Below, in pieces: positions 1-64,000 of a DNA stretch of 64,000 nt. Location of the stretch: NCBI RefSeq assembly GCF_009192745.1, contig NZ_VTFV01000002.1, positions 124,001-188,000 of the forward strand. Direction: 5' to 3'. The position numbers and the translations under genes were made by a program. The stretch comes from Arthrobacter citreus (lineage in GTDB: Bacteria; Actinomycetota; Actinomycetes; Actinomycetales; Micrococcaceae). Positions within the stretch are counted from its first letter, which is position 1. The number at the start of each line of letters is the position of its first letter. The notes beneath the pieces were generated by a model. That model was not told the origin of the DNA. It did no database searches and saw nothing but the letters and a program-made list of their open reading frames with translations.

Positions 1-99
1 CGGAAAGAGGCGAAAGACGACCATAAAGAGGATAAGGAAGAACCAGCCAGGAAACCGGCGGCAAAGTCCTCCGGCCGTAAATCCAGGAAAGGCGCGTAG
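1..99 (+). CDS. C-terminal end of a Lys-rich protein (5' end outside window)
   Basis: The frame beginning at base 1 is open to a TAG at 97-99 and encodes 32 residues dominated by Lys, Glu, Asp, Ala and Arg, ending KSRKGA. The composition is that of a disordered basic tail, as found on many actinobacterial DNA-binding proteins such as Ku or HU-like proteins. The family cannot be named from this fragment. The next gene starts 3 nt later, so the two are probably co-transcribed. Confidence 0.6.
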   Translation, partial: RKEAKDDHKEDKEEPARKPAAKSSGRKSRKGA

Positions 100-102
100 A
101 CA

Positions 103-357
103 ATGGGTGTTTCCACTTACTTTCGCGACCGCACGGGCCGGCAGACAGTCTTCCTCCCGCCAAACCTCCCAATCCTGGCATGGGCCGGTCTTGGGACGGC
201 GTCGGCAATGGCACTGACACCGCGGTACCGGGACCTGCTTCGCCGGGCCAGCCAAGGCGCCATGATGTGGTGGGCGGCCGGGGAAACCTTCCGGGGCCGC
301 AGCCCGTTCCGCCGGACAATCGGCGCAGCCACGCTGGTCCGCACGCTGACCCGCTAG
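103..357 (+). CDS. Hypothetical 84-aa protein
   Basis: ATG at 103 is preceded by an AGGAAAGG ribosome-binding site lying inside the end of the upstream gene. The product is 84 residues, basic at both ends, with one moderately hydrophobic stretch near residues 24-40 (PILAWAGLGTASAMAL) that could be a weak membrane segment. I do not recognise a family. It overlaps no other credible gene and faces DUF2630 convergently across a 12-nt gap. Its existence rests on the ribosome-binding site and the close coupling to the preceding gene. Confidence 0.6.
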   Translation: MGVSTYFRDRTGRQTVFLPPNLPILAWAGLGTASAMALTPRYRDLLRRASQGAMMWWAAGETFRGRSPFRRTIGAATLVRTLTR

Positions 358-369
358 GGCCCCGGACCG

Positions 370-609
370 TTATTGCCGGTAGCCCTCCACTTCCCCCACC
401 GGCCGCACGGCTGCGGCGTCGGGATCTTCTCCGGCGTCCATCCGGGCGCGCCGCTGGCGCAGGAGGTCCCAGCACTGGTCGAGCTGTTCACTGATGTTCC
501 GCAGCTGCTCGGCGTGGGTCTCGGCGCTTTCACCCGGGCCTGCGCTGCGAAGCGACTGCTCCTGCTCGACCAGGCGTTCGATTTGTGCGTGGATTTGCTC
601 AGAGTCCAT
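370..609 (-). CDS. DUF2630 family protein
   Basis: A 79-residue acidic, mostly helical protein. The C-terminal half carries the segment typical of DUF2630 proteins of actinobacteria: LDQCWDLLRQRRAR, followed by an acidic DAGEDPD, V-R-P-V and EVEGY. Its function is unknown; the heptad-like Leu/Glu pattern over residues 5-50 suggests a short coiled coil. The start ATG at 609 follows a GGGGGA stretch. The length matches the family, which is about 80 residues. Confidence 0.85.
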   Translation of the reverse strand: MDSEQIHAQIERLVEQEQSLRSAGPGESAETHAEQLRNISEQLDQCWDLLRQRRARMDAGEDPDAAAVRPVGEVEGYRQ

Positions 610-654
610 TCCCCCACGCTAGGGCGCCGCCGGCGCCGGCACCACAGTACGCAG

Positions 655-1338
655 CTAGTTAAGCAGCCCGCGGAGGTAGCCGGAGAAGCCTGCGGGCGCG
701 CGGCCGGCCATGCGCCCGGAGGTGACGGCACGGATCCAGTCAGTTGCGATCCAGGGGACGCGGGCTGCCTTGATCCGCTCTGCCAGGTCCACGTCCTCAC
801 CGGTTGTGCCAGGCATGAACCCTCCCCCAGCCCTGTATGCCTCTGCCGAGAATCCCAGGTTGGCGCCGTGGACGTAGGGGTGCCCCTCCCCGAGGGTGTG
901 CCGGGCCTGCCACAGGGCAAGATGGTCCGCATCCAGGTCCCTGGCATCCGGAACCACGGTTCCCAGCACCATGCCGTAACCGGCTGCCGCAAGGCTGACC
1001 TGCGTCTGCAGCCAGCAGGCGGGAACGACCGTGTCCGCGTCAGTGCCGGCGATCCACTCGGCTCCCAGTTCCAGTGCCGCGGCCGCGCCTTCGGCACGGG
1101 CGGCGCCAACGTTCCCTGCTGCGGTTTCCAGCAGGTGCAGCTCAAGTCCCTGGGCCAGGGACGTGCCGGCGGCTGCGGCGGCGGAGTCGTCGGCGCATGA
1201 GTCCAGGACCACCACCACGCTCACCCGGGCCGGCAATTCAAGCCCCCGGGAGGCAGCGGCCACGGAGGCCAGGCAGCGCGGGAGCAGTTCCTCTTCATCC
1301 CTGGCAGGGATCACGACGCCGATGTGCGCAGGCGTCAA
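655..1338 (-). CDS. Family 2 glycosyltransferase
   Basis: A 227-residue GT-A type glycosyltransferase. The N-terminus VVIPARDEEELLPRCLAS is the family 2 nucleotide-sugar binding strand, and TDADTVVP near residue 98 contains the metal-binding DxD-like motif. There is no obvious transmembrane segment, so it is probably cytosolic. It starts at TTG 1338, whose TTGA overlaps the stop of the upstream deacetylase/methyltransferase, so the two are translationally coupled. It is the third gene of a run with that fusion and an acyl-CoA dehydrogenase-like gene. The sugar and acceptor are unknown; the context suggests a small glycosylated, N-deacetylated, methylated product (inference). Confidence 0.85.
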   Translation of the reverse strand: MTPAHIGVVIPARDEEELLPRCLASVAAASRGLELPARVSVVVVLDSCADDSAAAAAGTSLAQGLELHLLETAAGNVGAARAEGAAAALELGAEWIAGTDADTVVPACWLQTQVSLAAAGYGMVLGTVVPDARDLDADHLALWQARHTLGEGHPYVHGANLGFSAEAYRAGGGFMPGTTGEDVDLAERIKAARVPWIATDWIRAVTSGRMAGRAPAGFSGYLRGLLN

Positions 1339-2684
1339 AGCAGTCCCTCCCGGCGCGCCACCGATTCGGCGGGCGGATGCACCAGGACGTCGATGCGGAA
1401 GTCTTCTTCCACGTGGGCGGAGAGCCGCTCCAGCCCGCTGGATTGAAGGAATGCGTCATGGACACCGTCTCCCGTAAGCGGCCAGCCCTCGTTGGGGTGC
1501 CGCCAGTGGCAGAGCAGGAGGACCCCGTCCCGGGCGAGTGAACCCGCGGCACGCCGAACCGTCTCCGTGAGCTGCCCGGGTGTCAGGAAGTAGCCGATTT
1601 CGGAGATCACCACCAGGTCGAAGGTGCCGTCAGGCCAGTTTTCCGGGATGCTGCCTTCCAGGAGCTCGACGCCGGCTTCAGGTCCTAGGCGCTGCTCCGC
1701 CAGCCGCAGTGCACGGGTACTGATATCCATGGCGGTCACGGTGTCCGCGCGGCGGGCCAGCTCTCCGGTCAGCACCCCAATGGAGCAGCCGGGCTCGAAA
1801 ACCCTGCCGAACCGCTCCCGGGGCAGCATGGCAAGGGTCAGTGCCCGCTTGCGGGACTCGTAGAAGCTGGCCTCAAAGTTCCATGGATCCGCCGAACTTT
1901 CGTAGAGCTCCTCGAATACCCCGCGGGCGCTGCGCGGAATGGTCAGGATGAAAGGTTCAAAGGGTCGTTCAAAATGCGCCAGGACTTCAGGGCTGAGAAG
2001 CACCTCGTCGCCCGGCCGGTCGGAGAGCGGGTTCACCTGGCTGTGATGGGAAGCCATGGCCGCACGCTTCGCCTGTGCCGCCTCGCTGTCCAGCCTGAAG
2101 GCGTGCAGCGTGGATGGGATGTCCTCTGGAGTTCCCCAGTGCCACAGCCAGATGGGGTACTCCAGGAGCGGTATCCGCGCGGACCGCGCGAACTCGGCTG
2201 CCGTCTCGCCGGCGGTGTCATGGTCGGTGTGTCCGTCACCGCGCCACGGTGCGGCGACCCACAGGGTTCCGGTTCCGGCTGCTGCTGAGTCCCGCAGTGC
2301 CTGGCTCAACTTGTCACGGCACCCAGCAAGTCCGCCGTCCGGGAGTCCCAGCAGCCGAACGCGTGCCCCGGGGGCAAGGGCCGCGACGGCGGCACGCACT
2401 TCCTTTTCCCGGATTTCCGCAAGCTGCCGGGGGGTATGGGTCTCTGAGTCCGGGTGGGATCCTTCGCCCGCTGTTGCCACGATTACGTCTACGCTGGTTC
2501 CCCTTGCTGCGAGGGCCGCGATCAGGCCTCCGGCTCCGAGGGTTTCGTCATCAGGGTGCGCGGCGAGGACCAGGAGCCGATCCGGAATGCCGGGAAGCAG
2601 GGCCGGGAGGTCAGGGGTATGTTCCAGGGCCTGGACCCAGACTGCCTCGTCCTGGCTCACGTCCCGGTGGGTGAAACTCACCAC
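1335..2684 (-). CDS. PIG-L deacetylase fused to a SAM-dependent methyltransferase
   Basis: A 449-residue two-domain protein. Residues about 35-230 are a PIG-L/LmbE deacetylase: LVLAAHPDDETLGAGG supplies the zinc-binding HPDD, and HTDHD near residue 150 the third histidine. Residues about 255-440 are a class I methyltransferase: VFEPGCSIGVLTGELA is the SAM-binding loop, with TAMDIS following. PIG-L enzymes remove N-acetyl groups from GlcNAc-type sugars; the methyltransferase half resembles NodS-type enzymes. GTG codons at 2684 and 2681 overlap the stop of the acyl-CoA dehydrogenase-like gene and follow GGGAGGAAGAG. The fusion makes sequential modification of one substrate likely, but the substrate is unknown. 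Confidence 0.88.
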   Translation of the reverse strand: MVSFTHRDVSQDEAVWVQALEHTPDLPALLPGIPDRLLVLAAHPDDETLGAGGLIAALAARGTSVDVIVATAGEGSHPDSETHTPRQLAEIREKEVRAAVAALAPGARVRLLGLPDGGLAGCRDKLSQALRDSAAAGTGTLWVAAPWRGDGHTDHDTAGETAAEFARSARIPLLEYPIWLWHWGTPEDIPSTLHAFRLDSEAAQAKRAAMASHHSQVNPLSDRPGDEVLLSPEVLAHFERPFEPFILTIPRSARGVFEELYESSADPWNFEASFYESRKRALTLAMLPRERFGRVFEPGCSIGVLTGELARRADTVTAMDISTRALRLAEQRLGPEAGVELLEGSIPENWPDGTFDLVVISEIGYFLTPGQLTETVRRAAGSLARDGVLLLCHWRHPNEGWPLTGDGVHDAFLQSSGLERLSAHVEEDFRIDVLVHPPAESVARREGLL

Positions 2685-3745
2685 GGCTCTTCCTCCCGCG
2701 CCAGCAGGAGCTTTCCCAGTGAAGCGTGATCACGTTCGGCGTGATGCTGACGAACGTACACCTGCAGGTCTGCGATCCTGCGGGCGTGTTCTTCCTCGGT
2801 GGTGAGCGGACCCGGTCCGAGTCCGTGCGCGGCCGCAGTCAGGACCCGTTCGACGGCGTCGGCGACGACGCCGCGCACACGCTGGGCCAGCAGGGCTCCG
2901 CTCTCCCCCGCTGCACGGCCGGCGTCGACCTCTGCGGCCGCCCCGGCGAGCATCCTTGCGGCAGCCTGCAGGGAAAGGTCTGCTGCTCCGATAAGTGCCT
3001 GTGCGATCTGGTCCGGCGTCCGCTGCCGGGACGCCTGGAAAAGCCTGCGGGCGACCGCCACGGCACCTCCGTACCAGACCGCTGCGACGCCTATCCCGCC
3101 CCACGCGAAACCGTCCCGTTCCAGGTACCAGTTCTCCCCTCCAACCGGAACCGCTGGTACGCAGTCAAAGTCAACGGACCGGCTGTCCACCGCTGCCAGG
3201 CCGCGGCTGATCCATGGCCCTTCCGCAACCTGCACGCCGGCGTCGCGGAGGTCCACGGCGAATGCGCGCCTGTTCCCTTCACCGGTGTGGGCGGTAACCA
3301 CGGCGTAGTCGAGCTGGTCGGCCAGTGAGCACCAGGGCTTGCGGCCGGAAAGCTGCCAGGCGCCGTCGTACTCCGTGGCCTGCAGGGCCATGCCCGGTCC
3401 CTCCGCGGCGTACACGCCCCAGGTTCCGGCATTGAAGTCCGTTCGCTGCGCTGCGCTTGCCGGCGGCAGCTGCGATGCCTGGGCCAGGATCGCCTGGGCG
3501 TCGAGGTGCGGCTCCACTACCCGGGCCGCCGTGAGGTCTGCCGCTCCCAGCGTGGCCAGCAGCTCCCACAGGGCCAAGGTATCGCCGGAACCGGGCAGCT
3601 CGGCTGCGTCTGCAGCCGGCTTCAGGATCAGCAGGGACGTCACGGCCGAGCCATCCGTGTCCGCAGCGAGTGCCATCAGTTCGGTCAGGGTCTTCGCGTG
3701 CGCTGTGGACGCGGCGCCGGCTCTTAGGAGAACCGGGCGCCTCAT
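2678..3745 (-). CDS. Acyl-CoA dehydrogenase-like protein
   Basis: The 355-residue product has an acyl-CoA dehydrogenase-like middle domain (GTWGVYAAEGPGM, then LSGRKPWCSLADQLDYAVV) and a helical C-terminal region (RLFQASRQRT). The usual N-terminal helical domain is short and the canonical catalytic Glu region is not obvious, so fatty acyl-CoA oxidation should not be assumed. The start is ATG 3745, because GGAGG lies 6 nt upstream; a TTG two codons earlier is too close. It is first in the overlapping trio with the PIG-L/methyltransferase fusion and the glycosyltransferase, which argues for one pathway. Confidence 0.8.
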   Translation of the reverse strand: MRRPVLLRAGAASTAHAKTLTELMALAADTDGSAVTSLLILKPAADAAELPGSGDTLALWELLATLGAADLTAARVVEPHLDAQAILAQASQLPPASAAQRTDFNAGTWGVYAAEGPGMALQATEYDGAWQLSGRKPWCSLADQLDYAVVTAHTGEGNRRAFAVDLRDAGVQVAEGPWISRGLAAVDSRSVDFDCVPAVPVGGENWYLERDGFAWGGIGVAAVWYGGAVAVARRLFQASRQRTPDQIAQALIGAADLSLQAAARMLAGAAAEVDAGRAAGESGALLAQRVRGVVADAVERVLTAAAHGLGPGPLTTEEEHARRIADLQVYVRQHHAERDHASLGKLLLAREEEPW

Positions 3746-3951
3746 GCGCAACCTCCGGCACGGGTGGGTGAATGCTCCGCAGCACGCGTGAGGTCATGGG
3801 GAAACGACACGGGCCTTGCCTCCGTCCTAGATAAGGGTGCTTCCAAATTACATGGTGCATGCCCTGGACGGGGAATAAACGCGTAACAAGGTTCCAGGCA
3901 CGGCGCAAGGCGCAGCCGTGTAATTGGCCGCGCCTTTACCGTCCCGTGCCG

Positions 3952-4455
3952 CTAGTTCGGAATACTGCCCTCACCCGGTGATCCTCGGCTGGGGCCACGG
4001 CTTGTCCCCCGGGAACGCTCGGAACCGAGCACGAATCCAAGGATGATCATGACCGCGGCCAGTGCCAGGTGCAGCCAGTTGTCCGCCCAGTTGAACGGGA
4101 CGAAGTTCGCAGCCGAGTTCAGCGGGATAATCAGGCCGTAGATAAACAGGAGCAGGTACAGGACGCCGGCACCAATGAGGTAGGTACGGGCGGATGAGTT
4201 GCTCCGCGCCATCCACAGGCCCGCAAAGCCGAGCAGCATGTGGACAACGTTATGCAGGATGGACACTTGGAAGAGGCCCAGCAGAACAGCCTCAGAGCCA
4301 TAACCGGCGAAATAGAGTGCGCCGTAGTTCGTGGTGATTCCGGGAATGAAGCCGAGAACCCCAATGGCCAGGAAGATGATGCCGAAAACCGTTGCGGCAA
4401 TCTGGGCACTGGTCCTGTGGGCGGAAAGTCCTCGGTTGCTGCTTGCATAAGACAT
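3952..4455 (-). CDS. DUF4383 membrane protein
   Basis: A 167-residue integral membrane protein with four predicted helices near residues 20-40, 56-80, 88-110 and 120-142. The HNVVHMLLGFAGLWMAR segment and the late NWADNWLHLALA are typical of DUF4383 proteins of actinobacteria. The C-terminal tail is Arg/Ser/Gly-rich and probably cytosolic. ATG 4455 is chosen because AAGGAG sits 6 nt upstream; a TTG two codons earlier abuts that site. It is divergent from the FAD/Rieske oxidoreductase gene. The function of the family is not known. Confidence 0.85.
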   Translation of the reverse strand: MSYASSNRGLSAHRTSAQIAATVFGIIFLAIGVLGFIPGITTNYGALYFAGYGSEAVLLGLFQVSILHNVVHMLLGFAGLWMARSNSSARTYLIGAGVLYLLLFIYGLIIPLNSAANFVPFNWADNWLHLALAAVMIILGFVLGSERSRGTSRGPSRGSPGEGSIPN

Positions 4456-4661
4456 GGCCAACTCCTTATCTCCAAGGGAGAATCATGGACTCCGGCCAGA
4501 CGGAGGCCTTAAAAACCTACGGTTAAACTGTGGCACAGTGACCACCCCCTGGGAAGTATGCTTACTAACCCGGCGCCCTTGGCTCCGCTGATCCGGATGA
4601 GCCCCTTGACTCCGGACCGCAGGACAGATGGGCTGGATGCCAAACCTGAGGAAGGAAGCAC

Positions 4662-6140
4662 ATGGAATCACTCTGGCTCGACACCTCCCCCGCCATTGAA
4701 GCCGACCCCTTTGTGCCCGGTGGAACCTATGACACCGTTGTGGTGGGCGCCGGCCTGACAGGCCTTGCCACCGCCGTCCTGCTCGCCCGCGGCGGGCAGC
4801 GGGTGACTGTCCTGGAAGCACGCCGGACCGGAGCAGTGACCACCGGCAACACCACGGCCAAGATCAGCCTGCTGCAGGGTACTGTGCTCTCCCAGGTTGC
4901 CCGGCACCACGATGTTTCCGCTGTCTCCGCCTATGTCGCCGCCAATCGCCGCGCGCAGGAGTGGCTGCTCGCTTTCTGCGCCGGAGCCGGTGTGGACTGT
5001 GAAACCCGCGACGCATGGACCTACGCCGTAACACCCGACGGCGCCGCCGCTCTGGCCCAGGAGCGCGACGCGTGCCGGGCAGCTGGTCTTCCAGTCGAAA
5101 GCACCACCGAGACTGAGCTGCCCTTCCGCGTCGAGGCGGCACTGAAGCTTCCGGGCCAGGCACAGTTCCATCCGCTGCAGGCCCTGGCCGCCCTGGCATC
5201 GGAACTTCGTTCGCTATCCGGAACCCTCGTTGAGGGCATCCGGGTTAGCGAAGTTCACCATACCGACGGGGGCAGGGTTCGGGTGGTAACAGAACCGGGG
5301 GACCTGGAAGCGGGCCGGGTTGTGCTGGCCACGGGCATCCCCATACTGGACCGCGGCGGATACTTCGCCGTCGTCAAGCCCCAGCGGTCCTATGCCAGCG
5401 CCTTTCCCATCACGGGCGATGTCCCGGAAGGGATGTACCTTTCAGCTGATTCGCCGTCCCGGTCGCTGCGGACGGCAGTGGTCAACGGGAACAAGTACCT
5501 GCTGGCTGGAGGCAACGGGCATCCGGTTGGACGCACTGCCCACACCAGGGACAGGGTGGCCGGCCTCCACGAATGGACCCGCCAGCACTTCCCGGTTGAA
5601 GAGGCACGTTATGACTGGTCTGCCCAGGACTACTCCCCGGCTTCTGCGCTGCCCTACGTGGGCGAGCTGCCGCTGCTCGGCCGGAACATCTACGCAGCCA
5701 CCGGTTTCAACAAGTGGGGCATGACCAACGGCGTGGCAGCCGCGCAGTCCCTGGCGGCCAGGATCCTCGGGGAGGCAAACCCGAACGCGGAGCTTTACAA
5801 GGCGAAAGTCAGCTTGCCGGACGCAGTTTCCACCGTGAAGGACAACGCCGAGGTTGGCCTGCAGATGATTAGCGGCTGGGCCGGCGGCCTCTCACGGACC
5901 GCGGGAGGGGAACCGCCGGAGGGGCTTGGCGTCGTGGTGCGCGAGGGCGGCTCCCCGGTTGCTGTCTGCACGGTTAACGGGGTCACCACCCGCCGTTCGG
6001 CCATCTGTCCGCACCTGCATGGCGTCCTGGCCTGGAACGACGCCGAGGCTTCCTGGGACTGTCCGCTGCACGGTTCGCGCTTCGCGGCGGACGGCGAACT
6101 GCTGGAAGGGCCGGCAGTCAGAGGGCTCGACCCGGCATAG
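4662..6140 (+). CDS. FAD-dependent oxidoreductase with C-terminal Rieske domain
   Basis: The 492-residue protein opens with a dinucleotide fold, VVGAGLTGLATAVLLARGG at about residues 28-46, followed by an amino-acid-oxidase (DAO) type body. The last 70 residues form a Rieske [2Fe-2S] domain: C449-P-H451 and C467-P-L-H470 are the four cluster ligands. DAO-Rieske fusions of this type are common in actinobacteria and bacilli, but their substrates are mostly unknown. GGAAGGAAGCAC precedes ATG 4662. A strong hairpin terminator follows the stop. Confidence 0.9.
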   Translation: MESLWLDTSPAIEADPFVPGGTYDTVVVGAGLTGLATAVLLARGGQRVTVLEARRTGAVTTGNTTAKISLLQGTVLSQVARHHDVSAVSAYVAANRRAQEWLLAFCAGAGVDCETRDAWTYAVTPDGAAALAQERDACRAAGLPVESTTETELPFRVEAALKLPGQAQFHPLQALAALASELRSLSGTLVEGIRVSEVHHTDGGRVRVVTEPGDLEAGRVVLATGIPILDRGGYFAVVKPQRSYASAFPITGDVPEGMYLSADSPSRSLRTAVVNGNKYLLAGGNGHPVGRTAHTRDRVAGLHEWTRQHFPVEEARYDWSAQDYSPASALPYVGELPLLGRNIYAATGFNKWGMTNGVAAAQSLAARILGEANPNAELYKAKVSLPDAVSTVKDNAEVGLQMISGWAGGLSRTAGGEPPEGLGVVVREGGSPVAVCTVNGVTTRRSAICPHLHGVLAWNDAEASWDCPLHGSRFAADGELLEGPAVRGLDPA

Positions 6141-6156
6141 CCGCCCAGCCACACGC

Positions 6157-6198
6157 AAAAGCCCGGCGTCCTCCCCCAAGGGAAGGCGCCGGGCTTTT
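6157..6198. terminator. Bidirectional intrinsic terminator
   Basis: Arms AAAAGCCCGGCG and CGCCGGGCTTTT are perfectly complementary over 12 bp, with additional partial pairing toward the loop. T-runs flank the stem on both strands. It lies between the convergent oxidoreductase and SRPBCC genes and can serve both. Confidence 0.85.
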
Positions 6199-6223
6199 GT
6201 GCCGCTTCAGGCGGAACCGCGGG

Positions 6224-6775
6224 CTACACGCCAGCGGCTCGGGGCCCGCCTGACTCGGGATCATCGAGGGAAGGATCAGCCGTTGGGGCGGCTTTCAGTC
6301 CCGCGCCTGTGTCTGCTGTTGGGGCAGCGTCCACGTTGCCGCGCCAGGATCCCGTCTCGGAACCCTGTGACTCAATGAAGTCCTTGAACCGCTTCAGGTC
6401 GCCCTTGACGCGGTGGTCGTCAGCGCCCACCACGGCGCCGACTTTCTCGGCAAAGGTTTCCGGATCCCAGTCCAGCTGCACGCTGACCCGCGTTTCGGTG
6501 GCGCTGAGCCGGTGGAAGGTCACCACACCGGCCTGGGACTTGCCGTCCGTGCTCTTCCAGGCGACCCGCTCGTCGGGGTGCTGTTCGGTGATCTTGGTGT
6601 CGAAGGTCCGCTCTACGCCGCCGATTTTGGTGACCCAGCGGGACTCGGTGTCGGAAACCTGGGTGACGGACTCGACGCCCTTCATGAAATGGGGGAAGGA
6701 CTCAAACTGTGTCCACTGGTTGTAGGCGGTGGTCACGGGTACTGCAACGTCAATTGACTCTTCTACGGTGCTCAT
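6224..6775 (-). CDS. SRPBCC (polyketide cyclase/START-like) protein
   Basis: A 183-residue protein. Residues 1-145 fit the SRPBCC helix-grip fold: SIDVAVPVTTAYNQWTQFE at the start, then WKSTDGK and a late helix with DLKRFKDFIE. These domains bind small hydrophobic ligands in a cavity; the ligand is not predictable here. The last 40 residues are Ala/Pro/Asp-rich and probably disordered. AAGGGA precedes ATG 6775. It is divergent from dps. Confidence 0.85.
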   Translation of the reverse strand: MSTVEESIDVAVPVTTAYNQWTQFESFPHFMKGVESVTQVSDTESRWVTKIGGVERTFDTKITEQHPDERVAWKSTDGKSQAGVVTFHRLSATETRVSVQLDWDPETFAEKVGAVVGADDHRVKGDLKRFKDFIESQGSETGSWRGNVDAAPTADTGAGLKAAPTADPSLDDPESGGPRAAGV

Positions 6776-6892
6776 ACTGTCCCTTCGGTCGCGGATTGCG
6801 CTGTTCCTGGCGGAACGAACCTCCGATAGTAAGGAGCCTTAGCTCCCTCTGGTCTCACGGTAACGAAGTGGACAACAGATCACAAGCTGAAG

Positions 6893-6902
6893 GTAAGCTT
6901 AC
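6893..6902. promoter_or_regulatory. Palindromic element upstream of dps
   Basis: GTAAGCTTAC is a perfect 10-bp palindrome about 75 nt before the dps start. With one more base at the centre the surrounding AGGTAAGCTTACTT would resemble a DtxR/IdeR iron box (AGGTNAGNCTNACCT), which is known to control dps in some actinobacteria. As it stands the match is imperfect, so operator identity is speculative. A second small inverted repeat, GGAGC-CTTA-GCTCC, lies at 6833-6846. Confidence 0.3.
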
Positions 6903-6975
6903 TTACATCCGGACTTTCGCCGGACGCTTCCGGCAGGATTTTCCAAGTCTTGGGTTCGTCAAAACAGGAGGAACA

Positions 6976-7473
6976 ATGAAGGCATCACAGCAGCTGACCA
7001 CCAACCTGCAGTCCGTACTGGTGGACCTGATTGAACTTCACCTGCAGGGAAAGCAGGCGCACTGGAACGTGGTGGGCAAGAACTTCCGCGACCTCCACCT
7101 CCAGCTGGACGAGATTATCGACGACGCACGGCTGTTCGCGGATGAGCTCGCCGAGCGGATGCGTGCCCTGCAGGCGGTTCCGGACGGCCGCAGCACTGCG
7201 GTTGCCGAAGGCACATCCCTCCCCCCGTTCCCGGCAGGGCTGGTGGACACCAAGGACACCGTCACCCTGGTGGTTTCCCTGCTCCGCGGCACGGTGCAGA
7301 CCATGCGGGACGTCCACGACCAGGTGGATGAAGAAGACCCGACGACGGCGGACATCCTCCATGGATTCATCGGCAAGCTGGAGCAGTATGCCTGGATGGT
7401 GGACGCTGAAAACCTGGCACCCACGGCCACCGTGGTCAGCCCGGAGGGCGCCGACAAGGCACCCACCACCTAG
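6976..7473 (+). CDS. dps: Dps family ferritin-like DNA-protection protein
   Basis: A 165-residue Dps protein. KQAHWNVVGKNFRDLHLQLD contains the His/Asp ferroxidase ligands shared between subunits, and the four-helix bundle runs through GKLEQYAWMVDAE. Dps forms dodecamers that store iron, consume peroxide and coat DNA. ATG 6976 is selected because AGGAGG lies 6 nt upstream; the frame extends further 5' without a better start. The tail after residue 145 is Thr/Pro/Ala-rich. The stop TAG shares the CTAG at 7470-7473 with the stop of the converging gntR gene. Confidence 0.93.
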   Translation: MKASQQLTTNLQSVLVDLIELHLQGKQAHWNVVGKNFRDLHLQLDEIIDDARLFADELAERMRALQAVPDGRSTAVAEGTSLPPFPAGLVDTKDTVTLVVSLLRGTVQTMRDVHDQVDEEDPTTADILHGFIGKLEQYAWMVDAENLAPTATVVSPEGADKAPTT

Positions 7474-8228
7474 AGTGCGTGGCCCTGGCGCCGGCGCAGG
7501 ATGGCATCCTCCACTTCCAGGAGAAGATCTGCCGCCCGCGCCCGCGCAGCCGCGGGGTCACCTTCGGCCACGGCGGCGGCTATGGCCTCATGTTCGTCCA
7601 GCGCCTCCGGCCTGGGGCCGTCTGCAGGCATGAGGTCCTGCCGGCTCCGGCCGGAGAGCACCTCTGAGACCACACCGCTCAGCGACGCAAACATCTCATT
7701 TCCACTGGCCCGCAGCAGCAGCGTATGGAATTCAATGTCCACGGCCAGGAAGGCTTCCGGATCGGCGGCATCCTCCCGCATCCTGCGGGCCAGCTGGAGG
7801 AGGCGTTGCCGCTGATCCGGGGATGCCCTGCGCGCGGCCCCGGCGGCCGCAAGGGGCTCGACGGCGATCCGGAGTTCGGTCAGGGATTCGAACTGCCCGC
7901 TTCTGCCGGGCCCGGCAAGCCGCCAGCGGATGATTCGCGGATCGTAGACATTCCAGCGGGACGGTTCCTGGACCACTATGCCAATCCGCCGCTTCGAGTA
8001 CACGAGGTTCAGGGCTTCCAGGATTTGCATGCAGTCGCGGATCACCGTGCGGGACACACCAAAACGCTCCTGCAAGCCAACGAGCGTCAGCCGGCTGCCC
8101 GGTTCAAGGGAACCGGTGGCGATATCCCGGCCCAGCACCTCGATGATCCGGTTATTCATCACTTCTGCGGCAGGGCGCACCTGCTCCACAACTTCTTCGT
8201 CCTGCAAGGCACGTCCTTCACACAGCAT
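7470..8228 (-). CDS. GntR/FadR-family transcriptional regulator, probably of gluconate use
   Basis: The 252-residue form begins at ATG 8228. Residues about 15-85 are the winged helix (LVGLQERFGVSRTVIRDCMQ, then SKRRIGIVVQ) and residues about 105-240 an FCD ligand-binding domain, with DIEFHTLLLRASGN and EHEAIAAAV providing likely metal ligands. No convincing ribosome-binding site precedes 8228, and internal GTG starts are possible. It is divergent from a gluconokinase gene, so it is inferred to repress gluconate catabolism. The intergenic CTATGGTGATACCTTTATGG at about 8280-8300 is a candidate operator only. Confidence 0.85.
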   Translation of the reverse strand: MLCEGRALQDEEVVEQVRPAAEVMNNRIIEVLGRDIATGSLEPGSRLTLVGLQERFGVSRTVIRDCMQILEALNLVYSKRRIGIVVQEPSRWNVYDPRIIRWRLAGPGRSGQFESLTELRIAVEPLAAAGAARRASPDQRQRLLQLARRMREDAADPEAFLAVDIEFHTLLLRASGNEMFASLSGVVSEVLSGRSRQDLMPADGPRPEALDEHEAIAAAVAEGDPAAARARAADLLLEVEDAILRRRQGHAL

Positions 8229-8355
8229 CGGGGCGGAACCCGTTAGGACCAGCGTAGTGCCGGATTCAGCCGGCAGCCAGCCTATGGTGATACCTTTATG
8301 GTCCGGCGAAATGCCCAAAACCATCACCGGACAACGGCGTCCCGAGGAGCAGTAC

Positions 8356-8874
8356 GTGAACGATGTGCCCCGCCACCTGGTCATTATGGGCGCGGCCGGA
8401 TCGGGTAAGACCACCGTCTCCACCACGCTTTCCGAACACCTGGGCTGGATCGCCGCCGAAGCCGACGAGTTCCATCCACCGGCAAGCATTGCGTCGATGA
8501 CGGCTGGGATTCCCCTCACCGATGAGGACCGCTGGCCGTGGCTCGAGTCCATCCGGGAATGGATGAGTGCACAGGCGAGAAATGGACGTTCAACAGTCAT
8601 TGCGTGCTCAGCCCTCAAGCGGAGCTACCGCGACGTTCTGTCCCGGGCCGAGGGCCGGGTGCAGTTCGTCCATCTGGACGGCGCCCCGGAGGTGCTGAGC
8701 GACAGGATGGTCACCCGGCGCGGCCACTGGATGCCGGTGTCGCTGCTGCCCTCACAGCTGGCTGCGCTGGAGCCCCTGGACGCGGAAGAAGACGGACTGA
8801 CCGTGGACTTCCTCAGCACGCCCGCCAATATTTCGGCGCAGATCCTGGAGGGGCTGCTCCTCGCAGATTCCTAG
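8356..8874 (+). CDS. gntK: Gluconokinase
   Basis: A 172-residue P-loop kinase of the thermoresistant gluconokinase type: MGAAGSGKTTVSTTL is the Walker A loop, EADEFHPPASIASMTAGIPL the substrate-binding segment, and DEDRWPWL and CSALKRSYRD are family signatures. It phosphorylates D-gluconate to 6-phosphogluconate, the substrate of the gnd product encoded at 35.2-36.2 kb. GTG 8356 is chosen because GAGGAG lies 6 nt upstream and the P-loop begins about 12 residues in. No gluconate permease gene is adjacent. Confidence 0.93.
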   Translation: MNDVPRHLVIMGAAGSGKTTVSTTLSEHLGWIAAEADEFHPPASIASMTAGIPLTDEDRWPWLESIREWMSAQARNGRSTVIACSALKRSYRDVLSRAEGRVQFVHLDGAPEVLSDRMVTRRGHWMPVSLLPSQLAALEPLDAEEDGLTVDFLSTPANISAQILEGLLLADS

Positions 8875-8976
8875 CCTGCACTGCCCGGTTCGGTCAATGT
8901 CAGAGGCGGCTGGGAGTATTGAGGTACGCCGGGTAACCGGCTGATGTGGGACTGCCCGGAAGGAAAGCAAGACACC

Positions 8977-9747
8977 ATGATGGGTGGCCATCACGCCGCG
9001 AGCGGCGCAGCGGCATGGGTAGCCGTAGCCTCAACAGCCCCTTACGCCCTCGGCCTCTATCCGGTCAGCCCGCTCGGCGTCGTCAGCGGAGCACTGCTGA
9101 CCGCAGGAGCGGCCCTGCTGCCGGACCTGGACCACCACAGCGGAACCATTGCCAATTCGCTGCCTCCCGTGACGCGGATCCTGGCCCGGATCACCGAACA
9201 AATAAGCGGTGGACACCGGCGCGGCACCCATTCCCTGCTGGGACTTGCCGTGTTCGTCGCCCTCGCGGGCGCCCTGGGCGAGCTCACTGCCGAAGTGGGA
9301 GGGTTCGGCACCGTGGAGGTTGGGGCCGGACTCTTGTCCATCCTGCTGATGGGGTTCGCCCTCAAAGCACTGAAGATCGCCGGCGGGGCGGGGCGCAGCT
9401 GGCTGCTGGCCATACTGCTCTCCGTGTTCATCGCCCTCTACGCTCCGGAAAACAACGGCTGGCTTCCCCTCGCCGTGGGGCTGGGCGTGGCCGTCCACAT
9501 TGTGGGCGACCTGCTCACCCACCAGGGAGTCATGATCCTGTGGCCGCTGCGGATCAAACGGCCCCGGAAGATCGCATCAATGCCGCTCGTATCCAAGCTT
9601 TGGAAAACCAGCGGCTGCCTCTCGGTACCGATCATTGGCCGTGCCGGCTCCTGGCGGGAGTGGGCCATCATGGTGCCCGTTTCCGTCTATGCCATCTACG
9701 GTGTCATCGAAGCGGCGTTCAACGCGCTGCGCGGCTGGCTGGCCTAG
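8977..9747 (+). CDS. YdjM-type membrane-bound metal-dependent hydrolase
   Basis: A 256-residue membrane protein with about five to six hydrophobic segments. LLPDLDHHSGTI, HRRGTHSLLG and HIVGDLLTHQGV carry the conserved His/Asp residues of the YdjM/DUF457 family, annotated as membrane-bound metal-dependent hydrolases. The physiological substrate is unknown. ATG 8977 follows AGGAAAG by 9 nt; a second ATG is the next codon. The gene converges on the LysR-like gene with only 16 nt between stops. Confidence 0.85.
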   Translation: MMGGHHAASGAAAWVAVASTAPYALGLYPVSPLGVVSGALLTAGAALLPDLDHHSGTIANSLPPVTRILARITEQISGGHRRGTHSLLGLAVFVALAGALGELTAEVGGFGTVEVGAGLLSILLMGFALKALKIAGGAGRSWLLAILLSVFIALYAPENNGWLPLAVGLGVAVHIVGDLLTHQGVMILWPLRIKRPRKIASMPLVSKLWKTSGCLSVPIIGRAGSWREWAIMVPVSVYAIYGVIEAAFNALRGWLA

Positions 9748-9763
9748 CGCGCTGATCGCAGGC

Positions 9764-10525
9764 TCAGCCCCGGCCCTTGCCCGGCTTGCGGCGAGGTGTC
9801 CTGGCGGCACCGGGCCTTCCCTGCCGCACCGGCTTGCCCCTGGCCGGCTTTCCTGCGCCCTTCCCGCCTGATGCCTTTGATCCGGCCGCGGGAGGCGGAG
9901 ATTTCCTTACCTTCTTAACCGGTTCCTGCTGCGACGAAGGCTGCCGGGAGCTGTTGGCGGTCCGTCCGCGGACAATGCCGATGAACTCGTCCACATCCGG
10001 GTCCTCAGTGTCCTGCAGCCAGGCAACAGCTATCCGTGAACCGTCAACGCCGTGGACCGGCCGGGTCAGGACATCCCGGCGGGAGTGGATCCGGGCAACG
10101 GACATAGGCAGGATCATCAGGCCGGCGCCGGAGGCAACAATTTCAAGTGCCATGGCAGTGGAACCAAGCTCAGCGGCCTCCAGGAAGCTCTCACCGGCGA
10201 GGTCTGCCAGTTCAACTTCATCGAATGCGGACAGCGGGTGGTCCTTGGGGGCGGCCACCACGGGTTGTTCACGGTAAAGCGGTATCGCGTGCAGGTCGGC
10301 GGGGCGTTCGTAGCCTTCCTCGGGGATGCGGAGGAACACCAGGTCTGCTTCGCGCCTGCGCAGCACAGCGAGTATCTGGTCCTCTTCTACCTGCTCCGGG
10401 GTCAGCGTTCGGCCCTGGCGTTCAGTCCAGCGCGAGATCCACTTTCCCGGCGTGACGCCTGGAACATAGGCGATTTTCAGCGGTAGACGGGCCGTACTCG
10501 CCGGCTGCGGGGACTCTTGGGACAC
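9764..10525 (-). CDS. LysR-type substrate-binding domain protein without DNA-binding domain
   Basis: Of 253 residues, about 15-190 match a LysR periplasmic-binding-like effector domain: LKIAYVPGVTPGKW, EADLVFLRIPEEG, PLYREQPVVAAPKDHPLSAF and GAGLMILPMSVARIH. The usual N-terminal winged helix is absent, and there is no room for it before GTG 10525. Instead the last 65 residues are rich in Lys, Arg, Pro and Gly (GKPARGKPVRQGRPG). The tail may contact nucleic acid, which is inference. It is divergent from a DUF5997 gene. Confidence 0.82.
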   Translation of the reverse strand: MSQESPQPASTARLPLKIAYVPGVTPGKWISRWTERQGRTLTPEQVEEDQILAVLRRREADLVFLRIPEEGYERPADLHAIPLYREQPVVAAPKDHPLSAFDEVELADLAGESFLEAAELGSTAMALEIVASGAGLMILPMSVARIHSRRDVLTRPVHGVDGSRIAVAWLQDTEDPDVDEFIGIVRGRTANSSRQPSSQQEPVKKVRKSPPPAAGSKASGGKGAGKPARGKPVRQGRPGAARTPRRKPGKGRG

Positions 10526-10578
10526 CTGTTCACCCTAGCCCAACACATCTCCGTCAGCCCTGCGGATACCCTTTAAGC

Positions 10579-10965
10579 ATGACCCCCGAAAAATCCTCCC
10601 AGTCCATGAAGCCTGCGACGGCTGCCAAGAAGCTGGGCATCTACCTTCCGGCTGCTCCCCAGGAGTTCCAGGACAACCCCGTTACCCGGGCACAGCTGGA
10701 TGAGATGCAGTCCACGCCGCCGGAATGGCTGGCGGAGCTGCGCCGCAACGGCCCGCACCCCCGGCCCGTTGTCGCCCAAAAGCTGAACATCTCCATCGGC
10801 GGACTTGCCCGCGGCGGTATCACCGACCCGCTGACCACTGAGCAGATCAACGAGCTGCTTGCTTCGCCGCCTCAGTGGCTTGTCGCCGAAAGGGCCAGCT
10901 TCGCAGCGGTCCGCGCCGAGAACCAGCGCCTTAAGAAGGAAGCAGATAAGAAGCCCCGCGGCTAA
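10579..10965 (+). CDS. DUF5997 family protein
   Basis: A 128-residue protein beginning MTPEKSSQSMKPATAAKKLG, with the LGIYLPAAPQEFQ and TPPEWLAELRRNGPHPR segments characteristic of DUF5997. It contains an internal repeat of the motif PPxWL (residues about 50 and 97) and a charged C-terminal helix. These proteins are small, soluble and of unknown role. The gene is divergent from the LysR-like gene with a 53-nt gap and is followed by a hairpin terminator. Confidence 0.85.
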   Translation: MTPEKSSQSMKPATAAKKLGIYLPAAPQEFQDNPVTRAQLDEMQSTPPEWLAELRRNGPHPRPVVAQKLNISIGGLARGGITDPLTTEQINELLASPPQWLVAERASFAAVRAENQRLKKEADKKPRG

Positions 10966-10995
10966 TGCCCTAACCGGCCCGCACTGCTTTGGATC

Positions 10996-11037
10996 CAACG
11001 CCTTCCTGCCGCACTGCGGCGGAAGGCGTTGCTTGTT
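10996..11037 (+). terminator. Terminator after DUF5997 gene
   Basis: CAACGCCTTCC pairs with GGAAGGCGTTG around a GC-rich loop; the stem is followed by CTTGTTCC, a weak T-tract, 30 nt after the DUF5997 stop. Confidence 0.65.
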
Positions 11038-11060
11038 CCTCCGGCCAGGTCTTCGGGCAT

Positions 11061-11095
11061 AAAAAAATCACCCCGGCCCTTCGGCCGGGGTGATT
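11061..11095 (-). terminator. Terminator of tRNA-Leu
   Basis: AATCACCCCGGCC and GGCCGGGGTGATT form a 13-bp stem with a CTTC loop. On the minus strand it is followed by seven T residues (A-run at 11061-11067). It lies directly downstream of the tRNA. Confidence 0.85.
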
Positions 11096-11104
11096 CTCTC
11101 TTTG

Positions 11105-11187
11105 TGCGCGAGGGGGGATTTGAACCCCCACGCCCTTTCGGACACTGGCACCTGAAGCCAGCGCGTCTGCCGTTCCGCCACTCGCGC
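11105..11187 (-). tRNA. tRNA-Leu(CAG)
   Basis: The 83-nt minus-strand sequence folds as a class II tRNA: acceptor GCGCGAG/CTCGCGC with discriminator A, anticodon arm CTGGC-TTCAGGT-GCCAG giving anticodon CAG, a variable arm (TGTCCGAAAGGGCG) and T arm GGGGGTTCAAATCCCCC. CCA is not encoded. It reads CUG codons, the dominant Leu codon in this window. Confidence 0.95.
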
Positions 11188-11615
11188 AAAGTGATCTCCC
11201 GCGTCCTGGGATGCTCATTCGCTCACATCAGTTTGTGAGATTCGCATCCCGATTCCTCGGGAACAGCAGAATCAAGCATACCGGCAAATTCCTGAAACAC
11301 CTAAACGGCTCCCGGGTGGCCCTTGACCCGGTCCTGACCGGGGGCCGAAAAGCCCGCGGTACCGCGCCGTCGACCCCCTAAACGCTGCCCTTGGAACCCC
11401 GCCCGGGCGGGGCCTGAACCCGGAAAACACGGAACGGATTGCTCCGGGGACACCGCTAGGGTGTTAAGACAATTGCAGGCGGTCCCCAGTAGTATCGGAA
11501 TGGACATACCCTGCCCCGCCCGCACAACGCCTGCTCCCCGCATGGGATGAAGGTGCGGTGCAGGAGCAGGAAATGTACGGCCACGGAAGTTCCACAAACA
11601 GGGAAGGAGTCGGAG
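11188..11615. other. Intergenic region upstream of tRNA-Leu and fhaA
   Basis: 428 nt between divergent transcription units. It must hold the tRNA promoter (minus) and the fhaA operon promoter (plus). A GC-rich inverted repeat, CCCCGCCCGGGCGGGG, lies near 11397-11413. AAGGAG at about 11604 is the fhaA ribosome-binding site. I see no gene or convincing spaced promoter hexamers. Confidence 0.5.
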
Positions 11616-12344
11616 ATGGGCATACTCGACAACGTCGAGCGCGGCATTGAACGAATGGTCCGCGGCGCTTTTTCCAGCGGATCCTCCGGCCGCGTGGAAC
11701 CCCTTGAACTGGCGATAGCCCTGCGTCGTGAACTGGATGAGAAGTCCATGACCCTGGGCCAGGGACGAACGCTGGCCCCCAATGTCTTTACTGCGCGCCT
11801 CTCCGACGAAGATTTTGCGCGCGCCCAGGAATGGGGCGCCCCCCTGGCCGAAGAACTTTGCGACGTCGTCATCAAGCACGCGCGCAGCCAGTCCTACACG
11901 CTCCAGGGTGCCGTCCGTGTCTCCTTCACCCGGGATTCGTCGCTGAAGCCCGGATCGCTGGCGATCGATTCCGCTACCGAAAAATCCCGCGCTGCAGCCG
12001 CCCGTACCCCGCAGCCTCCTGCCCCGCGCCAGAGCCCTGCCCGCATGCAGCCTGTGCTGGACATCGACGGCCAGCGATACTCGCTCAACGCATCCTCCGT
12101 CGTCCTTGGCAGGTCTTCGGAAGCAGACATCCTTGTTGATGACACCGGCGTTTCCCGCCGCCACCTGGAAATCCGGACCGACGGCGGCACGGTCCGCGCC
12201 GTCGACCTCGGTTCCACCAACGGCAGCTACGTCAACGGCCAGAAAGTCCAGGGGGAAACCATCCTTACCGACGGCTCGACCATTGCCATGGGCAGGACCC
12301 GCATTGTCTTCCGGCTGCTCCCGGTCCGATCCGGAGGGCGCTGA
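11616..12344 (+). CDS. fhaA: FhaA: DUF3662 plus FHA domain protein
   Basis: A 242-residue protein. Residues 1-120 are the FhaA N-terminal DUF3662 domain (MGILDNVERGIERMVRGAF, EPLELAIALRRELDEKS). A Pro/Ala linker leads to an FHA domain at about 150-235 with the phosphothreonine-binding GRSSEADILVDDTGVSRRH and LGSTNGSYVNG. In mycobacteria FhaA binds phosphorylated PknB and the MviN pseudokinase to tune peptidoglycan precursor export; a MviN-type partner is encoded at 52.6-54.1 kb. ATG 11616 is preceded by GGAAGGAGT. It is first gene of the signalling operon; its stop overlaps the fhaB start by 1 nt. Confidence 0.93.
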   Translation: MGILDNVERGIERMVRGAFSSGSSGRVEPLELAIALRRELDEKSMTLGQGRTLAPNVFTARLSDEDFARAQEWGAPLAEELCDVVIKHARSQSYTLQGAVRVSFTRDSSLKPGSLAIDSATEKSRAAAARTPQPPAPRQSPARMQPVLDIDGQRYSLNASSVVLGRSSEADILVDDTGVSRRHLEIRTDGGTVRAVDLGSTNGSYVNGQKVQGETILTDGSTIAMGRTRIVFRLLPVRSGGR

Positions 12345-12829
12345 TGGACGGCTCACTGACTCTCACCCTGCTTCGCTACGGGTTCCTGATCCTGCTGTGG
12401 GTCATGGTCCTGGGCATTGTCGGCGCAATCCGCCGCGACCTTGTGCTGGGCGCCAGGAACCGCACCGGCGCACCCACTGCCCGGCAGGTCCGAAAGAATC
12501 CCGCCCTGGAGCGTGAGGTCCCCCCGCCGGCCAAGGTGCAGGCCCGCCAGATGGTTGTCACTGAAGGTCCGCTGCGCGGAACCACCCTCGACCTGGCTTC
12601 CAGCCCGATCCTGCTTGGCCGCGCGCAGGAGGCCACCCTGGTTCTTGAGGACGATTATGCCTCCGGCCGCCATGCCCGGCTTTTCCCGCAGGGCAGCCGC
12701 TGGTTCATTGAAGACCTAGGTTCCACGAACGGGACGTTCCTTGGAGGGTCCCAGCTCACCCGCGCCCAGCCCGTTGACCCCGGAGTGCCGATCCGCATCG
12801 GCAAAACAGTCATTGAATTGAGGCCCTAG
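12344..12829 (+). CDS. fhaB: FhaB/FipA: membrane-anchored FHA protein
   Basis: A 161-residue protein with one N-terminal membrane helix (LLRYGFLILLWVMVLGIVGAI, about residues 6-26) and a C-terminal cytosolic FHA domain: ILLGRAQEATLVLEDDYAS, then SGRHARLF and DLGSTNGTFLGG. Related FipA/FhaB proteins link PASTA kinase signalling to the division machinery. Start ATG shares its first base with the fhaA stop, so translation is coupled. The following pstP gene starts 2 nt after the stop. Confidence 0.92.
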   Translation: MDGSLTLTLLRYGFLILLWVMVLGIVGAIRRDLVLGARNRTGAPTARQVRKNPALEREVPPPAKVQARQMVVTEGPLRGTTLDLASSPILLGRAQEATLVLEDDYASGRHARLFPQGSRWFIEDLGSTNGTFLGGSQLTRAQPVDPGVPIRIGKTVIELRP

Positions 12830-12831
12830 CA

Positions 12832-14358
12832 GTGGCCCTGGTCCTTCGGTACGCTGCCCGTTCCGACGTAGGCATGGTTCGTTTCAAGAACGACGATTCT
12901 GCCTACGTGGGGCGCTACCTTGCCGTCGTTGCAGACGGCATGGGCGGCCACGCCGGCGGCAACGTGGCATCGGCTTCAACGGTGCTTGACCTGGTCCACC
13001 TGGACCGCCCGGACCTGGAAGACCAGGCAGAGACCGTGCTTGCAGACGAGATCCAGGCGGCGAACTCGCTGCTCTCGGAACTGGTGACCACAGCCCCTGA
13101 ACTCTCCGGGATGGGAACCACGGTTACGGCCATGCTGCTGCAGGGAGACCGGGTAGCCCTGGCACACATCGGGGATTCACGGGCGTACCGCCTCAAGGGC
13201 GGAGTCTTTGAACAAATCAGCATCGACCACACCTTTGTGCAGCGGCTGATCGATGAAGGCCGCCTGAGGCCCGAAGAAGCCGAGACGCATCCGCACAAGA
13301 ACGTGCTGATGCGCGTCCTGGGGGATGTTGACGCCAGCCCGGAACTGGATCTGGCAACCTTCGAGGTCGAGCCCGGCGAAAAGTGGCTGCTCTGCTCCGA
13401 CGGACTAAACGCCGTGCTGCGGGACAGCGACATCGAAGCCGTTCTCAGGGATTCCACGGATCTTTCCACTGCAGTGGACACCCTGGTTGAGCTCACCCTG
13501 GCCGGGGGTTCCCCCGACAACGTGACCGTGGCGATCATTGAAGTGGCCGATGAAGCTGATGCTCCGGCACCGGCCCGGGAACCCGCGCCCGTCACGGCAG
13601 GGACAGCAGCAGTCCCGGCCCCGGCCGCCGACCGTCCCTCCCCGTCGACGGATTCAGCGCAGGCCGGCGCCGATGAAACGTCCTCCCAGGATGAAGAGGA
13701 ACACGAAGCCGGCAGCCCCGTCCGGGCCGAAGTCATCCGGCGTGACCTCGCTTCCCGCCCGCATCTGCTGGTGGGTGCCGCATCACTGGCCACCGAAACC
13801 GGCCAGATCCCTATTGTCACCAAGCGTTCAGCGGAACGTCGCGCTGCCCGCCTGCTTATGCACAAGGCCGACGACGACGGCGCTGCCACCCCCGAGGTGC
13901 TGACTCCCGAGACGCGGCCCAAACGCCGGCGGTGGATCCTGGTCACGGTGCTCGCCGTGATCGCAGCCCTGCTCGCCTCGGTGCTGTGGGTGGGTTACGC
14001 CTGGACACAAACCCGCTATTACGTGGGCACGGCGGACAACCGGGTGGCCATCTACAACGGCGTCTCGCAGACGCTGGGTCCGATCAAGCTCTCCCAGGTC
14101 ACCGAAACCACCAACATTCCCGTAGACAGCCTTCCTGAGTACTGGCGCAGCAGGGTCAATGACACTGTTCCGGCCCGGGACCTCGTCCACGCTGAACGAA
14201 TCGTTGACCAGCTTCGCGGGACTGCCAAGGCCATTCTGTGCCCGCAGCCGGCCCAGCCTTCGCCTTCTCCTTCCCCGTCTGTGCTGGCTGACTCCCCTGG
14301 TGCCACCGAGTCACCGGATGGACCTCCGGCCGTCGATTCATGTGGAGGGCAGCAGTGA
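12832..14358 (+). CDS. pstP: PstP: PP2C-type Ser/Thr protein phosphatase
   Basis: A 508-residue protein. Residues 1-237 form the PPM phosphatase domain with its metal-binding Asp residues: ARSDVGMVRFKNDDS, VVADGMGGHAGG, AHIGDSRAYRL, LCSDGLNAVL and GGSPDNVTVAIIEV. A long Ala/Pro/Glu linker precedes a membrane helix at about 361-383 (WILVTVLAVIAALLASVLWVG) and an extracellular domain of about 100 residues ending in a Ser/Pro tail. It dephosphorylates PknA, PknB and their substrates. The start is GTG. The stop overlaps the following start in ATGA. Confidence 0.95.
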   Translation: MALVLRYAARSDVGMVRFKNDDSAYVGRYLAVVADGMGGHAGGNVASASTVLDLVHLDRPDLEDQAETVLADEIQAANSLLSELVTTAPELSGMGTTVTAMLLQGDRVALAHIGDSRAYRLKGGVFEQISIDHTFVQRLIDEGRLRPEEAETHPHKNVLMRVLGDVDASPELDLATFEVEPGEKWLLCSDGLNAVLRDSDIEAVLRDSTDLSTAVDTLVELTLAGGSPDNVTVAIIEVADEADAPAPAREPAPVTAGTAAVPAPAADRPSPSTDSAQAGADETSSQDEEEHEAGSPVRAEVIRRDLASRPHLLVGAASLATETGQIPIVTKRSAERRAARLLMHKADDDGAATPEVLTPETRPKRRRWILVTVLAVIAALLASVLWVGYAWTQTRYYVGTADNRVAIYNGVSQTLGPIKLSQVTETTNIPVDSLPEYWRSRVNDTVPARDLVHAERIVDQLRGTAKAILCPQPAQPSPSPSPSVLADSPGATESPDGPPAVDSCGGQQ

Positions 14359-15776
14359 TGTCAGACATCGCAGCCCCGGCCAAGCCGCGCCGGAACATCG
14401 AGGCAGTCCTGCTGGTACTTGCGCTCGGAGTCGGCGTCGGCGCCAATATGCTGGTGGGCATCGACGAAGACCGTGCCTTCGATTCCGATTTCTGGGTCCA
14501 GGGCGGAACCCTCGTGGCTCTGGTACTCGCTTTCCACTTTGTTCTGCGCTTCCGCGCCAAATATGCCGACCCGGTAATACTTCCGATTGTCACTGCCCTG
14601 AACGGCATTGGCCTCGCCATGATCCACCGCCTGGACATCGCCAACGGTGACGACGCAGCCGACCGACAGCTGCTGTGGAGCACAGTCGCCGTAGCCGCTG
14701 CCATCGCCGTGATGTTCTTCATCAAGGACCACCGGATCCTGCGGCGGTACACCTATATCTCCCTGATTGTCAGTGCCCTGCTGCTCCTGCTTCCGCTGAT
14801 GCCGGGCCTCGGACAGGAGATCAACGGCGCCCGCATCTGGATCAACGTCGGGTTCGGCACCTTCCAGCCCGGTGAAATCGCCAAGATCACTCTGGCCATA
14901 TTCTTTGCCGGGTATCTATCGGCGAACCGCGATCTGATCCTTCTCGCCGGACGCAAGGTGGGGCCCCTGCAGCTCCCCAGGTTCAAGGACATGGGGCCCA
15001 TGATGGCCGCGTGGGCCGTGAGTATCGGCGTTCTCGTCTTCCAGCGGGACCTGGGTTCTTCCATCCTGTTCTTCGGTCTCTTCATGGCCATGATCTACGT
15101 GGCCACCAGCCGGGTGAGCTGGGTGCTAATCGGCCTGGCCCTGATCGGCGCCGGCGGCTTCGTTGCGGTGCAGCTCTTCAGCCATGTTGCGCTGCGCATC
15201 GACAGCTGGCTGAACGCGTTCGATCCGGAAGTCATTGCGCGCGTACCCGGCGGCAGCTTCCAGGTGGTGAACGGTCTCTTCGGCCTTGCCAGCGGCGGCA
15301 TGACCGGAACAGGACTGGGCCAGGGACGGCCGGACCTTGTTACCTACGCGAACTCCGACATGATCATTGCCGCCCTCGGCGAGGAGCTTGGCCTGATCGG
15401 CATCTTTGCCATTGTCCTGATGTACGTGCTGCTGGTTTCCCGCGGCTTCCGTGCGGCGCTGGGTACCAGGGACGGTTTCGGCAAGCTGCTGGCCTGCGGG
15501 TTGTCCTTCACGATCGCCTTGCAGTGCTTTGTGGTGATTGGCGGCGTGACCCGGCTCATTCCGCTGACCGGACTGACAACACCGTTCATGTCCGCGGGCG
15601 GTTCGTCGCTGCTGGCTAACTGGATCATCGTGGCCCTCCTGCTGCTGATTTCCGACGCGGCGAGGCGTCCTGCCGCCACCGGGCTGCCCACGGACATGGA
15701 GCCGGCCCTGGCGGCACCGGGTGCAGACAGGGGCAAAACGTACGGCAAGGGAAGGAATGAGGTGGCAGGCGCATGA
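14358..15776 (+). CDS. rodA: SEDS-family peptidoglycan glycosyltransferase (RodA/FtsW)
   Basis: A 472-residue polytopic protein with about 10-12 membrane helices, of the FtsW/RodA/SpoVE family. NVGFGTFQPGEIAKITLAIF and the late GLTTPFMSAGGSSLLANWI are SEDS signatures, and the acidic catalytic region follows FDPEVIARVPG. Lying directly before a class B PBP and the PASTA kinases, it corresponds to mycobacterial RodA, which polymerises glycan during elongation. ATG 14358 overlaps the pstP stop and has GGAGGG 8 nt upstream. Confidence 0.92.
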   Translation: MSDIAAPAKPRRNIEAVLLVLALGVGVGANMLVGIDEDRAFDSDFWVQGGTLVALVLAFHFVLRFRAKYADPVILPIVTALNGIGLAMIHRLDIANGDDAADRQLLWSTVAVAAAIAVMFFIKDHRILRRYTYISLIVSALLLLLPLMPGLGQEINGARIWINVGFGTFQPGEIAKITLAIFFAGYLSANRDLILLAGRKVGPLQLPRFKDMGPMMAAWAVSIGVLVFQRDLGSSILFFGLFMAMIYVATSRVSWVLIGLALIGAGGFVAVQLFSHVALRIDSWLNAFDPEVIARVPGGSFQVVNGLFGLASGGMTGTGLGQGRPDLVTYANSDMIIAALGEELGLIGIFAIVLMYVLLVSRGFRAALGTRDGFGKLLACGLSFTIALQCFVVIGGVTRLIPLTGLTTPFMSAGGSSLLANWIIVALLLLISDAARRPAATGLPTDMEPALAAPGADRGKTYGKGRNEVAGA

Positions 15777-17215
15777 ACCAGGCAATCCGTAACTCATGGA
15801 TGGTGGCGCTGGCCATGTTCCTGGCCATCCTGGCTTCGCTGACCTACGTGCAGTTCTTTGCCGCGAGCGAGCTCAATGCCAACCCGATCAACAACCGGCA
15901 GCTCTACAAGGAGTTTGGCCAAAACCGGGGTTCCATCCTGGTTGACGGTGCTCCGATCGCGGAGTCCGTCCCGTCCAATGACCAGTTCAATTACCAGCGC
16001 GTCTACAACAATCCGGAGCTGTACTCGGGCCTGACCGGTTACTTCTCCCTGGTACACGGCAGTTCACAGTTGGAGCAGGCCCTGAGCGATGAGCTCTCCG
16101 GAAACAGTGACCAGCAGTTCTACGACCGGCTGGTCCAGCTCTTCTCCGGTGCCCAGGCACAGGGTGCCTCCGTGGAACTGACGATTGATCCGCAGCTGCA
16201 GCAGCTGGCCTACGACCTCATCCCGGAGGGCCAGCGGGGTTCGATCGTGATGATGGACCCGAAGACCGGTGACATCCTGGCCATGGTTTCCAAGCCTTCC
16301 TATGACACGAATCTCCTGGCGGGCCACGACACCGAAGCGGTGGAAGCCAACATGGACCAGCTCCTCTCGGTTCCGGGTTTGTCCCCCTACCTGAACCAGG
16401 CCACCCAGTCCCTCCTGGCACCCGGGTCAACGTTCAAGCTCGTCGACGCGGCCGCTGCACTGGAAACGGGCAAGTTCACCGCCGAGTCCGTCATCCCGAA
16501 CCCGCCGGCACTGCCGCTGCCTGGAAGCACCGTGTCACTGCCCAACTACACCAACGGTGCCTGCGCCAGCCGCAGCGAAGCGGACATCCAGTTCGCACTG
16601 GAGCAGTCCTGCAATACGGTCTTCGCCCAGATTGCCTGGGAGGTTGGACAGGATGCCCTGGCGGAACAGGCAGAGAAGTTCGGTTTCGGTGAGTCCTTCA
16701 GCATTCCGACTCCCGTCACCGCGAGCCAGTTCCCCGAGACCGAAGACCAGGCGGAACTCGCCCTGTCTTCGATCGGCCAGGGCAGCGTCACCGCAACCCC
16801 CCTGCAGGTGGCCATGATTTCCGCTGCCATCGCCAACAACGGCGTGCAGATGACACCGAACCTCATCAAGACGGTCCGTGCCCCGGACCTTTCGGTGCTC
16901 GAGGAACCCGAACCCAAGGTGCTCAACGAATCGATCAGTCCCGGCACGGCTGCACAGCTGACCGACTGGATGGTCAGCGTAGTAGACAACGGCACCGCCT
17001 CCGCAGCCAGGATCCCCGGGGTCAAGGTTGCGGGCAAGACCGGCACGGCAGAAGTCCAGGACCGCGGCGACAACGCCTGGTTCACCGGTTTCGCCCCGGC
17101 AGACGACCCGGAGGTGGTCATTTCAATCGTGATGGAAAACGTTGACCTGGCCACCGGATCCCAATTGACCACCCCAAGCGCGCAAAAACTCCTAGAGGCG
17201 GTGTTGAATAAGTGA
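15773..17215 (+). CDS. pbpA: PbpA: class B penicillin-binding protein (transpeptidase)
   Basis: A 480-residue protein with an N-terminal membrane anchor ([21 protein letters not shown]) and a transpeptidase domain. Active-site motifs are visible: SxxK as PGSTFK at about residue 220, SxN as QSCNTV, and KTGT as [11 protein letters not shown] near 425. It cross-links peptidoglycan as partner of the SEDS polymerase encoded just upstream (4-nt ATGA overlap). Its stop overlaps the GTG start of pknA. PbpA is a known PknB substrate in mycobacteria. Confidence 0.95.
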
Positions 17216-18978
17216 GGCCTACATCGGGTATCACCTTAGGCGGCAGGTTCCAGCTGACCGATCGTATAGCCATCGGCGGTATGGGCGAGGTCTGGAAGGC
17301 TCGGGACCTTGTCCTGGGCCGGATCGTTGCCATCAAGATCCTCAAGGAGGAGTACACCGGTGACCCCGGCTTCCTGAACCGCTTCCGTGCCGAAGCGCGC
17401 CACACGGCGCTGCTGAACCACGAAGGCATCGCCAACGTGTTCGACTACGGCGAGGAGGAAGGTTCCGCCTACCTGGTCATGGAACTGGTCCCCGGCCAGC
17501 CGCTGTCCACCATCATTGAACGTGAGAAGGTCCTGTCCCCGGACCGGACGCTTTCCATCATCGGCCAGACCGCCACTGCCTTGGCCGTGGCGCACCGGCA
17601 GGGACTAGTCCACCGCGACGTCAAGCCGGGCAACCTCCTCATCATGCCTGACGGCCGGGTCAAGATTACCGACTTCGGCATTGCCCGCCTGGCTGACCAG
17701 GTGCCCCTCACCGCTACGGGACAGGTCATGGGCACGGCTCAGTACCTCGCTCCCGAGCAGGCCACCGGACAGCAGGCCACTGGTTCCAGCGACATCTATG
17801 CCCTGGGTGTCATCGGCTACGAGCTGCTGGCCGGAACACGTCCGTTCTCGGGTGAATCCCAGATCGCTATCGCCCTGGCCCAGGTCAACGACACCCCGCC
17901 GCCGCTGCCTGAGTCGATTCCAGCGCCGGTGCGGGCCCTCATCATGTCCATGCTGGCCAAAGACCCAGCGGACCGTCCTGCCGATGCCGAGGCCCTCGCC
18001 CGCGCGGTGGCTGCCATCCGCCGCGGAGATATCGCTGCTGCCGAGCAGGCCGTGCCCGGAATGCTGCTCTTCGGACCGGGCGGAACCGCAGCGACCAGCG
18101 CTGTCACTGCACCGGTTCCCATGCCCGGAAACACTTCTGCCACTCGCGTGGTGGACACCTCACCTTCAACGTCTGCGCTTCCCGTGGCGTCGGCCGGGGA
18201 GCAGACCGGTTCGCTCGCTGCTTCCCGGGAATGGAACGAGGAGGACGGTGACGGCGGCGGTTACGGCGACGGCTATGACGACTACGATGAAGAGTCGCCC
18301 AAGCGCAAGAAGTGGCTCATCCCGCTGATCATCGTCCTCACGCTGGTGCTGGCAGGCATCATTGCGCTGGTGGTGGTAAACCTGAACTCTGATCCGGCAG
18401 GTGACACCGATCCGACAAGGTCGTCGTCCCCCTCTGTTTCCAACAGCCCCACGCGAAGCAGCGCCTCCCCGACGTCGAGCTCCCCGTCCCCGACGCGGTC
18501 CTCAGCGAGCCCGACTCCGAGCGCAACGGTGGAAGAGATCACCATCAACGCCTCCCAGTACCAGGGCCGGAACGTCAATGCCGTATCCCAGGAGCTCAGT
18601 GCCCTGGGACTGGCCGTCAGCCGGAACCCTGTGCCCTCTGACCAGCCCGAAGGCACGGTCCTGGACGTCAATCCGGTGGGCACGCTCTCCCGAGGAGACG
18701 CCGTCGCCATTACCTATTCCTCCGGTCCCGAACAGGTGACCGTGCCCGGCGGCCTGCTGAACCAGCCCGAATCCACGGTGAGCCAGCAGGTAGTCAATGC
18801 GGGGCTCGTGCCGGATGTGGTTCGCCAGCCCTCGGCCGATGTTCCGCAGGGCCGGGTTATCAGCGTCAATCCCCAGCAGGGCGCTACCGTGGCCAGGGGA
18901 ACTACCGTAACCATCGTTGTCTCCACTGGTCCAGTACCTGATCCCGGCGCCAGCGGTTCAAGCACTGACGGGTCCTAG
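17212..18978 (+). CDS. pknA: Ser/Thr protein kinase with two PASTA domains (PknA position)
   Basis: A 588-residue kinase. Cytosolic kinase domain residues 1-270: [10 protein letters not shown] loop, VAIKIL lysine, [10 protein letters not shown] catalytic loop, TDFGIA, and LAPEQA. A linker leads to a membrane helix at about 367-389 ([21 protein letters not shown]), a Ser/Pro-rich stretch, then two PASTA repeats (about 442-505 and 508-575). Mycobacterial PknA lacks PASTA domains, so this paralogue differs. Start GTG 17212 overlaps the pbpA stop. Together with PknB it senses wall precursors and phosphorylates growth regulators. Confidence 0.92.
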
Positions 18979-18983
18979 CAACC

Positions 18984-20876
18984 ATGAGTGCTGACTTCCT
19001 GAAAGGACACCCAACGCTGAACACCGACCGGATCCTTGACGGCCGTTACGAGGTTGGTGAACTGATCGGCCGCGGCGGCATGGCCGACGTGTACCTCGGC
19101 CGTGATTCGCGGCTGGGCCGCGCCGTGGCCATCAAGGTGCTGCGTCCGGATCTGGCGCGTGATCCGCTGTTCCAGTCACGGTTCCGCCGGGAAGCCCAGG
19201 CCGTTGCCGGCCTGAACCACTCTTCGATCGTCTCCGTCTATGACACTGGTGACCAAGCACCGGCAAGCGGGTCACCGGATGACGCCCGGCTGCCCTTCAT
19301 CGTCATGGAATACGTGTCCGGGCGGACCCTGCGTGACCTGATTAAGTCCGGAGATATCAGCACTGACGAGGCCGTGACGTACACGCTCGGCGTGCTGGCA
19401 GCCCTCGAGTACAGCCACCGCTCGGGCATAGTCCACCGGGACATCAAGCCGGCGAATGTCATGGTCACCCATGACGGGCACGTCAAAGTGATGGACTTCG
19501 GCATTGCCAGGGCGATGGCAGACTCGGCTGCGACCATGACCCAGACCCAGGCCGTCATTGGTACCGCGCAGTATCTCTCACCCGAACAGGCCCGCGGCGA
19601 GACCGTCGATGCACGCAGCGACCTTTATTCAGCTGCCTGCCTGCTGTTCGAGATGCTCGCCGGAAGGCCCCCGTTCGTGGGGGACAGCCCGGTGTCAGTT
19701 GCCTACCAGCACGTGCGTGAAGCTCCGCCCAAGGCCGCCAGCTTCAATCCGGAGGTTTCCGACGCACTTGAATCCGTGCTCGAGCATGCCCTGGCCAAGG
19801 ATCGGAACGAACGGTTCCAGAGCGCGCACGATTTCAGGGACGCCCTTCTTGCGGCACGAAGCGGAACACCGGATCCCTACCGGTCAGCTGCCACAGCTGC
19901 CACGCAGGCAGTTCCCCGTTCCCCGGTTTCCTCCACCCCGGTTCCGGAAGACGAACCGCGCACCCGTGCCATGGCACGGGTGCTTGAAGGCGGCCCGCTG
20001 ACCAGCATGTCTGCCGACGACCTTGAAGAAGCTCCGGCACCGCCCTACGAAGACACCCGGAACCGGCATGACGAACGGCGCGGACGCCGCAGGGCCTGGA
20101 TCATCACCTTGTTCGTGGCGATCGGACTGCTCCTCGCTGCGGGCGGGATCTACGCCTACAACCTGGCTAATCAACCCCCGCCGCCGCCCGCCACCGCGAG
20201 CATCCCGGATGTGGAGAACATGACGCAGACGGCAGCGATCAACGCGCTGCTCGAGAAAGGCTTCCGCGCTCCGGCCACAGAGTCCCAGTACAGCGACACA
20301 GTCGAATCCGGCATGGCCATCGGTACAAAGCCGGAGGCAGGCAGCACCGTGGCCCTCGACAGCGACATAACGCTCTACATCTCGCAGGGACCCTCTGCCG
20401 TCCAGATCCCGGATACCCTGCCCGGCATGAGTGAAGCCCAGGCACGGGACACGCTGCGGCTGCTCGGCCTGCAGGGCGGGAACACCACAACGGTAAACAG
20501 TGCCACCGTCCCCGAAGGCAGGGTTATCGAAACAATCCCCGGCGTCGGCACCTCGGTACAGGTGCGCAGCACAGTGGACCTGGTTCTCTCCACCGGTAAA
20601 GTCGCGGTTCCCAACGTCGTGGACATGAAACTCGAAGAAGCCAAGGCTTTCCTCGCTGATCCTGCCTACGGCCTGGGAACAGAGGTGGAGGAAGTCGAAA
20701 ACAGTGTGGTGGAACCGGGAACCGTCACCGGACAGAGCGCACAGCCCGGCAGCGACGTGCCGCAGGGAAGCGCCATCAAGCTGACCGTTGCGAAATCCCC
20801 TTCGCCTTCTCCCTCGGCCTCACCGAGTTCTTCGGAGTCCCCGACGGCGCCGGCAAGCCTCAGGGGCGGCGACTAA
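18984..20876 (+). CDS. pknB: PknB-type Ser/Thr kinase with three PASTA domains
   Basis: A 630-residue membrane kinase. Kinase domain about 12-285: RGGMADVYLG loop, VAIKVL, VHRDIKPANV, MDFGIARA and IGTAQYLSPEQARG with activation-loop Thr residues. A membrane helix lies at about 371-391, followed by three PASTA repeats (about 408-470, 473-538, 541-603) and a Ser/Pro tail. PASTA domains bind muropeptides or lipid II. It sits 5 nt after pknA and is last gene of the coupled operon, converging with trpG. Confidence 0.95.
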   Translation: MSADFLKGHPTLNTDRILDGRYEVGELIGRGGMADVYLGRDSRLGRAVAIKVLRPDLARDPLFQSRFRREAQAVAGLNHSSIVSVYDTGDQAPASGSPDDARLPFIVMEYVSGRTLRDLIKSGDISTDEAVTYTLGVLAALEYSHRSGIVHRDIKPANVMVTHDGHVKVMDFGIARAMADSAATMTQTQAVIGTAQYLSPEQARGETVDARSDLYSAACLLFEMLAGRPPFVGDSPVSVAYQHVREAPPKAASFNPEVSDALESVLEHALAKDRNERFQSAHDFRDALLAARSGTPDPYRSAATAATQAVPRSPVSSTPVPEDEPRTRAMARVLEGGPLTSMSADDLEEAPAPPYEDTRNRHDERRGRRRAWIITLFVAIGLLLAAGGIYAYNLANQPPPPPATASIPDVENMTQTAAINALLEKGFRAPATESQYSDTVESGMAIGTKPEAGSTVALDSDITLYISQGPSAVQIPDTLPGMSEAQARDTLRLLGLQGGNTTTVNSATVPEGRVIETIPGVGTSVQVRSTVDLVLSTGKVAVPNVVDMKLEEAKAFLADPAYGLGTEVEEVENSVVEPGTVTGQSAQPGSDVPQGSAIKLTVAKSPSPSPSASPSSSESPTAPASLRGGD

Positions 20877-20893
20877 CGTCAAGAACCGGGGCC

Positions 20894-21538
20894 CTAGGCC
20901 CGGGAACTAATGAGGGGACTCAGCGTGGCCGCGTGCGTGGCTGCTCCGGCCAGCCCGAGGGTCTCGAGCCAATTGCCCAGCATCTGGTAACCGCCCTCGG
21001 TGAGCACCGATTCAGGATGGAACTGGACACCTGACAGCGGCGCGGTGCGGTGCCGCAGGCCCATGATGATGCCGCTGCGCGTCCGGGCAGTCACTTCCAG
21101 TTCCTGCGGCACGGTCTCCGCAACCGCCGCCAGCGAGTGGTAGCGCGTTGCAGTCAGCGGGCTCGGCAGGCCGGCGAAAACATCGGTTGACGAGTGCTGC
21201 ACCTCTGAGGTCTTGCCGTGCATGAGTTCCGGTGCGTGTGTCACGGTGCCGCCGAATGCCTCGGCCAGGGCCTGATGGCCCAGGCAGATGCCCAGCATGG
21301 GTTTTCCGTTGTCGCGGCACCAGCGGATCAGCTCGACGCAGATGCCAGCCTCTGCCGGCGCACCGGGGCCGGGGGAGACCAGGACACCGTCCCGCGCGGC
21401 CGCGAGTTCCTTCGCTTCGTCCAAGCTGACGTCATCATTGCGGATGACGGTTGTCTGGGCGCCAAGTTCCTGGAGGTAGCCGACCAGGGTGTAAACAAAG
21501 CTGTCGTAGTTGTCGACTACCAGGATGCTGGTGCTCAT
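20894..21538 (-). CDS. Glutamine amidotransferase, component II (TrpG/PabA)
   Basis: A 214-residue class I glutamine amidotransferase. MLGICLGHQALAEAFGG holds catalytic Cys85, and VQFHPESVLTEGG the catalytic His/Glu. It supplies ammonia to anthranilate synthase or aminodeoxychorismate synthase; with no partner gene nearby the two cannot be distinguished. This gene next to pknB is a frequent actinobacterial arrangement. Its ATG overlaps the stop of the small membrane-protein gene upstream. Confidence 0.92.
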   Translation of the reverse strand: MSTSILVVDNYDSFVYTLVGYLQELGAQTTVIRNDDVSLDEAKELAAARDGVLVSPGPGAPAEAGICVELIRWCRDNGKPMLGICLGHQALAEAFGGTVTHAPELMHGKTSEVQHSSTDVFAGLPSPLTATRYHSLAAVAETVPQELEVTARTRSGIIMGLRHRTAPLSGVQFHPESVLTEGGYQMLGNWLETLGLAGAATHAATLSPLISSRA

Positions 21539-21714
21539 TGTGTTTCAGAACCGCCAATCGTTGAATCCGTGAGGGGCGCCAGGAAGCTGAATTCCGAGAA
21601 CCATGGAAAAACCCAGGTCATCAGGACCAGCACAACTGAGGCTGCCAGCAGCAGGGCCGTGATGATTCGGACCCAGACCGGCCCGGGGAGATGCCTGAAT
21701 ATCCAAGCGTACAT
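21535..21714 (-). CDS. Small single-pass membrane protein (59 aa)
   Basis: The 59-residue product begins MYAWIFRHLPGPVWVR and has one membrane helix at about 16-38 (VRIITALLLAASVVLVLMTWV). ATG 21714 has AGGGAT 3 nt and AAGGAC 9 nt upstream; an upstream in-frame extension would overlap the sortase gene and lacks hydrophobic sense. It sits between srtE (14-nt gap) and trpG/pabA (4-nt overlap). The function is unknown; co-transcription with the sortase hints at the cell envelope. Confidence 0.75.
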   Translation of the reverse strand: MYAWIFRHLPGPVWVRIITALLLAASVVLVLMTWVFPWFSEFSFLAPLTDSTIGGSETQ

Positions 21715-21728
21715 TTTATCCCTGTCCT

Positions 21729-22535
21729 TCAGCGTCCGGTTACGAGTGCCGCGATTGCTTCGGGCGGCCCGGCCGAAGCAGGCTGCCACGATTCGAAGAC
21801 CGCGTAGGAAATGAAACGTTCTTCTGAACCAAACCGGGGATTACAAGTGGTCAGGGTCAGGATCCGTTCCTCGGGAACCACACCGGGCTGCGCTGGTACG
21901 GGTGCCAGCACGTCCACCCTGTCCGGGAGCACTATCTGGCTGTTGCGGTATACATAGGTGTAGAAGCCCTGCGAGGTCTGGACGTAGATCCGGTCTCCGG
22001 GCACCAGGGTATCCACTGCGTCCAGTACCTGTCCGTGGGTCTGGCGGTGGCCTGCCAGGGCGAAGTTCCCCACCTCACCGGGCATGGCCGTCTCCGGGTA
22101 GTGCCCGAGTCCAAGGCTGTCGAGTACCTCCCGTCCAACGCCTTCGGTCACAGGCCTCGCGTGCTCGGCTCCGAACCTCGGAATGTAGATGGCCGCGAAG
22201 GTTGTCCCCTCGGACTCGGGGGCTGGAAGCGACGCCGGGTCCCCGGGACTTGCCGGAGCAGGTTCGCCGGGAGCCTCCTGGACAGCGCCAAAACCCGCGA
22301 AGAGCTCTTCCATGGCCGCTTCCTGTTTGCGGTCGGCCTCAATGTTCGTCCACCAGAGTTCCCAGACCACGAACAAGACCATAATCAGCCCCAGGGTAAT
22401 CAGCAGTTCACCGGCCACCTGGACCGCGAAGGCACCTTTGCCCCGTTTTCGCGCACCGGCCGTCAGTTGTTTGCCCGACCGAGGCTGCGGCAGCGGGGAT
22501 TGCGCGTCGCCGCCTTGCCTGACCGTACTGTCCAC
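21729..22535 (-). CDS. srtE: Class E sortase
   Basis: A 268-residue protein with an N-terminal cytosolic basic segment, a membrane helix at about 38-60 (VQVAGELLITLGLIMVLFVVW) and a C-terminal sortase domain. Catalytic residues are visible: His163 in AGHRQTHG, Cys231 in TLTTC, and Arg240 a few residues later. Class E sortases anchor surface proteins with LAxTG-type signals in high-GC Gram-positives; no such substrate is encoded nearby. The start is GTG 22535. It is divergent from crgA. Confidence 0.92.
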   Translation of the reverse strand: MDSTVRQGGDAQSPLPQPRSGKQLTAGARKRGKGAFAVQVAGELLITLGLIMVLFVVWELWWTNIEADRKQEAAMEELFAGFGAVQEAPGEPAPASPGDPASLPAPESEGTTFAAIYIPRFGAEHARPVTEGVGREVLDSLGLGHYPETAMPGEVGNFALAGHRQTHGQVLDAVDTLVPGDRIYVQTSQGFYTYVYRNSQIVLPDRVDVLAPVPAQPGVVPEERILTLTTCNPRFGSEERFISYAVFESWQPASAGPPEAIAALVTGR

Positions 22536-22740
22536 GTGGTCCTCTCTGGGCCTGCTGTGAATCCGGGCACGTCCCCGGCTCCCATTCGCTACGATTGGAA
22601 GAGAGGGTTTCCTTCACGAACACCCGCTCACCGCAGCTACCCGTCAGGATATAGCTGCAGGCCCGAGCGGGCGAACACCAGGAGCCCCAAAGACCATATC
22701 CGTGCCGGCATCGATTGAGCCGGTTCCGCTAGGAGGATCC

Positions 22741-22998
22741 GTGCCCGAGTCAAAGTCCCGCAAGAAGGCCACAGCCGCGCCAGCGGCCCCCACCACAAGG
22801 GGAAAGGCGGAACCCAAGCCGAACCCTGTCTGGTACAAACCCGTGATGTTTGGCTTGATGATTATTGGCCTGATCTGGATCATCGTGTTCTACATCTCCG
22901 AGGGTGTCTATCCCGTACCGGCGCTGGGTGCAGGCAATATCCTCGTCGGCTTCGGCGTCGCGATCGTGGGCTTCCTTATGACCACCCGCTGGCGGTAG
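22741..22998 (+). CDS. crgA: CrgA cell-division regulator
   Basis: An 85-residue protein with a basic N-terminal tail (PESKSRKKATAAPAAP) and two membrane helices at about 36-54 and 62-80 (PVMFGLMIIGLIWIIVFYI; AGNILVGFGVAIVGFLM). Length and topology match CrgA, which bridges FtsZ, FtsI and PbpA at the septum and was first described near the origin of Streptomyces. GTG 22741 follows AGGAGGATCC, an excellent ribosome-binding site. A terminator follows. Confidence 0.93.
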   Translation: MPESKSRKKATAAPAAPTTRGKAEPKPNPVWYKPVMFGLMIIGLIWIIVFYISEGVYPVPALGAGNILVGFGVAIVGFLMTTRWR

Positions 22999-23019
22999 CT
23001 GCACACACGCGTAATCGAG

Positions 23020-23056
23020 AGAACTCCCTGGATCCCATCCGGGGAGTTCTTTTTTG
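23020..23056 (+). terminator. crgA terminator
   Basis: AGAACTCC and GGAGTTCT arms around a 14-nt interior, followed by a run of T residues (TTTTTTG), 20 nt after the crgA stop. Confidence 0.85.
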
Positions 23057-23097
23057 CCTCGTGACCACCTGTGGAGGACCCGGAGGTTTTAAACAGG

Positions 23098-23592
23098 GAT
23101 ACCCACAGGCACCCTGTTTCTCCACACATAGTTATCCACAGGCGTGGATAACTATGTGTGTGACTCTTCACCCACTTTCGTCTCACGAGTCACTCTCATG
23201 GCAGCGTTATCCACACGGCACGGTGGAAAAGCTGGGGACAACCCGGAAGCTGAAGATGCACACTTATACCCAGCTTGTGCAGATAGTTATCCACATCTGT
23301 GGGTATCTCTGTGGCTACGCAGCGGTAGTTCCTTGCAAACACAGGGATTGGAGTTATCCACAGCTGTGGAATTACATGTGTGTAACTAGAGATCCGCACT
23401 GGATAACTTTCCACAGAGGTTACCCACTGGCTGTGCATAACATTCAGTACACCCTGTGGATAAGTGCAGTGGGACTGGCCCCAGCCAACCTGATGCGCTG
23501 TGAAGGAGGATCCCAGTCCCTGAGTTACACAGCTGTAAGTTATTAACAATGTGGGTATCTCTGTGGATAAGGTGGCCGCAGCCTGTGGACAG
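23098..23592. repeat. Extra-origin DnaA-box cluster
   Basis: The 0.6-kb gene gap between crgA and the rhomboid gene holds six exact TTATCCACA boxes: plus strand 23132, 23207, 23287 and 23354; minus strand 23455-23463 and 23562-23570. One-mismatch boxes are at 23143-23151 (TTATCCACG) and 23432-23440 (TTATGCACA); weaker ATACCCACA or TGTGGGTAT copies are at 23098, 23298 and 23550. Exact plus-strand boxes all lie left of 23365 and exact minus-strand boxes right of 23450, so they face each other. The canonical dnaA-dnaN gap has only one exact copy. The likely role is DnaA titration or regulation of initiation (inference). Confidence 0.85.
23123..23160. repeat. Perfect 17-bp inverted repeat containing two DnaA boxes
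   Basis: CACACATAGTTATCCAC at 23123-23139 and its exact reverse complement at 23144-23160 are separated by AGGC. Each arm includes most of a DnaA box, giving two opposed boxes 2 nt apart. Confidence 0.9.
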
Positions 23593-23651
23593 ACGCTCTT
23601 CGTTGTCCCTCCGCATTGTCACTCCGGGCCGCTGTCCGCGTTCGGGGGCAT

Positions 23652-23685
23652 AAAAAGGGCCCCGCAGCGTCTGCCGCGGGGCCCT
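23652..23685 (-). terminator. Terminator of the rhomboid gene
   Basis: AGGGCCCCGC pairs with GCGGGGCCCT; on the minus strand the stem is followed by TTTTTA. It lies 17 nt downstream of the rhomboid stop. Confidence 0.85.
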
Positions 23686-23701
23686 GGGAAAGCGTTCGTC
23701 C

Positions 23702-24544
23702 CTAGAAGCTCGGGGTCCAGAAAAAGCCCAGTGCCACCAGGACCAGTGCGATGGCGGCCAGTCCGCCGAATTGGACGAGGGACCGGCGGCGCCCCTTCGG
23801 GGCGTAGGCAAGCACGGCACCGCAGGCGGCGCCGGTCAGCAGGCCGCCCAGATGCGCCTGCCAGGAAATGCTCGGATAAAGGAAACCCAGCACGAGGTTG
23901 ATACCGATAAGGACCAGCAGGGCCTTGACGTCACCGCCGCGCTGCCTCTGGATGACAAAGAGGGCTCCGAACAGCCCGAAGATGGCCCCGGACGCGCCCA
24001 CGACTGCCTGGAAGGCGGGGGCGAGGATCAGCACACCGATAGACCCGCCAAGCGCGGAGACCAGGTAGAGCAGGATAAAACGCATCCTGCCCAGCAGCGG
24101 TTCCAGCGACCTGCCCAGCAGCCACAGTGCGTAAAGGTTAAAGGCGATGTGGAAAATGAAGCCGGGGGAGTGGAGGAACGCGGCAGTCAACATCCGCCAG
24201 GGTTCAATCTGGGCATACACCGGGGCGAACCACAGCAGTTCCGTGAACCCCGGGACCAGCCACTGGAGGGCATAGGCCGCGCCGCACAGCACCATAAGGG
24301 TAATGGTGACTACCGGCTTCCCGGTGCGAACGGCGCCGCCGTACTGTGTCCGGTAGGCAGGTGCCTGCCGCTGGTTCTCCCGGTAGCAGTCCACGCACTG
24401 AATCCCCACCGGAGCCGTGTGCTGGCACTCGGGGCAGGCAGCCCTGCCGCAACGCTGGCACCTGATGTAGCTGACCCGGTCAGGGTGCCGCGGGCAGACA
24501 GGCACTTCGTGTGCCGGGGTTCCGGCGGGTACTCCGTAGGACAT
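23702..24544 (-). CDS. Rhomboid family intramembrane serine protease with N-terminal zinc ribbon
   Basis: A 280-residue protein. Residues about 15-55 hold a cysteine-rich zinc-binding module (CPRHPDRVSYIRCQRC, then ACPEC and CVDC). Residues about 75-270 form the rhomboid core of six to seven helices: catalytic Ser in VGASGAIFGLFG, catalytic His in WQAHLGGLLTG, and HIAFNLYALWLLG for the oxyanion region. It cleaves membrane proteins within the bilayer; substrates are unknown. ATG 24544 is chosen because the longer frame has no ribosome-binding site and TGGAG lies about 10 nt upstream. Confidence 0.92.
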   Translation of the reverse strand: MSYGVPAGTPAHEVPVCPRHPDRVSYIRCQRCGRAACPECQHTAPVGIQCVDCYRENQRQAPAYRTQYGGAVRTGKPVVTITLMVLCGAAYALQWLVPGFTELLWFAPVYAQIEPWRMLTAAFLHSPGFIFHIAFNLYALWLLGRSLEPLLGRMRFILLYLVSALGGSIGVLILAPAFQAVVGASGAIFGLFGALFVIQRQRGGDVKALLVLIGINLVLGFLYPSISWQAHLGGLLTGAACGAVLAYAPKGRRRSLVQFGGLAAIALVLVALGFFWTPSF

Positions 24545-24578
24545 GGTGTTTTTGCTCCAGGAAGTTCTAGAGAGGTAT

Positions 24579-24605
24579 GCCCCGGCCGGCATGGCCGGCC
24601 GGGGC
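24579..24605. terminator. Hairpin downstream of the cyclophilin gene
   Basis: GCCCCGGCCGGC and its complement form a 12-bp GC stem with an ATG loop. No T-run follows on either strand, so it may be a weak or factor-dependent terminator. Confidence 0.55.
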
Positions 24606-24618
24606 ACCGGCGAAGCGG

Positions 24619-25161
24619 CTAGAGCTGCTCGACGGTAATGCTATTGATGACGATGTCTTCGTTCGGCTTGTCCCGCATATCGGTGGGGACAGCGTTCAGC
24701 GCGTCAACCACGGCCTTGGACTCGTCGTCGGCAACTTCACCGAAGATGGTGTGCTTGCCCTGGAGCCAGGTGGTGGGCACCGAGGTGATAAAGAACTGAG
24801 ATCCGTTAGTGCCGCGGCCCATCTGGATACCGGCGTTGGCCATGGCCAGCTTGTACGGCTCGGTGAAGTCCAGGTCGGGGCTGATCTCGTCGTCGAACTG
24901 GTAACCCGGTCCGCCCGTGCCGCGGCCCAGGGGATCGCCGCCCTGGATCATGAAGTCCTTGATGATGCGGTGGAAGATCGTGCCGTCATAGAGCGGGCGG
25001 CTGGTCTTCTCGCCGGTGGCCGGGTCGGTCCATTCGATCTCCCCGGTTGCCAGGCCAACGAAGTTGCGGACGGTCTTCGGCGCGTGGTTGCCGAAGAGGT
25101 TGATCCGGATATCGCCCTTGGTCGTGTGGACGGTTGCTTTTGCGGTAGGAATAGCAGTCAT
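24619..25161 (-). CDS. Cyclophilin-type peptidyl-prolyl cis-trans isomerase
   Basis: A 180-residue cytosolic cyclophilin. TTKGDIRINLFGNHAPKTV starts the barrel; TIFHRIIKDFMIQGGDP contains the catalytic Arg and Phe-x-x-Gln signature; NGSQFFIT and KHTIFGEV are the further active-site segments. It catalyses proline isomerisation during folding. ATG 25161 (MTAIPTAKATVHT) is preferred; an ATG three codons upstream is possible. The location near the origin, next to the rhomboid gene, is usual for Micrococcaceae. Confidence 0.93.
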   Translation of the reverse strand: MTAIPTAKATVHTTKGDIRINLFGNHAPKTVRNFVGLATGEIEWTDPATGEKTSRPLYDGTIFHRIIKDFMIQGGDPLGRGTGGPGYQFDDEISPDLDFTEPYKLAMANAGIQMGRGTNGSQFFITSVPTTWLQGKHTIFGEVADDESKAVVDALNAVPTDMRDKPNEDIVINSITVEQL

Positions 25162-25313
25162 AAGCCTCATTCTTCCACGGCGGCCTTACAGGCGGCTGGA
25201 AATCGCCCTGTTCAGCGCACAGTGAAAATCCCGCGGCCCGGGGTGCTCTGATAGCACAGAACCGGCATTACACGTAGGCTAAGGCTGAACCGTCACTATC
25301 CTGGGAGGTAGTT

Positions 25314-26258
25314 TTGAACAAGAAGGACCGCATTGCCCGTGACTTCGAAGCGAATGTCACCGCAGGCGTGGAAACGGCGCGTGACTGGGCAACCCCCAAA
25401 GTAGAGGCCGCCGTCGGATGGGCAGTTCCCCGCATCGAAAAGGGAATCGAGACCGCCTCTCCGAAGATCCAGGACGGACTCAAGCGCGCAGCCGACGAGA
25501 TCGCGCAGGGCGTAGCTGTCGTGACGCCGCGGCTCCAGGACGGTCTGCAGAAAGTCGGCCCCAGGATCAGCCAGGTTGTTGACGACGCTGCACCGAGAAT
25601 CCAGACCACGCTGGACAAGGCGTCTCCTGCCCTGACCCATGCCAAGGACAAGGTTGTGGACAGCTACATTCCTACCCTGTCCTCCCGCATTGGCGAGGCC
25701 GCAGACTCCGTGTCCCGCCAGCTCGGGACAGCCACTGTTCCGGTCCAGACGGCCGTTGCCAAGGCAACCGGCAACAAAAAGGCACTGAAGCGCGCCCAGA
25801 AGGCTGCTGCCAAGGCCGCCAAGGAAGCCCGGAAGAGCAAGAACGGCGGCAAGGGCTGGCTCATCTTCGGCATCATTGCCTCCGCAGTCGTGGCCGGCGT
25901 AGCTGCCTGGCGTGCCTCCCGTCCGGTCGAGGATCCATGGAAGACTCCGGCACCGGCTCAGCCGAATGCCTCCGTTCCGGTTCCCGCTCCGGCTCCGGCA
26001 GCACCTGCTGCTCCGGCTGCTGAAGCCAAGCCTGCTGCCAAGGCAGCGGATACTCCCGCTGAGCAGGCCAAGGATACGGCGGCCACCGCTGCGCAGAAGG
26101 CCAAGGAAGCGGCACAGACCGTGAAGGAAGCGGCTGCATCCAGCACCGCGAAGGCCACCGACAAGGCCGGCGAAGCCGTGAAGAAGACGCAGGACGCAGC
26201 CGCAACGAAGTCCGGCGGCGCCCATGCAGATACCAAGGCTGACAAGCCGCAGAAGTAA
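25314..26258 (+). CDS. Ala/Lys-rich amphipathic helical membrane-associated protein
   Basis: The 314-residue product starts at TTG 25314 behind GGGAGGTAG. Residues 1-145 show repeated 11-residue-like amphipathic units (VEAAVGWAVPRIEKGIE, PRLQDGLQKVGPRIS) resembling apolipoprotein-like helices. A Lys/Ala patch (RAQKAAAKAAKEARKSK) precedes one hydrophobic helix at about 182-200 (GWLIFGIIASAVVAGVAAW). The C-terminal 110 residues are Ala/Pro/Lys low-complexity, LEA- or histone H1-like. No named family is certain. The role may be membrane or nucleoid association (inference). A strong terminator follows. Confidence 0.8.
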   Translation: MNKKDRIARDFEANVTAGVETARDWATPKVEAAVGWAVPRIEKGIETASPKIQDGLKRAADEIAQGVAVVTPRLQDGLQKVGPRISQVVDDAAPRIQTTLDKASPALTHAKDKVVDSYIPTLSSRIGEAADSVSRQLGTATVPVQTAVAKATGNKKALKRAQKAAAKAAKEARKSKNGGKGWLIFGIIASAVVAGVAAWRASRPVEDPWKTPAPAQPNASVPVPAPAPAAPAAPAAEAKPAAKAADTPAEQAKDTAATAAQKAKEAAQTVKEAAASSTAKATDKAGEAVKKTQDAAATKSGGAHADTKADKPQK

Positions 26259-26291
26259 CCTGCTCCGGCTCACCGCCGGATAAGCCCCTCA

Positions 26292-26333
26292 AAGAGGACC
26301 GGACGCCGTGAGGCGTCCGGTCCTCTTCGGTTT
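26292..26333. terminator. Strong terminator between convergent genes
   Basis: AAGAGGACCGGACGCC pairs perfectly with GGCGTCCGGTCCTCTT over 16 bp with loop GTGA, followed by CGGTTT. It is placed to stop the helical-protein transcript and probably the opposing EamA transcript. Confidence 0.85.
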
Positions 26334-26336
26334 AAG

Positions 26337-27278
26337 TCACCGTTCCACGTCCCCGCCCAGCGCCGGCGGGGCCGGCGGGGCCGGCGGCAGCGGGTCCTCA
26401 GCACCGGAAGGGCGGCCCGTTCCCTTCTTCCTTGCCTGGCCCAGCAGAACGACGGCGAGGCCCGCCAGGATCACGGCCAGGCCTGCGTAGGTGCCCGCAG
26501 GAAGCGCCTCGGAGAGAAAGACCGCTGCGAGGATCGCTGCCCCCGGAATTTCCAACAGGATGATCATCGAGACGACCAGCGGGCTGATGACTGCCAGCAG
26601 ATGGTTGAAGACAGTGTGCCCGAGCAGCTGTGCCATCACGGTGACGCCCAGGATCCCTGCCCAGGCGGCGGGAGAAAATCCGATAACGGGTTTCTGGAAG
26701 ACCAGGCACAGGACGGCAAGAATGAGGGCACAGGAACCGTAGCAGAGGGTGGTGTACGTACCGGTGGACATGGTCCTCCGGGCTTTGCCGCCGGCAATGG
26801 TGTAGAGCCCTGCCAAGGCCCCTCCGGCAACCGCCAGGGCGTCTCCGAGCAGCGCTTCCGGAGACAAGGCCACATCGAATCCGGTGATAACCAGGACGCC
26901 GGCGAAGGCCAGCACTAGTCCGGCAAGGGTCTGGGCAGCAACCGGCCTGCCGCGAAAAACGTCGAAAAGCGCAATCCATCCCGCCTGCAGGCAAACGAGC
27001 GCGGTGGCAACCGCGACCGATGTCAGCTGCAGTGCCGTGATGAAGCAGGCAAAGTGAAGTGCCAGCGCAAGGGACGCCAGTGCAGTCCAGCGCAGTTCCG
27101 TCCGGCCCAGGCTGCGGAACTGGTCCTTGCCGCGAAGCCCGGCGGGAACTCCCATGATGATGGCGCCTAAAGCGTTGCGCCAAAAGGCAATTGCTAGGGC
27201 CGGCGCGGCCGTGGCTGCCATGATGGGTCCGGACGCAGAGACGCCCAGCACGCCGACAACGGCGAGGAAAAAGGTCAT
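26337..27278 (-). CDS. EamA/DMT superfamily transporter
   Basis: A 313-residue inner-membrane protein with ten predicted helices arranged as two EamA repeats; the second begins near LAVAGGALAGLYTIAGGKARR. VISPLVVSMIILLEIPGAAILA is the conserved EamA helix where one end of the pore lies. Members export amino acids or other small metabolites; the substrate is not predictable. The C-terminal tail is Pro/Gly/Ala-rich (about 25 residues). It is a single gene. Confidence 0.88.
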   Translation of the reverse strand: MTFFLAVVGVLGVSASGPIMAATAAPALAIAFWRNALGAIIMGVPAGLRGKDQFRSLGRTELRWTALASLALALHFACFITALQLTSVAVATALVCLQAGWIALFDVFRGRPVAAQTLAGLVLAFAGVLVITGFDVALSPEALLGDALAVAGGALAGLYTIAGGKARRTMSTGTYTTLCYGSCALILAVLCLVFQKPVIGFSPAAWAGILGVTVMAQLLGHTVFNHLLAVISPLVVSMIILLEIPGAAILAAVFLSEALPAGTYAGLAVILAGLAVVLLGQARKKGTGRPSGAEDPLPPAPPAPPALGGDVER

Positions 27279-27392
27279 TCCCCGAGGTTATTGCCTGTGC
27301 CCGTTCCCTGGCCGTACCTGTGACGTACAGGCGCTCTTGTGTCGGCCGCCGCCCGGCGTCGGCTGGTGCGGGCGCAGGACTTCGGTTAAAGC

Positions 27393-27420
27393 AGAAAGTC
27401 CCGGCCAGTTGGCCGGGACT
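27393..27420 (-). terminator. Terminator of tRNA-Ala
   Basis: AGTCCCGGCC and GGCCGGGACT arms with AGTT loop; on the minus strand followed by TTTCTG, 9 nt past the tRNA 3' end. Confidence 0.8.
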
Positions 27421-27429
27421 CTCTTTCGG

Positions 27430-27502
27430 TGGAGGCACGGGGACTCGAACCCCGAACCCCCTGCTTGCAAAGCAGGTGCGCTACCAATTGCGCCATGCCC
27501 CC
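27430..27502 (-). tRNA. tRNA-Ala(TGC)
   Basis: A 73-nt cloverleaf: acceptor GGGGGCA/TGCCTCC with discriminator A, anticodon arm CCTGC-TTTGCAA-GCAGG giving TGC, and T arm GGGGTTCGAGTCCCC. CCA is not encoded. It pairs with tRNA-Ile 230 nt upstream, the order often found next to gyrA in actinobacteria. Confidence 0.97.
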
Positions 27503-27569
27503 GAATTTGGAACTTCACCAGTATATCCCACCTGTGAGGGTGGTCAAACCGGGCCGTTCCTAAGTGGAG

Positions 27570-27689
27570 CTACTCAACCTTGTCGGTCGAGGCCTTCCAG
27601 ACGGATTTCTCCGCAGCAGTTTCCTGCCATTTCTTGAAGGCGAAGACTCCCGCTGCCGTTGCCGCTGCAATTGCAATCAGCTTCTTCAC
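27570..27689 (-). CDS. DLW-39 family microprotein
   Basis: A 39-residue protein beginning MKKLIAIAAATAAGVFAFKK and ending with a charged helix that closes in DKVE. The exact length of 39 residues, the short N-terminal hydrophobic helix and the position between tRNA-Ile and tRNA-Ala beside gyrA fit the actinobacterial DLW-39 family, whose function is unknown. Start GTG 27689 follows AAGGAG by 6 nt. Confidence 0.85.
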   Translation of the reverse strand: MKKLIAIAAATAAGVFAFKKWQETAAEKSVWKASTDKVE

Positions 27690-27733
27690 AGTGTCTCCTT
27701 GCCGTTGTGGTCAACCATTCTCATGGTCTTCCG

Positions 27734-27807
27734 TGGGCGTACCAGGACTTGAACCTGGGACCTCTTCGTTATCAGCGAAGCGCTCTAACCGCCTGAGCTA
27801 TACGCCC
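27734..27807 (-). tRNA. tRNA-Ile(GAT)
   Basis: A 74-nt cloverleaf: acceptor GGGCGTA/TACGCCC with discriminator A, D arm AGCTCAGGCGGTTAGAGC, anticodon loop CTGATAA giving GAT, and T arm CCAGGTTCAAGTCCTGG. CCA is not encoded. It lies downstream of the gyrB-gyrA-DUF3566 unit on the same strand. Confidence 0.97.
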
Positions 27808-27875
27808 CGATACCTCACCGGGCCGAGATAAGACTCTACCGTACCCTCGACCAGTTCAACAAATCCGCTGCGTTC

Positions 27876-27906
27876 TTCCGGTGCGGGCGTGCTGCCCGCA
27901 CCGGAA
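27876..27906 (-). terminator. Hairpin after the gyrA-DUF3566 unit
   Basis: TTCCGGTGCGGGC and its exact complement form a 13-bp stem with a 5-nt loop, 12 nt after the DUF3566 stop. It lacks a clear T-run. Confidence 0.6.
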
Positions 27907-27917
27907 AAGACGCGCAA

Positions 27918-28424
27918 TTAGTCGTCGGTGAGGGTGACGCCGATGCCGCCCACCAGGGTGGAGGCGATGTTGTACAGCACGGCCGAAAGCATCGACAGTG
28001 CAGTCAGAAGCAGGACATTGACGACTGCGATGATCGTGGCGAATGACACCACCTGTCCCAGCGACGCAAACTCCCGCAGGTCGAATCCGCCGGATTCAGA
28101 CCCGGCGATTTCACCCAGGAGCCGGTTTACCTGGTCGAAGATGCCGGTGAGGTCCAGGACCGTCCACAAGACAATCGCAGCCACAACCGTCACCACTCCG
28201 AGGGCAACGGAGAGCAGGAAGGACATCTTCAGGACCGACCACGGGTCGATCTTGCTCACCAGCAGGCGGGCCTTGCGGGCCTTCGCCTTGGGTGCCGGCT
28301 TGACCAGCGGCTGTCGGTTGCCGCCTGGCGCGCTCTGACCCGTCCCAGGCCGCTGGGCAGGCCGGGCCGGGGTCTTCACCCTCGGTCCGCCGCCGGACCT
28401 GGCGTTAGAGTTGGTCGAGCTCAC
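27918..28424 (-). CDS. DUF3566 membrane protein
   Basis: A 168-residue protein with a 60-residue Pro/Lys/Arg-rich N-terminal region and two membrane helices, at about 70-92 ([21 protein letters not shown]) and 128-152 ([22 protein letters not shown]). The segment [21 protein letters not shown] is the DUF3566 signature. The gene overlaps the gyrA stop by 4 nt (ATGA), a constant arrangement in actinobacteria. No function has been established for the family. Confidence 0.92.
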
Positions 28425-31054
28425 TCGGTACCTCCATCTTCAGCAGACTGCGCGTCGCGCCCAGCCGTTTCGTCTGTAGACAACGGTACTTCATCCACGG
28501 ATACCTCCACAGATTCGCCGCCGGCAGCTGCCTCGTCCTCGTCCGCATCCACGGCGAGGTCACGCTCGGAGTTCCGGGCCACCGCAATAATGCGGTCGTT
28601 CTTGTCCGGCTTGGCAAAAATGACGCCCATGGTGTCGCGGCCCTTCGCGGGGACCCCTGAGACTGCGGAGCGCACAACCTTGCCGCCCTGCATTACCACC
28701 AGGACCTCGTCCTCTTCCTGGACAACCATCGCGCCCACCAGGTGGCCCCGGTCCTCGTTGTACTTGCCAACCTTGATGCCCAGTCCGCCTCGGCCCTGGA
28801 CACGGTATTCATCCACGCTGGTGCGCTTGGCATAGCCGCCCTCGGTCACGATGAAGACATAGGAGTCTTCGGTCACCACGTCGGCTGCGAGCAGCTCGTC
28901 GTCTTCGCGGAACTTCATGCCGGTGACACCTGATGTGGCGCGTCCCATGGGACGAAGAGCCTCGTCGGTCGCGGTGAACCGCAGCGACTGGCCCTTGCGG
29001 GATACCAGCATCAGGTCGTCCGTTTCGGAGACCAGCTGGGCCGAAACCACTTCGTCGCCTTCACGCAGGTTGATGGCGATGACGCCAGCCGAGCGGTTGG
29101 TGTCGTAGTCGGAGAGCTGGGTCTTCTTGACCAGGCCGCGCTTGGTGGCCAGCACCAGGTACGGAGCAGCGTCATAGTCGGGCAGGTCCAGAACCTGGGC
29201 GATATGTTCGTCCGGTTGGAACGCCAGCAGGTTCGCAACGTGCTGGCCCTTGGCGTCGCGTCCGGCTTCGGCCAGCTCATAGGCCTTGGCGCGGTAGACC
29301 CGGCCCAGGTTGGTGAAGAAGAGCAGCCAATGGTGCGTGGTGGTGACGAAGAAGTGCTCAACGACGTCGTCTCCGCGCAGCTGGGCACCGCGGATGCCCT
29401 TGCCGCCGCGGTGCTGCGCCCGGTAGTTGTCGCTGCGGGTGCGCTTGACGTAGCCGCCGCGGGTGATGGTGACGACCATTTCCTCTTCGGGGATCAGGTC
29501 TTCCATGCTCATGTCGCCGTCGTAGCCCATTAGGACCTTGGTGCGGCGCTCATCTCCGTGCTTGTCCACGATCTCGGCCAGCTCTTCGCTGACAATGCTG
29601 CGCTGGCGTTCCTCGGAGGCGAGGATGGCGTTGTACTCGGCGATTTCAAGTTCGAGCTTGGCGTGCTGGTCCTGGATCTTCTGCCGTTCCAGGGCTGCCA
29701 GGCGGCGCAGCTGCATGTCCAGGATGGCCTGGGACTGCAGTTCGTCGATGTCCAGCAGCTGCATCAGGCCGGTGCGGGCTTCGTCCACGGTGCTGGAGCG
29801 GCGGATCAGGGCAATGACCTCATCCAGTGCATCCAGTGCCTTGAGCAGGCCGCGCAGGATGTGAGCGACTTCCTCGGCCTTGCGCAGCCGGTAACGGGTA
29901 CGCCGGACGATGACCTCGAGCTGGTGGGTGACCCAGTGCCGGATGAACGCATCCAGGCTCAGCGTGCGGGGCACACCGTCAACGATGGCAAGCATGTTGG
30001 CACCGAAGTTGTCCTGCAGCTGCGTGTGCTTGTACAGGTTGTTCAGCACAACCTTGGCGACGGCGTCGCGCTTGAGGACGATTACCAGGCGCTGGCCGGT
30101 GCGGCCGGAGGTTTCATCGCGCATATCGGCGATGCCGGTGATCTTGCCGTCCTTGACCAGTTCGGCAATCTTGATGGCCAGGTTGTCCGGGTTGGCCATG
30201 TAGGGCAGCTCGGTGACAACCAGGCAGGTGCGCCCCTGTATTTCCTCCACGTTGACCACGGCCCGCATGGTGATGGAACCGCGGCCGGTGCGGTAGGCGT
30301 CCTCGATGCCCTTGTGGCCCAGAATCGTGGCGCCGGTGGGGAAGTCCGGTCCCTTGACCCGCTTAATCAGTTCCTCGAGCAGCTCCTCGTTGGAAGCCTC
30401 CGGGTGCTCCAGGTACCACTGCACACCGTCAGCCACCTCGCGCAGGTTGTGCGGGGGAATGTTGGTGGCCATGCCGACGGCGATGCCGGAGGAACCGTTG
30501 ACCAGCAGGTTCGGGAAGCGGGCCGGCAGGATGGTGGGTTCCTGGTTGCGGCCGTCGTAGTTGTCCATAAAATCGACGGTTTCCTCGTCGATGTCACGGA
30601 CCATCTCCATGGCCAGCGGTGCCATCTTGGTTTCGGTGTAACGCGGTGCGGCAGCGCCGTCGTTGCCCGGAGAGCCAAAGTTGCCCTGGCCAAGGGCCAG
30701 CGGTGCTCGCATGACCCAGTCCTGGATCAGGCGGACCAGCGCATCGTAGATCGCTGAGTCGCCGTGCGGGTGGTACTGGCCCATGACTTCGCCAACCACG
30801 CGGGCGCACTTGTTGAAGGACCGGTCGGGCCGGTAGCCGCCGTCGTACATCGCGTAGATGACGCGGCGGTGCACGGGCTTCAGGCCGTCGCGCACGTCCG
30901 GCAGGGCGCGCCCGACGATGACCGCCATGGCGTAGTCCAGGTAGGAGCGCTGCATTTCAGTCTGCAGGTCAATCTGCTCCACGCGGTCGGAGATGACGTT
31001 CCCGCTGACGGGTTCGAGCTCGCCTCCGGGGACCTCCGGGGTCTCATCACTCAT
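28421..31054 (-). CDS. gyrA: DNA gyrase subunit A
   Basis: The 877-residue GyrA. The breakage-reunion domain holds [15 protein letters not shown], the quinolone-resistance-determining region, and the catalytic Tyr in [14 protein letters not shown]. The C-terminal beta-pinwheel carries a GyrA box, [12 protein letters not shown]. The final 40 residues are acidic ([11 protein letters not shown]). GyrA forms the A2B2 tetramer that introduces negative supercoils. The gene is 48 nt downstream of gyrB. At the codon equivalent to Ser83 of E. coli GyrA the sequence reads S in GDSA, with no obvious resistance change. Confidence 0.98.
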
Positions 31055-31102
31055 TGGTTGTGTTCCGTTCTAAGTTCTTAAAAAGTCCGGGTAGCTGCGG
31101 CA

Positions 31103-33196
<2,094 letters not shown>

Positions 33197-33452
33197 TCAG
33201 AATTTGGCACCCCGTCCTGCAGCGGACAGGGGACCTCTATTACCAATTCTACCGTGCTAAGGGGACCTTTGCTGGCCAAAACACCCCTCCAGCGGCCACT
33301 AAAGCGGGTTATGAGCGGTTTTCAAGCGGTTCCACGGCTCCGGATACGTCCTGCGGGGTTTGCAGCCCGCAAACCCGCACGGAAGGCGTGTGAACGCGAG
33401 CACAATTAGAGCGTTTTTTCAACAACTTTTTTCGCACCCACCCCACAGTCAA

Positions 33453-33998
33453 CTATCCGTAGGTGTCCCGGGGGCCGCGGCCCTTGACGCTGCGCAGGCC
33501 CTTGCGCCAGTTAGGCGCCGCCGGACCGATCACTTCGATGCGTGTGACGACGCCGCTGCCGAGTTCGGCGTCGAAGCGTTCAATCAGTGTCTGGCGCAGC
33601 AGCCGCAGCTGGGTCGCCCAGGCTGTGGAGTCACACCGGACCTGCACGGTGGTGTCGGAGAAGGACTCGGGCTTGCAGTGGGCGCTGACATCCGGACCAA
33701 CGAGCTCTTCCCAGCGCGAGATGACAGACCCTACCGCCACCGGCGAATTCCAGCCGCGTTCGTTAACGAACCGGCTGAAAACCTTGCCCAGGCCCTGGGG
33801 GTCGCGTCCGGTGTACTCCCCCGGAATGAACGGCGTTGATTTTCGTGCCTGTTTCCGTCTGGTGGCCGGCATCCGCTGGTTCCCGCGGGCCTGCGCTGCC
33901 TGCCGCATCCGGTTCAGCTGTTCCTGGGCGGCATCCGGAAGATCATTTGCGACGGGTTCCGAACCGCTCCCGCCAGGTGCCTCATCCTGCGGCTGCAC
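33453..33998 (-). CDS. DUF721 (DciA-like) protein
   Basis: The 181-residue form starts at GTG 33998, behind GGAGGAATCC, and overlaps the recF stop by 17 nt. An ATG at 34061 would overlap by 80 nt. The C-terminal domain (about 75-165) is DUF721: [37 protein letters not shown] and a late VTRIEVIGP. The N-terminus is charged and probably disordered. DciA-type proteins load or assist the replicative helicase in bacteria lacking DnaC, which fits this origin-proximal position. Confidence 0.88.
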
Positions 33999-35166
33999 GG
34001 ATTCCTCCGGGGATGACGGGGATCTGGTCTCCGGCCAGGGCTTCGGGGATGTCTTCGGCAACTGCAGCAGTCACGAGTACCTGTTCGGCTCCCGCCACGA
34101 TCGATGCGAGCCGGCCGCGGCGGCCGGCATCGAGTTCAGCGAAGACATCATCCAGGATCAGGATGGGACCCGACCCGGGCGTCGGATCGTCGTCGCGCAG
34201 CAGGTAGTAGGACGCCAGGCGCATAGCCAGGGCAAGCGACCAGGTCTCGCCGTGGGAGGCATACCCCTTCGCCGGTGCCTGCCCCAGGGAAAGCTCGACG
34301 TCGTCGCGGTGCGGGCCCACCAGCGATACTCCCCGGTCGATTTCGCGTTTCCGGTTCGCGGCGAACGCCTGCAGGAACCGCTCGCGGAGCTCTTCCTGAG
34401 TCAGCCCCAGCAGCTCCGCCGGATCGGCGCCGGAGGGTGAGGCGCCGTCGTCGTCCACTTCGCCCAGCAGCGTTGAACGGTATGTCCCGCTGACTTCCTT
34501 CGAACCGTCGGTTAGGTCTTGGTAAGCACCTTTCAGATGCGGGCTGAGCCGGTCAAGTGCCTGCAGGCGCGCGGCAACCAGCTGCGCACCGGCCTCGGCC
34601 ATGTGATGGTCCCACACCTCGAGGGTAGCCTCATGGGCAGAGGTGAACCGGCCGCTGATCCGGGCGGATTTCAGCAGGGCATTGCGCTGCTTGAGGACCC
34701 GCTCATAGTCCGCACGGGTCGCGGCGTGCCGCGGAACCAGGGAAACGATCAGGTCATCGAGGAAGCGGCGGCGGGACGACGGGTCGCCCTTGACCAGGGC
34801 AAGGTCTTCCGGAGCGAACAGGACGGTGCGGCAGATGCCCAGGATGTCCCGGGCACGCACCGGGTTGGCGCGGTTGATGCGTGCCCGGTTGGCCCTGCCG
34901 GGGTTGATCTCCACTTCCAGCGCCGTGGACTGGGAACCGCGGACAACGCGTGCCCGTACCAGGGCCTGCTCGGCGTCGAATGCGACCAGCGGCGCATCGG
35001 AACTCACGCGGTGGGATGAGAGCGAGGCCAGATAACCGATCGATTCGACGATGTTGGTCTTGCCCGTGCCGTTCGGGCCCACGAATACGCTGACGCCGGG
35101 GTTCAGGCTGAGATCCAGCTGCCCGTAGCTTCGAAAACCGGTCAGGGAAAGGTAATCAACGTACAC
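33982..35166 (-). CDS. recF: RecF recombination/replication-repair ATPase
   Basis: A 394-residue SMC-like ATPase. Walker A is [18 protein letters not shown] near residue 30, the signature motif lies near SLALAMRLA, and Walker B is [17 protein letters not shown]. RecF loads RecA at gapped DNA together with RecO and RecR. GTG 35166 ([15 protein letters not shown]) is preferred because GGTGGAG lies about 7 nt upstream and other RecF proteins begin here; an ATG 12 codons upstream exists. Confidence 0.95.
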
Positions 35167-35248
35167 GCTGCTCCACCTGGGCCTGCCTTCCATTCCTTGC
35201 ATCTGCCATCCGGCCGCCTGCGGCCTTCCGCATCCAGCCTACAACCGC

Positions 35249-36211
35249 TCACTCCGGGGCGCCGGTTTCCCCGATTGCCTGTTCGGCCTCCGTCTGGGAA
35301 CGCTGCGCCGGTGCCGCGGTGTCCGGACCGGAAGCCTGCCTTACGGCGTGGCCGCCGAATTGTCCGCGCAGGGCCGCGACCAGCTTCATGGCCGACGAAT
35401 CCTCCTGCCGCGAGGTGAAACGGGCAAACACTGCCGCTGAGATCACCGGGGCCGGAACTTCAGCGGCCAGCGCTTCCTCCACGCTCCAGCGGCCCTCACC
35501 CGAATCCTCGACAAATCCCGCTATCCGGCTGAGCCCCGGGTCCTCCTTCACGGCCCTGACGGCCAGTTCCAACAACCAGGAGCGGATAACCGTTCCGCTT
35601 TGCCAAGCACGGAGAATGCCGCCTACATCCTGGATGATTTCCTGGGATTCGAGCAGTTCGTACCCCTCGGCGTAGGCCTGCATGAGCCCGTATTCGATGC
35701 CGTTATGCACCATCTTGGCGTAATGGCCCGCACCGACGGAGCCAGCGTGCACGAACCCGTCGGCCCGGTCCCCTTCAGGGCGGAGGGCGTCGAAGACCGG
35801 CATTGCTTCGGCGACGTCGGTCTCGTTTCCGCCCACCATCAGGCCGTATCCGTTTTCCCGGCCCCAGACTCCTCCCGAGACACCGCAGTCCAGGTACCGG
35901 ATGCCCCGGGACGCCAGCTGTTCGGCATGCCTGAGGTCATCGGTATAGCGGGAATTTCCGCCTTCGATCACGAGGTCCCCCTCGCTGAGGACCTCAGCGA
36001 GGTCGGTAACCACCGCCGAGGTGGCGCTGCCGCTCGGGACCATGACCCACACGAGGCGCGGAACCGTTAGCTGGGCGGCCAGTTCCGTCAGCGAGCCGGC
36101 GTCGGAGAGCACCGGGTTCCGGTCGAAGCCGGAGACCTGGATGCCTTTGGAACGCAGCCTTTCCCGCATGGGCAGGCCCATTTTTCCCAGTCCGATCAGG
36201 CCAATGTGCAT
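35249..36211 (-). CDS. gnd: 6-phosphogluconate dehydrogenase, short form
   Basis: The 320-residue enzyme starts with a dinucleotide fold, MHIGLIGLGKMGLPMRERL. The substrate-binding region holds CGVSGGVWGRENGYGLM, and the catalytic Lys is in AKMVHNGIEYGLMQAY. Length and features match the short NAD-preferring class. It converts 6-phosphogluconate to ribulose 5-phosphate and carbon dioxide. The gene lies between dnaN and recF, a well-known actinobacterial arrangement; the gluconokinase at 8.4 kb feeds this step. Confidence 0.95.
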   Translation of the reverse strand: MHIGLIGLGKMGLPMRERLRSKGIQVSGFDRNPVLSDAGSLTELAAQLTVPRLVWVMVPSGSATSAVVTDLAEVLSEGDLVIEGGNSRYTDDLRHAEQLASRGIRYLDCGVSGGVWGRENGYGLMVGGNETDVAEAMPVFDALRPEGDRADGFVHAGSVGAGHYAKMVHNGIEYGLMQAYAEGYELLESQEIIQDVGGILRAWQSGTVIRSWLLELAVRAVKEDPGLSRIAGFVEDSGEGRWSVEEALAAEVPAPVISAAVFARFTSRQEDSSAMKLVAALRGQFGGHAVRQASGPDTAAPAQRSQTEAEQAIGETGAPE

Positions 36212-36278
36212 TTCGGTTCCTTCCTGCTCAGGTCCACAGGCGTGGACTGGAAAGGCTCTCGAGATGCGGCGGAAAGCC

Positions 36279-37403
36279 TTACTGGTTAGGCAGCCGGACC
36301 GGCATCAGCAGGTACCGGTAGTCTTCCTGGTCGTCGCCGGTGAGCTCTTCCTGTGCGGAGATCACGGCCGGCTTCGGCGGGGTAGTGAAGGAGAAACGCA
36401 CGTACTTGCTGGGGAAGGCACCAAGGCCTTCGCTGAGGTAGTGCGGGTTGAACGCGACGGTGATGTCGTCGCCGACGAGGGATGCTTCAAGCGCCTCGGA
36501 GGCCTGGGCATCTTCGCCGGTCCCGGCATCAAGGGTGACCTGACCGTCGGTGAAGGCAAGGCGCACCGGCGTATTCCGCTCCGCGACGAGAGAGACGCGG
36601 CGGACCGCTTCGACCAGGGCATGGGTTTCGACGGTGGCGTGGATTGGCGTGTTCTCGGGGAACAGGGACCGGATCTTCGGGTAGTCCCCGTCCACCAGGA
36701 GCGACGTCGTTCGCCGCCCTCCGCTTTCGAACCCGATAAGTTCGCTGTCCCCGGACAGGGCAATGTTCAGGTCCCCTCCGCTGCCGAGCGTTTTCGCCAC
36801 TTCATTCAGCGTTTTTGCCTTCACCAGGGCGGAGGTCGAGATTCCCGGGGTGGCGGGCTTCCAGGGGAGTTCACGCAGGGCGAGCCGGTAGCGGTCGGTG
36901 GCTAGGAACGTAATGAGATCGTCTTCGATCTCCATCCGCACACCGGTGAGGATCGGCAGGGTGTCATCACGGCTGGCGGCGATGATCACCTGGGAAACAG
37001 CCTGCGCGAAGGCATCGCCGTCAACCACTCCGCTGACATCCGGGAGTGCGGGGAGCTCAGGGTATTCGGAGACCGGCATGGTTGCCAGGTTGAAGCGGCT
37101 GTTGCGGCAAGTCAGCGTGACCTTGGATCCGTCAGTTTCCACGTCCACCGGCGCCGAGGGGAGGCTGCGGCAGATCTCTGCCAGCAGCCGGCCCGATACC
37201 AGGATGGTGCCCTCTTCAGAGATGTCTGCAGGGATCTGCAGCCTCGCGGAAATCTCGTAGTCGAAGCTGGCAATGCTCAGGGAGCCGGACTCCGCTTTGA
37301 TCAGCAGGCCCGAAAGCACCGGAACCGGCGGGCGGGGGGAGAGGGACCGTGCTGTCCACGTAACCGCCTCGGCCAGGACATCCCGCTCAACTCTGAACTT
37401 CAC
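36279..37403 (-). CDS. dnaN: DNA polymerase III sliding clamp (beta subunit)
   Basis: The 374-residue three-domain clamp: MKFRVERDVLAEAVTWTARS at the start, and the C-terminal YLLMPVRLPNQ in place of the usual MPMRL ending. It forms a ring dimer tethering polymerases to DNA. The start faces the oriC region and is read away from dnaA on the minus strand, as in most Gram-positive origins. Confidence 0.97.
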   Translation of the reverse strand: MKFRVERDVLAEAVTWTARSLSPRPPVPVLSGLLIKAESGSLSIASFDYEISARLQIPADISEEGTILVSGRLLAEICRSLPSAPVDVETDGSKVTLTCRNSRFNLATMPVSEYPELPALPDVSGVVDGDAFAQAVSQVIIAASRDDTLPILTGVRMEIEDDLITFLATDRYRLALRELPWKPATPGISTSALVKAKTLNEVAKTLGSGGDLNIALSGDSELIGFESGGRRTTSLLVDGDYPKIRSLFPENTPIHATVETHALVEAVRRVSLVAERNTPVRLAFTDGQVTLDAGTGEDAQASEALEASLVGDDITVAFNPHYLSEGLGAFPSKYVRFSFTTPPKPAVISAQEELTGDDQEDYRYLLMPVRLPNQ

Positions 37404-37965
37404 TGCAGGGTGCCGCCTTTCACAACGTACTTATCAGTACTACTGAATTTTCATGAACACGTGAGGGAGCAAATCGTGCGGCGCTGCCGCCCGGGCTGTC
37501 CGCCTGGGAATCACAACAATACTCTGTGCCAGCTTACCGCCAGCTTGGTTTTCCCTGCACGGAGTACGGGCAGGGAGGAGGCTTTGTGCGTTTGCCCAAC
37601 AGGACCGGACACCATCTTCCCTGACCTTGATGAGCCTGCTTGGGAAGATCGGATGTTTGGCCCGGAAGGTCAGATGTTATTTGGTGGAACCCAATTTCTT
37701 AAGATTCGTAGTGTTAATAACTCCTGTGGATACTGTGGACAACTCGCCTCACCGGCCCGGATCTGCGATTTAAGCCTGTTGATAACTTGTGGATGGCCAG
37801 CCTACGCGCTGAGGCCGGGTGTTGGGAACTTTTTTGTCGTTCCGCGTATCCACAGGGAAGTCCACGATGTTCTGGGTTGTCCACCGAGTTATCCACACCC
37901 TTGTCCACATCTGTTAATTTCGAGCCCCTTCGGGGCCCTTACATCCCTGTGCTGGCGCGGATTTT
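37404..37965. other. oriC: Replication origin oriC (dnaA-dnaN gap)
   Basis: A 562-nt gene-free gap. DnaA boxes: exact TTATCCACA at 37889-37897, TTGTCCACA at 37901-37909 and on the minus strand at 37734-37742, GTATCCACA at 37846-37854 and minus-strand 37725-37733, and weaker copies at 37788 and 37877. An AT-rich stretch at about 37692-37722 (TTTCTTAAGATTC, GTTAATAA) beside the first boxes is a candidate unwinding element. A small GCCCC-TTC-GGGGC hairpin at 37924-37936 lies just past the dnaA stop. The dnaN promoter must be in the left half. Confidence 0.88.
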
Positions 37966-39384
37966 CTAGGCTTCGCGCTGCTGCTGCTTGATCCGGTTCG
38001 TCAGTTCCGTGACCTGGTTGTAGATCGCCCGGCGCTCAGCCATGAGTTCGCGGATCTTCCGGTCGGCGTGAATCACGGTCGTGTGATCGCGTCCTCCGAG
38101 CTCCTGGCCGATCTTCGGCAGGGACATGTCTGTCAGTTCCCGGCAGAGATACATGGCGATCTGCCGGGCCGTCACCAGTGTCCGGGTGCGCGACTTGCTG
38201 CACAGCTCCTCCAGGCTGATCTGGAAGTATGCTGCCGTCTGCCCGAGGATGGAGGCCGCCGTGATTTCCTGGGCGCCGTCGTCAGTTATCAGGTCCTTTA
38301 GGACAATCTCAGCCAGTCCAACATCAACCTGCTGCCGATTCAGGCTGGCGAACGCGGTTACCCGGATCAGGGCCCCTTCAAGTTCGCGGATGTTGGTCGA
38401 GATCTTCGAAGCGATGTACTCCAGGACATCGTCCGGGGCGCTGAGCGAATCCCCGATGGCCTTTTTGCGCAGGATCGCAATGCGGGTTTCCAGCTCCGGA
38501 GGCTGGACATCAGTGAGCAGGCCCCATTCGAAACGCGAACGCATGCGTTCCTCGAAGCCCGAGAGCTGTTTGGGCGGCAGGTCGGAGGTGATCACAACCT
38601 GCTTGTTGTGGTTGTGCAGGGCATTGAAGGTGTGGAAGAACTCTTCCTGGGTCGCGTCCTTGTTGGCGAGGAACTGGATGTCGTCAATCAGCAGGATGTC
38701 AACGTTGCGGTAGAGCTGCTTGAAGCTCGCACCCTCGTCATAGCGGATGGAGTTGATGAAGTCGTTGGTGAATTCCTCGGAGTTCACATAGCGCACCCGG
38801 ATGCCGGTGTAGAGGTGACGGGCGTAATGTCCGATCGCGTGCAGCAGGTGGGTCTTGCCCAGCCCCGAGTCGCCGTAGATAAAGAGCGGGTTGTAGGCCT
38901 TAGCCGGGGCCTCTGCCACGGCAACTGCTGCAGCATGGGCAAACCGGTTGGAAGAACCGATGACGAAAGTCTCAAAAACGTACTTGGGGTTCAGCCGGCC
39001 GAATTCCTGGGAAGTGCTCGGAGGGGTGGGAGACGGTGCGCTCTCACCGGAAGGCACAGGTGAGGGGGAGGACTCTTCCGGTTCCGGTTCCGGTTCTGCC
39101 TGAACTACGGGGGTCAGGTCGGCGTCGATAACGAATGCGCACTGGATATCGGCCTGGAAAACAGTCTTGAGGACCTCGTCAAGGATGTTCTTCAGCTGTG
39201 TCTGGAGGACTTCGCGCGTCAATTCATTGGGAACGGCCACCAGCAAGGTGGTTCCGATCAGGCCCTGCGCCTGGGCCAGGACAACGAAGCCGCGCTGCCG
39301 GGGCGAGACCCTGTCATCGGACTCCAGCGTTCGGATGACCTTGCGCCAGGAGCTGCCGACATCGTTGATTTCGTCCGTACCCAC
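37966..39384 (-). CDS. dnaA: Chromosomal replication initiator DnaA
   Basis: The 472-residue DnaA. Domain I covers about 1-95, an acidic Pro/Ser linker about 96-135 ([13 protein letters not shown]), AAA+ domain about 136-355 with Walker [16 protein letters not shown] and Walker [14 protein letters not shown], and domain IV with the DNA-binding [15 protein letters not shown]. It starts at GTG 39384. DnaA-like boxes upstream suggest autoregulation. Confidence 0.98.
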
Positions 39385-39846
39385 AAAAACCTCTCGTGAC
39401 GCCCGCTGGGGGCGGTCTAAGAAACCGGGATCCAGGCCTGGATCCCGGAGGGCTCATCCACAGACTTATACACAGCAGTGGATAAACGCCCCGCGCCAAC
39501 TCTAGATCAAGTTTTCCCCAGCCGGTAGCTGGATTCCCGCGGTCCCCCGCGACTTGGGATGTCTCTCACAATGCCACGCCATGGCGCGATCTGGGGCACT
39601 TGTCCACAGGTGTTGATAGATCCAGCCCCACAGGCCGCGCACCGCCGGTTTGACTGGATTCGGGGTCTCACCTAACGTTGAGTAGTCCTTTGTGTCTGCT
39701 ATCTGCACTCATTCATGCCCATCAGGGTTCTGGGAATCAGGGTCCAGGTCCGGGTTGAGCGTAGTCAGTCACATGAAAACTTAGCGCCGCTTGTGCTTCC
39801 CCCTTGATGCAGCAGGCGCAGCGCATATTGTCTTGGAGTAACCACC
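39385..39846. promoter_or_regulatory. dnaA-rpmH divergent regulatory region
   Basis: A 462-nt gap holding the dnaA (minus) and rpmH (plus) promoters. DnaA-box-like sites: TTATACACA at 39466-39474, TTATCCACT (minus) at 39478-39486, and TTGTCCACA at 39600-39608. A GGATCCAGGCCTGGATCC palindrome lies at 39428-39445. Exact promoter hexamers could not be assigned. Confidence 0.65.
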
Positions 39847-39984
39847 GTGAGCAAGCGGACTTTTCAGCCGAATAACCGCCGTCGTGCCAAGAAGCACGGC
39901 TTCCGCCTTCGCATGCGTACCCGTGCCGGCCGTGCCATCCTTTCTGCACGCCGTTCCAAGGGCCGCACCGAACTGTCGGCGTAA
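39847..39984 (+). CDS. rpmH: Ribosomal protein bL34
   Basis: A 45-residue basic protein, [20 protein letters not shown] at the start, ending in GRTELSA. It is a near-universal large-subunit protein. Start GTG 39847 follows the CTTGGAG region. It begins the rpmH-rnpA-yidD-yidC-jag-rsmG-parA-parB series, which runs codirectionally away from oriC. Confidence 0.97.
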
Positions 39985-40045
39985 AACAGCCTTAGGTTTG
40001 CCGATGCTGCAGCAGCAGCTCAGTCCCACCACCTTGGCGTCCTGA

Positions 40046-40405
40046 ATGCTGGCCGCGAGGAACCGGGTACGGTCGTCGGCGGATTTTTCCCATACCGTAC
40101 GTTCCGGTGCCCGAAGCGGGCGCCGGAACGTAGTCTTATATGCAGTGCCAAACCCGGCCGCGCCTACGCGCGTCGGGTTCATTGTGTCGAAGGCGGTCGG
40201 GAACGCCGTGACACGCAACCTCGTTAAGAGAAGACTGAGAGAAGCAGCAGCGCAGAGCCTGGCAGAAAACCCCACCGGGTTGGACATTGTCGTCAGAGCC
40301 CTGCCGGCGGCGGCGTCGGCGTCGTGGGCGCAGTTAAGCGCCGACTACGCGGCTGCCCTCTGCGCATGTTTGAACAAGCTTTCCCAGCAAGTTCCACACA
40401 GATGA
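40046..40405 (+). CDS. rnpA: Ribonuclease P protein component
   Basis: A 119-residue basic protein. [21 protein letters not shown] at the start and the RNR motif region [17 protein letters not shown] are diagnostic. It assists the P RNA in 5' maturation of tRNAs. It lies 61 nt after rpmH, with the stop overlapping a possible yidD ATG. Confidence 0.96.
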
Positions 40406-40419
40406 GGGAGGGGCAGAAC

Positions 40420-40809
40420 ATGGGCCGCACCGGAAGTGATCCGGCGAAGGCCTCTGTCAGTGCTGCCTTTTTCCGCGCTGTCCTGCTCTTTTTCTGGCAC
40501 CTGCCGCGGAATCTTCTCATCGGTTTCCTCATCGCCTACCGCAAGGTAGTCTCCCCGCTCTATGGGCCGGTGTGCCGCTTCTTCCCCTCCTGTTCGGCTT
40601 ACGCCCTGGAGGCCGTTACCGTGCACGGCGCGGTTAAGGGGACCTGGCTGGCTGCCCGGAGGCTCGTTCGCTGCCACCCCTGGAACGACGGCGGAGTGGA
40701 CCATGTGCCCGCGGGCCGCCGGAGCTGGCCCCAGGAGTCAGTCCCCAAGATTATTGTGCTGAATCATCCCGTGATTCCGGCAGACGAAGACAGCCGCTCG
40801 GCGGCTTGA
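40420..40809 (+). CDS. yidD: Membrane protein insertion efficiency factor YidD
   Basis: A 129-residue protein. [20 protein letters not shown] is the YidD signature, with [15 protein letters not shown], then [17 protein letters not shown] 40420 follows GGGAGGGGC, better than the ATG at 40402 that overlaps the rnpA stop. YidD is a peripheral membrane factor assisting YidC. The N-terminal 25 residues and Pro/Ser tail are lineage-specific. Confidence 0.93.
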
Positions 40810-40818
40810 GGAGTGTAA

Positions 40819-41781
40819 ATGGGTTTCTTCGACACGATACTGTTCCCCTTCAAGTGGGTGGTGTCATGGATCATGTGGATCTTCCACGAGGGATTCGTCT
40901 TCCTCGGAATGGATGCCGCCTCCGGTTGGACCTGGACACTGTCCATCATTGGCCTCGTGATCGTGATCCGGGCTGCGCTGATTCCCGTCTTCGTCAAGCA
41001 GATCAAGGCCCAGCGCGGGATGCAGTCGCTGCAGCCGGACCTGCGCAAGCTGCAGCAGAAGTACAAGGGCAAGACCGACCAGCTCTCCCGTCAGGCAATG
41101 ACGCAGGAGCAGATGGCGCTCTACAAGAAGCACGGCACCAACCCCTTCGCGGCCTGCCTGCCGATGCTGATCCAGATGCCGTTCTTCTTCGCCCTGTTCC
41201 AGGTCCTCAACGGTGTTTCCAACGCCAGCGCCGGCGGTGAGGGCATTGGCGCCCTGACGCCCGCGGCGATCACCCAGTTCGATGAAGCAACCATCCTGGG
41301 CGCACCGCTTTCCTCCTCGCTGCTCCACGGTTTCGGCACTGAGGGCCACACTTCCGTCATCGTTCTCTCGGTCATCATGATCATTGCCATGACTGCCTCG
41401 CAGTTCATTACGCAGAAGCAGATCATGTCCAAGAACATGTCCGAAGAAGCGCTGCAGAGCCCGTTCATGCGCCAGCAGAAGATGATGCTGTACGTACTGC
41501 CGCTGGTATTCGGCGTTGGCGGCATCAACTTCCCGATCGGTGTCCTGATCTACTGGACCACCACCAACCTGTGGACCATGGCGCAGCAGTTCTTCGTGAT
41601 CCGCCGCATGCCTACCCCCGGATCCCCTGCCGCCAAGGCACTGGCCGAGCGCCGTGCACGCAAGGGCCTGCCGATGGTTCCGCTGCTGGGTGAGAAGAAG
41701 GCCGAGCCGGCCGAAGAAGTACCCGTCCCCGCAAAGGGCCAGCGCCAGCAGCCCCAGCGCAAGAACAGGAAGAAAAGATGA
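40819..41781 (+). CDS. yidC: Membrane protein insertase YidC
   Basis: A 320-residue insertase of the short Oxa1/YidC type. RGMQSLQPDLRKLQQKYKGK is the cytosolic coiled loop, and the conserved Arg lies in TLSIIGLVIVIRAALIPVFV. There are five membrane helices and a basic C-terminal tail (QRQQPQRKNRKKR) for ribosome contact. No lipobox Cys is seen in the N-terminus. It overlaps jag by 4 nt. Confidence 0.96.
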   Translation: MGFFDTILFPFKWVVSWIMWIFHEGFVFLGMDAASGWTWTLSIIGLVIVIRAALIPVFVKQIKAQRGMQSLQPDLRKLQQKYKGKTDQLSRQAMTQEQMALYKKHGTNPFAACLPMLIQMPFFFALFQVLNGVSNASAGGEGIGALTPAAITQFDEATILGAPLSSSLLHGFGTEGHTSVIVLSVIMIIAMTASQFITQKQIMSKNMSEEALQSPFMRQQKMMLYVLPLVFGVGGINFPIGVLIYWTTTNLWTMAQQFFVIRRMPTPGSPAAKALAERRARKGLPMVPLLGEKKAEPAEEVPVPAKGQRQQPQRKNRKKR

Positions 41782-42311
41782 GTACTGAGCACGTCGACGA
41801 GACCGTAGAAGAACTGGCCGCCGGGAACGGTGCTGCAAGCCGCCTGGAGGAGGAGGGCGATGTAGCCGCCGACTACCTCGAGGAACTGCTTGATATTGCC
41901 GATATCGATGGTGATATCGACATTGAGGTCCGCAGCGGGCGTACCTACATTTCGGTCGTTTCCGAGGAAGGCGACGACTCCGGGCTCCAGTCCCTCGTAG
42001 GGCACGACGGCGAGGTCCTGGAAGCGCTTCAGGAGCTGACCCGCCTCTCCGTGCTGACGGCTACGGACAACCGCTCACGCCTCGTGCTGGATATCTCCGG
42101 ATACCGCAAGGAGCGCAGCGAGGAACTGCACCGCATCGCCGAGGACGCCGTCTCACGCGCCAAGACCTCGGGCAAGGACGTTGCCCTGGCTCCAATGAGC
42201 GCGTACGAACGCAAGATCGTGCACGACGCCGTCGCCGAGCTGGGACTCGTCAGCGAATCCGAGGGTGAAGGCGCAGGCCGGCACATCGTGGTTTCCCTGT
42301 CCGACGCGTAG
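41778..42311 (+). CDS. jag: Jag/KhpB RNA-binding protein (KH and R3H domains)
   Basis: A 177-residue protein with an acidic N-terminus, a KH domain at about 40-115 (SLVGHDGEVLEALQELTR) and an R3H domain at about 120-177 (LAPMSAYERKIVHDAVAE). It is the usual yidC partner, linked to cell-wall synthesis regulation in Firmicutes. It starts within the yidC stop (ATGA). Confidence 0.93.
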   Translation: MSTEHVDETVEELAAGNGAASRLEEEGDVAADYLEELLDIADIDGDIDIEVRSGRTYISVVSEEGDDSGLQSLVGHDGEVLEALQELTRLSVLTATDNRSRLVLDISGYRKERSEELHRIAEDAVSRAKTSGKDVALAPMSAYERKIVHDAVAELGLVSESEGEGAGRHIVVSLSDA

Positions 42312-42365
42312 CGCCGTCAGTTCCGGAATCCGCGAGTACTCATCTAAGACAAGGATTGTTTTCAC

Positions 42366-42995
42366 GTGGTTGAGATAACGCCTGCCGAACACTCGGCGGC
42401 GGTTAAGGTTTTTGGTGACCGCCTGCCTCTGGCCGAGCGTTACGTTGAGCACCTGGCAACATCGGGCATGGAGCGGGGCCTTCTGGGGCCGCGGGAAGTT
42501 CCCCGGCTGTGGAGCCGCCACGTGCTTAACTGTGCCGTTGTCGCAGACCTTATTCCGCAGGGAAGCAAGGTCGCCGATGTAGGATCCGGAGCCGGGCTGC
42601 CGGGCCTATGCCTGGCGATCGCCCGTCCAGACCTTTCCATGACGCTCATTGAACCCCTGGAACGACGGGTGACGTGGCTCAACGAGGTCATTGAGGATCT
42701 CGAGCTCGGCAATGTCACGGTGATCCGCGGGCGCGCTGAGCAGGCTGTGGGCAAGGTGGACGTTGACGTTGTCACCGCCCGTGCCGTGTCGGCCCTCTCC
42801 GGTCTCTCCGGTCTAACGATCCCGCTCCTAGGCGGATCCGGTGTGGTCCTGGCCATCAAGGGCCGAAGTGCAGCCGAGGAAATAGAGAAAGCCGCCAAGC
42901 AGATTCGCAAGCTTGGAGGGAAAGAAACCACGGTAGTGACTGCCGGGGAAGAAATCCTTGAGGAGCACACCACAGTCGTACGGATTGTGGTCTAG
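42366..42995 (+). CDS. rsmG: 16S rRNA (guanine-N7)-methyltransferase RsmG
   Basis: A 209-residue methyltransferase. VADVGSGAGLPGLCLAIARP is the SAM-binding loop, and RHVLNCAVV and TARAVSALSGL are family segments. It methylates G527 of 16S rRNA; loss gives low-level streptomycin resistance in other bacteria. The start is GTG 42366. A CACAGCG/CGCTGTG hairpin follows the stop. Confidence 0.95.
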   Translation: MVEITPAEHSAAVKVFGDRLPLAERYVEHLATSGMERGLLGPREVPRLWSRHVLNCAVVADLIPQGSKVADVGSGAGLPGLCLAIARPDLSMTLIEPLERRVTWLNEVIEDLELGNVTVIRGRAEQAVGKVDVDVVTARAVSALSGLSGLTIPLLGGSGVVLAIKGRSAAEEIEKAAKQIRKLGGKETTVVTAGEEILEEHTTVVRIVV

Positions 42996-43109
42996 TCCCG
43001 CACAGCGTTCATCCGCTGTGCACACACCCGGACCGATCCCGGTATTTCGCGGGGCAGCCGATAGGCTAGTGGCAGTAATGCCTTATGTTGTGAAAGTGAG
43101 CATGTCCCG

Positions 43110-44249
43110 GTGAGTGTGCGCGATTCTGCCGCAAAACGAATTCCCCCCTTTGCCGCGCTCGGCTCTGCCTTCTCATCGCCTTTCTCGAGGTCACAACCTC
43201 AAGAGGTTGAGGAGCCGTCCGCTCACTTGCCTGTTTCACGTGAAACAGGACATGCTGTTGCAACACAGTCTGCCGGCGCATCCGATGTGCCTGATTCCGA
43301 GACCAGCGAAGGTGGTGTAGCCGGCCAGGCGGTCCTCCCGTCCGAGTCGGTAGACGTTATGGATCTGATGGACGAAAGCACGCCCCTGGCCCGCGAGTTG
43401 GCCAGCGAGACCCGCCGCCGCGAAAAGTTGATGGGCCGCGTGCTGCCGCGTCCGGCTGAAACCCGGATCATGACTGTGAGCAACCAAAAGGGCGGGGTGG
43501 GCAAGACGACTACCACCGTCAATATTGCGGCCGCGCTGGCCACCGCAGGCCTGAACGTGATGGTCATCGACATTGACCCTCAGGGAAATGCCTCAACGGC
43601 CTTGGGAATCGATCACCGAGCCGACGTTGAGAGTATCTATGACGTCCTGATCGACGACCTGCCGCTGGCTAACGTTGTGGCCCAGTGCCCTGACATCAAG
43701 AACCTGATCTGTGCCCCTGCAACTATCCACCTCGCCGGTGCCGAGATTGAACTGGTGTCCCTGGTGGCGCGCGAGCAGCGCCTTCGCAGGGCAATCGATG
43801 TGTATGCCGCGGAGCGCAAGGCCGCGGGTGAGGAACGGCTGGACTACATCTTCATCGACTGCCCGCCAAGCCTTGGCCTGCTGACCGTGAACGCGTTCGT
43901 GGCAGCTAGGGAAGTCCTGATCCCCATTCAGTGTGAATACTATGCGCTGGAAGGCCTCAGCCAGCTGCTCAAGAACATCGAAATGATCCAGAAGCACCTG
44001 AATGCGGACCTCGTAGTTTCGACCATCCTGCTTACCATGTACGACGGCCGAACCAACCTGGCTGCCCAGGTTGCCGCCGAGGTTCGGGAGCACTTCCCGC
44101 AGCAGGTCCTTTCCGCCGTGGTGCCGCGTTCGGTGCGCATCTCCGAAGCACCGAGCTACCAGCAGACCGTCATGACGTACGACCCTTCGTCCACGGGCGC
44201 ACTGTCCTACCTGGAGGCCGCTGCTGAGATCGCTCAGCGCTCCGTCTAG
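43110..44249 (+). CDS. parA: Chromosome partitioning ATPase ParA
   Basis: A 379-residue protein. The ParA ATPase starts near residue 120: TVSNQKGGVGKTTTTVN is the deviant Walker A, with DIDPQGNASTALG and FIDCPPSLGLLTVNA following. The first 115 residues are low-complexity; within them the DNA contains a parS site translated as PVSRET. Start GTG 43110 is weakly supported and a downstream start is possible. It moves ParB-parS complexes after replication. It precedes parB in the same direction. Confidence 0.94.
   Translation: MSVRDSAAKRIPPFAALGSAFSSPFSRSQPQEVEEPSAHLPVSRETGHAVATQSAGASDVPDSETSEGGVAGQAVLPSESVDVMDLMDESTPLARELASETRRREKLMGRVLPRPAETRIMTVSNQKGGVGKTTTTVNIAAALATAGLNVMVIDIDPQGNASTALGIDHRADVESIYDVLIDDLPLANVVAQCPDIKNLICAPATIHLAGAEIELVSLVAREQRLRRAIDVYAAERKAAGEERLDYIFIDCPPSLGLLTVNAFVAAREVLIPIQCEYYALEGLSQLLKNIEMIQKHLNADLVVSTILLTMYDGRTNLAAQVAAEVREHFPQQVLSAVVPRSVRISEAPSYQQTVMTYDPSSTGALSYLEAAAEIAQRSV
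43233..43246. other. parS: parS site 1 (inside parA)
   Basis: Exact GTTTCACGTGAAAC, extended to the 16-bp TGTTTCACGTGAAACA. It encodes the VSRET stretch of the ParA N-terminal region. Confidence 0.93.
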
Positions 44250-44352
44250 ACACTCCCTCCTGGTTGCCGGGCACCGGCTGCCGCGAACCGTAGAATACAT
44301 TCACAATCAATCCATGCCGCTTGCTGTGTGTGCATAAGGGAAGGACTTACCC

Positions 44353-45705
44353 ATGACCGAAAAGCGTCGTGGTTTAGGCCGGGGTCTGGGTGCGTTGATC
44401 CCCAGTACCGCTGAGCCTGTCGAAGCAACTGAATCCGGCCAGCCTGCGCGTGCAGGCCGGCCGGTTGACCTGTTCTTTACTTCCGTGAGTGAGGAGACAG
44501 GCCCCGGACGCAGCAGCGGACCCCGCCGTGGAGCGGGAATCAACAAAGAAGCGTTGCGAGCCCCGGCTAAGAAGAAACCTGCAACGCGTTCGACGTCGAC
44601 CCGCGCGGCCAAGGGAAGCGACAAGCCCGTACCCTCCGCAGGGGAAGCTGCATCGGCCGAGAAAACAGGGCGTACAGCCCCTGTAACGGCTGGCAAGGCA
44701 GTAACCGGTGCCGGCACGCGCAAGGGCGTCTCGAAGCCCGCAGAGAAGCACGCCAGGCCGGCAGGAGGCGATCCCGCGCGGACTGACACGCGGGTAGCTG
44801 CGGCCACCAAGGATGGGGGTGTGGTCCCGACCGCCGCGGCCGAACCTGATGACGTTTCACGTGAAACCCTGATGGAAGTCCCCGGCGCCCGCTTTGCTGA
44901 GCTGCCTATTGATTCCATCCACCCCAACCGCAAGCAGCCACGCAGTGTCTTCGATGAAGAGGACATGTCGGAACTGGTGCATTCCATTCGCGAAATCGGC
45001 GTCCTGCAGCCGATTGTGGTCCGTCCCTCTGCAGAGGGCGACGCAGAGCACCCTTATGAACTGGTTATGGGTGAAAGGCGGTGGCGGGCGAGCCGGGAAG
45101 CTGGCCTGTCTGCAGTCCCGGCAATCATCCGGTCGACCCAGGATGTTGACCTTCTTCGCGACGCGCTGCTGGAGAACCTGCATCGCAGCCAGCTGAACCC
45201 GCTGGAGGAAGCCGCCGCTTACCAGCAGCTGCTCGATGATTTTGAGTGCTCCCATGAAGAGCTCGCGGAACGAATCGGCCGGTCCCGCCCTCAGATCTCC
45301 AACACGCTTCGGTTGATGAAGCTCCCTCCGCTGGTGCAGCGGCGCCTTGCTGCCGGCGTACTTTCGGCGGGTCACGCCCGCGCGCTCCTAGGCCTCAATG
45401 TGCCGGCCGAGATGGAGAAACTTGCGCAGAAGATCGTGGCTGAAGGCATGTCTGTCCGCGCCACGGAAGAAGTCGTATCGCTGTCGGACGGTATTCGACG
45501 GCCAGCTAAGGAAGCAAAACCCAAGGTTGGAGCCAGGCACGAGCGACTCGACTACCTGGCAAATTCGCTGTCCGATCGGCTGGATACAAACGTCAAGATC
45601 ACCCTTGGGGCGCGAAAGGGAAAAGTTAGTATCGAATTCGCCAGCGTCGATGACCTGAATCGCATCATGGCAGTGCTGAACCCCGTTGAAGGGCCGGCGT
45701 CCTAG
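44353..45705 (+). CDS. parB: Chromosome partitioning protein ParB
   Basis: A 450-residue protein. The first 170 residues are a Lys/Ala/Pro-rich linker ([16 protein letters not shown] at the start is the ParA-stimulating peptide). The ParB/Srx CTPase domain begins at [15 protein letters not shown] and includes [13 protein letters not shown]; the helix-turn-helix is in [19 protein letters not shown]. The C-terminal dimerisation domain ends in [10 protein letters not shown]. It spreads as a CTP clamp from parS. The terminator contains parS site 3. Confidence 0.96.
44854..44867. other. parS: parS site 2 (inside parB)
   Basis: Exact GTTTCACGTGAAAC, translated as VSRET in the ParB linker just before the CTPase domain. 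Confidence 0.93.
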
Positions 45706-45714
45706 AGCGTAGTT

Positions 45715-45756
45715 AAAAAGTGTCCCCTGTTTCACGTGAAACAGGGGACACTTTTT
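45715..45756 (+). terminator. parB terminator built around parS site 3
   Basis: A 42-bp perfect palindrome centred on CACGTG. The outer AAAAAGTGTCCCC and GGGGACACTTTTT arms make an intrinsic terminator with a T-run, and the inner 16 bp are parS. It lies 9 nt after the parB stop. Confidence 0.9.
45729..45742. other. parS: parS site 3 (in parB terminator)
   Basis: Exact GTTTCACGTGAAAC with flanking T and A giving the 16-bp consensus. Confidence 0.95.
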
Positions 45757-45886
45757 TGCACTTAGTATGGGGGCCGGGACCGGAGCCCCGCGTTACGAAG
45801 CCGGGAGCTGCTGGACACATATATATCGACGCACTCAGAAGCGCACCAGTCGCACGTCACCAGCACGGGCTTTTGCGGACAAGGGC

Positions 45887-45900
45887 GTTTCACGTGAAAC
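45887..45900. other. parS: parS site 4
   Basis: Exact GTTTCACGTGAAAC, 145 nt beyond site 3. Confidence 0.95.
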
Positions 45901-46118
45901 AGTTCGTTTAGTTGCCACCCGTGAGTGCTCTGTCGCTGTAGCTGGTTGACCGTAGCGATATTGCACTACGCCCTAGCAGCCTTAGTGGTAGAACCAGCAG
46001 ACGCCTGGCGCGTTCCGATGTCCCGAATGCACCTCTAGGGCTTGGTATTCTCTGCGTCGGCGGTCAGCTCGTCTCTTCGACCGATCCAGAATGAAAGCGG
46101 CTGTCCGGTGATAGTGCT

Positions 46119-46132
46119 GTTTCACGTGAAAC
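46119..46132. other. parS: parS site 5
   Basis: Exact GTTTCACGTGAAAC, flanked by T on the left and C on the right. Confidence 0.95.
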
Positions 46133-46484
46133 CAGTGCCGCGCTTTGTGAGCGAAAGTAGAGGTGGCCTGACTTTGATGAGACTTTATCCTGCGCCCTGG
46201 AGCTCCCCAATGGATCCTCTTCGACGATCACCGCTTAGCTCTGGCCTCGCTGCAGGGGAAAGTTGGTCTGCTCAGTTGTTTCCCGTGGACTTTGTTGTGG
46301 TCCAGTGGGTACTCATCGCCTTTGTAGCTGCGGCTATTTAGTCGTGTTTTGTTTGGTCATAGGCAGGAACGTCTACTTGTTCTTTGAGGAGGGTTCTGTA
46401 CGACTCCGGGAACGTGAGACTGGCGCACCCGAGGATGCGTGCAGCCGCGCTGTACCGCGAGAGTGCCGCGGTAACTGACTCAGA

Positions 46485-46498
46485 GTTTCACGTGAAAC
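46485..46498. other. parS: parS site 6
   Basis: Exact GTTTCACGTGAAAC. Confidence 0.95.
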
Positions 46499-46762
46499 GT
46501 CGGCCGTTCCTGCACTGCCATGGCCGGGGCCTCTCGAGCAGCGATGGGTCCCATTGCCAGGTGCGCGAAATATGACCATGGATGTGCAGGTGTTCATCTC
46601 CAGGCGCCCCGCGCGATCGGACGGAGAGAACCATGCTCATACGTGAAAGGTTGTGAAACGCCACCACGTACTCAGAGCCGCGCAGAACTGAGCGTCCGCT
46701 ACCGACCGATTAGTCCGCGAGGCACGGTCTCTGTAGGAGGGTGGCGGAGGCACCATCCGCTT

Positions 46763-46776
46763 GTTTCACGTGAAAC
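46763..46776. other. parS: parS site 7
   Basis: Exact core within the full 16-bp TGTTTCACGTGAAACA. Confidence 0.95.
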
Positions 46777-47250
46777 AAAGCTCGGACCGCCGGGAGGCCG
46801 CAATCCCTGCAGTCGACGGCGAGGACCAGCCTGGTCGCTGCGGGAGTGTGCGGGGTCCGCCCCGGCGAGTCTGACACAGAGGGACCTGGTTGCTGAAGTT
46901 TGCTAGCTCGCTATGGGGCTTTGGATGGCCCCAAGATGTGGCGGGCTAGTCTCGTCACCAGTCACCCCACGAGCAGGTGGAGGTGCGGTCGGTAAGCCGG
47001 AAGAGCCGCGTGGCTGTGCCAGCTGATCCCACCGCTTGTAATGACTGGAGCATCTCTTCGGGCGATGCGGGTTGGTCTCTGCAGTTTCCGTGTCGCGATA
47101 CTGGTGCGCATTCTCGTGCATTGCCAGCATTGGTTTGTATATGGCAAGGATGCCAACGTCAGGGGACGTCCCTATGAGACGGCATGAGGTTTGCCCAGAT
47201 TCCCATCAGTAGGGGGGGTGGCACACCTATTGCGTACTAGAAGGAAGTCC

Positions 47251-47264
47251 GTTCCACGTGAAAC
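47251..47264. other. parS: parS site 8 (one mismatch)
   Basis: GTTCCACGTGAAAC differs from the consensus at position 4 only. Binding may be reduced. Confidence 0.75.
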
Positions 47265-47974
47265 AGACGCACTTCGGAGGACCAGCTTTAGGATCTGCCA
47301 CGTACAGAAAGGACAGGCCTTGGCCCTGTACTGCAAGCCCGTAATGGGAGGGAGCAGCGGCGCTTACGTCGGTGGCGCCGGCATTTGAGATCTCATCCTC
47401 GGAGTAGCTAGGCGCGGATAGCCACAGGATGTGCCATAGGGTAAACAGCGGCCGCCCACGGGTGGATATGTTTCTAGAATCGGAGAATCATACAGGGGAA
47501 GAGTTCTGAGCTCATGGCGGATGCCTCTGTGCTGGCGCTCAGCGGCCCCAAACTCTCTCTTTCTGCCACTCTGTCGAACTGCCCTCGGAGCCTCAATCTG
47601 GCCTGGTGAGTTAGCGCTCTCAGGCTCAGCGACATTCTGGGTTGGGGCCTATTCCCTGACGATGTAACGGAGGTAGCTGGCCGGGTAGAGCACGCTGGAG
47701 CGCGCCAGCCAGCTGGTCAAGAAGCACTGCGGCGGCCTCGGGGCGGTCGGCGTCCAATCCAGATGTGCGGCAGACGCGCGAGAGTGCCGCCATTGTTCTC
47801 TTGGGTCCTGCACAAGAAAGCCGAAACTCATTTTCCATGCCTCAGCAGGGATGGGGTATCGCCGAGCAACAATGCTTGGCCTCCTCGGTCAGGGCACTTC
47901 AGGCAGCAGCCCTACCCCGCTGTCTGCCAGCAGGCCCGCGCACGACTCCTTGACCACTCGTAAGCCGGTGCTCG

Positions 47975-47988
47975 GTTTCACGTGAAAC
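47975..47988. other. parS: parS site 9
   Basis: Exact GTTTCACGTGAAAC. Confidence 0.95.
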
Positions 47989-48577
47989 GCCGGGAGCAAT
48001 GGCTCTTCTTGCCGCAAACGTCCGGTATCCGGTGTCCCTCCAGCGGCGTTGGCGGGTTGGTGCCACCGACTTTGGATAGTCCCTTCGAGGACTCCTTTGG
48101 AAGCGGTGTTTAGCCCACAAACCGAACGGGACGAACGAAATCGGCTCAACAGAGTAACGGAAGAACCAAAAGGTCCAGCACCAGCAGACCTGTGTGCCAG
48201 TTGGAGGTGTTCACCCTCGGCTAGCCCCTGCCCTGTTGTCGACTTCACGCTGGCATCATGTATTGGGCAAGACTGACTCCCAGTCCCACGGTGCGGACTT
48301 CCGACAAGGACCACAGGACAGGTGCCGGCAGAACTCACGGGTCCGGTTCCGTCGGCGGCCCGCAGGTTCGACCTAGAGACTCCATTGCATCGGGACAGGT
48401 CATGCACGCCTGGCCACCCCGGCCGGCTGGGCTGGTGTGAAACCAGCGGATGACTTGGGAACTGCAACAGTATGTGGGTGCGGTCTGAGTGGATCCTGCA
48501 GGTGTAAATGGCAGGCCAGACATGAAGCCAGCTAAATAAGACTGGACCCGCACCGATGCGGGTAGTCTCGACGAGCT

Positions 48578-48591
48578 GTTTCACGTGAAAC
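48578..48591. other. parS: parS site 10
   Basis: Exact core within the full 16-bp TGTTTCACGTGAAACA; the outermost site, 10.6 kb from oriC. Confidence 0.95.
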
Positions 48592-48634
48592 ACATCCCGC
48601 CCACATGGACAGGGATGCTGGGCGTACCCCACCT

Positions 48635-48686
48635 AACAGGCACGCTGCGCGCACACCACAAAACAGGCACGCTGCGCGCACACCAC
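48635..48686. repeat. Two-copy direct repeat, 27-nt period
   Basis: A 25-nt unit beginning AACAGGCACGCTGCGC and ending ACACCAC occurs at 48635-48659 and, identical, at 48662-48686. Two copies only; not a CRISPR. Confidence 0.9.
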
Positions 48687-48963
48687 CTCGTCCGCCGCCT
48701 CCGGAAATACAGCGGACCTTCACGGACATAGGCCGCTACCAGCAGGGCCTGAAGAATCCCGCTGGTGATCCCGAAGCTCAAGGCAACCATAAAGGTGAGC
48801 GGCGCCGAGCACCCGTTGGCTGAGAGCACGCGAGACAGCACGAGCCGAGACAGCACTCAGCACTAAGTACTATTTCTGGATTAGCCAAGTAACCGGCCTG
48901 GAACACCGAGTAATTTCTCAAGGGATCATGCGTAGGGATTGACCGTCAGCAGGTATCTACCGC

Positions 48964-49542
48964 TCAGTGGCTGACGCTATACCGCAAGTGGAGAACTCGG
49001 TTGCCTGCCACCACGTGAGGATCGCCCAGGGAACGCGGCACATCGACGGCCCCAAAGAACGGTCTGCCGGATCCGAGGACGACAGGAGCAACATCCATTC
49101 GAACCTCGTCAACGAGACCGGCCGCGAGTACCTGCCCTCCGACGTCGCCCGCGGCGACTTCCACAATCCGGTCGCCGGCAAGCTCTTTGGCTTTGGCAAC
49201 AGCTTCTTCCACCCCGCCGACAAAGAAGAACGATCCGCGGGGGTTCCAGCCCTCCGGGGGAGGCCTGTGCGTCACCACGACCATATGGTCCACGCCCGAA
49301 GGGGGCGTGCCGTCCCAGCCATCCGTCAGGTCAAACACACGGCGGCCGGCAATCGTCACACCGATCCGGTCCCAGTAGGCCGTGGTGTAGTCGAAGGAGG
49401 GCTGTGAGACCATAAGCTGCCCGTCAGTACCGAGCGGGACGTCACCGCTGGAGAGCCACTCGAACAATGTCCCCGGCTGGTCGTGTTCATCGGCAATATA
49501 GCCGTCAACGGAGACGGAGCCGTACATGACCACCTGGCTCAT
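48964..49542 (-). CDS. Dihydrofolate reductase/RibD C-terminal family protein
   Basis: A 192-residue protein of the RibD_C fold: VVMYGSVSVDGYIADEHDQP at the start, GRRVFDLTDGWDG, and a late VDEVRMDVAPVVLGSGRPFF. These NADPH-dependent reductases are widespread in actinobacteria with mostly unknown substrates; the riboflavin deaminase domain of RibD is absent. ATG 49542 follows AAGGAGAG. It is a single gene at the edge of the parS region. Confidence 0.9.
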   Translation of the reverse strand: MSQVVMYGSVSVDGYIADEHDQPGTLFEWLSSGDVPLGTDGQLMVSQPSFDYTTAYWDRIGVTIAGRRVFDLTDGWDGTPPSGVDHMVVVTHRPPPEGWNPRGSFFFVGGVEEAVAKAKELAGDRIVEVAAGDVGGQVLAAGLVDEVRMDVAPVVLGSGRPFFGAVDVPRSLGDPHVVAGNRVLHLRYSVSH

Positions 49543-49852
49543 GCCGCTCTCCTTAGCTAGCTTCGGGTGAGCTCAAAATACAGGTCAAGGGTCCCAGCCG
49601 CTAGGGGCGAAGATTGCACAGATTGTGCCGATATCCGTCTAGCGTGGTCAGGCCGGGCCCGGTCCTCCGCGAATCGGCGGCACCGCGCCACTTGGCGCAC
49701 ACATCCGGATTCCATCAGCACGGCAACCCATTTGCTCAGTACGAAGGCAGATCTCCCGGGGACCCAGTAACGGAATGCGACATGGTTTCCGGAGAGGACA
49801 GAGCGATGCCGTGCAGACCGGACCCGGTCTGCACGGCATTTACAGGTGGTTG
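49543..49852. other. Intergenic region with a strong hairpin
   Basis: 310 nt containing the promoter of the reductase gene and, at 49807-49838, a 14-bp perfect stem (TGCCGTGCAGACCG and complement, loop GACC). The hairpin lies 15 nt after the CwlM-like gene stop and is probably its terminator, although the minus strand lacks a T-run. No gene is seen. Confidence 0.6.
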
Positions 49853-51040
49853 CTACAGGCCGGAAACCCTGCGGCGGTCTTCCATGGGGTTGAACCGGCT
49901 GACGTCATCCAGGGCGAGGGTGCCGGTGGGCTGGTCTTCCTCCTCCAGGAGGTACAGGCGCTGGATAGCAATGACAATCGAGTCCGCCACTGTTTGCCGG
50001 AATACGGGATCGGCGAGCCGGTGCGCGTCGTGGAAGTTGCTGAGGTACCCAAGGTCGATGCCCACGGAGGGGATGCCCGGCAGCTTGAGTGTGTCCCAGG
50101 TGCGGGCATGGACCCCAAGGCTTGCCATATCGGTGCGTGCGGCAAGTTCCTTGATCATAAGGATGGCTGCACGCTGGCCGATGGGGGACCGCGGCTCACC
50201 GGTGACGGGCAGGCCCCAGTAGTAGGCGGCAATGCCTGACGCCGCCGGCTGGTCCAGCCAGTCGCAGTGGATGTTCACGTTCAGGCTTGGTGTGCGGCCC
50301 GGAGTTTCCTCGGCGGCGGCAGCGGCATCGAACTCCACTACCTCGGCACCAAACTCCCGCAGGATGCGCTCCACCCGTACGCGGACATCAGTGGCCACGA
50401 GGAGTTCGGTGAGTGGCTCTCCGGTCAGCCGTTCGGTGACGTGCTCGGAGGAGGTCGTGGATTTCCCGGTGTTCAGGGTGATGGTGCGTCCGCGCAGGGC
50501 CGCCGTGGAACGGTCCAACCGTTCGTAGTCACGCAGCGCGTAGGCCTGGCTGGGTGAAATAGCCCGGTTGACGCGTGACATGGCAGTCATCGTGTCGCCG
50601 TCGCACACTCCGGTGCCGGGGATCCCCAGGTTTTCCTGCAGCTCTGCCACGGCATAGCGGGTTCGGACCCCAAATTCTCCGTCAATGTGCCCGTAGTAGA
50701 AACCAAGGTGAGAGAGGTGCCGCTGCAGCTCAGCGACATCGTCGCCGCGCACTGCAGGCTGGTCCTCGGCGAACGCAAGCACCCGGTCGCCAAAACGGAA
50801 CTGTGCCTCCGCCAGGGCCCGCTGGGTGTCGGGCCCTGCCACGCCGTCGACAATCAGTCCGCGGCTCTGCTGGAAGGCGCGCACGGCGGCGTCTACATGG
50901 TCGTCGAAGACCGCGGGATTATTGACCGAGTCGGGGGCGAGGTAGGACATGGAAATGCCGGCACGCAGCAGCGCTTCACGAAGCGCCACCACGCGCCGGC
51001 TGGAGTCCAGCCTCCGCAGACTCTCGTCCGTCGGATGCAT
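49853..51040 (-). CDS. cwlM: CwlM-like peptidoglycan-binding/amidase-fold protein
   Basis: A 395-residue protein with two N-terminal peptidoglycan-binding repeats (about 12-80 and 93-160; DGVAGPDTQRALAE, DGEFGVRTRYAVAELQ) and a C-terminal amidase_3 fold (about 183-370). The zinc site is eroded: the usual DPGHGG is TGKS at 191-194, and the catalytic Glu position before GYLSN is Asp329; His258 in NIHCD remains. No signal peptide is present, so it is cytosolic. In mycobacteria cytosolic CwlM is a PknB substrate that stimulates MurA and binds FhaA and MurJ. The position after trxB-trxA matches. Confidence 0.9.
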   Translation of the reverse strand: MHPTDESLRRLDSSRRVVALREALLRAGISMSYLAPDSVNNPAVFDDHVDAAVRAFQQSRGLIVDGVAGPDTQRALAEAQFRFGDRVLAFAEDQPAVRGDDVAELQRHLSHLGFYYGHIDGEFGVRTRYAVAELQENLGIPGTGVCDGDTMTAMSRVNRAISPSQAYALRDYERLDRSTAALRGRTITLNTGKSTTSSEHVTERLTGEPLTELLVATDVRVRVERILREFGAEVVEFDAAAAAEETPGRTPSLNVNIHCDWLDQPAASGIAAYYWGLPVTGEPRSPIGQRAAILMIKELAARTDMASLGVHARTWDTLKLPGIPSVGIDLGYLSNFHDAHRLADPVFRQTVADSIVIAIQRLYLLEEEDQPTGTLALDDVSRFNPMEDRRRVSGL

Positions 51041-51048
51041 AGTGGGAC

Positions 51049-51375
51049 CTACTTCAGGTAGGCCGCGAATTCCTGCTCAAGGACCTGCTTCGGCTTCGCG
51101 CCGATAGACGTGGCCGCAACCTCACCGCCCTTGAAGACGTAGACCGCCGGAATGGAGGTGATGCCATACTTGGCCGCGATGGCGGGGTTGTCATCCACGT
51201 TGACCTTCACGACGTCCACCTTGTCCGAGTACTCAGCGGCGATGTCATCCAGGATGGGGGAGAGCATGCGGCACGGTCCGCACCACTCGGCCCAGAAATC
51301 CACGATGACCGGCTTGTCGGCTGCCAGCACGTCGGTGCTGAACGAGGAATCCGTTACGTCTTTGGCGTTGCTCAT
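51049..51375 (-). CDS. trxA: Thioredoxin
   Basis: A 108-residue thioredoxin with the redox motif WAEWCGPCRM at residues about 28-37 and the conserved cis-Pro loop GITSIPAVYVF. ATG 51375 follows AAGGAG. It reduces disulfides using electrons from the trxB product, whose gene lies 22 nt upstream in the same direction. Confidence 0.97.
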   Translation of the reverse strand: MSNAKDVTDSSFSTDVLAADKPVIVDFWAEWCGPCRMLSPILDDIAAEYSDKVDVVKVNVDDNPAIAAKYGITSIPAVYVFKGGEVAATSIGAKPKQVLEQEFAAYLK

Positions 51376-51397
51376 GGTTCTTGCTCCTTGTGGATCT

Positions 51398-52432
51398 CTA
51401 GACGGAAGCGTTTTCGGAAACGGTTTCCGACGCCGGGGTGGGAACGGTGGCTGCGGTCGCCGCGGAGGCAACGTCTGCCAGGTAATGCTCGACGTCGAGG
51501 GCGGCTACGCAGCCGGACCCGGCGGCGGTGATGGCCTGGCGGTAGGTCGGGTCGATAACGTCGCCGGCGGCGAAGACGCCCGGGAGGGAGGTCTTCGAGG
51601 TGCGTCCCTGGACGGCGATGGTACCGGCTTCGGTCAGTTCCAGCTGCTCGCGGACCAGGTCTACGCGCGGGTCGTTGCCGATCGCCACGAAGATACCGGT
51701 TACGGCGAGTTCGGACTCTGCTCCGTCAACCGTGTTGCGAAGCCGCAGGCCCGTGACCTTGTCTTCGCCGTGGATACCAACAACCTCGGAATCCCAGACG
51801 AAGCGGATCTTCTCGTTTGCCAGGGCACGGTCCTGCATGATCTTGGAAGCGCGGAGCGTGTTGCGGCGGTGAACGATGGTTACCGAGGAAGCGAATTTGG
51901 TAAGGAACAGTGCCTCTTCCAGTGCGGAGTCCCCGCCGCCGATCACGGCGATGTCCTGGCCCTTGAAGAAGAAACCGTCGCAGGTTGCGCACCAGCTCAC
52001 GCCGCGGCCGGAAAGCCGCTTCTCATCGTCGAGTCCCAGCTCGCGGTAGGCGGAGCCGGTGGAGATGATCACCGAGCGGGCCAGGAAGGTTTCCCCGGTA
52101 CCGATGGTCACCTTCTTGATGTCGCCGGCAAGGTCCACCGAGGTGACGTCCTCAAAGAGGATCTCGGTACCGAACCGGTCGGCCTGCTTCTCGAGGCCTG
52201 CCATCAGGTCAGGACCCATGATGCCTTCCGGGAAGCCCGGGAAGTTCTCCACGTCAGTGGTGTTCATCAGTTCGCCGCCGGCGGTGACCGAGCTGGCGAT
52301 CAGCAGAGGCTTGAGGTTCGCCCGGGCCGTGTAAATGGCGGCGGTGTAACCGGAAGGGCCGGATCCAACGATGATGACATCTCGGATTTCCTGGCCGGAA
52401 CCAGCGGCTTCGGGACGAATATCTGTGCTCAC
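51398..52432 (-). CDS. trxB: Thioredoxin reductase
   Basis: A 344-residue flavoprotein. [20 protein letters not shown] is the FAD-binding fold, [13 protein letters not shown] carries the CxxC redox pair (CATC), and [15 protein letters not shown] is the NADPH site. GTG 52432 is the likely start: GGAAAGAGG lies upstream, and the region before it is not conserved in style. A 30-residue Ala/Thr-rich C-terminal extension is present. It pairs with trxA. Confidence 0.97.
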
Positions 52433-52615
52433 GTGCTGTGAACCTCTTTCCTGGTGTTTCCTTGGCTTTTTGGAGTTCCGGTAGAACGATGCTGGCGGAA
52501 CACTTCGAACCGCTAACCACACCTCACAACACTGACAGGGAACAGCTTATTCCGAATGGCTCCCGCGTCACATGATGGGCTGCCGGGCCGGTTCCCGGCA
52601 GCCTGAATGCGTGGA

Positions 52616-54136
52616 TCAGGACACTCCGATTTCAGCGATACGAAGGCCCCAGGGATACTCCGCCTGCACTCCGCTGAGGCGTGGCAGCTGGGTGAAGTTG
52701 ATGATCACGTAACTCGCCGACGCCGGTTCCCCGTCCGGGCCCTTGGGCACGGTGATGGAGGTGGTCGGTCCGGTGAAGCCGCTCTGTGCCACAGTGGTGG
52801 CTCCGTCCAGGGAAGGGGAGTCGTTGAGCATCACGGAGAAGTTGCCGCCGCTGCCGTTCAGCTGGGTGATGTCCACCTTGGTGATGGCGGATTCCTCTTC
52901 CAGTTCCACGACGAGGGCCAGGCTCGGTGCGAGGCCGCCGAAGGTATCCGAGGCATAGACGTAGCTGGACCAGTAGCTGGCCGCATTGCCGTCGATGATC
53001 TGCGGCAGGGCGGCGTCGTTCACCGAATCGAGTTCCTGGTTCCCGGGGACCAGCCGTGTGATTCCCGCGGTGACGGGGGCAGGAAGCGCCGCACCGGGGA
53101 CATCGGCAGGTTCCTCGGTGGTTGCCGGTGACTGGGCAACCGTCGCCGAGGGATCATCGGAGGCGAACATGTCCCCGACCCGGCCAAGGTTGCTGAAGAC
53201 GAGCACCACTGCCACCAGCAGGATGACGCTGAGGATGCCGCCTACCAGGAGGCGCCCGGATTTCCGGTCGCCGCCCCGGGCTGGCTGGTCGTCATCGTCG
53301 TCGTAGCCGTCGTACTCTTCCTCGGCTTCGTATTCCGCACCCAGAGCCGTGCGCGGGAAGTTCGAGGCCCTGCGGTCTCCGGAACCGGCCGTTGCATAGC
53401 CTTCGGCCGGGAAATCGTCCTCGTCTTCCCAGCGGCTCACCTTGGGTGACTGCACGGGGGTGTCGCGGGTTGGCGCCGAGTAGGCGGCTGTGCGCGGGCT
53501 CTGGCTGGGCGGCGGAGGCACGACGGCGGCACCCGTTGCGGCCTCGGCGGGGGCCTCCTGCGGGCCACCGTATTCCAGGTCCCGTTCAGCTTCTGCCTCA
53601 GCACCTGCCCCGGCAGCTCCTGCCGCGCCGGCACCGGTTGCCCCGGCTGCGCGCCCGAAGCGCGGAAGGTGGGGCTTGGGCAGGTTGGAGAGCAGCGGCT
53701 TGCGGTCCCTCGGAGCGTGCTCTTCGACGTAGCGGTCTTCCTCGACCGTCTCCGGTTCACGCGAGCGGGCTACGCCGAAGATCTCCGACCCGAGTGTGTC
53801 CGTAAAGAACGGCTCCACGTAGGGCGCGTCGCGCTCGATGACCAGGTCAAGCAGGTCGGCAGCGCTGCCGTTTGAAGTGACCAGGTAGGTGCGTCCGTCA
53901 CTGACGCCCAGATCGAGGATCTGGACCGTGGAGTGACGCTCGCCAATCGCGATTTCGCGGGCGCTGGCGCTGACCTGGCTGGCGTTCTGGGGTGCAGCGA
54001 CGAGGATGCTCACGGCACGGTTGAGCACCTGGTCCACGCCGTCGAGGACGAGGTCATTCTCTGCTGAGGCCAGGACCTGTGCGGTGACCTTGTATCGGCC
54101 GCCCAGCACTGAACCAGCATTTACCGGCTGTGGCAC
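52616..54136 (-). CDS. Pseudokinase/carbohydrate-binding-like membrane protein (split MviN C-terminal partner)
   Basis: The 506-residue form starts at GTG 54136 behind GGGAGGAACAC. Residues 8-130 resemble the N-lobe of a PASTA-type kinase (GGRYKVTAQVL...LNRAVSILVA) but lack the Gly-rich loop, the ATP Lys (Ser in AVSIL) and the HRD/DFG motifs. A long Pro/Ala/Glu/Asp linker precedes a membrane helix at about 296-317 (LLVGGILSVILLVAVVLVF) and an extracellular discoidin-like beta domain at about 360-506. Mycobacterial MviN carries the same order fused behind the MurJ flippase; here murJ is the next gene upstream. Confidence 0.8.
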   Translation of the reverse strand: MPQPVNAGSVLGGRYKVTAQVLASAENDLVLDGVDQVLNRAVSILVAAPQNASQVSASAREIAIGERHSTVQILDLGVSDGRTYLVTSNGSAADLLDLVIERDAPYVEPFFTDTLGSEIFGVARSREPETVEEDRYVEEHAPRDRKPLLSNLPKPHLPRFGRAAGATGAGAAGAAGAGAEAEAERDLEYGGPQEAPAEAATGAAVVPPPPSQSPRTAAYSAPTRDTPVQSPKVSRWEDEDDFPAEGYATAGSGDRRASNFPRTALGAEYEAEEEYDGYDDDDDQPARGGDRKSGRLLVGGILSVILLVAVVLVFSNLGRVGDMFASDDPSATVAQSPATTEEPADVPGAALPAPVTAGITRLVPGNQELDSVNDAALPQIIDGNAASYWSSYVYASDTFGGLAPSLALVVELEEESAITKVDITQLNGSGGNFSVMLNDSPSLDGATTVAQSGFTGPTTSITVPKGPDGEPASASYVIINFTQLPRLSGVQAEYPWGLRIAEIGVS

Positions 54137-54302
54137 GTGTTCCTCCCGTGGAAACGGCTGTGACTGCAAGCTGTGTTGCCACCGGCGCCGGTAGGGCGGC
54201 CGGTGTGGACCAAGGCAGTATCTTCAGGGCCAAACCCATCCGGTACTGCCCACTTTGTACCCATGCTACCCGCGCGGGGAGCCAAAGCCTGAGTTGGTCG
54301 TC

Positions 54303-55970
54303 TTAGCCCCGGCGCTGGATCTTGGCCAGAAGCGGTTTAAGGAGGGCGTCGAGCTCCCGGACTTTCAGCACCCGCAGCATGGCGAAATAGACGGCGGCCA
54401 TCAGCGCGCCGCAGATCATCAGGACCACGGTGGCAGTGGAGAGGGAACGCCAGGCGAAGCCGTCGGCGCTGTATCCGCCCAGGAGGGCAAGTCCAGCGGC
54501 GCCGGCGGCAGCGGAGACAAGAGCGGCAACGGTGAGCCGCACGTGGACGTCGAAGATGTGTCCTGCCCCGTAGCTGCCCAGTTTGCGGGTAAGGAAAACA
54601 TGGCTGAGCACCACGGCGGCAATGTTTCCTATCGAGTAGGCGATCGCCAGGCCATAGACGATCCGGTCCGCTGGAAGGGCAGCTGCGCCCAGCGCCAGGC
54701 CGATGCCCAGGACGGCGAGGATCACCTGCATGATCATTGGTGTCTTGGCGTCTTCGTTGGCGTAGAAGGCCCTGTTCATGAGGAAGGTGGCGCTGAGGAA
54801 CGGTGAGCTTACGGCCAGGAGGACGAGCACCTGCCCCTGGATCGCCGCAGAAGCGTTCGAACCGCCGCCGAACCACATGCCGATTGGTCCGGCGAGTACC
54901 ACCATGACTGCGGCACAGAACACCGTGGCTACGCCAATGACACGCAGGCCGCGCGAAATAGTGGCCCGAACGGCGTCGAGGTTCCTTTCCACATACGCGT
55001 GGGACATGCGGTTAAAAAGAACGGTGGCCAGCGAGAGGGCGATGACTGAGTGCGGAATGATGTACAGCATTGCCGCAGTCTCAAGGTTGACCTGCCCGGC
55101 GATCTGCTGCGGCGGATCCATCGCCAGGAACGCGGGCCTGGCATCGGTGGCGATCGTGGCCACATTTGTGTAGACGAGGTAGGCCCCGTTACCCACCAGC
55201 ATGGTGATGATGGTCCATTTGGCCACCCGGGCGGTATCTCCCAGCCCTACGCCGCGCAGGCCAAAGGAAGGCCGCAGGCCCAGCCCCAGCTTCTTCAGCG
55301 GGAACAGCAGGACCAGTGCCTGCATGGCAACGCCGAGCGTGGTGCTGCCGGCCAGGATCAAGGTGGCCGTGGGCGTCCAGTTATCCGGTGAGAACTGTTC
55401 CGTGGTTTCCCTGCCGATCAGGGAAATGAACAGAATCAGCCCGCCGATCGCCACCAGGTTGTTGACCACGGGCGCCCACATATAGGCGCCGAAGCGGCCA
55501 TTGGCGTTCAGTACCTGGCCGATCACGGCGTAGGCGCCGTAGAAGAATATCTGCGGCATCAGCCAGTAAGCGAACGTGGTGGCCAGGGCCAGCTGGTCCC
55601 CGGTCAGGCGGGTAATCAGGGGAAGAATGAGCGGAGCGGCAACGGTAACCACAAGGGCAACAGCGGCCAGGAACATCAGGCTCAGCGTCATGATCCGCGA
55701 CACGTAGTCGGTGCCGCGGTCTTCGCGTTTGCTGGCCTTGATGATCTGCGGGACCAGCACGGCGTTGAAGACGCCGCCGGCTACCAGCAGGTAGATGAAG
55801 TTGGGCAGGACGTTGGCGACGCCGAAGAGGTCGGTGACGCCGGCAGTGCTGCCAATCGCTACCGCTAGCAGGGAGGTACGGACCAGCCCGAGTACACGGG
55901 AGACCATGGTTCCCGCGGCCATCACGGCACTGGAGCGGGCGGTACTGGGAGCAGGATTCTGTACGGCCAT
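54303..55970 (-). CDS. murJ: Lipid II flippase MurJ (MviN)
   Basis: A 555-residue protein of 14 membrane helices (MOP superfamily). AAGTMVSRVLGLVRTSLLAV is the first helix with the Arg residues essential in MurJ, and DLFGVANVLPNFIYLLVAGG follows. It flips lipid II across the membrane. It lacks the C-terminal pseudokinase region found in mycobacterial MviN, which is encoded by the downstream gene 166 nt away. Confidence 0.95.
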   Translation of the reverse strand: MAVQNPAPSTARSSAVMAAGTMVSRVLGLVRTSLLAVAIGSTAGVTDLFGVANVLPNFIYLLVAGGVFNAVLVPQIIKASKREDRGTDYVSRIMTLSLMFLAAVALVVTVAAPLILPLITRLTGDQLALATTFAYWLMPQIFFYGAYAVIGQVLNANGRFGAYMWAPVVNNLVAIGGLILFISLIGRETTEQFSPDNWTPTATLILAGSTTLGVAMQALVLLFPLKKLGLGLRPSFGLRGVGLGDTARVAKWTIITMLVGNGAYLVYTNVATIATDARPAFLAMDPPQQIAGQVNLETAAMLYIIPHSVIALSLATVLFNRMSHAYVERNLDAVRATISRGLRVIGVATVFCAAVMVVLAGPIGMWFGGGSNASAAIQGQVLVLLAVSSPFLSATFLMNRAFYANEDAKTPMIMQVILAVLGIGLALGAAALPADRIVYGLAIAYSIGNIAAVVLSHVFLTRKLGSYGAGHIFDVHVRLTVAALVSAAAGAAGLALLGGYSADGFAWRSLSTATVVLMICGALMAAVYFAMLRVLKVRELDALLKPLLAKIQRRG

Positions 55971-56038
55971 TATGTCCTTATGCTCTCACCCGTTGGGCCC
56001 TTTTCCTCAAAACCGGGGGCTGGCCGCCCCGCGCGGCG

Positions 56039-56569
56039 TCAGCGGTACTTGGGCAGGACTTCGCGGGCCAGATCGGCGATACGGCGCTCATTGGGGAAGG
56101 ACAGGCGCCTGCCCAGGACTGCCAGCGGAACCCAGGCGACGTCCACTGCCTCGTGGTCCGGATCATTCTCGATGGTCAGTTCCCCGCCTACGGCTTCGAG
56201 GAGGTAGTGGTGCACTGTCTTGTGCACCCGGTGCCCGCTCACGGTGAACCAGTAGTCGATGCTGCCCAGCGGCGTGAGGATCCGTCCGTCGATCCCGGTT
56301 TCCTCGGCGATCTCCCTCACCGCGGCCTGCTCGTTGTCTTCTGCGTCCTCGGGATGGCCCTTGGGCAGGCACCATTCAAGGCGGCCGCCGCGGTTGAGCC
56401 GGGCGATGATCGCTACGGGCAGGTCGGGATCCGTGCAGTTGACCACAATTCCGCCGGCGGAAACTTCTTCCACTGTGGGAAGTGCCGCATGTGCCGGATG
56501 CGCGGCTGAGCTGCCCATTGACGCTGTCAATGGGGTCCGCTTGGGCGCACTCGGGACGGGATGGGCCAT
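56039..56569 (-). CDS. Nudix hydrolase
   Basis: A 176-residue protein. The Nudix box is complete: GHPEDAEDNEQAAV followed by REIAEETG. AGGIVVN at the start and VAWVPLAVL in the last third fit an MutT-like fold. It hydrolyses nucleoside-diphosphate derivatives; the substrate is unknown. In actinobacteria it commonly lies between murJ and cca, as here. The true start may be the internal ATG 17 codons later (MGSSAAHPA). Confidence 0.92.
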   Translation of the reverse strand: MAHPVPSAPKRTPLTASMGSSAAHPAHAALPTVEEVSAGGIVVNCTDPDLPVAIIARLNRGGRLEWCLPKGHPEDAEDNEQAAVREIAEETGIDGRILTPLGSIDYWFTVSGHRVHKTVHHYLLEAVGGELTIENDPDHEAVDVAWVPLAVLGRRLSFPNERRIADLAREVLPKYR

Positions 56570-56712
56570 ACCCCCACTGTAACTATCTTTGCCTGCCGAT
56601 GATGACCGTTCACAGCTGGACCCCTTGGCACCGCGCCAACCCCGGCGTGTCCGGGCCGCGGAGCGGACGCATTGTCCGCAGGGGCTGGATTATCTGGCAC
56701 GCTTAAAGCACT

Positions 56713-58194
56713 ATGGCGCACCTTTCCGACAGTTCATTTCCCATCACCGAGCTCCCCGGCGTGATCGAGCAGCTCGGGGAGCTCTTCCAGGCCGCCGGGT
56801 TCGAACTCTCCCTGGTGGGCGGGCCGGTACGTGACCTGTTCCTGGGCCGGGTATCCCCGGACCTGGACTTCACCACCAATGCCCGTCCTGATGACATCAT
56901 TGCGGTGACCCGGCGCTGGTGCGACACGTACTGGGAGATGGGCCGGGAATTCGGCACGATCGGGATGCGCAAGGACGGCTTCCAGATTGAAATAACCACT
57001 TACCGCTCCGAGGCTTACGACCCTGAGTCACGCAAGCCGGTCGTAGCCTTCGGGGACCGCCTCGAGGACGACCTGTACCGGCGCGACTTCACCATGAACG
57101 CCATGGCCCTGCGGCTGCCGCAGATGGAGCTGGTGGATCCCTACGGCGGCGTCCGTGACCTCCACGAAGGAATCGTGCGCACCCCGGGGGCGCCGTCGTC
57201 CTCTTTCTCCGACGACCCGCTGCGGATGATGCGGGCCGCCCGGTTCGCCTCCCAGCTAGGCGTCACCGTGGCACCGGAAGTCTTCGAAGCCATGAAGGAT
57301 ATGGCCGGGCGGATCGAGATCATTTCTGCCGAGCGTGTCCGGGACGAACTGGTGAAACTGATCAACGGCAAGACGCCGGCCGACGGCGTGGACCTGCTGG
57401 TGGAAAGCGGCCTGGCTGAGTACGTTCTCCCGGAAGTGGCCGCCCTGCGCCTGGAAATCGACGAACACCACCGCCACAAGGACGTGTACCAGCACTCCCT
57501 CACCGTCCTGCGGCAGGCCTGCGACCTGGAGACAGGCCCTGAGGGCGAGGTGCCCGCCCCGGACTTCGTGCTTCGTTTCGCGGCGCTGATGCACGACGTC
57601 GGCAAGCCGGCCACACGGCGCTTCGAAGGCACGGGCGCGGTGAGCTTCCTGCACCATGACGTAGTGGGAGCAAAGCTCACCGCCAAGCGCATGAAGGCGC
57701 TGCGGTTCGACAATGACACCATCAAGGCCGTCTCCCGGCTCGTAGAGCTGCACATGCGCTTCTACGGCTACGGCGATGCCGGCTGGAGCGACTCCGCCGT
57801 GCGCCGCTACGTTACGGACGCCGGTCCGCTGCTGCAGCGCCTGCACCGGCTGACACGTTCGGACGTCACCACACGAAACCGGCGGAAGGCCGAGAGGCTG
57901 GCGTTCGCGTACGACGACCTCGAAGCCCGGATCGAGAAGCTGGCTGAGCAGGAAGAGCTCGCCTCCATCCGCCCGGACCTGGACGGCAGCCAGATCATGG
58001 AACTGCTGGGCATCCGGCCCGGCCCGGTGGTGGGCCGCGCGTACCGCTTCCTGCTCGAAGAACGCATGGAGAACGGCCCCGGCGCGCCGGGGGAAGCCGA
58101 AGCGAAGCTGCGTCAGTGGTGGGAGCAGCAGCCGGAGGCTGCGCAGGCCCAGGAACGTCCCGAACCAGGATCGGCAACAGAAGGAATGTCATGA
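56713..58194 (+). CDS. cca: CCA tRNA nucleotidyltransferase
   Basis: The 493-residue enzyme: LVGGPVRDLFLGRVSPDLDF is the nucleotidyltransferase motif, and DDLYRRDFTMNAMAL the conserved second region. An HD domain follows at about 250-360 (HHRHKDVYQHSLTVL, LMHDVGKPATR). It adds the 3' CCA, needed because none of the three tRNA genes here encode it. The C-terminal tail is Gln/Glu/Pro-rich. The start codon of the histidine phosphatase gene overlaps its stop. Confidence 0.96.
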   Translation: MAHLSDSSFPITELPGVIEQLGELFQAAGFELSLVGGPVRDLFLGRVSPDLDFTTNARPDDIIAVTRRWCDTYWEMGREFGTIGMRKDGFQIEITTYRSEAYDPESRKPVVAFGDRLEDDLYRRDFTMNAMALRLPQMELVDPYGGVRDLHEGIVRTPGAPSSSFSDDPLRMMRAARFASQLGVTVAPEVFEAMKDMAGRIEIISAERVRDELVKLINGKTPADGVDLLVESGLAEYVLPEVAALRLEIDEHHRHKDVYQHSLTVLRQACDLETGPEGEVPAPDFVLRFAALMHDVGKPATRRFEGTGAVSFLHHDVVGAKLTAKRMKALRFDNDTIKAVSRLVELHMRFYGYGDAGWSDSAVRRYVTDAGPLLQRLHRLTRSDVTTRNRRKAERLAFAYDDLEARIEKLAEQEELASIRPDLDGSQIMELLGIRPGPVVGRAYRFLLEERMENGPGAPGEAEAKLRQWWEQQPEAAQAQERPEPGSATEGMS

Positions 58195-58844
58195 GCGCAC
58201 TGAACCTGGGGCCCGCGGTTCCTGACCTGACGCCGGCGGGCACCCCGCTGCCCATCCTGTGGCTGGTGCGCCACGGCGAAACCGAATGGTCCCGGCAGGG
58301 CAACTACACCGGACTCACGGACATTCCCCTGACTCCGGAGGGTGAAGCCCAGGCCACCGCCGCACGGGAGAAGATTGGCGACGTCGAATTCGACCGTGTT
58401 TTTTCGTCCCCCCTGATCCGTGCCAGGCGTACGGCCGAACTGCTGGGCCATCCCGCTCCTGAAGTGCTGCCGCACGCGCACGAATGGGACTACGGCCGGA
58501 ACGAGGGGCGGCGGAACACCGACGTCCGTGCGGAGAACCCCGGCTACATCATCTGGAACGACGGCGTTCCGGGCGGTGAGACGCTGGCCCAGGTCGCGGC
58601 ACGGGCGGACCGCATCATCTCCACGGTGCAGGCGGGCTGCGGCACCTCCATGGACCAGGAACCGGATTCAGCTCCCATTGAGCGCGCCCTGCTGGTGGCC
58701 CACGGCCACTTCCTGCGGATACTGGCTGCCCGCTGGCTGGGACTTGCTCCCGACGCCGGGCGGCACCTGGTTCTGGGAACGGCCGCTGTCTGCGTCCTGG
58801 GCTGGGATAAGCACACTCCCGCGATCCTTAAATGGAATATGTAG
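58191..58844 (+). CDS. Histidine phosphatase (phosphoglycerate mutase-like) protein
   Basis: A 217-residue protein. WLVRHGETEWSRQGNYTG contains the catalytic RHG, SSPLIRARRTAELLG the second Arg, and VAHGHFLRILAARWLG the second His. The catalytic Glu lies in HEWDYGRNEG. It could be an acid or sugar-phosphate phosphatase; the substrate is unknown. ATG 58191 overlaps the cca stop (ATGA) and follows AGAAGGA. Confidence 0.92.
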   Translation: MSALNLGPAVPDLTPAGTPLPILWLVRHGETEWSRQGNYTGLTDIPLTPEGEAQATAAREKIGDVEFDRVFSSPLIRARRTAELLGHPAPEVLPHAHEWDYGRNEGRRNTDVRAENPGYIIWNDGVPGGETLAQVAARADRIISTVQAGCGTSMDQEPDSAPIERALLVAHGHFLRILAARWLGLAPDAGRHLVLGTAAVCVLGWDKHTPAILKWNM

Positions 58845-58875
58845 GAAGCTTTTTAAAAGTTTTTACAGAAAAGGC

Positions 58876-58905
58876 TTGGCAGGCGCGGCCCCGCCGGGTT
58901 ATATT
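58876..58905 (+). promoter_or_regulatory. Candidate sigma-70-type promoter
   Basis: TTGGCA at 58876-58881 and TATATT at 58900-58905 with 18-nt spacing, followed by a T-run and then a purine start region. It would drive a structured leader. Confidence 0.55.
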
Positions 58906-58910
58906 TTTTT

Positions 58911-59021
58911 AGCCCGCAAGAATGCGGTGCTATCAGCACCCCGGATATGCATGAATGTTATGCATGGACATGGCTTGCCAAGTCCCGGGGAACGGAGCCA
59001 CTTAACAGGAGGTGGAGTGTG
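58911..59021 (+). ncRNA. Structured leader candidate upstream of a 30-codon ORF
   Basis: Short inverted repeats in series: GGTGC-tatca-GCACC (58926-58940), ATGCAT...ATGCAT (58947-58965) and GGAC-at-GGC-tt-GCC-aa-GTCC (58966-58985). They follow the candidate promoter and end at a strong AGGAGGTGGA. The family is unknown. Confidence 0.4.
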
Positions 59022-59114
59022 GTGTTTGATTACACGGATATGTTCCGGCGGACCTCGGTCCCCGCAGTCATCTCCCTTCGGTGGTTCCCGGGCGAAGCGG
59101 GCTTTCAGGCCTAA
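59022..59114 (+). CDS. Possible 30-aa leader or microprotein
   Basis: GTG 59022 follows AGGAGGTGGAGTGTG, a near-ideal ribosome-binding site, and the frame runs 30 codons to TAA at 59112. The product begins MFDYTDMFRRTSVPAVISLR and ends AGFQA: an acidic start, then basic, hydrophobic and aromatic residues. I do not recognise it. It could be a regulatory leader peptide or an independent small protein. The next 340 nt have no credible gene. Confidence 0.45.
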   Translation: MFDYTDMFRRTSVPAVISLRWFPGEAGFQA

Positions 59115-59456
59115 GCTGCATCCCGCGGTGCCGTCCAGCCCCTGCTGCCAGTTCAGCAGCTGAACCGCACCAGGACCCGGGCTCCCGCCGAACGGACCTC
59201 GTCTGCACCTGACCGTGCTTCGGCAAAGCAGCCTCGCCGGCGTCTCCACCGCCATCGTTCGCGCCCCCTTGGCCCGTTCAGCGGATCAATCTGCATGGCT
59301 GCGTGCCGGCATCCGGAAAATTACATTTGCCTTCCTGCACCCTAAATCAGCAGTTGTAGTTTCCGTGGAGAGCAGGCGCCTTTTTCATCGTCTTTCCAGA
59401 CGTTTCCCCATTTATCATTCATGTGCTTTTGCGCACCCTTTTCCCGGAGTTTTGCC
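59115..59456. other. Intergenic stretch after the 30-codon ORF
   Basis: 342 nt of mixed composition with a T-rich part after 59380. I see no gene or clear signal apart from a GGAG just before the downstream small ORF. Confidence 0.5.
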
Positions 59457-59762
59457 ATGCCTTTTTATAAATTGCCCTCCGCCGGACTGAAGCCGGCAGC
59501 CTCTCCTCCCCGCGGCCAGGACACAGCGCGTGCCCGGCACGCCGGCGTACCCGCCGGCGCGGCATTGGCTTCCTACCGGGCAGCACCGTCCCGCCGCCGG
59601 GCAGCACCGTCCCGCCGCCAGGTGGCGGCAGGCCTGCTCCGCCTGCTCCTGCGGGCCGTTGCGGTTCGTGCCGCAGCCAGCGGACGGCTGGTGGATGAAC
59701 AGGAACAGCGTCAGCTGCACCTGCTCAGGCTCAGCGCCCCGGCATCCGTCCACGGGCGGTGA
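59457..59762 (+). CDS. Hypothetical Ala/Arg-rich 101-aa protein
   Basis: ATG 59457 follows CCCGGAG by about 9 nt. The 101-residue product begins MPFYKLPSAGLKPAAS and has an Arg/Ala-rich middle with an in-frame 7-residue duplication (RAAPSRR twice) and a helical end, RLVDEQEQRQLHLLRL. GC-rich third positions and the ribosome-binding site favour a real gene; no family is recognised. Confidence 0.4.
   Translation: MPFYKLPSAGLKPAASPPRGQDTARARHAGVPAGAALASYRAAPSRRRAAPSRRQVAAGLLRLLLRAVAVRAAASGRLVDEQEQRQLHLLRLSAPASVHGR
59576..59617. repeat. 21-nt perfect tandem duplication
   Basis: The unit CCGGGCAGCACCGTCCCGCC plus G occurs at 59576-59596 and 59597-59617. Its length is a multiple of 3, so the reading frame is kept. 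Confidence 0.9.
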
Positions 59763-59777
59763 GACTGCACACCCTTA

Positions 59778-59811
59778 CCCGGACTGCCCCGGAATTCCGC
59801 GGCAGTCCGGG
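59778..59811. terminator. GC-rich hairpin before mshA
   Basis: CCCGGACTGCC and GGCAGTCCGGG pair perfectly around a 12-nt loop; no T-run follows. It is possibly the terminator of the preceding small gene. Confidence 0.5.
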
Positions 59812-59890
59812 TGCAAGGAAACAAAGCGGGACCCGTTGGCGTTGTAAGGTCGATAGGTAGGGAACACAGGCCAGCGACGAAGGGAGTGCT

Positions 59891-61135
59891 GTGCCCCAGG
59901 TCAACCGGGTGGCCATGCTCTCGCTGCATACCTCGCCGCTCGAACAGCCTGGTTCCGGCGACGCGGGCGGGATGAATGTCTACGTTCGTTCCGTTGCCGT
60001 CGAAATGGCGAAGATGGGCGTGGAAGTGGACATCTTCACGCGTGCCTGCGCACCGGACCAGCCCCATGCCGTTGAACTGGCTCCCGGGGTCACGGTGCAC
60101 CACGTCACCGCCGGTCCGCGCCGCAAGGTTGCCAAGGAACTTCTTCCCAAACTGGCCGGCGAACTGGCTGAGGGCGTAGCGCGCTCTGCACTGCACGGTC
60201 CCCGTTTTGATGCCCTGCACTCCCACTACTGGGTTTCCGGCGTTGCCGGAATCAGCCTCGCCCGGCACTGGGACGTCCCCCTGGTTCACACCATGCACAC
60301 GATGGCCCGGGTGAAGAACCTGCAGCTCCAGCCGGGTGAAACACCCGAGCCGCAGGTCCGAATCCACGGCGAGCAGGAAATCGTGGACTCCGCCGCCCGG
60401 CTGATCGCCAACACCACCACCGAAGCCGATGAACTCGCGGCATGGTACGGGGCGGATCCGGAGTCGATCGACGTGGTTGCCCCCGGGGTGGACCTGGAGG
60501 TCTTTTCCCCAGCCGGCCGGTTCGAGGCACGGACCCGCCACAACCTCCGGCGGGGTGAGTTCCACGTGGTCTTCGCCGGACGCATCCAGCGAATGAAAGG
60601 TCCGCAGGTCCTGGTGGAATCGGCTGCCCGGCTTCGGGCCTGCCGCCCGGATATTCCGCTTCGCGTCAGCATCCTTGGCGCCCCCAGCGGTTCAGAGGTC
60701 CTCGATCTTGAAGCCGCGATCCGTGCCCACGGGCTGGAGGGCGTCGTCCAGCTGCACCCTCCTGTGGCTGCCAGTGACCTGGCCGGATGGTTCAGGTCCG
60801 CTGACGTGGTTGCCGTACCTTCTTTCAGCGAATCGTTCGGGCTGGTGGCGCTGGAGGCCCAGGCCTGCGGCACCCCGGTCCTCGCGGCCGACGTCGGCGG
60901 CCTGCCGAAAGCCGTCAGTTCCGGACGCACCGGAGTCCTGGTCCAGGGCCATGACCCGTCACGATGGGCTGTTGAACTTGAAACGCTCTACGACCACCGC
61001 GCGTGGCGCGGGGAGCTCGGCCGGAGCGCGGCGGAGCACGCGCGGTCCTTCGGCTGGCGCAGGACCGCAGCCCTGACCACGCAGTCCTACCTGCACGCCG
61101 CAGAACAGTCCGCAGCCCACGCAGTCGGGAACTGA
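59891..61135 (+). CDS. mshA: D-inositol-3-phosphate glycosyltransferase MshA
   Basis: A 414-residue GT-B family 4 glycosyltransferase. MLSLHTSPLEQPGSGDAGGM at the start is the MshA signature, LHSHYWVSGVAG and VHTMHTMARVKNL follow, and the EX7E motif lies in PSFSESFGLVALEAQACG. It joins UDP-GlcNAc to 1L-myo-inositol 1-phosphate, the first step of mycothiol synthesis. Start GTG 59891 follows GAAGGGAG. The inositol-phosphate synthase at the end of the window makes its acceptor. Confidence 0.95.
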   Translation: MPQVNRVAMLSLHTSPLEQPGSGDAGGMNVYVRSVAVEMAKMGVEVDIFTRACAPDQPHAVELAPGVTVHHVTAGPRRKVAKELLPKLAGELAEGVARSALHGPRFDALHSHYWVSGVAGISLARHWDVPLVHTMHTMARVKNLQLQPGETPEPQVRIHGEQEIVDSAARLIANTTTEADELAAWYGADPESIDVVAPGVDLEVFSPAGRFEARTRHNLRRGEFHVVFAGRIQRMKGPQVLVESAARLRACRPDIPLRVSILGAPSGSEVLDLEAAIRAHGLEGVVQLHPPVAASDLAGWFRSADVVAVPSFSESFGLVALEAQACGTPVLAADVGGLPKAVSSGRTGVLVQGHDPSRWAVELETLYDHRAWRGELGRSAAEHARSFGWRRTAALTTQSYLHAAEQSAAHAVGN

Positions 61136-61200
61136 ATACGGTCTCCCGTGCGCGGGTGTGCCGCATTGACGGGCGCCCGTGCCGGTGCCAGCGTTGAGCT

Positions 61201-62868
61201 ATGGCCAATGACCTCGAAATTTCCCGGGCTGCGACGCTGCAGCCCATCACCGACGTCGCACGCTCAGCAGGCATACCTGAGGACGCGCTGGAACTTTACG
61301 GACGCTACAAGGCAAAGGTAAATCCTGCCCTGGTGCCCAGGCGGGCAGAGCGCGGCAAGGTTGTGCTGGTAACTGCCATGAGTCCGACACCGGCGGGGGA
61401 GGGCAAGTCCACGGTAACCGTTGGACTCGGAGACGCCTTGGCCCGCGCCGGGCAGAAAACGGTGATCGCGCTCCGGGAACCGTCCCTGGGCCCGGTGCTT
61501 GGCATGAAAGGCGGCGCCACCGGCGGCGGCTATTCGCAGGTGATACCCATGGAAGAGATCAACCTGCATTTCACCGGGGACTTCCACGCCATCACCAGCG
61601 CCAACAACGCCCTGGCCGCCCTGGTGGACAACCACATTTTCCAGGGGAACGAGCTGGGCATCGATCCGCGGCGCATAACGTTCCGCCGGGTCATGGATAT
61701 GAATGACCGTTCCCTGCGGCACATTGTGGTTGGCCTTGGCGGCCCGGGGCAGGGCACGGTCCGCGAGGACGGGTTCGACATCACCGTGGCCTCGGAGATC
61801 ATGGCTGTGTTCTGCCTGGCAACGGACATCGAGGACCTGACTGCACGGCTGGCCCGGATCACCGTTGGCTACACCTGGGACCGGAAACCGGTGACCGTGG
61901 CGGACCTCAAGGTCCAGGGGGCACTGGCACTGCTGCTCAAGGACGCACTGAAGCCCAACCTGGTGCAGACCATTGCCGGAACTCCGGCGCTGGTCCACGG
62001 CGGACCCTTCGCCAACATTGCCCACGGCTGCAACTCGGTGATTGCCACGTCCCTGGGCCGCGACCTTGCCGAGGTGGTGGTTACCGAGGCGGGCTTCGGC
62101 GCTGACCTCGGTGCTGAAAAATACATGGACATCACCTCCCGGGTGGCAGACGTGGCTCCCGACGCCGTCGTAGTGGTGGCCACCATCCGTGCACTGAAGA
62201 TGCACGGAGGAGTGCCCCGGGAACGGTTGGATGAACCCAACCCTGCGGGACTGGAAGCCGGCACCGCAAACCTGCGCAGGCATGTGCGGAACCTTGGCAA
62301 GTTCGGATTCTCTCCGGTGGTGGCCATCAACCGCTTCACCACCGACTCCGCGGAGGAGATCGAATGGCTCCTGCAGTGGTGCTCGCAGGAGGGAGTCGAT
62401 GCCGCCGTGGCCGATGTCTGGGCGCAGGGCGGCGGCGGTCCCGGCGGGGACGACCTCGCAGCCAAGGTGCTGGCCGCGCTGAAACGGAATGTGGATTTCC
62501 GTCCGCTGTATCCGCTGCAGATGGGCGTTGCGGAGAAGATCCGAACGGTGGTGCGGGAGATCTACGGAGCAGACGACGTCGAGTTCTCCGTTCCGGCTCT
62601 GCGCCGGCTGGAAGAAATTGAAGCCAACGGCTGGGAGAACGTTCCGGTCTGTATGGCGAAGACCCAGTACTCGTTCTCCGACGACGCTGCCAAGCTTGGT
62701 GCACCCCAGGGGTTCACCGTCCATGTCCGGGACCTGGTGCCCAAGACCGGGGCAGGGTTCATCGTGGCACTGACTGGTGCGGTCATGACCATGCCCGGGC
62801 TGCCCAAGCAGCCCGCCGCGCTGCGAATGGGGGTGGCCGGCGACGGCACGCCGTCGGGCCTCTTCTAG
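61201..62868 (+). CDS. fhs: Formate-tetrahydrofolate ligase
   Basis: The 555-residue enzyme. P-loop [18 protein letters not shown] near residue 62, then [20 protein letters not shown] and [18 protein letters not shown], which are classic Fhs signatures. It makes 10-formyl-tetrahydrofolate from formate, THF and ATP for purine and initiator-tRNA synthesis. The length is standard. It lies 65 nt after mshA and converges on the inositol-phosphate synthase gene across a long palindrome. Confidence 0.97.
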
Positions 62869-62899
62869 CCTGCCTACCCGCCTAGCCTGCCTACCCCAA

Positions 62900-62955
62900 C
62901 GAGATAGCAGAAAGTGCACGTCCCAGCGCTGGGACGTGCACTTTCTGCTATCTCG
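62900..62955. repeat. 56-bp perfect palindrome
   Basis: A 28-nt left arm (CGAGATAGCAGAAAGTGCAC, then GTCCCAGC) is followed without spacer by its exact reverse complement. It sits in the 109-nt gap between convergent genes. It lacks a T-run after the stem. It may be a dispersed extragenic palindromic element or a strong cruciform/terminator. Confidence 0.95.
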
Positions 62956-62977
62956 ATTCTTGGGAGAAAGGGAGAGC

Positions 62978-64000
62978 CTAGCGCTCGATTTCTCCGCGGA
63001 TGAACTGCTCCACCTTTTCGTGGGCGATGTCATCGTTGAACTGCTCCGGCGGGGACTTCATGAAGTAGCTGGAAGCCGAGAGGATGGGGCCGCCGATGCC
63101 GCGGTCCAGGGCGATCTTCGCCGCACGAACGGCATCGATGATCACGCCGGCAGAGTTGGGGGAGTCCCAGACCTCGAGCTTGTATTCCAGGGACACCGGG
63201 GCGTCGCCGAAGTTGCGGCCTTCCAGGCGGACGAACGCCCACTTGCGGTCATCAAGCCAGGCCACGAAGTCGGACGGGCCGATGTGGACGTCGTTGGCGG
63301 CCAGTTCGGCAGAAACGTTGGACGTGACCGCCTGGGTCTTGGAGATCTTCTTGGATTCGAGCCGCTCGCGCTCAAGCATGTTCTTGAAGTCCATGTTCCC
63401 GCCCACGTTGAGCTGGTACGTGCGGTCCAGCGTGACGCCGCGGTCTTCGAAGAGCTTTGCCATCACGCGGTGCGTGATGGTGGCACCGATCTGGCTCTTG
63501 ATGTCGTCGCCCACAATCGGGACACCGGCAGCGGTGAACTTGTCAGCCCACTCCTTGGTGCCGGCAATGAAGACCGGGAGGGCATTGACGAAGGCCACGC
63601 CGGCGTCGATTGCGCACTGGGCGTAGAACTTCGCTGCCTGCTCGGAACCCACGGGCAGGTAGCAGACCATGACGTCGACGTTCGCGGCCTTGAGCTCGGC
63701 GACGATGTCTACCGGATCCTCCTCGGACTCGCTGATCGTCTCGCGGTAGTACTTGCCCAGGCCGTCCAGGGTGTGGCCGCGCTGCACCTTCACGCCGGTC
63801 TGCGGAACGTCGGCGATCTTGATGGTGTTGTTTTCGCTGGCGCCGATTGCGTCAGCCAGGTCCAGTCCGACCTTCTTCGCGTCGACGTCGAAAGCTGCCG
63901 CGAACTGCACGTCGTTGACGTGGTAGTCGCCGAACTGGACGTGCATCAGGCCTGGGACGGTTGCTGAAGGGTCGGCGTCGCGGTAGTACTGGACGCCCTG
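62978..64000 (-). CDS. ino1: Inositol-3-phosphate synthase (5' end outside window)
   Basis: The 341 visible residues run to the window edge without a start. [20 protein letters not shown] is the family signature, followed by [35 protein letters not shown] and [20 protein letters not shown], typical of actinobacterial Ino1. It isomerises glucose 6-phosphate to 1L-myo-inositol 1-phosphate with NAD, supplying MshA (mycothiol) and phosphatidylinositol synthesis. About 20 N-terminal residues, including the NAD-binding start, are missing. An ATG at 63946 is internal. Confidence 0.95.

Follow-up and report, generated by a model that had tools for sequence, protein, structure and literature searches.

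The window (the whole 64-kb stretch of Arthrobacter citreus DNA that was analysed) carries crgA and a rhomboid protease gene whose 3' ends converge on a region dense in DnaA boxes. This region is 14 kb from oriC, the gap between dnaA and dnaN at 37404-37965 (DnaA and DnaN identified by Pfam). The original prediction had placed a dense cluster of exact boxes here, and Pfam agrees with the two flanking genes. Seven exact TTATCCACA boxes are present in the whole window against 0.16 expected, and none of 100 shuffles gave seven. Six of them fall within 439 bp (23132-23570), and the seventh, at 37889, is the single exact box that had been claimed for the dnaA-dnaN gap. The orientation is also as claimed, with four plus-strand copies on the left (23132, 23207, 23287 and 23354) and two minus-strand copies on the right (23455 and 23562). 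One-mismatch boxes number three (23118+, 23143- and 23432-), not two. The cluster was said to be richer than oriC, which holds for exact boxes (six against one) but not when up to one mismatch is allowed, where oriC is the denser (6 boxes in 185 bp vs 9 boxes in 453 bp).

The features of the locus are given below. We call a triad one box head-to-head with a tandem pair (12-13 bp); in the counts, each box had to score at least 7 of 9 and the three scores had to sum to at least 23.

22702-22998, plus strand: crgA (Pfam CrgA), conserved neighbour outside the element
23020-23056, plus strand: probable intrinsic terminator of crgA, a stem at 23020-23050 and then a T run (read from an inverted repeat and the sequence; missed by the terminator scan)
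23070-23592, no strand: the whole putative regulatory element with its DnaA boxes; G+C is mostly 45-55%, against 64% in the window
23123-23160, no strand: perfect inverted repeat whose 17-bp arms are 4 bp apart, with two opposed boxes inside (23132+ and 23143-)
23132-23140, plus strand: exact DnaA box
23207-23215, plus strand: exact DnaA box, also a member of a looser triad 23207+/23222-/23233- (scores 9, 7 and 7; offsets 15 and 11)
23287-23318, plus strand: triad A, exact box 23287+ with weak boxes 23298- and 23310- (9, 7 and 7 of 9; offsets 11 and 12)
23354-23362, plus strand: exact DnaA box
23407-23440, minus strand: triad C, in the opposite orientation, 23432-, 23420+ and 23407+ (8, 7 and 7; offsets 12 and 13); its sum of 22 is under the cut of 23 used in the counts
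23455-23463, minus strand: exact DnaA box
23540-23570, plus strand: triad B, weak boxes 23540+ and 23550- with exact box 23562- (7, 7 and 9; offsets 10 and 12)
23656-23685, minus strand: hairpin after the rhomboid gene, terminator-like, with 13 pairs and a T tail (terminator scan)
23702-24607, minus strand: rhomboid protease gene (Pfam rhomboid), conserved neighbour convergent with crgA

With six exact boxes in 439 bp, the region is an extra-oriC DnaA-box cluster in the sense of consensus boxes beyond chance outside oriC. Among the 26 exact boxes listed for the whole genome (3.55 Mb in 13 contigs), six are in this cluster, and the only other group of at least three exact boxes within 500 bp is upstream of dnaB (C3:206849-207071). 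Pfam-recognisable coding capacity and an RNA of a known Rfam family were considered and excluded, as the two longest frames mostly inside the region matched no Pfam family and the region matched no Rfam family.

Conservation beside crgA and the rhomboid gene

Of 149 genomes of the family Micrococcaceae, 148 have CrgA and all have a rhomboid match (E 1e-25 or better; taken as the ortholog). We read the downstream side of crgA at 110 loci and the rhomboid 3' flank in 92 genomes from 31 genera. Of these 92 genomes, 91 have TTRTCCACA no more than 800 bp from the rhomboid 3' end, and 73 have two or more copies there. The boxes are not missing in close relatives, the outcome that the original prediction had named as fatal to it: each of the eight genomes sampled from the window's genus has three or more at the site.

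Anchoring on crgA alone left many of the 110 loci without boxes downstream, and anchoring on the rhomboid gene accounted for most of these. Where crgA and the rhomboid gene are parted by a few kb of other genes, the boxes remain at the rhomboid gene (for example in genera g10, g18, g21, g23 and g24). Boxes are fewer where the two genes are tens of kb or more apart (two or three in g16, one or two in g3, one in g27). Genus g7 has at most one box in the 800 bp next to the rhomboid gene and two or three about 1.3-1.4 kb off, and in g25 and some g29 genomes the box group is 0.65-1.1 kb away. One genome (G053, loci L026 and L173) has two box groups, at the rhomboid 3' end and about 2.6 kb towards crgA, a possible duplication.

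Beyond Micrococcaceae, we read the 3' side of crgA in 133 distinct genomes from 33 other families. Of the 133 genomes, 94 have a box in the 500 bp 3' of crgA, and 16 of the 33 families have at least one such genome. Box density is 177 times that just upstream of the gene (180 in 66.3 kb against 4 in 260.9 kb). Such boxes are present in family f25 (32 of 34 genomes) and family f10 (35 of 39), which we take to be Mycobacteriaceae in the GTDB sense. No box was found within 500 bp 3' of crgA in f20 (0 of 5), f35 (0 of 3), f53 (0 of 3), f49 (0 of 2) or f52 (0 of 2). A CrgA query from f25 retrieved 80 named loci, two of them from one strain; 79 are labelled Streptomyces and one Actinobacteria bacterium OK074, and on this basis we take f25 to be Streptomyces. 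All 80 named loci have two or more boxes, with 261 in 40.0 kb against none in 234 kb upstream. Boxes at the same locus in Streptomyces and other families point to an actinomycete-wide element that is absent or unrecognised in some families. The original prediction of a DnaA-control site outside oriC thus stands as the best reading, but the site is more than a Micrococcaceae counterpart of something elsewhere.

A role in chromosome organisation or segregation near the origin would fit a conserved, origin-proximal site. We consider it very unlikely, as the ten parS-like sites of the window are all at 43233-48591 and the cluster has none.

Spacing of the boxes and the triad

In Micrococcaceae, strong boxes at the site have weaker partners (scores of at least 7 of 9) that recur on the same strand at +12/+13 and on the opposite strand at +10/+11/+23; their frequencies are 11-35%, and the background is below 1%. 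The presumed Mycobacteriaceae show the same-strand +13 peak (47%), opposite +23 (47%) and opposite +10 (22%); further peaks at large offsets of 137-187 are unexplained. The leading spacings in Streptomyces (f25) are opposite 43 and 192 and same-strand 149, and +12/+13 occurs at 10-14%. Eight oriC regions of the family lead with same-strand 9, 12 and 22; opposite-strand offsets there stay at 5% or below.

These spacings bear on an accessory or relic replication origin, which would account for the many boxes and lowered G+C (the lowest 50-bp stretch has 18 G+C, against 16 in oriC). The same-strand +9 and +22 that lead at the family oriC are, however, not among the leading spacings at the crgA-rhomboid site. 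The closest neighbours of the cluster are crgA, a sortase-like gene, the rhomboid gene and a cyclophilin gene, so the earlier statement that no replication gene adjoins the cluster was right. We regard an origin here as highly improbable.

The commonest triads in Micrococcaceae and f10 have a head-to-head offset of 10-11 bp and a tandem offset of 12-13 bp. Triads were counted in 80 of 92 Micrococcaceae genomes (30 of 31 genera), 30 of 39 f10, 20 of 34 f25, 57 of 80 named loci and 19 of 61 from other families, and in two of the eight family oriC regions. Ten shuffles of each set gave none. The definition was derived from Micrococcaceae and f10 before counting there, and the other families are the clean independent check. 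As a second control, the 12-13 bp tandem spacing was replaced by eight others. The maximum was then 16 of 92 in Micrococcaceae (24-25 bp), 1 of 39 in f10 and 2 of 61 in other families. The named loci gave 49 of 80 (19-20 bp) and 28 of 80 (21-22 bp), and f25 gave 12 of 34 and 13 of 34 at these two spacings. The triad spacing is therefore specific in Micrococcaceae, f10 and other families and not specific in Streptomyces. Before the triad we had tried a 13-bp box pair (36 matches in 31 of 149 family genomes, with 27 of these matches no more than 1.2 kb from the rhomboid 3' end), which the triad superseded.

The cluster in the window has two triads of sum 23, and six of the eight sampled genomes of its genus have a triad by this definition, which is looser than the 32-bp pattern described next; the triads of the genus are weaker and miss that pattern. 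At a sum of at least 22 (offsets 9-16 and 11-13), the window has four triads in the crgA-rhomboid cluster, one upstream of dnaA and none elsewhere.

We then took the commonest triad as a 32-bp pattern, allowing up to three mismatches, with the reversed pattern as control. In the family it has 106 matches, spread over 79 of 149 genomes, and 83 of the 106 are no more than 2 kb from the 3' end of crgA or the rhomboid gene. Across the class there are 42 matches in 42 of 256 genomes. All 29 with a listed crgA position are 18-124 bp 3' of crgA, and six more are about 70-100 bp beyond it (tblastn on the loci), so that all 35 placed matches adjoin the crgA 3' end and seven are unplaced. The reversed pattern had no match in either search. 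The pattern is missing from 70 of 149 family and 214 of 256 class genomes, and at up to three mismatches from all eight sampled genomes of the window's genus, its own genome included. Thirteen of the 23 remaining family matches are in genus g3 (G002, G059, G101, G147 and others), at least 17 kb from crgA or the rhomboid gene or on other contigs; the element may have multiplied or moved there.

Plain titration, in which boxes merely soak up free DnaA and their number is decisive, would suit the many boxes near oriC in Micrococcaceae. It also has a precedent in Bacillus subtilis, where deletion of six clusters outside oriC is reported to cause early initiation (PMC13220808). Yet among the 39 f10 loci, 26 have a single TTRTCCACA box and 4 have none, 30 in all, and 30 of 39 have a triad. 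Little DnaA would be held at so few boxes, which argues against plain titration, and we consider it unlikely. That many genomes have few boxes at the site argues that selection keeps the geometry and not box number alone, and the arrangement in triads speaks for a complex that depends on geometry more than for plain titration.

The geometry is not unique to the crgA-rhomboid site, since dnaA and dnaB also have upstream triads of this topology. It shows up at other likely DnaA-regulated places and, unlike those, the crgA-rhomboid site has no adjoining gene start. A transcriptional role, in which DnaA would be a roadblock terminator or would regulate crgA, the rhomboid gene or an unseen transcript, would draw on those upstream triads and on the tight linkage of the boxes to the two 3' ends. 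We consider such a role improbable. The region is not a DnaA-regulated promoter in the sense of boxes upstream of a gene start, as it is between two convergent 3' ends and has no sigma-70-type promoter match or Rfam match. Both genes aim into it and are followed by a terminator-like hairpin (after crgA, by our reading), and the boxes stay with the rhomboid gene where other genes take the place of crgA.

Comparison with known sites and a proposed role

We read the DARS cores of Escherichia coli MG1655 for comparison (DARS1, 813107+/813121-/813133-; DARS2, 2969135+/2969149-/2969161-; both with offsets 14 and 12), and the spacing is described as identical at both sites (PMC5742627). The crgA-site triads resemble these cores in having box I opposed to the tandem boxes II and III, in a tandem distance of 12 bp and in being intergenic; this three-box arrangement is present in the two window triads of sum 23 and in 80 of 92 family genomes. 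The spacing itself differs. The E. coli boxes are at 0, 14 and 26 and the commonest crgA-site triads at 0, 10-11 and 23, so that the head-to-head distance is 3-4 bp shorter at the crgA site; the window has 10-11 and 12, and Micrococcaceae and f10 mostly 10-11 and 12-13. The DARS sites are mid-arm, whereas the putative control site between crgA and the rhomboid gene is near oriC. Our triad scan scored DARS1 but not DARS2, whose weaker boxes are below the cut, nor datA. Like our region, datA is an extra-oriC box cluster; it acts on DnaA through IHF-dependent hydrolysis of DnaA-ATP, and its deletion gives extra initiation, whereas deletion of DARS delays initiation. It is datA that is described as about 460 kb from oriC and has no triad in a scan that also missed the DARS2 stretch. 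E. coli DnaA is reported to prefer tandem pairs 2-3 bp apart, and widening a tandem gap from 3 to 4 bp strongly reduces its association (PMC11317965). The tandem gaps at crgA-site triads are 3-4 bp, and 4 bp in the (10,13) triads.

One Streptomyces coelicolor cluster, H69, called after its cosmid, may be the crgA-rhomboid locus itself. The S. coelicolor clusters (Smulczyk-Krawczyszyn 2006) are alike in being close to oriC, and passages on them and on those of B. subtilis describe repression of untimely initiation (PMC4585315, PMC5742627). The S. coelicolor passages available to us make no mention of cross-family conservation or of a triad. The B. subtilis clusters (Okumura 2012) are also origin-proximal but belong to another phylum. 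None of the titles and abstract openings that we searched reports a DnaA-box site at crgA, though such a report may be in print.

A box cluster that accompanies the same genes in a large part of the Actinomycetes, often in a fixed three-site geometry, is probably an initiation control site. We interpret the crgA-rhomboid region as a probable cis-acting, non-transcriptional DnaA-control element, taking initiator control in any form. The forms considered are geometry-dependent restraint, DARS-like reactivation and plain titration, and the first is our tentative choice. DnaA would bind the strong boxes and recruit more DnaA to the weak boxes that partner them in each triad, and the resulting multimer would have head-to-head plus tandem contacts, unlike the head-to-tail filament at oriC. 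This multimer would most likely alter DnaA availability or nucleotide state. Because it is 14 kb from oriC, the site would be copied just after initiation, and the complex would then most likely withhold or inactivate DnaA and so damp re-initiation. The same proximity, with the published effects of the S. coelicolor and B. subtilis clusters, makes restraint more likely than reactivation, and the element probably restrains initiation.

In DARS-like reactivation, ADP-DnaA would sit head-to-head on the triad and release ADP, and the regenerated DnaA-ATP would promote initiation. The triad has the topology of the DARS1 and DARS2 cores and occurs in only two of eight family oriC regions. The head-to-head pair is described as characteristic of and essential for DARS, unlike oriC (PMC10380432, PMC5742627). 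However, the head-to-head offset is mostly 10-11 rather than the 14 of both E. coli sites, the weak DARS2 core is itself under our score cut, and triads are also upstream of dnaA and dnaB, with offsets of 14 and 11 or 12 and 12 at dnaB. Moreover, DARS2 relocated near oriC is reported to inhibit E. coli initiation moderately (PMC5742627). We hold this bolder rival to be unlikely, if only slightly less likely than geometry-dependent restraint. An ancient, gene-linked DARS-type three-box site 3' of crgA in Actinomycetes, switching the nucleotide state of DnaA and so controlling initiation, is a speculative reading of the same sequences. If it were true, the site would be older than the divergence of Micrococcaceae, Streptomyces and the presumed Mycobacteriaceae, with the tight triad retained in some lines and changed in Streptomyces. 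It would then be the first known nucleotide-state control locus outside Proteobacteria; no Hda, SeqA, DARS or datA is known to be described in actinomycetes. B. subtilis is likewise described as having none of the four (PMC13220808). The putative element has a fixed chromosomal place and is recognisable by sequence in many families.

Other DnaA-box groups and parS-like sites

Upstream of dnaA, the window also has a triad (39454-39485) whose three boxes each score 8 of 9 and which could serve dnaA autoregulation. Near the origin region, loci L247, L250, L251 and L253 have a 12,12 triad with these box scores. On the other side of oriC are the ten parS-like sites (43233-48591), nine exact and one with one mismatch; the rest of the window has none at up to two mismatches.

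Outside the window, about 45 kb from oriC on its other side, a box group is directly upstream of the replicative helicase gene dnaB (L241 7850-8072, G000:C3:206849-207071). Boxes upstream of dnaB were also seen at L242, L243, L244, L245, L246 and L255. Triads of geometries (14,11) and (12,12) are upstream of dnaB at L241, L242, L243 and L246 and at neither L244 nor L245. In the G053 genome, dnaB is in two tblastn pieces about 1.2 kb apart (L244 4829-7447), which looks like an intein.
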